A stretch of DNA of 33,742 bases from a virus, in the IMG/VR virus record IMGVR_UViG_3300025162_000121, positions 1-33,742 of that record. One strand, 5' to 3'. This document shows, one piece after another, positions 1 through 33,742 of this stretch (position 1 is the stretch's first letter; every line of letters starts with the position of its first letter). The notes beneath the pieces were generated by a model. It made no database searches. It saw only the letters and a list, made by a program, of their open reading frames with translations, and was not told the origin of the DNA. A program made the translations under genes and the position numbers.

Positions 1-2
1 AG

Positions 3-389
3 AATCAACACGCTAATACGTTGCTTGTTTACAACTACAAAGAAGAACTAGAAGAACTCAAACGCCGTTATCCCCATGCCCAGACAATCAATGACTATAA
101 GGCTATCGAGCGTTGGAATGAGGGCAAGATCGAATTGCTATTGATTCATCCCAAGTCTGCTGGACACGGAATTAATTTACAGTTTGGCGGTAGCAAGATG
201 GTGTTTGTATCTTTGCCTTGGAGTTTAGAACTGTTTGAGCAAACCATAGGCAGATTGCATAGAGGAGGGCAAAAGCACGATGTTTGGTGCTATGTACTGT
301 TAACAAATAAAACAATTGATGAACGAATTTGGGCAGCTTTGGCTGATAAAAGAGCTATTTCGGATGTTGCAATTGAAGAACTTAAATAA
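3..389 (+). CDS. SNF2-family DNA helicase, C-terminal end (partial)
   Basis: The frame is open to the left window edge, so this is only the C-terminal part of a larger protein. Visible are the RecA-like domain 2 motifs of superfamily 2 helicases: motif V-like SAGHGINLQ and motif VI QTIGRLHRGGQ with the arginine-finger region, followed by the common SNF2 tail TIDERIWAAL. Proteins of this type in phages are ATP-driven DNA translocases thought to act in replication or recombination; the exact role cannot be told from this fragment. It heads a plus-strand cluster of DNA-metabolism genes. The helicase assignment is firm, the biological role is inference. Confidence 0.9.
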   Translation, partial: NQHANTLLVYNYKEELEELKRRYPHAQTINDYKAIERWNEGKIELLLIHPKSAGHGINLQFGGSKMVFVSLPWSLELFEQTIGRLHRGGQKHDVWCYVLLTNKTIDERIWAALADKRAISDVAIEELK

Positions 390-422
390 ATTTGTTGCAC
401 TATCAATAAATCTGTTACACTA
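385..422 (+). promoter_or_regulatory. Tandem near-repeat with possible sigma70-like promoter
   Basis: Two 18-base near-identical units (385-402 and 405-422, 20-base period, differing at two positions) fill the gap between the helicase stop and the next gene. The second contains TGTTACACT, which resembles an extended -10 (TG-N-TACACT, 416-421); TTGTTG at 392-397 could be a -35 with an 18-base spacer. It is either a promoter, a binding site for a regulator, or both. Weak evidence. Confidence 0.35.
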
Positions 423-444
423 AATCCTTTGAAAGGAATTAAAA

Positions 445-663
445 ATGAATTGGATTAAACAAACGCCTAAAGCAAGTGACTATAGCTGGAGATCATTGAC
501 AGATACTTTGTCTACTTTAAGTGAGGAAGAAGTATTGGATTTATTAAAATCAGAACGTAAGGGCGAAAAACGGCTTTCGATCCTACAGCGTTTGCATCAA
601 CGCTATAACACTTTGCGTGTGTCTAGAGAACGTGTAGAACTAATAGCAGAAGCTAAAAAATGA
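445..663 (+). CDS. Small phage protein, unknown function (72 aa)
   Basis: A charged, predicted all-helical protein with an acidic middle (SEEEVLDLLKSERKGEKR) and a basic second half (LHQRYNTLRVSRERVEL). It has no membrane segment or cysteine cluster. AAAGGAA lies about ten bases before the ATG, a good ribosome binding site, and the stop overlaps the next ATG as ATGA. I recall similar short proteins next to phage SNF2 helicases, which suggests but does not prove a replication-linked role. Function unknown. Confidence 0.8.
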   Translation: MNWIKQTPKASDYSWRSLTDTLSTLSEEEVLDLLKSERKGEKRLSILQRLHQRYNTLRVSRERVELIAEAKK

Positions 664-824
664 ACGAAGTTGAAAAGATGCTGATTGACGGCACAACGGC
701 ATATATGACACCAGAAGTAATTGTCATATTTAAAGTAGAACCCAGTTATGACGCGATAGCTAAAGCGCGTGAAATATTGGATAGTGTTACAGATACCTTA
801 ATTTTGAGGCAATTGGAAAAGTAG
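660..824 (+). CDS. Small hypothetical protein (54 aa)
   Basis: Starts at an ATG that shares ATGA with the stop of the gene before it, which implies translational coupling; there is no strong ribosome binding site of its own. The product (MNEVEKMLIDG... ending LILRQLEK) is acidic with a central hydrophobic stretch EVIVIFKV and a helix-forming C-terminal half. Nothing identifies a function. The exact stop-start junction and the next gene starting 26 bases later with its own SD support it being real. Confidence 0.65.
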   Translation: MNEVEKMLIDGTTAYMTPEVIVIFKVEPSYDAIAKAREILDSVTDTLILRQLEK

Positions 825-849
825 TAAATGATTAACTAGAGGAAAAATT

Positions 850-1029
850 ATGGCACAGAAAAAACCAGTTGTCGCAGCAAATGAAATATCGCTTGTGGCT
901 TTTAAAGATGGGTGTTCGCAAGGGCATGACTGTCCTGCCACCGATTCAGGTGATCGGTTTGTCGGGATTGCCACGACTGTGATCTTTGTGATTTGGGTTG
1001 TCTGCATTGCTGTGGGGGTTCCGTTATGA
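850..1029 (+). CDS. Small single-pass membrane protein (59 aa)
   Basis: ATG preceded by AGAGGA, a good ribosome binding site. The first 40 residues are polar with CSQGHDC (two cysteines); the C-terminal 19 or so residues (GIATTVIFVIWVVCIAVGV) form one clear membrane segment. It ends in an ATGA overlap with the next gene. A protein with a soluble N-terminal part and a C-terminal anchor fits a tail-anchored topology. I recognise no family. A role at the host inner membrane is inference. Confidence 0.65.
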   Translation: MAQKKPVVAANEISLVAFKDGCSQGHDCPATDSGDRFVGIATTVIFVIWVVCIAVGVPL

Positions 1030-1220
1030 AAACCTCACGCAAACTCAGAGCCGTAGAGGACGTTGAAATCGAGGAGGTTAAGCCTAAGCCCATTGACCCC
1101 GCCAACCCACCGCGACACATGACTCTTTTGGGCGGCACGCCTTACCACGCTGGCAAAGCAAACGTGCTTGAAACTTTCCGCAAGTACGGTTTTGTGCCAC
1201 CTACTGAGATTAAATTATGA
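1026..1220 (+). CDS. Small hypothetical protein (64 aa)
   Basis: I chose the ATG at 1026 because it makes an ATGA overlap with the preceding stop and has GGGGG just upstream; an in-frame TTG at 993 would run back into the preceding gene. The protein has a basic N-terminus (MKTSRKLR), an acidic stretch (VEDVEIEEV), a Pro-rich middle (KPKPIDPANPP) and a more conserved-looking C-terminus (GGTPYHAGKANVLETFRKYG). No known domain recognised. It is probably translated as part of the coupled chain of small genes. Confidence 0.65.
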   Translation: MKTSRKLRAVEDVEIEEVKPKPIDPANPPRHMTLLGGTPYHAGKANVLETFRKYGFVPPTEIKL

Positions 1221-1324
1221 ATAAGTACGCAAATAAAACGCCCACAGACCTTGCTAGAAGCATGGCTGTTCCCGTGATGGAATGGATTGGAAAACGCATT
1301 CAACAAGTGGAGAATAAAAAATGA
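1217..1324 (+). CDS. Very small protein (35 aa) ending in the 38-bp repeat
   Basis: Starts and ends in ATGA overlaps with its neighbours. The product is short and basic (MNKYANKTPTDLARSM then a helix ending QQVENKK). Its last 12 codons and the next start codon lie inside the 38-bp segment that recurs perfectly at 2479-2516. Function unknown. Existence rests on the exact stop-start junctions at both ends. Confidence 0.55.
   Translation: MNKYANKTPTDLARSMAVPVMEWIGKRIQQVENKK
1286..1323 (+). repeat. 38-bp direct repeat, copy 1
   Basis: Identical over 38 bases to 2479-2516. It holds the last codons of the 35-aa gene, an SD-like GTGGAG and the ATG of the next gene, so it is a duplicated translation initiation region. 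The bases flanking the two copies differ, so the match ends are sharp. Confidence 0.95.
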
Positions 1325-1491
1325 ATGATCTTTCACACGAAATTGTTAAGATGAAAAAGTTAATAAACCAGCTTGAGGTATTAAATGCTAATCCGGGTTT
1401 GGTTGGAAAAAAACTAATTACTGAAGCTGTATCTGAAATTAAAATAGTAACTTTACTATTAGAAATTCAAGTGGCTAACTATGCAGACTAA
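1321..1491 (+). CDS. Small coiled-coil-like protein (56 aa)
   Basis: The start codon is the last three bases of repeat copy 1, with SD GTGGAG ahead of it. The product (MNDLSHEIVKMKKLINQLEV... to ...LLEIQVANYAD) has heptad-like Leu/Ile spacing and is probably two helices. It overlaps the start of the methyltransferase by 11 bases, so the two are likely co-translated. Its position suggests a small partner or accessory of the methyltransferase cassette, but this is inference from context only. Confidence 0.6.
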   Translation: MNDLSHEIVKMKKLINQLEVLNANPGLVGKKLITEAVSEIKIVTLLLEIQVANYAD

Positions 1492-2479
1492 TTGGGCTGA
1501 CAAAGTGCCAGTTGATCCAGATGTTATGGCTGTATTGCGCTATTGCCGGGAAAGAGGTTTTCCTCATTACGATCTAACGCTAGAACAAAAGATGATTGAC
1601 TTTAATAAGTTATGTCGTTTTGATCTGAACAAAATTATTCAGGATGGCTTTGTCAATCAAACATTGCACGCTATGGGTTTATGTTGGACATACTTTCCAC
1701 ATCACTGGGCTATTCGTACACGCAATATGAAAACTGCGATTGATGTATGGGAAGACGATAACTTGTTAGTCAAAGCAATCAAGAGCAGGATTAAATGGGG
1801 TGGCAAAGTTGGTGAAAATGGCTTTATGACCGATTCCAATTTGCGTAAGGCAGTGCGTACCTATTCCGGGGTGCAAAGAGTAAGTAACTTTAGACCATCA
1901 GCGGCGGCGGCAATCTATCGCAAATATTGTCCACCGGGCGGCACTGTATGGGATATGTCATCAGGCTTTGGCGGGCGATTGATTGGAGCTCTTGCAAGTG
2001 GATCTGTAGGAACCTATTACGGCTGTGATCCATCTACACCCACCTATGCTGGTTTAGAGCAGATACAAGAAGATTTTGCAGGCAGGATGAACATTCACCT
2101 AGCCAAGCAGGGAAGCGAGGTATACACGCCTCCTGAGCCCGTAGATCTATGCTTTACATCACCACCATACTTCGATACCGAGGCTTATAGTCACGATATG
2201 GAGCAAAGTTGTATTGCTTATCCCAGTGTTGCAAGCTGGAATCATCATTTTCTTAGGAAGACCATCCAGAACTGCAAGAGCGTATTGAAGGCTGATGGAT
2301 ACCTGATCCTCAATGTAGCCAATGTAGCCAGCCATAAAACCCTTGAAGCTGATACGGTGGCAATTGCTCAGGATGAGGGCTTTACCCTTGTAGACACCCT
2401 AAAAATGAAGCTTTCCTCAATAAATTTTGCAAAAGTTCACAGGTTTGAGCCTATTTTTGTGTTCAAAACAACAAACTAA
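1481..2479 (+). CDS. SAM-dependent DNA methyltransferase (332 aa)
   Basis: A class I methyltransferase. Motif I is the region VWDMSSGFGGRL (about residues 157-167), an acidic SAM-contacting position follows at D183 (YYGCDPS), and catalytic motif IV is FTSPPYF (225-231). S-P-P-Y is the form used by enzymes that methylate the exocyclic amine of cytosine (N4) or adenine (N6). The 140 residues before motif I are unusual for a minimal enzyme and may be the target-recognition part. No restriction endonuclease lies beside it, so an orphan enzyme protecting phage DNA from host restriction is most likely. The gene sits between two copies of a 38-bp direct repeat. Target base and site cannot be read from sequence. 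Confidence 0.9.
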   Translation: MQTNWADKVPVDPDVMAVLRYCRERGFPHYDLTLEQKMIDFNKLCRFDLNKIIQDGFVNQTLHAMGLCWTYFPHHWAIRTRNMKTAIDVWEDDNLLVKAIKSRIKWGGKVGENGFMTDSNLRKAVRTYSGVQRVSNFRPSAAAAIYRKYCPPGGTVWDMSSGFGGRLIGALASGSVGTYYGCDPSTPTYAGLEQIQEDFAGRMNIHLAKQGSEVYTPPEPVDLCFTSPPYFDTEAYSHDMEQSCIAYPSVASWNHHFLRKTIQNCKSVLKADGYLILNVANVASHKTLEADTVAIAQDEGFTLVDTLKMKLSSINFAKVHRFEPIFVFKTTN

Positions 2480-2516
2480 TTGGAAAACGCATTCAACAAG
2501 TGGAGAATAAAAAATG
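2479..2516 (+). repeat. 38-bp direct repeat, copy 2
   Basis: Perfect copy of 1286-1323. It starts on the last base of the methyltransferase stop codon and ends on an ATG that opens a 12-codon reading frame. The distance between copies is 1193 bases. Confidence 0.95.
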
Positions 2517-2552
2517 TTAGAACAACAAGTATGGGGAGGAAAAACATTTTGA
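2514..2552 (+). CDS. Possible 12-residue micro-ORF / leader (MLEQQVWGGKTF)
   Basis: The ATG carried by repeat copy 2 has the duplicated SD GTGGAG and opens a 12-codon frame. Its TGA (2550-2552) overlaps the TTG at 2549 as TTGA, the same type of junction as the ATGA overlaps of the small genes here. It may be a coupling leader for the next gene or a leftover of the recombination that made the repeat. Translation is unproven. Confidence 0.4.
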   Translation: MLEQQVWGGKTF

Positions 2553-2899
2553 ACATTGGTGATGTGAATAGCACTGAAAAAGGTTCAGGCGCTCGTTATA
2601 ACGCAGGTAAGCCTGACCTAAGCCTTATTCCTCTTTGTACGCTTGAAGATGAAGCTAAGGTCTGGATGTATGGCAATCAGAAGTATGCTGCATGGAACTG
2701 GGTTAAAGGAATGGATTGGTCTGTACCCTTAGCTTGCGCCTTGCGCCACCTGTCTAAATGGCAAGCTGGTGAGGAGAACGATGAGGAGTCGGGGCTACCC
2801 CACCTTGCTCATGCTATGTGCAACCTACGGATGCTAACGCTGTTCTCTAAGACATATAAAGACGGCGATGATCGCCCGCCATCAGAATTCATGCCATGA
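2549..2899 (+). CDS. dATP/dGTP diphosphohydrolase-like protein (MazG-like fold, 116 aa)
   Basis: The sequence GARYNAGKPDLSLIPL followed by a W-x-YGxxKYAxWNW-like block matches what I know of the phage dATP/dGTP diphosphohydrolase N-terminal family (formerly DUF5664). W-QAGEENDEESGLPHLAHA gives the acidic metal-binding helix and the H-L-x-H-A segment of all-alpha NTP pyrophosphatases. The expected reaction is dNTP to dNMP plus pyrophosphate, shaping the nucleotide pool during replication. I chose TTG at 2549 because GGGGAGG sits ten bases upstream; other in-frame starts are TTG 2480 and ATG 2531, both with poor ribosome binding sites. No purZ-like gene is in view, so a link to modified-base DNA cannot be claimed. 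It ends in an ATGA overlap. Confidence 0.75.
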   Translation: MNIGDVNSTEKGSGARYNAGKPDLSLIPLCTLEDEAKVWMYGNQKYAAWNWVKGMDWSVPLACALRHLSKWQAGEENDEESGLPHLAHAMCNLRMLTLFSKTYKDGDDRPPSEFMP

Positions 2900-3126
2900 G
2901 CCAAACTAGACTAGGTTCGTTTATTGAAGCATGGGTGAATGTACTGATAGGGTTTACCATTAATTACATCGCCAATTTGTTGATATTCCCGCTATTTGGC
3001 GTTTACATTAGTCTGTTAGATAACTTCTATATGGGTCTGCTATACACTGTCATCTCAGTAATTCGTAGCTATGCTGTTAGACGTTGGTTCAATGCAAGAT
3101 TGCATCGCTTATTGGCCAATATATGA
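2896..3126 (+). CDS. Small two-pass membrane protein (76 aa, DUF7220-like)
   Basis: Begins QTRLGSFIEAWVNVLIGFTINY and has two hydrophobic segments (about residues 14-38 and 44-58) followed by a basic tail (RRWFNARLHRLL). This layout and the Q-T-R-x-G-S-x-x-E start match a family of small phage membrane proteins I remember as DUF7220; no function is known for it. It is coupled to the gene before by ATGA and to a tiny ORF after it by another ATGA. Transmembrane topology is clear; the family name is from memory. Confidence 0.75.
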   Translation: MSQTRLGSFIEAWVNVLIGFTINYIANLLIFPLFGVYISLLDNFYMGLLYTVISVIRSYAVRRWFNARLHRLLANI

Positions 3127-3167
3127 GTGCATGGTTAATAATAGTTACAGGATTGATATACGCCTAA
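3123..3167 (+). pseudogene. 14-codon hydrophobic ORF, possible truncated membrane gene
   Basis: ATGA overlap with the preceding stop opens MSAWLIIVTGLIYA and then TAA. The peptide is almost wholly hydrophobic and looks like the first part of a small membrane protein with the rest missing. It reaches into the 3' end of the opposing HTH gene, so the truncation may have come from the rearrangement that placed the two gene blocks head to head. It could also be a genuine micropeptide. Confidence 0.35.
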
Positions 3168-3348
3168 TTTGATCGCGTTGGGAATTATGGGTGGCCAATT
3201 TAATGCCAAGCCGGGTTTCAATACTGCTTCGCCTTCTCACGACACTAGAAGAAGCAACACCCAATTTTTCCGCCATTAAGACAGGAGAGCCTAGTTTAGC
3301 TCAAAGGGCTATAAATTCTTGATCTGTGCATACAAGTTTCAGTGCCAT
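3145..3348 (-). pseudogene. Helix-turn-helix DNA-binding protein gene interrupted by an in-frame TGA
   Basis: Minus strand from ATG at 3348, preceded by AGAAGGG at a proper distance. The frame reads MALKLVCTDQEFIAL, a TGA at 3301-3303, then AKLGSPVLMAEKLGVASSSV and on to RRRSSIETRLGIKL, ending at TAA 3145. The part after the stop is a textbook helix-turn-helix (GSPxxMAEKLGVASSSVVRRR) followed by the R-R-R-x-x-I-E pattern common in small phage HTH proteins. The stop falls where a Trp (TGG) would fit, so one base change explains it. TGA is used as a normal stop in the neighbours, so recoding is unlikely. Restarting at the ATG of codon 25 would lose the first helix and has no ribosome binding site. 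It is a recent pseudogene, a strain variant or a base-call error; only reads can tell. Confidence 0.6.
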
Positions 3349-3375
3349 AAGTACCCTTCTAATTGTTGTAATCGG

Positions 3376-3403
3376 ATATTAACCGAATCGTATGTTAAAT
3401 CAA
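3376..3403 (-). promoter_or_regulatory. Candidate promoter with overlapping dyad for the HTH gene
   Basis: On the minus strand TTGATT (3398-3403) is followed after 16 bases by TAATAT (3376-3381), a plausible sigma70-type promoter about 30 bases before the HTH start. The -10 lies between the arms of a small inverted repeat TCGG-N7-CCGA (3372-3386), which could be an autoregulatory operator. Suggestive only. Confidence 0.35.
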
Positions 3404-3410
3404 TGACTTA

Positions 3411-3620
3411 CTAGCGATTACCTGTTAATTTTTTAAATTTTTGTTCCATCTCGTAATCTTCACGGCATTCTGCGGAACAGAATCTGCCTTGTGCAATGGT
3501 TTTATTACAGTAAAGACAGTGCCCTGAGAACTTTAACGGCTGTTGCGCCCGTACTGCTTTAATTGCTAAATCCCGATGCAAGGCTTCTAAATCGCTTGCA
3601 TCATCGAATAGATCGCTCAT
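3411..3620 (-). CDS. Small zinc-finger protein (69 aa)
   Basis: The second half has CLYCNKTIAQGRFCSAECRE, four cysteines in a C-x2-C...C-x3-C layout that should bind one zinc ion. The N-terminal half is acidic then helical (DLFDDASDLEALHRDLAIKA). Phages often encode such DksA- or Zn-ribbon-like small proteins close to the lysis genes; their role is unproven and may be binding nucleic acid or RNA polymerase. It is the last intact gene of the minus-strand block, starting one base after the Rz stop. Confidence 0.75.
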   Translation of the reverse strand: MSDLFDDASDLEALHRDLAIKAVRAQQPLKFSGHCLYCNKTIAQGRFCSAECREDYEMEQKFKKLTGNR

Positions 3621-4016
3621 TTACATTCCTGCTTGTTGCTTAATCCAGTCTTGTAAACTGACTAATTGTTGCGTTGTAGCGGCGCAAGCAAGTAACTGGT
3701 CGGTGGCGCTTTCATTAACTCCGCTGGCGGGGTTGGAAAGGCTGGGCATTGAACCGCTACCGGGCTGGCGCAGCCCGTTATAATAAGACTTGAGAGCAGA
3801 CAACTTAGTTTGGTATTCATTAATAACCCCTTTATTAATTAGTTCTTGCTCTTTAATTTTTGCTTTATTTTCTGCAATTTGTTTATCTGCAATAGTTGCT
3901 ACTTCTGCTTTGTATGTTACAAGAGCATTATGCTCATATTTTCCATAGCCAACACCAAACAAAGCTAAAGCTGCTAAAGCAATCATAATATAACCGCTTA
4001 AAGTTAACCCGAACAT
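3621..4016 (-). CDS. Rz: Inner-membrane spanin (Rz-like), 131 aa
   Basis: The N-terminal signal anchor (about residues 5-24) is followed by a long charged helix (ADKQIAENKAKIKEQELINK) and a C-terminal helix (ACAATTQQLVSLQDWIKQQ), the layout of Rz i-spanins. In Gram-negative lysis the i-spanin in the inner membrane pairs with the outer-membrane lipoprotein Rz1 to disrupt the outer membrane. The assignment is strongly backed by an Rz1 frame nested inside it. It overlaps the lysozyme gene upstream by 13 bases. The Pro/Gly/Ser-rich stretch before the last helix is where the out-of-frame gene imposes its codons. Confidence 0.9.
   Translation of the reverse strand: MFGLTLSGYIMIALAALALFGVGYGKYEHNALVTYKAEVATIADKQIAENKAKIKEQELINKGVINEYQTKLSALKSYYNGLRQPGSGSMPSLSNPASGVNESATDQLLACAATTQQLVSLQDWIKQQAGM
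3662..3820 (-). CDS. Rz1: Outer-membrane spanin lipoprotein (Rz1-like), nested in Rz, 52 aa
   Basis: This frame lies wholly inside Rz in another reading frame. From the ATG at 3820, with AAGGGG just upstream, it reads MNTKLSCLLSSLIITGC, a lipoprotein signal peptide ending in the lipobox I-T-G-C with Cys17 as lipidation site. The mature part of 36 residues is Pro-rich (CPAFPTPPAELMKAPPTS). Signal, lipobox, proline content, length and position all match Rz1 o-spanins, which sit in the outer membrane facing the Rz C-terminus. This is the canonical nested Rz/Rz1 architecture and is easily missed by gene callers. Confidence 0.93.
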   Translation of the reverse strand: MNTKLSCLLSSLIITGCASPVAVQCPAFPTPPAELMKAPPTSYLLAPLQRNN

Positions 4017-4462
4017 TGTGCGTATTCCTCTTGTCTGCGTTTAACAAGCCCCGGCAACACTTTGCCCCCAGCTTGATTCCACTTTAATAACTCTTTGCAA
4101 GCCCCTGCATAATCGCTTGAATTGAGCTTTTTATTAAGGGTTGAATGACAGAAAGCAGACACCCCAACATTATAGGTAAAATCCAAATAAGCATCATATT
4201 CTCCTTGAGAGATAGGCACATGAATACAATCCGCCATACCTTTGGCATGAATGTTTACACTATTTTCTAATACCTGAAGCGCCCTTACAGGATTTGTAGT
4301 TTCGTTTGCTTTAGTTCCATCAGCTTGACCAAACCCAATTGTTTCTACGCCAGCAGTATCTTTATATGATGTATTGCTATAGCCTTCATGTACAGCAATT
4401 CCTACAAGAACAGATGCGCTTGCTATTAAAGATGCAGCCGCAGTGCGTTGTTTAGATATCAT
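4004..4462 (-). CDS. SAR endolysin, GH24 lysozyme (152 aa)
   Basis: Phage lysozyme of the T4/P21 type that cleaves the N-acetylmuramic acid to N-acetylglucosamine bond of peptidoglycan. The catalytic triad spacing E-x8-D-x5-T is exact: Glu26 (HEGYS), Asp35 (YKDTAG) and Thr41 (ETIGFG). The first 24 residues hold a weakly hydrophobic Ala/Ser/Gly-rich segment (AAASLIASASVLVGIAV) without a signal-peptidase site, typical of signal-anchor-release endolysins that are exported by Sec, stay tethered and inactive, and are freed when the membrane is depolarised. It overlaps the holin-like gene by 11 bases upstream and Rz by 13 bases downstream. Confidence 0.95.
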   Translation of the reverse strand: MISKQRTAAASLIASASVLVGIAVHEGYSNTSYKDTAGVETIGFGQADGTKANETTNPVRALQVLENSVNIHAKGMADCIHVPISQGEYDAYLDFTYNVGVSAFCHSTLNKKLNSSDYAGACKELLKWNQAGGKVLPGLVKRRQEEYAQCSG

Positions 4463-4649
4463 TAAGGGGTTTATTAGTTACAAAGCGTAACAAAATACAG
4501 ATAATGGCTACTATTACCCCAATCAGGGCTTGCCATCTAGGATCTATAGGAAGATAAAAAACAAATCCTTGTAAAACTGAAAGCGTACCAATAATTATCG
4601 CAAACCAAACGGTTTTTGATTTATAGGCACATTTAAGTTTATCCCACAT
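4452..4649 (-). CDS. Holin-like two-pass membrane protein (65 aa)
   Basis: A short basic N-terminus (MWDKLKCAYKSK) is followed by two hydrophobic segments (about residues 14-33 and 41-59) and a basic tail RFVTNKPLNDI. Size, topology and position directly before a SAR endolysin fit a pinholin or class II holin that sets lysis timing by permeabilising the inner membrane. There is no dual-start motif for an antiholin in the sequence. It is joined to the lysine-rich gene upstream by TAATG. Holin function is inferred from topology and context. Confidence 0.75.
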   Translation of the reverse strand: MWDKLKCAYKSKTVWFAIIIGTLSVLQGFVFYLPIDPRWQALIGVIVAIICILLRFVTNKPLNDI

Positions 4650-4849
4650 TACTTCTTTTTAACTGTAGCCTTTTTTGCTACTTTAGTAGCTTTTTTGGCA
4701 ACAACCTTTTTGGCTATTGGCTTACGGGTAGTGGCTTTTTTAAGAGTAGGCTTTTTTAGCGATTCGCTTAAAGAAACAATTTCCATAACTTCTTCTCTAG
4801 GAACAGGGAAAGGTTTTCTTGTGAGCAATGCAGCAATTTTCTTTAACAT
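4649..4849 (-). CDS. Lysine/alanine-rich, histone H1-tail-like protein (66 aa)
   Basis: Residues 32-66 are a low-complexity Lys/Ala/Thr/Val stretch with repeated KKAT and AKK units (for example KKVVAKKATKVAKKATVKKK), like the C-terminal tails of histone H1 and bacterial H1-like proteins. The N-terminal half is a short ordinary helix-forming sequence. Such tails bind DNA or other polyanions without sequence specificity. Finding one in a lysis cassette is unexpected; it could condense DNA, bind lipopolysaccharide or peptidoglycan, or regulate the holin. It is joined to both neighbours by TAATG-type overlaps, so it is made together with them. Confidence 0.7.
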   Translation of the reverse strand: MLKKIAALLTRKPFPVPREEVMEIVSLSESLKKPTLKKATTRKPIAKKVVAKKATKVAKKATVKKK

Positions 4850-5082
4850 TATTTATCTGCCTTTTGGTCAAGTTTGTCAAAAATCTTATCTAAAATAACT
4901 TCTAGCTTATCGAATCTTGTATTAATGTCCGCTTTTTTTACATAATGCTCTGCTACATTTAGCTCTAAACTAGCTACATCTTCTTTAAGTTTTTGTGTTG
5001 CATCCCATATTTGACGAGCAAACCAACCAATAGAAGCAATAAAAGCGGCTAATCCCAAATTTACAAATGATTGCCAATCCAT
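4849..5082 (-). CDS. Membrane protein with coiled coil, XhlA/holin-associated-like (77 aa)
   Basis: One membrane segment near the N-terminus (VNLGLAAFIASIGWFA, about residues 7-22) is followed by a long amphipathic helix with heptad spacing (KLKEDVASLELNVAEHY... DKLEVILDKIFDKLDQKADK). This N-terminal anchor plus coiled coil matches XhlA-type hemolysin/holin-accessory proteins and class III-like holins. It is the first gene of the lysis cassette, with GGGG about ten bases before its ATG. Either the holin or a holin partner of the 65-aa gene downstream. Confidence 0.7.
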   Translation of the reverse strand: MDWQSFVNLGLAAFIASIGWFARQIWDATQKLKEDVASLELNVAEHYVKKADINTRFDKLEVILDKIFDKLDQKADK

Positions 5083-5107
5083 GTATTACCCCGATAAAAC
5101 GCTAAAA

Positions 5108-5113
5108 ATTATA
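5108..5113 (-). promoter_or_regulatory. Possible -10 (TATAAT) before the lysis cassette
   Basis: The minus strand has a perfect TATAAT about 25 bases before the ATG of the first lysis gene, overlapping the stop of the gene upstream. The best -35 is CTGAAA at a short 15-base spacing, so promoter activity is doubtful. Confidence 0.25.
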
Positions 5114-5543
5114 AGAATTTTATCACTTTTTCAGGTTTTACAAAAGCATCTGGATTATGAGGTGTAAAGTCCCACCAAAGAAATTGATTTGCCGCTAGAT
5201 AATCACGGCTTTTCAATAAATTAATGTTTTCAGGGTGTCCAAATATAAGTGGGTCACTGACTGACCAAAGAACTATGCCCGGTTTGCCTTCATCCCAAGC
5301 TAGGTGCTGAAAGAAACTATCTATACCTATCCAAGTACGGCATTGAGCTAACAGTTTTCGCAACTCAGACATTGGAAGATTCTTCCTAAAGTCAGGTACA
5401 AGCTGTTCTTCACCTTCTACCCCGATTTGGATGATAGGTTCATCAATTAGGGCTATTAGCTCTTTCCAATAGGCAATATCTGGTGATTTAGGATTAAGAC
5501 CGCCTTTAATTAAAGGCTTGGCAAAGGGCTGAATAATAATCAT
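5109..5543 (-). CDS. Glycosyltransferase family 9-like, C-terminal half only (144 aa)
   Basis: The block WIGIDSFFQHLAWDEGKPGI followed by VLWSVSDPLIFGHPENINL is the donor-binding half of heptosyltransferase-like (GT9, GT-B fold) enzymes, where G-x-D-S-x-x-x-H-L-A and a later x-D-P are conserved. A full GT9 enzyme is about 300-350 residues with two Rossmann domains; only the second is here. The matching first half (NSGLGDHI) is fused to the C-terminus of the gene just upstream, which overlaps by ATGA. The two products probably associate into one active enzyme, or the gene was split by a frameshift. The substrate is unknown; sugar transfer to virion protein or host surface glycan is inference. 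Confidence 0.7.
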   Translation of the reverse strand: MIIIQPFAKPLIKGGLNPKSPDIAYWKELIALIDEPIIQIGVEGEEQLVPDFRKNLPMSELRKLLAQCRTWIGIDSFFQHLAWDEGKPGIVLWSVSDPLIFGHPENINLLKSRDYLAANQFLWWDFTPHNPDAFVKPEKVIKFL

Positions 5544-6505
5544 AAATACAGTTTTCTATAGGCATTTTCTAAGCTATCTTTCCACTTCCACTGCGCCATC
5601 TTTTTATAGATGTTCCATTGGTCTAAATCACCAAATAAATTCTGCGCTTCTGCTATTGATTTACCGGGAACAATTTCTGGGTAACAAGTAAATACAATAG
5701 GGCTGCGGATTGAAGGCAATATGCGACTAAATACAATGTGATCGCCAAGCCCGCTATTAAGTACCACAATGGTTTTATCACGATATTGAAGAAAGTTTCT
5801 AAAAATTTGTTCATCATGGGCAAACATCTCCTGCTTAGTTTCACTACGAATTCCGCCTTCGGGGTTTTTAAAGTGCCATGTTACTGCATTGGGAACAGCC
5901 AATATCTTATAGCCCTTTTGCCGTAAGCCCCAAGTAAACAGCGTTTCTTCCCTATGACAAACCCTAGAAAGTCCTAAGTTGTAGTCGTGTACGCCCGCCC
6001 TATATAGAAAAGAGCAATGCAAGTGATCTACTTCTTTAGTAACATTTATGTTACCCCATTGGATATTAGGTTCAAGATCAATTTTATCTATATCACCTGT
6101 TGATATAGAAGTATCGGGAATATAAGGTGGGGTAAAGATAGATCCACCAATTGCCCCAACTGTAGTATCAATGTAGCTACAAAGCTGTTCTAAAACATTG
6201 GGTTCAGGTACAGCATCGTCATCACACCGCCATACCCATTCGTATCCCATTTCATTGGCTTTTTGATGGATATGGTGTTGACCTTTTTTCTCGGCAAATA
6301 GCCATTCCCATTTAAGACCTTTGATGTCCATCATGGCAAACAAATGCCGATACATAGGGTTTTCCCTCATATCTTGAGGTTCATCATTATCATCAAAAAT
6401 GACCAGCTTATCTGGAAGTCTGGTCTGATTAATGATTGCCGAAAGAACTAATGGCAAAGTTGTTGTATATCGCCCTCTAGTGGCTACGGAGCAGAGTATT
6501 TGCAT
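5540..6505 (-). CDS. Glycosyltransferase family 2 fused to GT9 N-terminal half (321 aa)
   Basis: Residues 1-235 are a GT-A fold GT2 enzyme: N-terminal MQILCSVATRGR, nucleotide-sugar/metal motif RCDDDAVPEPN (Asp95-97), and the acceptor-side segment HREETLFTWGLRQKGYKI. From about residue 243 a second domain starts, KTIVVLNSGLGDHIVFSRIL, which is the N-terminal Rossmann strand and G-x-G-D loop of GT9 heptosyltransferase-like proteins. The protein then stops after about 79 residues of that domain, and the rest of GT9 is the next ORF. It overlaps the GT2-methyltransferase gene by 22 bases. This should transfer sugars in the cytoplasm; the acceptor is unknown. Confidence 0.85.
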   Translation of the reverse strand: MQILCSVATRGRYTTTLPLVLSAIINQTRLPDKLVIFDDNDEPQDMRENPMYRHLFAMMDIKGLKWEWLFAEKKGQHHIHQKANEMGYEWVWRCDDDAVPEPNVLEQLCSYIDTTVGAIGGSIFTPPYIPDTSISTGDIDKIDLEPNIQWGNINVTKEVDHLHCSFLYRAGVHDYNLGLSRVCHREETLFTWGLRQKGYKILAVPNAVTWHFKNPEGGIRSETKQEMFAHDEQIFRNFLQYRDKTIVVLNSGLGDHIVFSRILPSIRSPIVFTCYPEIVPGKSIAEAQNLFGDLDQWNIYKKMAQWKWKDSLENAYRKLYL

Positions 6506-7713
6506 ATCATTAAATTGGATATATTGACATTATCTATGGCTTGAGGAAGGCTTGAAATATCGCCAGCATGGTTAATATACTCAAATTCAAAGCCGGGGAA
6601 ATGGCTTTCATTTAAGCCATGCAGCTTATGATGTTCTCCCCAAAAACCTTTAGGCTCATTCCAAGGAACAGTGATTAATAGCTGTTTGCAGTGAGCTTTA
6701 AGCTTTTCTACAATTTCTAAGCCGTTATCTAAATGTTCAATAACTTCAAAAGCAACAATGTTATCGTAAAACTCTAAAGCATACTGATTAATATCAGCAC
6801 TAACAAAAACCCGATTACTTCCCCAGTGCTGATCCTTCGCCACATCAACAATAATAGGGTCATAGTCAAGCCCAATGTAACTAACATCTGAAGGGAAAAA
6901 TTGAGTTCCATAACCTGTTGTGCATCCTATTTCAAAAATTGAACCATTTAAAAGCTGTTTCTTTGCCCATTCATATCTTTGCGTTTCTCTTGGAAACACT
7001 GGATCGCCTTTGAGAAAGACAGCTCTTTCAAAGTTATTGGACAACAAAAACTTATAGTATTCGGTATTGTATTTTTTGGCTAGTTTTAGTTCGTTAGCGT
7101 GAAACTTGGCTTTCCATCCCTGTACCAATGCTGGGTCGTGCATTGTGCCTTCAGCTTTATGGTAAATGGGGTAAGTGCCATTGTTTGAACATTCAGCTAG
7201 GGTAAACCCTGCTTTTTCAGCTAGATAGCAAAACTCAATGTCCTCACAGCCACCAGTTCCATATTCTTCATTTAGCAGTCCAATAATGTCAAACACTTTC
7301 TTTTGAATCATAGCGCAAAAGAAAATGCCAAACCGTCTTTGAGTAATGGGGGAATTTTGCCCTAATACATAGCTTACATCGCCTTGATCTAACAGTTCTA
7401 ACCATTGGTTTTTAGGCTGATTTAGCAAGATCGTGTCATTATTTAGCAAAACAATCTTGTCACTAGAAGCTAGTTTGATGCCTTCATTGGTAGCTGCTGC
7501 AAACCCCAACGGCTTTTCATTCCAAGTCACCAACAAATTGGGAATGGCAGTGTAAAGATATTGCAAATATTGAGCAGTATTATCAGTACAGCCATTAGCA
7601 GAAATGACCAACTCTATGTCGGTCATTTCAGTATATTTAACAATGGAATCTATACAGGGTTTAAGGTATTTTTCGCAGTTGTTATAGGTCGGTATTACGA
7701 TGCTATATTTCAT
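6484..7713 (-). CDS. Bifunctional GT2 glycosyltransferase / SAM methyltransferase (409 aa)
   Basis: Residues 1-210 are a GT2 domain (MKYSIVIPTYNN, glycine-rich acceptor loop EKPLGFAAATNEG, DXD-like LLNNDT at 89-94, CEDIEFCYLAEKAG near 156-169). Residues 250-400 are a class I methyltransferase with motif I FEIGCTTGYGTQF (260-272), the SAM ribose-binding acid in GLDYD (281-285) and FEVIEHLDNG (322-331). The fusion suggests that a transferred sugar is then methylated, capping a glycan. It begins the glycosylation block downstream of the tail genes. The target could be virion proteins, such as the Ser-rich fibre, or a host surface polymer. Confidence 0.88.
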   Translation of the reverse strand: MKYSIVIPTYNNCEKYLKPCIDSIVKYTEMTDIELVISANGCTDNTAQYLQYLYTAIPNLLVTWNEKPLGFAAATNEGIKLASSDKIVLLNNDTILLNQPKNQWLELLDQGDVSYVLGQNSPITQRRFGIFFCAMIQKKVFDIIGLLNEEYGTGGCEDIEFCYLAEKAGFTLAECSNNGTYPIYHKAEGTMHDPALVQGWKAKFHANELKLAKKYNTEYYKFLLSNNFERAVFLKGDPVFPRETQRYEWAKKQLLNGSIFEIGCTTGYGTQFFPSDVSYIGLDYDPIIVDVAKDQHWGSNRVFVSADINQYALEFYDNIVAFEVIEHLDNGLEIVEKLKAHCKQLLITVPWNEPKGFWGEHHKLHGLNESHFPGFEFEYINHAGDISSLPQAIDNVNISNLMICKYSAP

Positions 7714-7727
7714 GGGTATATATTACA

Positions 7728-8255
7728 CTAACTACTCCATTGCTCCGTAGGCGCTGTAGGAAATACTGGTGCCGTTGTAGGTGGGTTTACACCAATAGCT
7801 CTTACGGCACTACGATAAGATAAGAACTCAGCTTGATTAGTTAAATAAGGATTTGATACTGCTGGGTCTGCAACAGAAGCAATAGCTGTCCAATCTGTAG
7901 CAGATAAAAGTTGTTGTGCTGTAGCTGAAGTTTGAGCTTGTAAATTAGCAATATAAGCAGCTTGTTGTTCTGGGGTCATTTCAGTAATAGTCCAACCCAA
8001 TGTCCAAACACCATCAATTAATGTAGGATTGTCATTTTGAGTGCAAATTTGGGTTGCAGGGTCATAAGTAGGTTGCGTTGCATCAATTACAGAAGCTAAA
8101 GTATTCCCTGTAGTAATGGCTGTATCTGTCATTGGATACCAATAAGCCACATCTTGATTAGAGCCATAATTAGTATATGGATTTTGCGCTTGTAATTGAG
8201 CAAATCCATAAGGATAAAGAATTAGGGTTGTACCATTGATTTCTGCGTATATCAT
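7728..8255 (-). CDS. Tail-fibre-associated / tail assembly chaperone-like protein (175 aa)
   Basis: The C-terminal region LLSATDWTAIASVADP... followed by FLSYRSAVRAIGVNPP resembles the phage tail assembly chaperone (Phage_tail_APC) pattern, in which a S/T-D-W block is followed by Y-R-x-x-L/V-R. The N-terminal half (GTTLILYPYGFAQLQAQNP) and the middle Ala/Gln-rich helix (TPEQQAAYIANLQAQTSATAQQ) recall fibre-assembly proteins. It lies downstream of the fibre genes, consistent with helping fold or assemble a fibre. Moderate confidence in type, low in exact role. Confidence 0.6.
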   Translation of the reverse strand: MIYAEINGTTLILYPYGFAQLQAQNPYTNYGSNQDVAYWYPMTDTAITTGNTLASVIDATQPTYDPATQICTQNDNPTLIDGVWTLGWTITEMTPEQQAAYIANLQAQTSATAQQLLSATDWTAIASVADPAVSNPYLTNQAEFLSYRSAVRAIGVNPPTTAPVFPTAPTEQWSS

Positions 8256-8258
8256 AAA

Positions 8259-8492
8259 TTAAGCCTCATTAATAATTGCTGTTGATGTATCTTTATCTAT
8301 AGTCATTACGCCATAACAAGCTACATTCCAATCTTCACTATTTTCTTCTTTTTCGCTATAAGAACTAACATTTATCTTAAAGTTTTTAAAAAGATATTCT
8401 TTATCACCTTCAAATACACGCCAAACATGGTCTTTTGAACCACGATTGGGCAATCCTCTTGTTTTATTAAATCTAATTCTATATTTGTTCAT
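8259..8492 (-). CDS. Conserved small phage protein paired with the oxygenase (77 aa)
   Basis: A basic, aromatic-rich protein (YRIRFNKTRGLPNRGSKDHV, WRVFEGDKEYLFKNFKINV, DWNVACYGVMTIDKDTSTAII). I recall near-identical small proteins in cyanophages and other aquatic phages, often beside 2OG-Fe(II) oxygenases, with no known function. It starts in an ATGA overlap with the oxygenase stop, so the two are co-translated. A compact beta-rich fold is likely. No catalytic motif is visible. Confidence 0.7.
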   Translation of the reverse strand: MNKYRIRFNKTRGLPNRGSKDHVWRVFEGDKEYLFKNFKINVSSYSEKEENSEDWNVACYGVMTIDKDTSTAIINEA

Positions 8493-9142
8493 ACAATCTC
8501 AGCTTTTGCTTCAGGAATTGGCATTGCTTGTTGAACAGTTAAATTAAAATGAATAAAACGAATAGGGCTATCAGAAGCGTGTTTAGTAAACGAATGGGCT
8601 AACCAAGCGTTAGTAAACATTAACAAACCTTCTTTAGGCTCAAAGTTAATCATATTGCTTGCAGCAGTAGCTTCAGTCATATCAGACTCAGGTAAGTTAA
8701 TTTGCACTTTACCAGCTCTGGGGTCATAAAATATGGCTTTTGAGCAATTCTCAGGGACATCTACAAAATAAAACCCTACTATTTGTGAACCAAAACCATG
8801 AATATGTTGCTCCATAGAAGAATGTTTGTGATGTTCTTGACACCAAAATTCAGTAAATATAGTGTTATAGATGTCCATTGCATACCCTTGTTCTTTCAGG
8901 ATATTCCAAGCAGTTTGACCAATGTATTCGGATAGCTTATCCATGCCGGGATAGTCAAACAAGTTTTCTGTCATATAGACAGGATAGATTTCATCTAACT
9001 TGCGGTCTTTCTTTTGCTTGGCTACTGCTTTTTTACAAGCCGCTTTAGCATCAGCTAAGAACTCTGGTTTTTCTATAACATAAACAGCCGCAGGAAAATA
9101 ATAAAAAGCCTGTAGCTGTTCTTGGGTTGGGGAATCACTCAC
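8489..9142 (-). CDS. 2-oxoglutarate/Fe(II)-dependent oxygenase (217 aa)
   Basis: A double-stranded beta-helix oxygenase of the 2OG-FeII_Oxy_5 type common in aquatic phages. The first metal-binding segment is MEQHIHGFGSQIVGFYFV with His113/His115, and the second is NAWLAHSFTKH with His183, followed 12 residues later by Arg195 (SPIRFIHF), the expected 2-oxoglutarate ligand. It should couple O2 and 2-oxoglutarate to hydroxylation of an unknown substrate. Start is GTG at 9142 with AAGGAA eight or so bases upstream. Its position between fibre genes and glycosyltransferases suggests modification of fibre residues or sugars, which is inference. Confidence 0.88.
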   Translation of the reverse strand: MSDSPTQEQLQAFYYFPAAVYVIEKPEFLADAKAACKKAVAKQKKDRKLDEIYPVYMTENLFDYPGMDKLSEYIGQTAWNILKEQGYAMDIYNTIFTEFWCQEHHKHSSMEQHIHGFGSQIVGFYFVDVPENCSKAIFYDPRAGKVQINLPESDMTEATAASNMINFEPKEGLLMFTNAWLAHSFTKHASDSPIRFIHFNLTVQQAMPIPEAKAEIV

Positions 9143-9174
9143 GATAATTCCTTAAATTGGATTGGAAGTCTATA

Positions 9175-9609
9175 TTACCCTACTTGAGTTGGTGGGGTGA
9201 ATTCTATCCATGAATTTGTTGTGCCATCCCAACGATATGCTTTACCGTCAGCTGGGTATGGGATAGGCGGTTGGTATGAACAAGTAGTTTCATCAAAAGC
9301 CCATGCACTGAAATTAGCAAGGTTTGGTCTTTGCGCCCACAAGTCTTTAGCTGCTTGTTGTTTGGCGGCTTTTTCTTCGTCAGTCATATCTCGAACAGCC
9401 CAAGTATCCATCCAATAGCCAGTAGCTTCATTGAACTCATAAGTTGGTTCTTCGCTAACTAATACTTGATATACAGATAAAGTAGGTTGTTGAACCCGGA
9501 TAAAAGGTTGCCAACTTGAAGGTACAGCGCCAAAAGCTGCCATTAAATTATCCATTAAAGCTGGATGATTAATTGGATTTCCGTTTTCAATTTGAATATA
9601 TAAGTTCAT
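9175..9609 (-). CDS. Tail-fibre-associated hypothetical protein (144 aa)
   Basis: Begins MNLYIQIENGNPINHPALMD and ends with an aromatic-rich segment YRWDGTTNSWIEFTP. The end W-D-x-x-T-x-x-W recurs in the 1200-residue fibre (WIWNGTAWF), a short beta-hairpin pattern seen in phage fibre and assembly proteins. The middle is an acidic/Lys/Ala helix (TDEEKAAKQQAAKDLWAQRP). I recall relatives in cyanophages near tail fibres, without known function. Likely a fibre-assembly factor or minor fibre component. Confidence 0.6.
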   Translation of the reverse strand: MNLYIQIENGNPINHPALMDNLMAAFGAVPSSWQPFIRVQQPTLSVYQVLVSEEPTYEFNEATGYWMDTWAVRDMTDEEKAAKQQAAKDLWAQRPNLANFSAWAFDETTCSYQPPIPYPADGKAYRWDGTTNSWIEFTPPTQVG

Positions 9610-9629
9610 TTTGTTTCTCTAAATTAATT

Positions 9630-11303
9630 TTAAGGTGTTGCTGTATTAATTGATGGGAATGACCTTAAACATCCGGGATAAATGATACGGACTGCTCCAA
9701 CTCCACCTACACCAGATAATCCGCCACATAATTTAGACGCTCCGCCACCACCACCGTAAGCTCCGCCAGTACCTCTAACAGTACAGCTGCCAGTTGCTCC
9801 CGCTGCCCCACAAGAACCACCACCACCGCCAGCATAATAGTTTGGGTATGGAACATTTGTGCCTGTAGCCCCAAATCCTAATAGCCCAACTCCGCCTCCT
9901 CCACCCGGCCATACTCCATTAGTTCTTATTGGAGTTCCTGCTCCTCCAGCGCCAGCTCCTGAACAAAAAACAGAAGCCCCGCTTCCTGCATCTCCGCCGT
10001 TACCACCATTTCCATTATATCCGCCAGCACCGCCCCCACCGTAAGAAACTACACCCCCTCCGGAACTAACACCGCCATTACCACCCCCATCGCCAGTATA
10101 AGTCCCTGCAACACTATTACCACCGCTTGATGCTCCACCGCCACCGCCACCACCTTTTACAACCGCAGTAGAACAAAAATAACTGCAACCGCCAGAAGCT
10201 CCATTAGTAGCTCCGCCAGCGCCAACTACTACTGTATAAGAATTACCGGTGGTAACAGAAATTCTATTTTTATACCCAATCCCACCGCCAGCTCCACCTT
10301 GACCGCCAGTTCTACACCCGCCGCATGAATAACTAGACCCGCCAGCTCCACCGCCCCCAACAGCAACTACAGAAACAAAATTTATTCCAGCGGGCGCAAC
10401 CCAACTGTAAGTCCCTGCGGTTGTATAAGAAGATGATCCACCTGTTGACGGAAAAGCTACGCTAGTAGAAGGAAATTGACGAACACAGCCGGGGGAAATA
10501 ATACGGACTGCTCCACCGCCACCGACACCGCCAGTGCCGCACCCACTAGATGAACCACCACCACCACCACCTCCAAAAGCGCCTCCTTTAGCTCCTGTAG
10601 GATAACCGCCTACACTAAATCCAGAAGAACCAGAGCTTCCCCCGCCGCCTTTGGAACTTGCATAAGTACATTTAATTCCTTTTGTTCCGTTTGAACCTTG
10701 ACCAAATACAGAAACCCCGCCGCCGCCTGAAGCACCACAATTAGCGGCTGATACACCGCCACCACCACCGCCGCCAGAACCGGCGGTAGCCGCACAAAGG
10801 CTATAGTTTGAACCAGCACCGCCAGCTCCAGCGTACCCACCAGCTCCACCGCCGCCGCCGCCGCCACCCGCATAATGAACTCCACCAGCTCCACCAGCTC
10901 CACCAGTTCCGGCAGTGACAGTTCCCCCAGCTCCCGCCGCAGTAAAACTGCCAGCACCGCCGCCAGTAGCGTTAAGAACGCTTGTGCTTACAAAATAACT
11001 ACTACCGCCAGCAGCGCCGACTACTACCGTATAAGAATTACCGGGGGTTACGGTAATATTGTTTTTGTAAGCTAAAGCTCCACCGCCACCACCCCCGCCA
11101 GAAGCGCAAATAGAACATAAACCTTGACCGCCATTACCACCGCCAGAAACAACTATAGCTGATACTTTAGTAACCCCTGTAGGAGCTACCCATGTATAAG
11201 TGCCTGAAATAAAGTAACCTATATCATAAGTTGCTAATTTACTTGTGCTACCAAAGCCATAAGCTCTAGCTGAAACAGAACCTCTAGTAATGATTGTTGG
11301 CAT
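9630..11303 (-). CDS. Gly-rich adhesin-like protein with two tandem domains (557 aa)
   Basis: Two homologous units of about 250 residues (roughly 33-280 and 296-551). Each opens with G-T-Y-T/S-W-V-A-P and V-S-A/V-x-V-V-x-GGGG, continues with NSYTVVVGAGG, then poly-Gly blocks, and closes with GAVRII-x-PGC-x-R-x-FPS. This matches the phage glycine-rich domain; in T-even phages comparable poly-Gly modules stack as polyglycine II helices in the receptor-binding tip adhesin. Many cysteines (C63, C66 and others) are unusual for a virion fibre and may form disulfides. It follows directly after the long repeat fibre, a natural place for its tip. Receptor-binding role is inference. Confidence 0.75.
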   Translation of the reverse strand: MPTIITRGSVSARAYGFGSTSKLATYDIGYFISGTYTWVAPTGVTKVSAIVVSGGGNGGQGLCSICASGGGGGGGALAYKNNITVTPGNSYTVVVGAAGGSSYFVSTSVLNATGGGAGSFTAAGAGGTVTAGTGGAGGAGGVHYAGGGGGGGGAGGYAGAGGAGSNYSLCAATAGSGGGGGGGVSAANCGASGGGGVSVFGQGSNGTKGIKCTYASSKGGGGSSGSSGFSVGGYPTGAKGGAFGGGGGGGSSSGCGTGGVGGGGAVRIISPGCVRQFPSTSVAFPSTGGSSSYTTAGTYSWVAPAGINFVSVVAVGGGGAGGSSYSCGGCRTGGQGGAGGGIGYKNRISVTTGNSYTVVVGAGGATNGASGGCSYFCSTAVVKGGGGGGGASSGGNSVAGTYTGDGGGNGGVSSGGGVVSYGGGGAGGYNGNGGNGGDAGSGASVFCSGAGAGGAGTPIRTNGVWPGGGGGVGLLGFGATGTNVPYPNYYAGGGGGSCGAAGATGSCTVRGTGGAYGGGGGASKLCGGLSGVGGVGAVRIIYPGCLRSFPSINTATP

Positions 11304-11304
11304 A

Positions 11305-14300
11305 TTATTTAAACTGAGTTTGAGAAGCTAATACAGTAAATGTGGCAGAAGCCGTTTTAATAACAGTATAGGTATAAACATCAATACCGCTTGCATTACC
11401 AGCCGTAGGTGCGCCACCTTGCCACTTGGTTGTTACTCCTGATGTTGCGCCATCTACTTGAACCGCAGAGTTGTAATAAGCAGTAGCGCCTTGTGTTACT
11501 AAAAAAGCTACAGTTAATGACTGACCTGTAGATAATGCTGTGTTCATTGTTGTTCCGCTAGAGAATGTCAAATTGACAGTCCAGTTAGCAGAAGCGCTAG
11601 TTGTGTAATAAAGAACAGACTGAGTAGATGGGTAGTAAGCAATCGTTCCTGTTGCAGCTGTTGCGCTTATTGTGGTTGTTTCTGCGGCATTTAATAATAC
11701 TTCGGCTAAAGTGCTAGAAGTTCCATTAAAAGTTTGAGTTCCTGTCCAAGTATTATTTGTGCTAGTTGTAATAGACAAACCAGAATATCCGCTATAGCCA
11801 GAGATGCCGCTATAACCAGAGAATCCAGAAATACCTGAACCAGAATATCCACTAATACCTGATCCGCTATAGCCAGAGAAACCACTATAGCCGCCTTGAC
11901 CGCTAAAACCGCTATAGCCAGAAGTGGCAACGCCTGAGTAACCTGAAATACCAGAGAATCCTGAATAACCTGATACTTGTGCGCCTGAATACCCAGAAAA
12001 ACCTGAATAGCCAGATACACCAGAACCGCTGTAACCAGAAAAACCAGAAATGCCGCTGCCGCTGTATCCAGAAGTGCCGCTATAACCAGAAGTACCGCTG
12101 TAGCCAGAAATGCCAGAATAGCCACTATAGCCTGAAATTCCTGATCCACTATATCCAGAAATGCCGCTATAACCACTAATTCCAGAATAGCCTGAAAAAC
12201 CGCTAATTCCGTTTGTGCCATTTATACCAGAATAACCTGAAATTCCACTAAACCCAGATGCGCCAGAAAATCCAGATATACCAGATCCTGAATAACCTGA
12301 GTATCCTGAAATACCAAATCCAGAATATCCAGAAAAACCTGAGATTCCAGATCCGCTATAACCTGAGAATCCGCTAATACCGCTATATCCTGAATATCCA
12401 CTATACCCAGAAATACCAGAGCCGCTAAACCCTGAAATTCCGCTAAAGCCAGAGATGCCTGAATCACCAGAAAAACCGCTAATACCAGAATCGCCAGAGA
12501 ATCCGCTTATACCTGAGTCACCAGAGTACCCACTGATTCCAGAACCTGAATATCCGCTAAACCCTGAAATACCTACTTGACCGCTGTATCCAGAAAATCC
12601 GCTGTAGCCAGAAATTCCTGAGTATCCTGAAAATCCAGATGTTCCTTCTGCGCCGTCAATACCAGAATATCCAGACTCGCCGCTAAATCCGCTGTAACCG
12701 CTTGTTCCTGAATAGCCAGATGTGCCTATTCCACTGTATCCAGAAAAACCAGATAAGCCATTTTGCCCAGAATACCCGCTTGTACCTGAAAATCCTGAAG
12801 TGCCAATACCGCTGTAGCCAGAAATTCCGCTATATCCGCTAAAACCAGAAATGCCGCTGTAACCGCTATATCCTGAAGTTCCACTGAACCCGGAAATACC
12901 AGAGTAACCCGATGTACCAATTCCGCTAAAACCACTGTAACCTGAAAAACCAGACTGACCTGAAGCGCCTACAATAGTGCCAGCATCAAACCATGCAGTG
13001 CCGTTCCAAATCCAAAGATCGCCAGTATCTGTAGTAATGTAAGCATCGTTAGGAAGGTTGCCTGTTGGTGGAAGATCGGCTGAAGTTGGTACAGAGCCTT
13101 TGATATTAATAGATGCGCCTTGTGCGCCTGAGTATCCAGAAAAACCAGAAGTACCATTAATACCGCTAAAACCAGAAGCCCCATCAATACCAGAGAAACC
13201 GCTAAAACCAGAAGCCCCACTGAATCCAGAGATGCCACTATATCCGCTAATTCCAGAGAAACCGCTGATACCGTTATCTCCGCTAAAACCGGAAATACCA
13301 GAAAAACCAGAAGTTCCTGATAATCCATTTTGTCCGCTATAGCCAGAAAAACCTGACTGACCATCAATACCCGAATATCCACTTATTCCAGAATCACCAG
13401 AAAAACCACTTGTTCCCGAATAGCCCGAAAAACCACTTGTTCCCGAATAACCGGAAATTCCGCTAAATCCTGAAATGCCTGAATAACCGCTGATACCAGA
13501 AAAACCACTGTTTCCAGTTGATCCACTTAATTCTGTTTTCCAAGAAGAAGATGGATTATCAAAAGGTGTACCACCATCACCTAAAATATCAACGTAAATT
13601 GCCCAGCCACCGCCGGCAGCAAATAAAATATTTGTTATTTGACCAACATAGTAAAAAGTAGAATCAGTAGTTAAATCTACTAAATTAACAAAATTTCCAA
13701 TTGAAAAAGCATTTGGGTTTGGGGTGTAAAAATTAACATTTGTTCCAATTAATGTTCCATCGGTTGCCCAAGTTGCTCCATCTACTTCTAATGGCGCAAA
13801 TCCTAAACCTGAATAGCCTGAAAATCCAGAAGTTCCACTAAAACCTGAAATACCAGAATCGCCACTAAAACCAGAAATTCCTGAATACCCAGAAAAACCG
13901 CTTATACCTGAGTAGCCGCTAAAACCTGAAACACCAGAAAATCCTGAATCTCCGCTGTAGCCAGAAAATCCTGAATCTCCGCTGTAGCCAGATAAACCAT
14001 CAATTCCGCTAAAACCCGAAAATCCTGATTCGCCAGAAAATCCTGAATAGCCCGAAAATCCTGACTCGCCAGAAAATCCACTTATTCCTGAATATCCACT
14101 AAATCCAGATATACCTGAATAGCCACTAAATCCTGAGATACCAGAGCCAGAATATCCAGAAAAGCCTGATGCTCCGTTAGTACCATTTGTACCACTAAAA
14201 CCTGATTGACCAGAATAGCCGCTAAAACCTGATTGACCGTTTATACCGCTATAGCCGGATATTCCACTATAGCCTGATGTACCATTAATTCCTGAAAAAC

Positions 14301-14907
14301 CACTAAAGCCGGAAATGCCGACAGCTCCAGAAATACCAGAAAAACCAGAGTAACCAGAATTGCCTAATCGACCTGAGTAACCGCTAAATCCTGAATAACC
14401 TGAAATGCCTGATTGACCATTTTGACCAGAAATACCGCTAAATCCTGATAGACCGCTATAACCTGATGAACCACTTTGACCAGAAAATCCGCTAGTTCCA
14501 TTAAGACCTGAATATCCGCTAAACCCTGAAATACCTACTTGACCGCTGTATCCAGAAAAACCACTATAGCCAGAAAATCCGCTAACAGTGTAGTTTTGAT
14601 TAAAAGCTTGTAATGTGCCAGCAGTTAATAAATTGGCTGCAAAGTCACCAATTTGCCAATCTAAAGCAATAGTACCTTCTTGCGCTCTTTGAACAGTAAA
14701 TACATCTCCAGTAACGCTAATAACATTACAGATTTCTGTAATTAAATTATTAGTAGCATTAATTAAAGTAAGCTTAAAAGCTTCTCCAGTAGTAGGCTGT
14801 GGAAAGTATTGACCCGTACCACTAGCAACCGTAATGGTTGTATCAGTTGGCGCTACAGGTAAAGCTAAATTTGTTTGCGCTTGATTGGCAAATAGCAAAA
14901 AGGTCAT
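11305..14907 (-). CDS. Collagen-like Gly-Phe/Tyr-Ser repeat tail fibre (1200 aa)
   Basis: Residues 1-105 are a virion-anchor domain (MTFLLFANQAQTNL..., FTVQRAQEGT) homologous to the start of the 622-aa fibre. About 790 of the remaining residues are Gly triplets in which the third position is nearly always Ser and the second is Phe, Tyr, Ile, or less often Thr, Asp, Glu, Gln (SGFSGYSGISG). Occasional GSG steps break the phase. Two folded islands interrupt it: about residues 373-470 (ATWATDGTLIGTNVNF...) and 620-680 (SADLPPTGNLPNDAY... WIWNGTAWF). The last 155 residues are a non-repetitive beta-rich head. It is a long fibre shaft with a tip. Proline is nearly absent, so a standard collagen helix is not certain. 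Confidence 0.85.
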   Translation of the reverse strand: MTFLLFANQAQTNLALPVAPTDTTITVASGTGQYFPQPTTGEAFKLTLINATNNLITEICNVISVTGDVFTVQRAQEGTIALDWQIGDFAANLLTAGTLQAFNQNYTVSGFSGYSGFSGYSGQVGISGFSGYSGLNGTSGFSGQSGSSGYSGLSGFSGISGQNGQSGISGYSGFSGYSGRLGNSGYSGFSGISGAVGISGFSGFSGINGTSGYSGISGYSGINGQSGFSGYSGQSGFSGTNGTNGASGFSGYSGSGISGFSGYSGISGFSGYSGISGFSGESGFSGYSGFSGESGFSGFSGIDGLSGYSGDSGFSGYSGDSGFSGVSGFSGYSGISGFSGYSGISGFSGDSGISGFSGTSGFSGYSGLGFAPLEVDGATWATDGTLIGTNVNFYTPNPNAFSIGNFVNLVDLTTDSTFYYVGQITNILFAAGGGWAIYVDILGDGGTPFDNPSSSWKTELSGSTGNSGFSGISGYSGISGFSGISGYSGTSGFSGYSGTSGFSGDSGISGYSGIDGQSGFSGYSGQNGLSGTSGFSGISGFSGDNGISGFSGISGYSGISGFSGASGFSGFSGIDGASGFSGINGTSGFSGYSGAQGASINIKGSVPTSADLPPTGNLPNDAYITTDTGDLWIWNGTAWFDAGTIVGASGQSGFSGYSGFSGIGTSGYSGISGFSGTSGYSGYSGISGFSGYSGISGYSGIGTSGFSGTSGYSGQNGLSGFSGYSGIGTSGYSGTSGYSGFSGESGYSGIDGAEGTSGFSGYSGISGYSGFSGYSGQVGISGFSGYSGSGISGYSGDSGISGFSGDSGISGFSGDSGISGFSGISGFSGSGISGYSGYSGYSGISGFSGYSGSGISGFSGYSGFGISGYSGYSGSGISGFSGASGFSGISGYSGINGTNGISGFSGYSGISGYSGISGYSGSGISGYSGYSGISGYSGTSGYSGTSGYSGSGISGFSGYSGSGVSGYSGFSGYSGAQVSGYSGFSGISGYSGVATSGYSGFSGQGGYSGFSGYSGSGISGYSGSGISGFSGYSGISGYSGYSGLSITTSTNNTWTGTQTFNGTSSTLAEVLLNAAETTTISATAATGTIAYYPSTQSVLYYTTSASANWTVNLTFSSGTTMNTALSTGQSLTVAFLVTQGATAYYNSAVQVDGATSGVTTKWQGGAPTAGNASGIDVYTYTVIKTASATFTVLASQTQFK
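11775..14585 (-). repeat. Degenerate 9-bp-period repeat encoding Gly-X-Ser triplets
   Basis: Three blocks (about 13805-14585, 13120-13535 and 11775-12970) with a 9-base codon-triplet period and frequent 18-base higher-order units alternating Phe and Tyr. Synonymous codons are mixed, so the DNA is less repetitive than the protein, as expected if selection acts against slippage and recombination. Confidence 0.85.
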
Positions 14908-14929
14908 AGCAAGTCCTATCTAAGCACTA

Positions 14930-15202
14930 TTAAAGAATACTGTATGTGTCGGCTGCTGCTCCAGTGAATTTTACAGTAGTAACTGGGAAATTCAACACAT
15001 AATAAATTTGACCTGTTGCTGTTCCTGTAGGGGTAACAGCAGCAAGAAAACTTACGCCATTATCTAAAGAAAATTGAATGGTGCGACCACTAGCAGCAGA
15101 ATTTAATACTAAAGTTGCTGGGTAAACTAAATTAGGAATACCTACTGTTGCAGTTGTACCAGTTAGTGTGCCTGTGATGGGGCTGCCATAGTTGTATGTC
15201 AT
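14930..15202 (-). CDS. Small beta-rich virion/fibre protein (90 aa)
   Basis: Thr/Ala/Gly/Val-rich (GSPITGTLTGTTATVGIPNL, ASGRTIQFSLDNGVSFLA, TTVKFTGAAADTYSIL), with alternating polar and hydrophobic residues typical of a beta-sandwich. It lies between two fibre genes, one base from the end of the upstream one. It may be a small fibre component, a fibre-tip subunit or a linker. I do not recognise a family. Confidence 0.65.
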   Translation of the reverse strand: MTYNYGSPITGTLTGTTATVGIPNLVYPATLVLNSAASGRTIQFSLDNGVSFLAAVTPTGTATGQIYYVLNFPVTTVKFTGAAADTYSIL

Positions 15203-15203
15203 A

Positions 15204-17072
15204 TTAGACCTTTGCTTGTAACGCAGCGATATACGCAGCTTGAGTGTTAGTAATATTTTCCAACGATGAAACTTTTTGATTTAATTCTTTGATTGCTCCA
15301 ACAAGATATGCTGTCATATCTCCATGAAAACCATAAGTTAAAACTTTATCTGAAACATATTGTGCTTCTTCTTTAGTTGGTTCTCTTGAAGTAACACATA
15401 AGGGTAATACTTTTTGAATTTCTTGAGCAATAAATCCAACTGTAGGTTCATTTTCGGTTGGTATTTTTAAATCAAAAGTAACTGGATTTAATTTATTAAT
15501 AAAATCTAAAGACCCTGTTAAAGCGGTAATATTTTCTTTAAGTCTTTTATCAGAAATTGGTACAGACCAAGAACCTCCACCCGGTTTGTATCCTGTACCA
15601 TAAGTAACATATAGGTTACCAGAAGCAGTTAAATTGTTAACAATAGTAAGATTACCAAGAGAGTCTGCAGTCCAACAAATTTGACCTGCAACTTTAGCGT
15701 ATAAATTTGAACCATTATTAGTTTCAATTGCTGTACTACCATCAACATTAGCAAGTTCAACTGAAGTTGGCGTTAATACGCCTACAAATCCACCACCAAC
15801 TCCACTACTGTAAACTTGAACCCCCGGATAATCAACTTTATTACCACCAATAATAACTGCAGCAGGGTAAATATTTTGGGCAAAAGATACATGACTTGCA
15901 ACATATTGATCTGTAGGAGTTACTAAAGATAAAGCACTAATACTTGCTGGAGTAACTGCTACTGTGCCAGTAGAACCATTAACTGTAGTAACACCACTAT
16001 TAGTTACTGTTACTGCTCCAGAAGGGCTAGAAACATTGATACCTGCACCTCCAGTTATGGAAGTTACACCTCCAGCAACGCCGGGGGCTGGATTTAATAA
16101 CATCCAAGTAGAAGCAGAGCTAGAATAGACTAATTGACAAACATATCCTACCCCGCCTGTATCGCCAGCCGATAATGGAGCATTGGCATACTTTTTAATA
16201 ACTGTTGCACCTGTGACTGTAGAGCCATAGGTAACATTTAAGGTAGGTGTTGTAGTAGTGTTTGCTGAAGTAGTATTTCTAAAAGTGACTATAGCGCCAT
16301 CTACCAAGCTAGTTAAACCAGCAGGGACAGTTAAAGTTATTGCATCAGAACTACCGCCAGAAGTGTTATAGGTAAAATACTCATCTTGAACTTGAGTAAT
16401 ACCAACCACACCTGTTATTGGGTCATAAGGGTTTTCCAGTACAAAAGCACCAGCGCCGCCATTATAGTTAGCGTTATAAGTCATCAAACAAAGATAATTT
16501 GCACCTGTAATTTCACCGCCAGTTAACGCAATAGTGCCGTTTCTATAGATTGGCAATGCGCCTGTACTAGTAGTAGCTCCGCTTCCCGGTAAAGTCGGGT
16601 TTAAAGTTAAATTTAAAGTAGCTGCGCCAGTATTAGCATTTGCAGCATTTAAAATAAATTGAAACCCATTTGGTAATGATGTAGCAGTTAAATTAGATGC
16701 AATAGTGGCTGTTAGAGCATTGGCTGTTCCAGCGCCATTGGTAAAAGTATATGCGCCATTTTGAAGTTGATCTATTTGAACAAAATCTTGCTGTGTTCCT
16801 GCCGTTGGGAAACAACTAGCATAAGATCCAGAAGCAAAAGAAGAACCATTTGTGCCTTCTTTGGCACGAATACAAGTAATGGTGCTTCCAGTAACATTAA
16901 TTACCCAAACAATCTCATTAGTATTTCCGCTTGTAAAAGTCATTACAAAGTATTGACCTGCGGATGGGCTAGGAAGCCCTGCTGTAGAAGTTAAAGTTAC
17001 AGAGGTCTGAGATGATGTAATGCTTGTCGCTAAAGTCGTCTGTATATTGTTAGCAAACAATAAAGTAGCCAT
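15204..17072 (-). CDS. Tail fibre with C-terminal S74 intramolecular chaperone (622 aa)
   Basis: The N-terminal ~100 residues (MATLLFANNIQTTL..., ITCIRAKEGT) match the anchor of the 1200-aa fibre. The middle is Thr/Asn/Gly-rich beta-structure with repeated ANTTTTPTLNVT-like and VTTVNGSTGTVAV segments. The last 117 residues are a peptidase S74 / endosialidase chaperone: SDKRLKENI with the Ser507 and Lys512 dyad at the correct spacing of five, then NKLNPVTFDL, GFIAQEIQKVLP, AYLVGAIKELNQKV and a coiled coil. This domain drives trimerisation and is then released by self-cleavage before Ser507. Receptor-binding fibre or spike. Confidence 0.9.
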   Translation of the reverse strand: MATLLFANNIQTTLATSITSSQTSVTLTSTAGLPSPSAGQYFVMTFTSGNTNEIVWVINVTGSTITCIRAKEGTNGSSFASGSYASCFPTAGTQQDFVQIDQLQNGAYTFTNGAGTANALTATIASNLTATSLPNGFQFILNAANANTGAATLNLTLNPTLPGSGATTSTGALPIYRNGTIALTGGEITGANYLCLMTYNANYNGGAGAFVLENPYDPITGVVGITQVQDEYFTYNTSGGSSDAITLTVPAGLTSLVDGAIVTFRNTTSANTTTTPTLNVTYGSTVTGATVIKKYANAPLSAGDTGGVGYVCQLVYSSSASTWMLLNPAPGVAGGVTSITGGAGINVSSPSGAVTVTNSGVTTVNGSTGTVAVTPASISALSLVTPTDQYVASHVSFAQNIYPAAVIIGGNKVDYPGVQVYSSGVGGGFVGVLTPTSVELANVDGSTAIETNNGSNLYAKVAGQICWTADSLGNLTIVNNLTASGNLYVTYGTGYKPGGGSWSVPISDKRLKENITALTGSLDFINKLNPVTFDLKIPTENEPTVGFIAQEIQKVLPLCVTSREPTKEEAQYVSDKVLTYGFHGDMTAYLVGAIKELNQKVSSLENITNTQAAYIAALQAKV

Positions 17073-17104
17073 AGTGTTAACCCCTATAATTATTCATAAT
17101 TGTA

Positions 17105-17983
17105 TCAGTAGGACACGCTAAATGTATACTGAAACGGTAGCTGTAAAGTGCCATTATTAATCAAGGCGCTTAAAATTGAAGCATAAGTATTGATCCCTGA
17201 TCCTATAGTTATAGTTACTGCACTATTAGAACCAAAAGTAATCCCTACTGCTTGAGCTGCTGTACTAGGAAAAGGAATAGGCGCTGGAATTCCATTAGCT
17301 TGAGTTAAAAACCGATAAACTCTATTTTTAAGCCATCTAGTATTAAATTGAGTTCCATCGCCCTTATATAAGTTCCATGTCATGGTTCTTTGATAAATGT
17401 CATCATTAGCCAAAGAAACTGTAGAACCCACTTGTCCTAGGGTAGTTGCAGTTCCCGGATTAACTGGTAAAGCGTAAGTAAATGTAGTTGTTCCAGTTTG
17501 AGTTAACTGAAAAGTTCCGTTGTATCCAGCAGGAACTACACCTGTAATAGTAGCAAGATAAGTTGATCCAACAGTAACTCCAATAGGGGTAGCGGTAGTT
17601 GTACCTGTTACCGTACCGCCAGCCGTACTAGCCCATGTCAAGGAAGTAATTGGAACACCTTGAATAGACAAAATTCCTTGATCGTAAGGAATAGTATCGT
17701 AAGAACCATAGGCTTGAGTACCAACAAAAGCAAGGGAGTTATATACCCCGCCAGCAAGAGTAGAAGTTCCAAAAGGGATATATGGTCTAGGTATGCCGTA
17801 AATGCCGTTTCCAACTAAATCTAATAATCTATTAGTTTGCTTAGTGTAAATTGGCAAATCAAGGCTATTTATATTATCTAAATAACCTTGAGAAATAGTA
17901 TTGTAAGCATCAAAAAATGCCACCAAATCAGGATCATTATTGTATTGCTGATATAAGTAGGAAGGTAATATAGTTTCTACCAT
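17105..17983 (-). CDS. Baseplate/tail protein, gpI-like position, with inserted beta domain (292 aa)
   Basis: The N-terminus (LPSYLYQQYNNDPDLVAFFD, then LDLPIYTKQTNRLLDLVGNG) and the C-terminus (YQRTMTWNLYKGDGTQFNTR, W-L-K-N-R-V-Y-R-F) look like the phage DUF2612-type baseplate protein that follows gpJ and links to fibres. Residues ~113-190 are an inserted beta-rich module (AGYNGTFQLTQTGTTTFTY) with close counterparts in the sheath and gpJ-like proteins of this phage. Gene order sheath...gpJ-gpI-fibre supports the role. Confidence 0.75.
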   Translation of the reverse strand: MVETILPSYLYQQYNNDPDLVAFFDAYNTISQGYLDNINSLDLPIYTKQTNRLLDLVGNGIYGIPRPYIPFGTSTLAGGVYNSLAFVGTQAYGSYDTIPYDQGILSIQGVPITSLTWASTAGGTVTGTTTATPIGVTVGSTYLATITGVVPAGYNGTFQLTQTGTTTFTYALPVNPGTATTLGQVGSTVSLANDDIYQRTMTWNLYKGDGTQFNTRWLKNRVYRFLTQANGIPAPIPFPSTAAQAVGITFGSNSAVTITIGSGINTYASILSALINNGTLQLPFQYTFSVSY

Positions 17984-17985
17984 AA

Positions 17986-19416
17986 TTAACCTTGAATTAC
18001 AGTTACATACGCACTAGAAGTTTCAAAGAAAGATTCTGAGTCACCATAAATCAATCCTGTACCAGCAGACGGTGAAACAGAAATACCATTAATTTCAATA
18101 GCAAAACTGATTTTTGACAACAGTTGAGTAGGTATTAAATCTACTACAGCCAATTGAAAAACAGCTTGTAATTCATACACATTAATTGGTTGACCAACAG
18201 CAATGCTATTAATGTAATTTACAATTGCAGGAATTCCAGCCGCAGCCACAGAAGTAGGAGAAACAAAGCTGGTTGAAATAGTATTCCAAGTTAGAGCTAC
18301 CGTAACAGTTTGTTGTGGTGGAATAACAAAAGGAATGGTGTAAGTATTTGGGTAATCATAAATACTAATTGCTGGGCTTGGATTTCTGGTATTTGGAGTT
18401 AAATAAGCAGAAGTAGCTGTAAATGCACCAAAAGCAGAGCTATTTGTACTGGTTGTAATGGTAGTTGTTACACCTGTACCAGAGTAAGCATAACTTAAAC
18501 CAGTGATAACATAAGTAGTGTTATAGGCTGTAGGAGTTGCTCCAACAACAGTAATGGTCTGACCAACAGTATATTGTGGGTTATATGGGGTAACAATTAC
18601 CGCATTTGTAGCGGCACTAATGCTTGATACAGTAAAAATAGATCCAACTAAATTACCAACATCAAAAAGTCCTGTAAAAATGGCATTTGCCACTTGGTAA
18701 GGATCTCCGCCACCCACAATAATTTGCCAATTTGAACCTGATTGAGCAATAGAAATTAATCTTGCTTGAACACCAGAAACATTTTGTAACTGAGTTCTTA
18801 AAAAAGAAGGCATACCTTGTGCCGTTGCTTTACCAGCTTGAATAACTTGAGATTGATAATCTTGTAAAGTTTGAGCAGAAGCCCCCGGAATACCGGTACT
18901 AGCATTAGTACAAGTTAAAGTTACCCCAGAAGGAACAGAAGTAATAATAACAGTTACTGTGCCAATAGGAACAGCCCAAGAACCACTAACAGTTGCTAGG
19001 CAATATAAAGCCGCTGATTGACCACTAGAAGCAATAATTCCACCATCTTGAACGGTATATTGATATGAGCCATCAGACACAACAAAACCAACAGGAATCA
19101 CAAAACCCGGTGTTCCTGTAAAAGTTACATAAACAGAAGTATTAGAACCTACACCTTGCTGAACCCCATAAACAGCGCCTAATTCATACAAAATTGGAGC
19201 ATTAGCAGTATAAGGGCTAACTGAATTTACTAAATCTACAAAGGCTTGATCTTGTATAACCAACGCACCAGCAGCGGTTGAAGCCATATCTTCAATTAAA
19301 GAACCGGGCAAATTGGCTGTTAAACCGGGAGAAAGTGCAGTCGCAGCCGCAATCTCAGCATTTAATAAAGATTGTGGGCTAGACGGTACTGCCCCTGCGG
19401 AAGTAATTGTTGCCAT
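17986..19416 (-). CDS. Baseplate J-like protein (476 aa)
   Basis: The central region TGIPGASAQTLQDYQSQVIQ followed by GMPSFLRTQLQNVSGVQARL is the conserved part of the Baseplate_J family (gpJ of P2, gp6 of T4), which builds the wedges of contractile-tail baseplates. The N-terminus PGSLIEDMASTAAGALVIQD is also typical. A beta-rich module at about 263-340 (ISAATNAVIVTPYNPQYTVG...) resembles modules in the sheath and gpI-like proteins. Two bases separate it from the gpI-like gene. Firm assignment. Confidence 0.88.
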   Translation of the reverse strand: MATITSAGAVPSSPQSLLNAEIAAATALSPGLTANLPGSLIEDMASTAAGALVIQDQAFVDLVNSVSPYTANAPILYELGAVYGVQQGVGSNTSVYVTFTGTPGFVIPVGFVVSDGSYQYTVQDGGIIASSGQSAALYCLATVSGSWAVPIGTVTVIITSVPSGVTLTCTNASTGIPGASAQTLQDYQSQVIQAGKATAQGMPSFLRTQLQNVSGVQARLISIAQSGSNWQIIVGGGDPYQVANAIFTGLFDVGNLVGSIFTVSSISAATNAVIVTPYNPQYTVGQTITVVGATPTAYNTTYVITGLSYAYSGTGVTTTITTSTNSSAFGAFTATSAYLTPNTRNPSPAISIYDYPNTYTIPFVIPPQQTVTVALTWNTISTSFVSPTSVAAAGIPAIVNYINSIAVGQPINVYELQAVFQLAVVDLIPTQLLSKISFAIEINGISVSPSAGTGLIYGDSESFFETSSAYVTVIQG

Positions 19417-19424
19417 TATTTATC

Positions 19425-20072
19425 CTAAGTTGCTATAACTGTTTGAATAGTTGTGCCATTTAAAAACACGGCTGTAATATTGTACGTTGGATTAGCCGTA
19501 TTTGGTTGCTTAAAGATAGTTAAACTTTGGAAATACGGTGCAAACTGTTGCTGTGTTTTTGTAATATCAATGGTAGGCGCAATTTGAGTTTGCACTGCTT
19601 GTTCTGCTGCAATTCCATAGTTGGCATAAAATGGGCTTTCATTGGTATTTAACCGTAAAGTTTGAGCCAAAGTAGCCAACCAAATATACCCTGCATCAAC
19701 AATGATTTCTTCACCCTTAATAAAACCATAATTTGCTAAAAATGAGTTAAAACCGCCGTTTTGTTTAGCCGCATTAGTTGGTAAAGGATTTGATGCTAGG
19801 GTAAACCCTTGGGTTAAATCTTGCCAAATACTATATATAACATTACCGTTTAAGTCTGTAATGACATCGTTTTGCAAAAGATCATTATTATTTACAGTCG
19901 ATGCGCCACTAGTAAAGCTAGTAAGAGCGTTATATAAAGTGGTTGTATTTTTAGATGTTATCCCAAAAGTGCTATTAATTTCATTAGTTAATGGATTTGC
20001 CGCCCCAACAAAGGGAGTTGTAGTCAATAAAGTCCATTGCCCTGATTTGGTGTCTATTCCGTAAGTTCGCAT
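19425..20072 (-). CDS. Baseplate wedge protein, gp25/gpW-like (215 aa)
   Basis: Starts MRTYGIDTKSGQWTLL. The C-terminal part has a helix-strand pattern (NYGIAAEQAVQTQIAPTIDI, TQQQFAPYFQSLTI, YNITAVFLNGT) that matches the gp25/W fold, in which a conserved helix is followed by strands. Gene order spike, gp25/W, J is the standard contractile-tail baseplate order and is what identifies this gene most strongly. It is larger than the usual 110-140 residues because of an N-terminal extension. TAATG coupling to the spike gene. Confidence 0.7.
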   Translation of the reverse strand: MRTYGIDTKSGQWTLLTTTPFVGAANPLTNEINSTFGITSKNTTTLYNALTSFTSGASTVNNNDLLQNDVITDLNGNVIYSIWQDLTQGFTLASNPLPTNAAKQNGGFNSFLANYGFIKGEEIIVDAGYIWLATLAQTLRLNTNESPFYANYGIAAEQAVQTQIAPTIDITKTQQQFAPYFQSLTIFKQPNTANPTYNITAVFLNGTTIQTVIAT

Positions 20073-20869
20073 TATCCTGCTCCAACTGTTGTAGTAATAG
20101 TACTTGTGCCACCTTGTACACCCACAACTCGATGTGTATGTGTTTCCATTGTTACGCTTCCAGCAGTTATATCGCCAGTAGATGCAATAGTTCCTGTTTG
20201 GTTGGTGTTACCTGTAATGTTCATATTACCAGTTACATTCACAGTTCCGCCAGTTCCGCCACTAATGTTAAAGCCGTTATCACCAGTGATTGAGCCATGA
20301 ACAACTAAATTTCCTGTAATGGTAACACCGCTATTATTTGCTATTAAAGTGGTACTTCCATATTGTAATTCGATCTGATTATCAGAAATAGTTACTATAG
20401 CTTTGCCATCGTCAGTACGAATAATTGCGCCATTAGATGCGCTAATAACCACTGCATTAGGGTCTAAAGTAGTCCAAGCAGTATTGCTAACTGGCAAAAA
20501 TACTAATGCACCAAGATTACTAGCAGGGGCTAAAGGGGCTAAACCAGTGCCTAAACCTGTTATGCCGCCGATTCGCACACTAGCGGCAACAGCGATTCCC
20601 TGATCCTTAACTTGTACAGGCAATCGTACATATTTGCTTTCGGCTATTGGCATAGTTACTTCAGGCAAAGTGATCTTTGTGCCAGTAGAAGAAACAGGGT
20701 TTATCTCAAAGTTAACGGTAACTACGGTATTTCCAGCGCCATCTATCCCAACAGATTTAACAGTACATGGGTAAACTTGCCCAAGACCAGATAATCCTTC
20801 TTGTACAGACTGTTCTGTAAAGTTGGCTAATGAAACTGCTAAAGGAATTTTTTGGGACAAATTTGCCAT
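20072..20869 (-). CDS. Baseplate central spike, gpV-like (265 aa)
   Basis: An N-terminal OB-fold-like domain (VYPCTVKSVGIDGAGNTVVT, then VRLPVQVKDQGIAVAASVRI) is followed by a beta-helix-like region with NVTGNMNITGNTNQTG repeats, and near the tip METHTHRV (His244 and His246), the H-x-H motif that binds an iron ion in gpV-type spike tips. The spike pierces the outer membrane when the sheath contracts. The run of T-G-N-x-x-x repeats fits a triple-stranded beta-prism. Neighbours on both sides are joined by one-base TAATG overlaps. Confidence 0.85.
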   Translation of the reverse strand: MANLSQKIPLAVSLANFTEQSVQEGLSGLGQVYPCTVKSVGIDGAGNTVVTVNFEINPVSSTGTKITLPEVTMPIAESKYVRLPVQVKDQGIAVAASVRIGGITGLGTGLAPLAPASNLGALVFLPVSNTAWTTLDPNAVVISASNGAIIRTDDGKAIVTISDNQIELQYGSTTLIANNSGVTITGNLVVHGSITGDNGFNISGGTGGTVNVTGNMNITGNTNQTGTIASTGDITAGSVTMETHTHRVVGVQGGTSTITTTVGAG

Positions 20870-21858
20870 TACTGTTCCAAAGTCATATATTGAGGATCAT
20901 CAACAACAGTAGCTTCAATTATTGTTACCCAACTATCTGCATTGGCTTGACGGCTGCTTCCTTGATGTCTTAGTCTTGTAATAAGAAAAACACCATAAAA
21001 AGCCAATTTATTACGATATTGATTAAAAATAGCTGTATTTACTACGGGTGCTAAAGGAGGGAAGCTAACATATTTTCCTACTTCTAAATCAGCCCTCATA
21101 ACCACTTTTGCAGAAATTGTAGCCACATTTAACCAAGTTATGCTACCAATTAAATCAACATAGTTTATAAGCGTATTATCCACTTGAGGGGACAAGCTAT
21201 CATATAAGTGGAATCCTGAAGAAGTATTAACAATAGAAGCTCCAGAATATTTTGCTGAAGAATTTATTGCTTTACTGGCTGAATTTACCCAAACAGCTAA
21301 TGTTTTTAAATTAGTATAAATTGCAGTTTCGTCTTGTACGGCTACTAAATCTTGGCTAAAACTGCCTGTTACTTTAGATCCAATATATCCCGTTTGCAAT
21401 GCTTCGGTTACTGCTTTAGTCAAAGTATCGCCTTTTCTCCAAATTAAAGGCAAATTAATGCTTTCGGTTGGATCAACTGCACCGCCAGTAATGATTAAAC
21501 TTAAAGAAACATTGTTCCCTTGAAAATTGCCAAAAGCTTGTAATATTGTACCTTGCACTATTAATCCAATTTGATCTGGATTAGCAAAAGGAAGCCCCGC
21601 TGTCATTCCCACAAATACTTGTATTAACGCACCGGGCAAATAGATGCTTTGGTCAATGCTATCAAAAGATACGCCATAAAGGGTAATAGAACCCAAAGGT
21701 GCTGGAGTATGGGAAGCAGCTTGATAAATATCTAAATCAACTTGTAACGCAGAATAATTATCTCCTAACGCACCTACGCTAGTATAGGTAACTGGAGTAA
21801 AACTTACACCCGGTGTTGCATTTGCTGGGGGAGTAATAATAATTTTGTAATAACGCAT
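20869..21858 (-). CDS. Baseplate hub protein (329 aa)
   Basis: A beta-rich protein (RYYKIIITPPANATPGVSFT, ALQVDLDIYQAASHTP, GSITLYGVSFDSI) with a later helical region (GDTLTKAVTEALQTGYIG) and a C-terminal domain (FYGVFLITRLRHQGSSRQAN, SWVTIIEATVV). Size and place between the plug-like gene and the spike match the gpD/gp27-like hub that forms a ring around the spike. The L-I-T-R-L-R-H-Q segment is typical of hub proteins just before the end. Identity rests partly on gene order. Confidence 0.75.
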   Translation of the reverse strand: MRYYKIIITPPANATPGVSFTPVTYTSVGALGDNYSALQVDLDIYQAASHTPAPLGSITLYGVSFDSIDQSIYLPGALIQVFVGMTAGLPFANPDQIGLIVQGTILQAFGNFQGNNVSLSLIITGGAVDPTESINLPLIWRKGDTLTKAVTEALQTGYIGSKVTGSFSQDLVAVQDETAIYTNLKTLAVWVNSASKAINSSAKYSGASIVNTSSGFHLYDSLSPQVDNTLINYVDLIGSITWLNVATISAKVVMRADLEVGKYVSFPPLAPVVNTAIFNQYRNKLAFYGVFLITRLRHQGSSRQANADSWVTIIEATVVDDPQYMTLEQ

Positions 21859-22130
21859 TACGGAGTTACTTCAAATTGATTACTACTAGTTCTATAAACT
21901 AAAGTGGAATTTTTAAAATACCCAAATAAAAGATTAATATTAGAATTATTTGGAGATCCAATAATAGGTCTACTCATTACCAATGTACGAGTTTGAGTAT
22001 AGATATTAATATAATATCTTTCACCATATACATTCCAAGTACAAGTAGCAATATATGTTGTGCCGTCTAATGTAGGGTTAAATTGAAACGGAGCAACGGA
22101 TGATGTAACAAAAGTAGTAAAAGTTGTCAT
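21858..22130 (-). CDS. Small baseplate plug-like protein (90 aa, DUF6983-like)
   Basis: FQFNPTLDGTTYIATCTWNV followed by YGERYYINIYTQ, RPIIGSPNNSNINLLFGYF and an end in F-E-V-T-P. This pattern (TLDG, W-N-x-x-x-x-R-Y-Y, G-S-P, N-L-L-x-G-Y-F, F-E-V-x-P) is that of a small phage family I know as DUF6983, seen next to hub genes and sometimes called baseplate plug. Joined to its neighbours by ATGA (upstream gene) and TAATG (downstream gene). Confidence 0.7.
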   Translation of the reverse strand: MTTFTTFVTSSVAPFQFNPTLDGTTYIATCTWNVYGERYYINIYTQTRTLVMSRPIIGSPNNSNINLLFGYFKNSTLVYRTSSNQFEVTP

Positions 22131-22723
22131 GCTGAATAAGCCAATGTTACTGGCACTCCATTAGTTACTTTTTGCATTAAATTGCCTAAAACTGAAGCTG
22201 CGCCAGAAGAAGTAATTAAAGGCTGCACAAAATCCCATTGATACATAAATTGAACTTGTTTGTCGCTAGGGTTAGTTACATCCCTTAAAGAAGTAAGCAA
22301 ACAATTAGTGTAGGTATACGCTGGTGTAATAACCGTAAAAGTCCCCGCAGCTTGAATATGATTTTGAATAACAGTTTGTAATAGCGTTAATTGTGCTTGT
22401 TTCAAAATATAGCCGCCATCAGTCTGAGCTGGGCAAACCATTAGCATACTAATTTTTAATGGGTTTTGAACTACTGCATTAGCAGCCACAGTCATATTGG
22501 CAAAAGGATATTCAGCTATTTGCCAATCGGCTAAAGTGCTACCCGGTAAGGGCTTAAAATGGGCAAAAATTTCTTTGTTGTAAATTCCCGGTACATCTAA
22601 TGCTTCAGTAATCACTGTGATTGGTACAGGTATAGCTGCGCCTAATATTCCATCAGTTAATAAAATGGGAGAATATTCATACGCTATTTGAAAGGCTGAT
22701 TGCCCTATAGATGTATTAGACAT
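22127..22723 (-). CDS. Tail/baseplate structural protein (198 aa)
   Basis: Ala/Ile/Val/Thr-rich, no signal or membrane segment. It contains EALDVPGIYNKEIFAHFKPL, MLMVCPAQTDGGYILKQAQL and DKQVQFMYQWDFVQPLI. It lies between the tape measure and the plug-like gene, where contractile-tail phages usually encode a LysM/gp53-like or other hub-assembly protein. I see no LysM motif. Its exact role is unknown; virion-associated by context. Confidence 0.6.
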   Translation of the reverse strand: MSNTSIGQSAFQIAYEYSPILLTDGILGAAIPVPITVITEALDVPGIYNKEIFAHFKPLPGSTLADWQIAEYPFANMTVAANAVVQNPLKISMLMVCPAQTDGGYILKQAQLTLLQTVIQNHIQAAGTFTVITPAYTYTNCLLTSLRDVTNPSDKQVQFMYQWDFVQPLITSSGAASVLGNLMQKVTNGVPVTLAYSA

Positions 22724-24429
22724 TATTTATTTGTTAACCCTTTAACTGCCACATTAGTATCAGTAGTATTAGTAATCAAAAGTTGTACTTGTGTTGGGTT
22801 GTATAAATTTTTGCCTGTTTCAACTTTTGAAATGCCAGCCATCATTGCAGATACTGTTTGTGTATCTGAAAAATCTAAAGATTCTTTTCTTGAATGTCCA
22901 GTAAGTTTTTCTAAATTTTTAATATATGCTTCTGTATCATTTTCATTAGAAGGAGCATAAATTTTCATTATTCCTTCAATGGTATCTAATTTTTTATATC
23001 CAGCAGCTTTGGATTGACCACTTCCATAAAGCTGTAATTGATTTTGCAATGCTTTAAAACCATCTTGAACAGTATTAAATTTGGCAAAACCATTTTCGCC
23101 TAATGTTGCACCAGCTTGACCAATAAATTTTAAATTACCCGGATTATTGTTTCTTTCAGATATTGTTCTTCCATCTCGAATAAAAGGTCTATCCATAACC
23201 CCTTTCCACCAAGAAGAAACGGGTTCGTTAATATATTTACGAATATTACCGCCTAAAACATTAAGATCAGAAACGTGTTTTGAAACTGCAAGTGCGAGTT
23301 GCATTGTGATCCGTTGCGGTATTGTTGCTTTTTCTTCTTTAGGCTTATCAATTAAGCCCAAAAACTTAGCTGCATTAATAGTTGCTTTACCTATTGCTTT
23401 TAATGCTTCAAAAAATTCTGTAACGCTTGTTTTAAAATCATCGCTATCTAAATAATTTACAAAAGTTTTTATTTTTTCACCAAAACCTTCAATCAATTTT
23501 GCAACATCATGTGTATTTAAAAAATCTGAAATAAGATTAATAATGGTTTGAGATAATTCTGTTAAAGGTTTTACTAAACTTTGTAGCTTATCAATTAATA
23601 TAACCTGTATATCTTGTCCAGCCCTTCCAAGCTGTTGCCAAAATTCTTGCCATTTACGACTTACGCTGTCATCAATTTCAAACCTTTTAAGGTCTTGTGA
23701 CATTTTTTTAAAAGTATCCGCAAGTTCTTCTGCGCTTAATTTAGCAAGTCTAATTAAATCTTCTGGTGAAAATATATCGGTTAATCCTACAGCTCTTGCA
23801 TAGTTTAAATCTTGACCATGTGCTTTAAAATCTTGAATGGCTTTAGTCATTACAGTTTGTAACTGTGCTGCCGAATCACCTTTTCCACCACCTAATCGGG
23901 TTAACTTATACTGCTGAGTAATATCATGCTGAAGATTGGTGATGTTTCCTAATACTGAATTTACATCAACATATTGACCAAGATTGGTTTCAGCAGCCCT
24001 TAATCCAGCAGTAGTAGTCCCTAGTCCCTGTGATCTTTTTCTATAATCACTAGCTGATGCAGCAAGACCACCTAAACCAAAACCGCCGCCAATAGCGGCA
24101 AAAGCTGTCCATTTGGCAATTGATAATGCTCCAGAAGCAAGGTTTTTAGCGATATTGCCTGTAAAATAGGCAGCATCCATAAAAGCCTTCTTACGATCTT
24201 CTATGATCTTATTAAAGTCTTTTTCTTCTTGAAGTCTTTTTTTGCGAGCTTTTTCAGCTTCATTAGCCGCTTTAGATTCTGCTTTTTGTTCATTTTGTAC
24301 TTCTTTAGCAATATTTCGCCATTGATCTGGCATACCCGCAACAATGGCTTGCATTGCCTTTAGCTGGGCAGAAAAAGCTTTAAATTGCTCATCAATAAGT
24401 TCAATTTCTATAACCGATTTTGTTGCCAT
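22723..24429 (-). CDS. Tape measure protein with C-terminal lysozyme-like domain (568 aa)
   Basis: Residues 1-90 are strongly helical and charged (EVQNEQKAESKAANEAEKAR), followed by a Gly/Ala hydrophobic segment (WTAFAAIGGGFGLGGLAASA), the usual pattern of a tape measure protein. From about residue 420 a different domain appears: ISERNNNPGNLKFIGQAGAT, then GFKALQNQLQLYGSG, IYAPSNENDTEAYI and an end near 550. The NNPGNL start and N-D-T-x-x-Y-I block match virion-associated muraminidase/lytic transglycosylase-like domains, so the protein may both set tail length and open peptidoglycan. The length would give roughly an 85 nm tail at 1.5 angstrom per residue. It sits after the chaperone frameshift pair as expected. 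Confidence 0.85.
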   Translation of the reverse strand: MATKSVIEIELIDEQFKAFSAQLKAMQAIVAGMPDQWRNIAKEVQNEQKAESKAANEAEKARKKRLQEEKDFNKIIEDRKKAFMDAAYFTGNIAKNLASGALSIAKWTAFAAIGGGFGLGGLAASASDYRKRSQGLGTTTAGLRAAETNLGQYVDVNSVLGNITNLQHDITQQYKLTRLGGGKGDSAAQLQTVMTKAIQDFKAHGQDLNYARAVGLTDIFSPEDLIRLAKLSAEELADTFKKMSQDLKRFEIDDSVSRKWQEFWQQLGRAGQDIQVILIDKLQSLVKPLTELSQTIINLISDFLNTHDVAKLIEGFGEKIKTFVNYLDSDDFKTSVTEFFEALKAIGKATINAAKFLGLIDKPKEEKATIPQRITMQLALAVSKHVSDLNVLGGNIRKYINEPVSSWWKGVMDRPFIRDGRTISERNNNPGNLKFIGQAGATLGENGFAKFNTVQDGFKALQNQLQLYGSGQSKAAGYKKLDTIEGIMKIYAPSNENDTEAYIKNLEKLTGHSRKESLDFSDTQTVSAMMAGISKVETGKNLYNPTQVQLLITNTTDTNVAVKGLTNK

Positions 24430-24442
24430 AATTTTTTCTCAG

Positions 24443-25149
24443 TTAAAAAAACGACCTATTGTTAATAGCTTTAATTAAATGACGGTCACGGTATTCTTGT
24501 GCATCTACCCATTTACCGCCATTTTCTTCTATAAAATCTTTAAATCCTTCATTGCTTAAAAAATCTAAGATATAAGCAATGATTCCTTCGCTTTCTTTCC
24601 AGTATTGCCTTTTTTGGTCAATGTCGGTAAACCAGCAAGATATTCCGTAACATCCGAGGATATAAGTTCCCAATTCCTTAGTGACCCTGCCATCTCCAAG
24701 AAAGAATTTTTCAGATCCTTGGGTGCGACCTTGGAGATCGCTGTAAAAAAAACTAAAGAACTAAGCGTTTCCGCTTCCTCATCTTCATCCAAAATTTCAC
24801 GCTTTACTGCTACGTCAAAAGGCAAAGTTTCCCAGCCATTTTCTGTTGCTACCAATACATTGGTTAATCGTACTATTTCGTTCACCAAGCCAAACTTAAC
24901 TCCGCCTGCGCCGTCCCAGTTGCCAGCCTTCTGCGCTATTGACTTCAAAGCAGGGTAGGCTAACTGGGGTGCAGATAAAGCTAAATGCGCCTGATTAACA
25001 TTGTCAAAACATTGACTAAATACTTTGCCTAATTCTAAGTAAAACTGTTCAAAAACAGACCTGCCAATTGATGCGGAGTGGATATACACTAAGCCATTAT
25101 TGGCGGTCTGAACTTGCATCACTAAATTCAGATTACGATCTATTTTCAT
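24443..25149 (-). CDS. Tail assembly chaperone GT fusion by -1 frameshift (about 235 aa)
   Basis: The second reading frame (to 24443) overlaps the first by about 109 bases and lies in the -1 frame. It has no ATG (only a TTG at 24673), which argues against separate initiation. In the overlap the first frame reads ACC AAA AAA GGC (24610-24616 on the minus strand), a C_AAA_AAA slippery site. Slipping there gives 180 residues of the short form plus 55 new residues starting RQYWKESEG. Making a short and a long chaperone by frameshift, just before the tape measure gene, is the conserved G/GT arrangement of long-tailed phages. Confidence 0.75.
24565..25149 (-). CDS. Tail assembly chaperone G-like, short form (194 aa)
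   Basis: The unshifted product (MKIDRNLNLVMQVQ to ...KKAKESLLIS). It is mixed alpha/beta with an acidic loop (DEDEEAETLSSLVFFTAISK) and a lysine-rich C-terminus (KKGNTGKKAKE) that would be replaced in the frameshifted form. By position between the tube and tape measure genes it is the gpG counterpart that binds the tape measure during tail assembly. No sequence family was recognised, only position, size and overlap logic. Confidence 0.75.
   Translation of the reverse strand: MKIDRNLNLVMQVQTANNGLVYIHSASIGRSVFEQFYLELGKVFSQCFDNVNQAHLALSAPQLAYPALKSIAQKAGNWDGAGGVKFGLVNEIVRLTNVLVATENGWETLPFDVAVKREILDEDEEAETLSSLVFFTAISKVAPKDLKNSFLEMAGSLRNWELISSDVTEYLAGLPTLTKKGNTGKKAKESLLIS
24610..24616 (-). promoter_or_regulatory. 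Putative -1 frameshift slippery site C_AAA_AAA
   Basis: A run of six A on the minus strand preceded by CC, in phase as ACC AAA AAA G, inside the overlap of the two tail chaperone frames. A second A_AAG-type site lies a few codons downstream. I did not find a clear downstream pseudoknot by eye. Confidence 0.55.
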
Positions 25150-25164
25150 TTTTTTCCTTTTACA

Positions 25165-25608
25165 TTAAGCTGCTGAAAATAGTGCTGAGTTGACAGAATA
25201 TACACCACGCAAGCGAACAACTAAACCAGCTTGTGTACCATCAAAAGCTACCTCTTGGATACTCATTAAAACACAATTATTTAACTGAAATGACGATAAA
25301 GCTGTTGAATCAGGAATAACTGTTACTGAACCCAAAGTAGTATTGGTTTCAATTTGTGTTTTATAAGCGTTACCAAGAGCCTGAGTTCTTAGCAAATGAA
25401 TAGTGGCAGTTCCATAAATGTACGGCTCTGGGCTTGTTACAGCGCCTGTGAGCGTACCAATTAATTGGGAAGTGTCACCATCAAAGCCAAGGCTAATAGC
25501 TTCTTTAGCAAGGTATGGTGCGGTTACATTGAGTTGTGGAAAGTCTGCATAGACTACATTGGCTAGTAATCTATTCAGTGTGCCTTGTACGACTTGTGGA
25601 TTTGCCAT
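25165..25608 (-). CDS. Tail tube protein (147 aa)
   Basis: A compact beta-rich protein (RLLANVVYADFPQLNVTAPY, AISLGFDGDTSQLIGTLTGA, GLVVRLRGVYSV) of the usual tube size, encoded right after the sheath and before the chaperone pair. The order sheath-tube-chaperones-tape measure is diagnostic of contractile tails. The product would polymerise as hexameric rings forming the inner DNA channel. TTTATTCTCC region on the sheath side gives a good AGGAG site before its ATG. Confidence 0.82.
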   Translation of the reverse strand: MANPQVVQGTLNRLLANVVYADFPQLNVTAPYLAKEAISLGFDGDTSQLIGTLTGAVTSPEPYIYGTATIHLLRTQALGNAYKTQIETNTTLGSVTVIPDSTALSSFQLNNCVLMSIQEVAFDGTQAGLVVRLRGVYSVNSALFSAA

Positions 25609-25620
25609 TATTTATTCTCC

Positions 25621-26949
25621 TTACGCTGGAATGTTGCTGGCTGTTAAGTAGATGGTAATGGATGAGAATCCACGCAATGGTACAAATGTGCAGCTCAAAC
25701 CGTTGTAAATACCTGCAGCATAATCACCGGGGTGTGCTTTAGTGTAGTTTACAAAGGAAACAGCATCAACAGTTGCAGGAGAAAGAATCAGTCCAAACGA
25801 AATACCATTGTTTACTGTTGCTTGTGCTACTTTTTGCAAACCATTAATACCAGCTTGGTTATAGTACAGTGGGTTTGTAGGATTGTTGCTACCGTTAATG
25901 ATCGCTGCTGCAAGAGCAATTTGAACATTAATTGCAAGCCAATCTACGCAATACCAGTAATTAAATGGATTAATATCCATAAAAGTACCGCCTTCAACCA
26001 GAGTATTACTAATCTGACCTTGTGCGCCTGTACCAATCCAGTTAACACCAGCAGCCAACAAAGTAGTTTGTTGAGTGTTAGTAAGTGTGCTGTATGGAGT
26101 TACGGCGTAGACAAAACTGTACTCTAAAGGGGAAGCCAAATCACTTGCACTTGGGTTATAAGCCAAAGTTTCAGCGAAAATTGCCGCAGCAGACCATTCT
26201 GTTACTGGAGCTGTAGGAGCTTGCAATGTTGCAAAAATAGATTTAATACCTTCAAATGCGCTGTAAGAGCTAGAAGAAACACTTTCCAAAGTTACATAGA
26301 AATAAGTCTGAGCAGTAGTCGAAGTATAGTTATTTGCAAACGCAGGGAATGTCGAATCTTCTGACATTTCTGTGCTTAACAGATAAGAATAGAATCGAAT
26401 AGTTGGATTTTCGATGTAAGCTTCTAAAGCAGTAATACCTTGAGCTGCTGTGCCAGAGCCTAATTCAAGAACATAAACTCCAACTCCAGTGCCTTGAGCA
26501 AAGTAAGTTGTTGCCATAGCGAGCAAATCTTGCACACTTTCGTTGGTAAATTTGCTGCTTGCATTTAATGTTGGTGAACCCGGATTGCTTGCTACTGCAT
26601 AAGTCAAAGTGGTTGTATTTGTAGCAGTTACGCTAAAAGTACCGTTATAACCGTTTGCAGTAGAACCACCAACTAAAACACCAGAAATAATACCCAATGT
26701 CACATCACCTGTTGGCAATCCATGAGCGCCAGAGGTTACAACAGTGACAATACCTGTTGACCATACAATAGAAGAAATAGTAACTGAGCCACTAAGAATA
26801 GCGGTTAAATCGCTGATTTGAGTTAACAGTTGAGGTGAACCCGCCGCTAAAGTTGTTCCTCCTTGGGATACTAATGCGCCAGTTCTTTGCAGAGTGGAGG
26901 GCGCACTGGCTACCTGTTGGGAAACCGATACATTGACAATATTTGGCAT
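25621..26949 (-). CDS. Tail sheath protein with inserted beta module (442 aa)
   Basis: The N-terminus MPNIVNVSVSQQVASAPSTL with LVSQGGTTLAAGSPQLLTQI and the later DLLAMATTYFAQGTGVGVYV, VEGGTFMDINPFNYWYCVDW and a C-terminus with SITIYLTASNIPA are characteristic of contractile sheath proteins. Residues ~58-133 hold a beta-rich module (ANGYNGTFSVTATNTTTLTY) inserted in the N-terminal domain where T4 gp18-like sheaths carry surface domains. The module recurs in the gpJ-like and gpI-like proteins. Such an insert should sit on the outer face of the sheath. Confidence 0.88.
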   Translation of the reverse strand: MPNIVNVSVSQQVASAPSTLQRTGALVSQGGTTLAAGSPQLLTQISDLTAILSGSVTISSIVWSTGIVTVVTSGAHGLPTGDVTLGIISGVLVGGSTANGYNGTFSVTATNTTTLTYAVASNPGSPTLNASSKFTNESVQDLLAMATTYFAQGTGVGVYVLELGSGTAAQGITALEAYIENPTIRFYSYLLSTEMSEDSTFPAFANNYTSTTAQTYFYVTLESVSSSSYSAFEGIKSIFATLQAPTAPVTEWSAAAIFAETLAYNPSASDLASPLEYSFVYAVTPYSTLTNTQQTTLLAAGVNWIGTGAQGQISNTLVEGGTFMDINPFNYWYCVDWLAINVQIALAAAIINGSNNPTNPLYYNQAGINGLQKVAQATVNNGISFGLILSPATVDAVSFVNYTKAHPGDYAAGIYNGLSCTFVPLRGFSSITIYLTASNIPA

Positions 26950-26962
26950 AGTTGCCCCCTAA

Positions 26963-27277
26963 TTAGATGTAGCAGATTGCTAAAGTTTGACCAGTTCCGG
27001 GTGAAACAACAATTCCATTGGAAACAGGGAAATCAATATTAAGTACACCAGCAGTTGCAGGGATAACTGCAACTTCATTTGCTGCACCAGCAGCGCCAGT
27101 AGAAGCCGCATCATAGATAGATCCTGCTCCAGATCCAGCTACTAAAACGCTAACTTTAGCAATACGACCAGCAGTTGTCTTAACCACTGTTGTTGCAGTA
27201 ATATTGAAAAAAGTTTTTTGACCTTGCGCTGTTAACAATGCGCCATTTTGAATGGTTGGGTTTGATGTGATTGCCAT
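26963..27277 (-). CDS. Small beta-rich virion protein (104 aa)
   Basis: Ala/Val/Thr/Gly-rich with strand-like alternation (FFNITATTVVKTTAGRIAKV, VSVLVAGSGAGSIYDAAS, GVLNIDFPVSNGIVV). It could be a head decoration or neck protein. It stands just before the sheath gene with AGGAG ahead of its ATG. No family recognised; its position among neck/tail genes makes it a virion component. Confidence 0.6.
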   Translation of the reverse strand: MAITSNPTIQNGALLTAQGQKTFFNITATTVVKTTAGRIAKVSVLVAGSGAGSIYDAASTGAAGAANEVAVIPATAGVLNIDFPVSNGIVVSPGTGQTLAICYI

Positions 27278-27295
27278 CTTTAACTCCTATTTACA

Positions 27296-28318
27296 CTAAA
27301 GATTGTGGGGGGTAAGACTACAAAACGCAGATTGGATATATTTTAACGCAACATTATTAACCGTATTCTGGTAATAACTGACTTTAAAAGTTATCGTTTT
27401 CTTCATTGCAATAATGCCAAGTTCAGATTGAGTGGTTTTCTCATCCTGAATTATAGGCATATTCATTAGACCAATATTATCAGTATTCATACTGTATTGG
27501 TAGACATATTCTGCAAAATTTAATACTTCATTGTTACGGATGCCGTACATGGTTATTTTTACGGTATCTGAAGTTAATTGGTTATACGTTGATTGCGTAG
27601 GGTTTCCAGATGTTGGAATAACATTGTTAATAATTGGAAATTGACCCAAAGCAATAGTTTCGCTAGGAATAATGTCCACAGCCGCATACGGAGGTGCTTT
27701 ATTTTGATCCACCAAATAAGATGGATACATAGGAAAAAAATCGTTTAAAGTAAGCCAAATTGGAAGGCTATTGGACACAATTACGCTTTGAGAATCAAAG
27801 TCTGTCATGGTATCAATAACTTGAGTATCCATGATGGAATACAGTGAGCTTCCACGATAATGATACAAATCAGCCTGTTTATAGTAATTATCCCTACTAT
27901 TAAAGGCAAACTTTAAACCTTGATATTCAGCCACATACATAAATTGAGGATTTATTTCATTAAAATCCGTAACTGGTGAAATAGCTGTAAAAATAATGTT
28001 GTTAAAAGACGGTTGCCTATCTTCCAGCATTTGAACATTTGTGTTGTAATGGAAAGATCCAGTAACAGTTATTTGCTTTTTTGGAATAACTACAGGCAAA
28101 TTATCAGGTAATAATTTGTTATATTGCGATGCGTTATAAATTGCAGAATCAGTCAAAAGACTAGCATTTACCCAAAAAACATACTTATCTAAAGGCAAAA
28201 CCAGTTTTACATATAAAGTAAAGGTTACTTGTTCGTTACCTGATAAGGTTTCAACGCCTTGGGCTAATCCAGCTCCAAGTTGCGGTTTTGCGGTTGCGGC
28301 TTCGATTGCTGATGCCAT
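27296..28318 (-). CDS. Virion structural protein upstream of sheath (340 aa)
   Basis: A mixed protein rich in Tyr, Asn and Asp (LVLPLDKYVFWVNASLL, MYVAEYQGLKFAFNSRDNYY, IIPSETIALGQFPIINN). It has no membrane segment or catalytic motif that I can see. It lies between the tail-completion-like gene and the sheath, a slot used in many aquatic myoviruses for a neck or large connector protein. It is joined to the gene upstream by TAATG. Exact function unknown. Confidence 0.6.
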   Translation of the reverse strand: MASAIEAATAKPQLGAGLAQGVETLSGNEQVTFTLYVKLVLPLDKYVFWVNASLLTDSAIYNASQYNKLLPDNLPVVIPKKQITVTGSFHYNTNVQMLEDRQPSFNNIIFTAISPVTDFNEINPQFMYVAEYQGLKFAFNSRDNYYKQADLYHYRGSSLYSIMDTQVIDTMTDFDSQSVIVSNSLPIWLTLNDFFPMYPSYLVDQNKAPPYAAVDIIPSETIALGQFPIINNVIPTSGNPTQSTYNQLTSDTVKITMYGIRNNEVLNFAEYVYQYSMNTDNIGLMNMPIIQDEKTTQSELGIIAMKKTITFKVSYYQNTVNNVALKYIQSAFCSLTPHNL

Positions 28319-28800
28319 TATTCAATCCACCCTTTTAACGATGCCTCAAATACGCCTGAATAGATAAAAGACGGACGTGCAGCACGTTTTGTGACTTGTT
28401 TGCCTTTGCCGCGCTTACCTTTTACATACCTTTTTGCGGTTACGCCTTTTTCAAAACGATAACTTGTTCCATCTAACGCAGCTTGTGTTGGAATGCCTTG
28501 TTCGCCATATCCTGCGGCTACGCGTTCTACTTCTTGTGAAGTAATAAATTTGTGCATTTTGTCAGTAATTTCTTCTCCACTGACTGCAAAAGTATTGGCT
28601 ACAGTGACGGATTCGCCTTTTAGTAGTTTTTCAATACCAATAGCGGCATCTTGAGAAACTAAATCGGCAATATCTTTTCGATAAGTGTTATAAAACATAG
28701 AAAAAAGGCCGTAACGTCTTTCTAGTTCTTCTCCGACTGTTCCCGTAGTCTTGTCATCATAAGGCTCAAGAACGTCTATAACGCCCAAATGGAGCTTCAT
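28318..28800 (-). CDS. Neck / tail-completion-like protein (160 aa)
   Basis: Starts MKLHLGVIDVLEPYDDKTTG, has a helical middle (ELERRYGLFSMFYNTYRKDI) and a basic C-terminal half (KRYVKGKRGKGKQVTKRAA) ending FIYSGVFEASLKGWIE. The Y-S-G-x-F-E-x-S-L-K end resembles HK97 gp10/gpS-like neck proteins that attach the tail to the head. Position after the connector gene supports this. The basic stretch may contact DNA in the channel. Confidence 0.6.
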   Translation of the reverse strand: MKLHLGVIDVLEPYDDKTTGTVGEELERRYGLFSMFYNTYRKDIADLVSQDAAIGIEKLLKGESVTVANTFAVSGEEITDKMHKFITSQEVERVAAGYGEQGIPTQAALDGTSYRFEKGVTAKRYVKGKRGKGKQVTKRAARPSFIYSGVFEASLKGWIE

Positions 28801-29258
28801 TAGCTCAATCCCCAGAGTGTTCCAAGTTGTTGCATATAAGACAGGGCTACGCGCCCGTATGGGTCTTTAATACGCTGTAAATCAAGCAAACTAAGGTCAC
28901 GCAATCCGTGTCCAATAGAAAGGGCTTCATGGGTACTTACATCGCCAGCGGCGTTAATTACGCCCGCTACAAAGTTATTAATTCCAAATTGAGCGCGTAA
29001 AGTGGCAAAATAGGTTTGCCCGCGAATATCTTGCTGGAATTGCAATAATTGACTTCCAGCCCAGTTATATACCGTTAAAGTGTAAATATCGGGTACTTGA
29101 TATGCAAAATCGGTAGGCACAATGTCTTTAGCTATGCTAAAAGCATAATTCCAGCCGGGATCTGTTGGGGACATAGCCGTTGTAGGTATTCCCATCACGG
29201 CTTGCGCCCATGCGATAAATCCGTCTAACGTGGGGGTGCTTGCAATCGGACTAGCCAT
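28800..29258 (-). CDS. Head-tail connector-like protein (152 aa)
   Basis: Reads PTLDGFIAWAQAVMGIPTTA, a predicted all-helical region, then DIYTLTVYNWAGSQLLQF and LDLQRIKDPYGRVALSYMQQ. Size, helix content and place right after the capsid block match head-completion/adaptor proteins (gp6-like), though no motif is diagnostic. It begins just downstream of a terminator, so its expression depends on read-through or a promoter nearby. Confidence 0.55.
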   Translation of the reverse strand: MASPIASTPTLDGFIAWAQAVMGIPTTAMSPTDPGWNYAFSIAKDIVPTDFAYQVPDIYTLTVYNWAGSQLLQFQQDIRGQTYFATLRAQFGINNFVAGVINAAGDVSTHEALSIGHGLRDLSLLDLQRIKDPYGRVALSYMQQLGTLWGLS

Positions 29259-29294
29259 AAAACCATCCTAGAAATATTATCTATATTCTAAAGC

Positions 29295-29315
29295 AAAAAC
29301 CCCCCGAAGGGGGTC
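29295..29315 (-). terminator. TTCG-loop rho-independent terminator
   Basis: On the minus strand ACCCCC-TTCG-GGGGGT followed by TTTT, six base pairs closed by a very stable UUCG tetraloop. It lies between the 168-aa gene and the connector-like gene. The plus strand also has a weaker T-rich tail, so it may be bidirectional. Confidence 0.85.
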
Positions 29316-29319
29316 TTTT

Positions 29320-29826
29320 CTATTTATTTCTTGGTCTGCCGCGTCCTTTTGGAGCTTCACCTTCGTGAATAACTTCAATTTTTTGGTCAAATTTTTCACT
29401 TTGATCGGCAGCGTTTTTCTTATCTTCCGTAACTTCAAATTCAATACCGCCTTTTTGCTTAATACCCATTTCTTGAGCTTTCATAGAAATGATCTGATCT
29501 TGCGCTGCAGCAGTAATACTACGAGCTTCTTGTGCTCTGTCGATGTTTTCTTGGTCAGATTGACTAATTCCTGATTCAATAGCTTCCACGCTAATTGGTT
29601 TATTAATGCGATAACAAAGCCCACCAAAGCCTTTTTTAACTTTAGTGGCTTCCATCATTCCGTACAATTCGTGTTGTTTAATGATGGTGTCTACTTCAAT
29701 TTGCGTTTGGTTTAACTTAATTTGATGCCCAGCGCGAATTTTATGGCTAAATGGTCTGAAATTTTCAGGCAACATATAGGTAAATAAAAAATCTTGCTTT
29801 GAGCAATTTGCGATAAATAGCTCCAT
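29320..29826 (-). CDS. Capsid-region protein with C-terminal AT-hook-like tail (168 aa)
   Basis: An N-terminal domain (MELFIANCSKQDFLFTYMLP, then KIRAGHQIKLNQTQIEVDTI, FGGLCYRINKPIS) is followed by a charged helix rich in Gln/Glu/Ala/Lys and the tail KGRGRPRNK. G-R-G-R-P is the core of AT-hook peptides that bind the minor groove of AT-rich DNA. The gene stands alone between two terminators, so it has its own transcription unit or is controlled by read-through. Function unknown; DNA contact during packaging or inside the head is a guess from the tail. Confidence 0.65.
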   Translation of the reverse strand: MELFIANCSKQDFLFTYMLPENFRPFSHKIRAGHQIKLNQTQIEVDTIIKQHELYGMMEATKVKKGFGGLCYRINKPISVEAIESGISQSDQENIDRAQEARSITAAAQDQIISMKAQEMGIKQKGGIEFEVTEDKKNAADQSEKFDQKIEVIHEGEAPKGRGRPRNK

Positions 29827-29855
29827 TTACTTCTCCCGAAAGGGTGGGGAAACCG

Positions 29856-29911
29856 ATGATGCGGGGTCTTTTGAACCCCCGGCCTCCCCATAAAGATAAT
29901 CTCTGCATCAC
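29856..29911 (-). other. Structured intergenic RNA element, acceptor-T-arm-like
   Basis: On the minus strand GTGATGC (29905-29911) can pair with GCATCAT (29856-29862) as a 7-base-pair stem with one G-U. It stacks directly on a 5-base-pair hairpin GGGGT/ACCCC with a 7-base loop (29863-29879). This looks like an acceptor plus T arm, but only 24 bases lie on the other side, too few for D and anticodon arms, so it is not a tRNA. An alternative pairing TGGGGA/TCCCCA competes. It is in the 5' leader of the 168-aa gene. Confidence 0.4.
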
Positions 29912-29931
29912 TAGAGTCTTAACATATTAAC

Positions 29932-29955
29932 AAAAAACCACCCCGAAGGGTGGTT
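29932..29955 (-). terminator. TTCG-loop rho-independent terminator after the capsid gene
   Basis: On the minus strand AACCACCC-TTCG-GGGTGGTT and then TTTTTT: an eight-base-pair stem with a UUCG loop and U-tract. Between it and the capsid stop lies a second inverted repeat, AAAATC...GATTTT around TCGCGA (29956-29974). Together they should stop or strongly attenuate transcription after the capsid gene and stabilise its mRNA 3' end. Confidence 0.9.
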
Positions 29956-29975
29956 AAAATCCTCGCGAGATTTTA

Positions 29976-31001
29976 TTAATAGGCAGCCGAAATAATCGTC
30001 ATACCTTCTGGACGGATACCCCAACCAGAGGTGCTACGCATTGTGTAGAGGGTAGTAATACCACCGTCTGGCAATGGAGTAGGAATCTCTGTAGGAGCAG
30101 CTACGTCGCAGAGCATCAAAGATGTTGCAGTTGTATTTGGTGTTAATTCAGCAAATACGTTGGTGTTGATGCGAGCATTAGCTTTAGGGATCTTCAGTTC
30201 TGGAGCAATCAAAATGATTGCGTCAGTACCGCCGTAACCTTGACCGATGAGCGTGTCATCAGCAGCGAATGAAACATCGTCACCACCTGCCCAAGACGCA
30301 ACAGTTTCAACCAAACCAGCGGCAGTTTCTACACCAGCGCCAATACGTTGGAATTGTGTCAAGGACACGATACCACCGTAAGAGATTTGTTGAATGAAGC
30401 GTTGTGGAGCAAGGAATACCAAGCGCAATGGTTGACCAATTTGCAATGTAGTAGTTTTTAAGTTACCTATTGCATTGAGCAAGAATTGAGCAAGTTGACC
30501 TGAATCCCAAGTGCTATAGCCAGTGTTACCGTTGCTATCAGCGCCTAAGTTAATACGCGTTGCGCCAGCAGTATTGAGCAAGCCTTCGCCGTTGGCTGGG
30601 TTATAGCCGTAGAGAAGAGCGTTACGCAACTGTTGAGCAATACCTTGACGGGCAGCTAAACGGAGTGCTTCTGGGAGTGCATAGCCCCAAGCACCAGTAG
30701 CAGCTTCGTCGAAGTTGTCATACTGAGCGCGGGTTTGCAGACGATAAGTAGCTGTGCTAATCATTGAAGGGATAACAGAAGCTGAAGGCAACTGATTAGC
30801 CGTTGATTGATTTGCTGCTACTTGTGTAGTCAACTGAACCTTTTTAGCGTAAACATAAAGGTCAGCCTCGCCTAGGCGTGGCATTGGATTCTCTGTTGCC
30901 AGAGTGCTAAACGCACCTGAAGCCAAACTGTACTGCATAATCAATTCGGGCATCATAAAGTGCGGATTTACTGTTACATACGAAGGTGCAAAACCTGACA
31001 T
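29976..31001 (-). CDS. Major capsid protein, DUF2184 type (341 aa)
   Basis: Contains the DUF2184 (HK97-fold encapsulin-like) features: TYRLQTRAQYDNFDEAATGA, GWGYALPEALR-like WGYALPEALRLAARQGIAQQ, LLYGYNPANGEGLLN, LRLVFLAPQRFIQQISY, and a C-terminal GWGIRPEGMTII. This protein forms the hexamers and pentamers of the head. The ribosome binding site AAAAAAGGA before the ATG is the strongest in the block, and two hairpins follow the gene, both consistent with very high expression. Confidence 0.88.
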   Translation of the reverse strand: MSGFAPSYVTVNPHFMMPELIMQYSLASGAFSTLATENPMPRLGEADLYVYAKKVQLTTQVAANQSTANQLPSASVIPSMISTATYRLQTRAQYDNFDEAATGAWGYALPEALRLAARQGIAQQLRNALLYGYNPANGEGLLNTAGATRINLGADSNGNTGYSTWDSGQLAQFLLNAIGNLKTTTLQIGQPLRLVFLAPQRFIQQISYGGIVSLTQFQRIGAGVETAAGLVETVASWAGGDDVSFAADDTLIGQGYGGTDAIILIAPELKIPKANARINTNVFAELTPNTTATSLMLCDVAAPTEIPTPLPDGGITTLYTMRSTSGWGIRPEGMTIISAAY

Positions 31002-31016
31002 GATATAGTTCCTTTT

Positions 31017-31676
31017 TTAGATTTGAACCACTGCTACAGGAGCAGCAGAAGAACCACCAACGATGGTATTAGACCAGTTAGCGTTACCAGTACCAGAGCT
31101 ATAACTTACGATCTTGTTACCAGACGTGCTGATACGCAAGATTTTGCAAGGAACAGCAAAGTTGCTTGTTGCGGTTGTTGTTAAACGGTAGTTAACTACG
31201 TCCCAGTAAACAGTTTCAACAATAGAAGAACCTGCCAAAGCAACTACGGAAGCATCGCAAGGCAATGGAATACGCGCACCGCTACCAAAACGATAGAAGT
31301 TTGCGCTCATGCCCGGAGAATACAAAGGTGCAGTGCTTGATGGAGTAGTAATACCTTGGAATGCTTGGTTAAATACAGAGATACCAGTAGGTGCAATAGA
31401 AGCAGTAGCTTGAATCAAAGTGCTACCGAGAGTATCTGTACCCGGTTGAATATCACCAGCGTAAAAACCTTGCTGTGCTGTCGGGATTGTTTCAGCAATT
31501 GGAACGCCGCCCCAGAGAGGAATTGTTGCCGCTGTTGAAAGAACACCGCCAACCAATTGAAACTTAATTGCTGGATCATCTTGTGCATCGCCTTGAGTAA
31601 AACCAGCGGAGTTGACATTAAATAAGCCAGCAGCGTTGGTTGTTACCATAGGGTTTAGAGAAATTTGTGCGGTCAT
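31017..31676 (-). CDS. Head decoration / cement-like protein (219 aa)
   Basis: A Ser/Thr/Ala/Gly-rich beta protein (QISLNPMVTTNAAGLFNVNS, KFQLVGGVLSTAATIPLWGG, YSPGMSANFYRFGSGARIPL, WDVVNYRLTTTATSNFAVPC). It lies directly upstream of the capsid gene with its own AAGGA site. Phages with DUF2184 capsids usually encode a decoration protein at this position. No signal or catalytic motif. Role inferred from place and composition. Confidence 0.7.
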   Translation of the reverse strand: MTAQISLNPMVTTNAAGLFNVNSAGFTQGDAQDDPAIKFQLVGGVLSTAATIPLWGGVPIAETIPTAQQGFYAGDIQPGTDTLGSTLIQATASIAPTGISVFNQAFQGITTPSSTAPLYSPGMSANFYRFGSGARIPLPCDASVVALAGSSIVETVYWDVVNYRLTTTATSNFAVPCKILRISTSGNKIVSYSSGTGNANWSNTIVGGSSAAPVAVVQI

Positions 31677-31686
31677 GGCTTATTCC

Positions 31687-32493
31687 TTATCGCTTTGTAT
31701 TTTCAGTATTAAACTTCATTACCCGATGAGCTGGGAGTTTGAAATCACCTAACCATGCTTCCATATCGCCACGGAATTCTGTGATGGTACGACCAGCGCG
31801 GTCTTTTTTGTGCAATTCGATCAATTGACCTTTTGCAATTGCATTTGTGCCACGGGAAGCAGCTAAAGCGTCAGCGTATACACGTTTTTCAACAACGGCG
31901 AGCATAGCATCGTCTTTGATTGAATTAATGTTTACGTTTTTCATTTCATCGCTATGAGCTTGCAAACCACGAAGCATACGTTTGCGATAAGCAGTTAAGC
32001 TCTCGCCTTGCAACGGACGTGATGCAGATTTACCAAAAGCGGAATACACAGAGTCAGCTTTAGCTTGGCAATCAGCGTAAGCAGCTTCATCTTCGTCGCA
32101 TTTCTTGGCTTCTTCTTCGTCATCCATTTTAGCTTCTTCGTCATCGTCAAATTTCATCTCTCCGGCTGGCATTTCTACCTTGCCTTCAGAATCAGATTTT
32201 TCCATAGGAGCAGCTTTTTCAGATTCATCATCTTTTTTAGCTTTACGCATCATGAATTTTTTAGCTTTGGCTTCAGAATCATCATCTTTTTTAGCTTCTT
32301 CTTCTTCATCGTCATCCATGCGATCATCTTCGTCTTTTTTGGCTTTTTTATCAGCCGCAGTGACTAGGGGTGGAGCAGGTAAGTTTTTTTCCATTTCATC
32401 TAAACGGGTCATTGTTTTACCCAATAAAGACATAATGGCATCTAATTTATCGCCTTGGGCATCTGCCTTTGGCTCAATCTTATTTTCAGTCAT
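31687..32493 (-). CDS. Scaffold-like protein with charged Lys/Asp/Glu repeats (268 aa)
   Basis: I chose the ATG at 32493 because GAGGTG lies nine bases upstream and it overlaps the protease stop by eight bases; an upstream ATG at 32508 would add five residues with no ribosome binding site. The N-terminus is a helix (LDAIMSLLGKTMTRLDEMEK), then about 100 residues of alternating KK and DDEEE blocks (AKKDDDSEAKAKKFMMRKAK), then a folded-looking helical C-terminal part ending GDFKLPAHRVMKFN. Long charged helices between protease and capsid genes are typical of capsid scaffolds removed by the prohead protease. Assignment by composition and gene order. Confidence 0.65.
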   Translation of the reverse strand: MTENKIEPKADAQGDKLDAIMSLLGKTMTRLDEMEKNLPAPPLVTAADKKAKKDEDDRMDDDEEEEAKKDDDSEAKAKKFMMRKAKKDDESEKAAPMEKSDSEGKVEMPAGEMKFDDDEEAKMDDEEEAKKCDEDEAAYADCQAKADSVYSAFGKSASRPLQGESLTAYRKRMLRGLQAHSDEMKNVNINSIKDDAMLAVVEKRVYADALAASRGTNAIAKGQLIELHKKDRAGRTITEFRGDMEAWLGDFKLPAHRVMKFNTENTKR

Positions 32494-33742
32494 TTTCAGA
32501 CACCTCATTGTTAGTTAATAAAACGCCAGCAGCATCGCCACCTTTGTCCCATACTCCTTTTGAACCCCTAGCTTTCGTAACGATTGCTATGTGATCCAGC
32601 AGGAACGGCACACCTTCTATCAAGAGTGGCTCGCCATTCTCAGTAGTCAATGTAATGTTACCAGCAGTTTCGTCAAAAACAACTGCTGGGGAAGTCGATA
32701 CTTCGCCTTCCAAGATTTCGTTAATTGCGTCTTGATCGTAAATCTTCGCAATACCCCAAACTTCATCGCCTTTAATGTAAGGCATTAAAACGCTACCTAC
32801 AGCACGTTTTTTAAATTCTTCTGGGGTTAATACTTGAGTTTCGGGGTGATCCATAACCACCATCAAGCCATTACAGCGCTTTAGAAACTCATCGTTTAAA
32901 TAAAGTGACGGATCGCGCCAAACGTGTTCGCCAATGCTAGACCGGAACGCGAGTCCAGTGCCTGTAATGCGAATTGCCAGTAAAGCAATATTGGCGTACA
33001 TTTGGGGACTAGCCAAAATACCTTGACTGATTAGTTCCGCAATATCAGTTTCAGTTTTGGCTTTAGCAACTTTGAAAGCAATATCCATGCCCGGATGAAG
33101 CGGCAGTGGAGGGCAATCCATACGACACCAATCGTAGCCTGTTGATTCATAATTAAGTTTAACATCGCCTTTTTCTACATTTCGAGCGATATAAGTACAA
33201 AATTGCCCATCATCAAACAATACTTCTAACTTACCTTCGTACTTTAAACCTGTTTCTTCAAAGCACTCACGGCGAACCGCATCCTCTAAATCTTTATCTT
33301 CTGAATTTTGATGCCCGCCGGGTACAGCCCAAGTGCCGGGATAGTCACCACCATCGCCTCGGCGAATCAATAAAATCTCTTCTTCACCCGTAACAAACAT
33401 AATCCCCGCGCAACGTCCAGCCGCGCCCGCGTCGTTTGCAACAGGCATTACTACTGGAGGTTCTTCAGGTACAGTTTCTACGGAATCTTCTTTACAATCA
33501 TTTTCAGGAACTTTATCTTCCTCGTTCCCAAGCTTTACAATCATTTCGTCAGATTTTATGCCGTTAATGTGCTGGGCAATTTGGCGAAGTTTATCCCCAA
33601 TATCTTTAACTTGAAGTTTTTGTAGCTCATGGCTTAAATCAATATGAGCTTCAGGAGTTAATAGTTGTGGGGCTTCATCGCCTTTTAACAGATTAACTTC
33701 CATTTCTTTTAATAACAATTCGTCAAGCCATTCAAGATCATT
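32486..33742 (-). CDS. Nudix hydrolase fused to DUF2213-type prohead protease (partial at right edge)
   Basis: The frame is open to the right edge, so the true start is outside. Numbered from a TTG at 33718: residues 1-55 are a helical leader; 101-220 a Nudix domain with AVPGGHQNSEDKDLEDAVRR and RECFEETGL, in which the REUxEExGU half is intact but the preceding Gly-to-Glu spacing is two residues longer than the canonical Nudix box. Residues 240-400 look like the DUF2213 capsid maturation protease (VWRDPSLYLNDEFLKRCNGL, VVMDHPET with His291, VGSVLMPYIKGDEVWGIAKI, STSPAVVF with Ser341/343). The protease should process the scaffold and capsid. The role of the Nudix domain, which normally cleaves nucleoside diphosphate derivatives, is unknown. 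Confidence 0.8.
   Translation of the reverse strand, partial: NDLEWLDELLLKEMEVNLLKGDEAPQLLTPEAHIDLSHELQKLQVKDIGDKLRQIAQHINGIKSDEMIVKLGNEEDKVPENDCKEDSVETVPEEPPVVMPVANDAGAAGRCAGIMFVTGEEEILLIRRGDGGDYPGTWAVPGGHQNSEDKDLEDAVRRECFEETGLKYEGKLEVLFDDGQFCTYIARNVEKGDVKLNYESTGYDWCRMDCPPLPLHPGMDIAFKVAKAKTETDIAELISQGILASPQMYANIALLAIRITGTGLAFRSSIGEHVWRDPSLYLNDEFLKRCNGLMVVMDHPETQVLTPEEFKKRAVGSVLMPYIKGDEVWGIAKIYDQDAINEILEGEVSTSPAVVFDETAGNITLTTENGEPLLIEGVPFLLDHIAIVTKARGSKGVWDKGGDAAGVLLTNNEVSEND

Follow-up and report, generated by a model that had tools for sequence, protein, structure and literature searches.

BclA of Bacillus is a collagen-like protein. According to three papers (PMC6222408, PMC7793302, PMC7157674), BclA and, in C. 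difficile, BclA3 (with SgtA) are glycoproteins of the spore surface, and the exosporium glycan of B. anthracis is capped by a methylated sugar, anthrose. Viruses offer further parallels: the Mimivirus lysyl hydroxylase/glucosyltransferase L230 modifies the virus's own collagen-like protein (PMC9614988), and glycans on the virion proteins of Mycobacterium phages are reported to be linked to phage glycosyltransferases (cited in PMC12619734). The EPcl proteins of E. coli O157:H7 are collagen-like, trimeric and likely phage tail fibres (PMC3368898). Finally, the TibC/AAH autotransporter heptosyltransferases are WaaC-like GT-B enzymes that modify several Ser residues of a repetitive surface adhesin, TibC being a protein heptosyltransferase that modifies Ser and not Thr (PMC4358343).

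Here we describe a phage locus that resembles each of these systems in part. A three-gene cassette (5109-7713) is probably a dedicated, horizontally mobile unit that glycosylates the Gly-X-Ser shaft of a nearby fibre (11305-14907). Like TibC/AAH it would act on many Ser residues of a repetitive surface protein, but it has two extra enzymes, a two-chain GT9 and, as putative substrate, a collagen-like phage fibre. L230 modifies Lys via hydroxylation, whereas Lys is absent from the present repeat, to which the oxygenase encoded nearby is unlinked. BclA and BclA3 are spore proteins, whereas the phage cassette has no adjoining sugar-synthesis genes and its transferases differ. The Mycobacterium phage glycans are reported to lie on the C-termini of capsid and tail tube subunits rather than on a collagen-like fibre. 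Unlike EPcl, the repeat contains no Pro and carries Ser in third place. We know of no glycosyltransferase cassette linked to EPcl fibres. A search covering open-access literature found no description of the pairing of cassette and Gly-X-Ser fibre, which is weak evidence of novelty.

The window is the whole stretch of DNA considered here, a 33.7-kb record (IMG/VR IMGVR_UViG_3300025162_000121, positions 1-33,742). Judging from its sheath and baseplate genes, it is a fragment of a contractile-tailed freshwater phage; its capsid protein shares 48-53% identity with those of Pantoea PdC23, Klebsiella Chronis and other phages. Away from the fibre region, an imperfect tandem repeat (24-30 bases) lies at 32212-32301, close to where the gene at 31687-32508 begins. 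The features discussed below are the following.

5109-5543, minus strand: cassette gene 3, GT9 (heptosyltransferase-like) C-terminal donor-binding half (Pfam), overlapping gene 2 by 4 bases
5540-6505, minus strand: cassette gene 2, GT2 with a short GT9-like N-terminal half carrying a conserved GxGDH (Pfam, model, motif)
6484-7713, minus strand: cassette gene 1, fusion of a GT2 and a class I methyltransferase (Pfam, structure model)
7728-8255, minus strand: tail-fibre-assembly-like ORF
8259-8492, minus strand: 77-aa ORF that accompanies the oxygenase
8489-9142, minus strand: 2OG-Fe(II) oxygenase (PF13759, 1.3e-10)
9175-9609, minus strand: small ORF, perhaps for fibre assembly
9630-11303, minus strand: Gly-rich protein, likely an adhesin (phrog_4474, PF21722)
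11305-14907, minus strand: Gly-X-Ser collagen-like fibre of 1200 aa (repeat count, Pfam)
15204-17072, minus strand: tail fibre with an S74 chaperone and an N-terminal domain that it shares with the Gly-X-Ser fibre

Five ORFs, spanning 3.6 kb, separate the cassette from the fibre. A first-pass annotation had placed the fibre and the enzymes in one operon. The shared strand and the small gaps or overlaps between all of these genes, intervening ORFs included, agree with that arrangement; co-transcription itself is a prediction from the layout.

The fibre consists of an N-terminal domain (residues 1-108), an interrupted Gly-X-Ser shaft and a C-terminal domain (about residues 1046-1200). Counting runs of at least five triplets, we find 254 Gly-X-X triplets (762 aa); Ser occupies the third position in 217 of these, and the repeat as a whole contains 226 Ser, close to the roughly 790 residues and 260 Ser first estimated. 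The X position is occupied mainly by Tyr (65), Phe (62), Ile (53) and Thr (19). Glycine recurs at every third residue in long runs, as in collagen, and the Pfam Collagen profile (PF01391) matches at E=5e-91; the Pro-rich X and Y positions of classical collagen are absent, with Pro 0 and Lys 0 in the repeat. Its Ser codons are drawn from both families, TCN and AGY, which argues that the pattern is kept at the protein level and is not just a product of recent DNA duplication. Residues 1-108 resemble the start of the S74 fibre (41%), so both fibres probably share a mode of attachment to the virion.

For the enzymes, Pfam, structure models and motifs agree with the identities first proposed (GT2-methyltransferase, GT2-GT9, GT9 half and 2OG-Fe(II) oxygenase), the GT9 halves being the weakest assignments. 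Gene 1 matches GT2 at 7e-19 and class I methyltransferase at 1.5e-7. Gene 2 matches GT2 at 1.5e-4, slightly below the curated cut-off. The models of the two GT2 proteins (pLDDT 92.5 and 90.4, the latter backing the assignment of gene 2) have GT-A folds, with the methyltransferase domain in the first. Invariant motifs are present in the alignments, DDD (28/28 rows) and HREE in one GT2 and NND (26/26 rows) in the other, and both proteins thus show the GT-A fold and conserved acidic donor/metal motif of GT2 enzymes. Their matches in the PDB (TarS, TarP, K4CP, GalNAc-T, LH3/ColGalT1) are broad and point to no particular sugar.

The GT9 appears to be split over two overlapping ORFs. Its N-terminal half, at the end of gene 2, is assigned by the invariant GxGDH motif alone (GDH in 28/28 aligned rows, no profile match). 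Gene 3 matches the C-terminal part of GT9 at 2.6e-4, slightly below the cut-off; all eight scanned members of its family match PF01075 (best 4e-9), and an alignment to WaaC (E=0.003) brings the D-S/T motif into register, as predicted for a WaaC-related donor-binding C-terminal domain. A PDB search with the two halves joined as a profile gave no matches. The 4-base overlap recurs in 136 loci and a fused form was never seen, so the split seems to have been kept in well over 100 loci. Across about 170 loci the gene order is constant: methyltransferase (which may carry an N-terminal GT2), GT2 with a GT9-like tail, GT9 C-terminal half. The methyltransferase is fused to the GT2 in a few cassette loci, and gene 1 has no GT2 part in some relatives.

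One of these relatives is an isolate, Methylophilaceae phage P19250A, a siphovirus with a non-contractile tail of the host-specificity-J type. Of sixteen queries from the window only the three cassette genes match it, at 59-70% identity, and it has the repeat as well. Its gp23 (KX815270.1, 21390-24995) is annotated as "tail length tape-measure protein"; its sequence is that of a Gly-X-Ser collagen-like fibre. This gene directly precedes the methyltransferase gene, and genes 24-26, which are unannotated, are the cassette genes.

The same pairing recurs when loci are collected by the GT2-methyltransferase alone (n = 80). The first-pass annotation had named enzymes equally frequent without the repeat as the case against its proposal; a Gly-X-Ser ORF was instead present with the three cassette genes at 52/52 loci with 2.5 kb or more of upstream sequence (44/44 and 29/29 when more upstream sequence was required), counts that, like all co-occurrence counts here, are inflated by related contigs, near-duplicates and shared ancestry, most records being fragments, and whose Fisher p values ignore relatedness and are descriptive. 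The figure of 52/52 comes from a relaxed repeat detector, a strict one giving 48/52; the four loci seemingly without a repeat were all positive in the relaxed count, and the two that we inspected have interrupted repeats. Cassette and repeat were always on the same strand (158/158), the cassette usually directly downstream. Within a genome collection, the cassette was found in only three metagenome-assembled contigs, one of which has both repeat and cassette. A contig binned as the archaeon Candidatus Nitrosotalea has a Gly-X-Ser fibre and cassette; it is probably a phage contig.

In the reverse direction, we chose records by repeat DNA alone (n = 77) and searched each whole record with the cassette GT2 profile. 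The cassette GT2 was present in 56/77, or 56/65 once 12 contig-edge misses are set aside by judgement (fibre near the contig end, with at most about 1.3 kb left). At least nine repeat records, from about six lineages and mostly large phages, have room downstream and no cassette. Three of these nine carry other GT2 genes. Among those whose surroundings were covered by a profile search of the neighbours, none has a diverged cassette beside its cassette-free fibre, and a Pfam scan of ten neighbours of such large-phage fibres found no glycosyltransferase. Near one such fibre, a pair of genes of 520 and 166 aa is cassette-like in size; it has no similarity to the cassette.

These exceptions bear on what the repeat is for. 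Over all cassette loci the third-position Ser:Thr ratio is 15490:396 (39 to 1), with Ser codons from both families, which indicates that Ser is selected. In the cassette-free Gly-X-Ser fibres the ratio is 4062:301, a weaker but still strong bias; Ser is thus kept not by the cassette alone. The persistence of the repeat in fibres of some large phages that lack the cassette means that it has an independent structural function. The cassette-free fibres, together with the 3.6-kb gap in the window and the split GT9, which could be degenerate, are points against a dedicated glycosylation cassette. The split GT9 and the cassette-free fibres also feed a reading in which the linkage carries no function, the cassette being an inactive or unrelated part of a hitch-hiking late-region block. 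With catalytic motifs invariant over the aligned families, and with the adjoining C-terminal fibre domain occurring without the cassette, we regard this as very improbable.

Three comparisons separate the shaft from its surroundings. The cassette GT2 was in 0/50 records chosen by a Gly-Pro-X collagen pattern, one of which proved to be mostly Gly-X-Ser, also without the cassette. At loci with the fibre's C-terminal domain and no repeat the cassette was found in 0/41, of which 22 have at least 5 kb downstream, as against 9/9 loci that combine that domain with a repeat of 40 or more GXSG and have 3 kb or more downstream. Among phages with the same baseplate protein, it was present in 12/12 whose repeat is followed by 3 kb or more and in 0/7 repeat-less ones with 8 kb or more downstream. 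It is therefore the shaft that the cassette tracks, rather than the tip domain, the phage backbone or collagens as a class.

This bears on the proposal that the cassette modifies host LPS or O-antigen, in superinfection exclusion or receptor change, and travels beside the fibre as a host-recognition module. GT2 and GT9 are typical LPS/O-antigen families, there is a weak PHROG match to GtrB-like O-antigen conversion, and the authors of a pelagimyophage study proposed such a role for fibre-region glycosyltransferases (PMC7029224). We consider this role unlikely: the cassette follows the shaft and is absent beside the C-terminal domain without the repeat and from the Gly-Pro-X records, and no GtrA-like flippase or GtrC PHROG match was seen among the genes scanned at 3411-9609. 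The linkage to a structural repeat also makes it extremely improbable that the enzymes modify phage DNA, as some phage glycosyltransferases do (background in PMC12619734); no hydroxymethylase or other DNA-modifying partner was seen adjoining the cassette.

The remaining ORFs between fibre and cassette behave differently from the cassette. The oxygenase had been counted as part of the glycosylation system, a claim that we drop: among 32 oxygenase loci the repeat was seen in five and the cassette in six (two of these six cut upstream), and the repeat was not seen at 27/32, some of them too short to judge. As far as its relatives tell, the oxygenase is a separate fibre module, unlinked to repeat or cassette. 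The 77-aa ORF nearly always comes after it, and a relative of 9175-9609 often comes before it; the pair at 8259-9142 is conserved in other fibre regions. The Gly-rich protein sits between fibre and cassette in the window and could in principle be the true substrate, as could the capsid or tail, with the cassette merely co-traveling with Gly-X-Ser fibres; Mycobacterium phages, whose capsid and tail tube subunits are reported to bear glycans (cited in PMC12619734), lend this some plausibility. Yet the Gly-rich protein was not found with most cassette copies, and the repeat is what a myovirus and P19250A, a siphovirus unrelated to it, have in common, so that we consider another virion protein a decidedly unlikely target.

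The preferred reading, then, is that the cassette glycosylates the fibre shaft, and its presence beside such fibres in many unrelated phages suggests that phages may coat Gly-X-Ser fibres with their own sugars. Two glycosyltransferases, one GT2 and one GT9 rebuilt from two polypeptides, would draw on host nucleotide sugars to assemble a short O-glycan at the Ser in third position. The first sugar might be added by either enzyme, and the optional extra GT2 might lengthen the chain. The methyltransferase would methylate one of the sugars, probably leaving methylated sugars on Ser. Ser O-glycosylation is favoured by the 39 to 1 excess over Thr, by the evidence that Ser is selected and by the TibC precedent. 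The glycan may protect or stabilise the proline-free shaft, or shield it. Animal collagen is stabilised by (hydroxy)proline. A tentative extension, which we think rather doubtful, is that dense Ser glycans take over that role in a "glyco-collagen" of a widespread class of aquatic phages, stabilising a proline-free Gly-X-Ser triple helix.

If the preferred reading is right, many unannotated glycosyltransferases of aquatic phages would gain a concrete substrate, whereas genes related to them are usually taken to modify LPS or DNA. With its three genes and single repetitive substrate, the cassette would be a compact, testable system for protein O-glycosylation. It would also exemplify a split GT-B enzyme and might show how collagen can be stable without proline. 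P19250A, an isolated phage with both repeat and cassette, allows a direct test. Beyond these loci, a 494-kb virus record has, at about 430-442 kb, a 2500-aa open frame with several GT2 matches, within about 4 kb of a relative of the cassette GT2.
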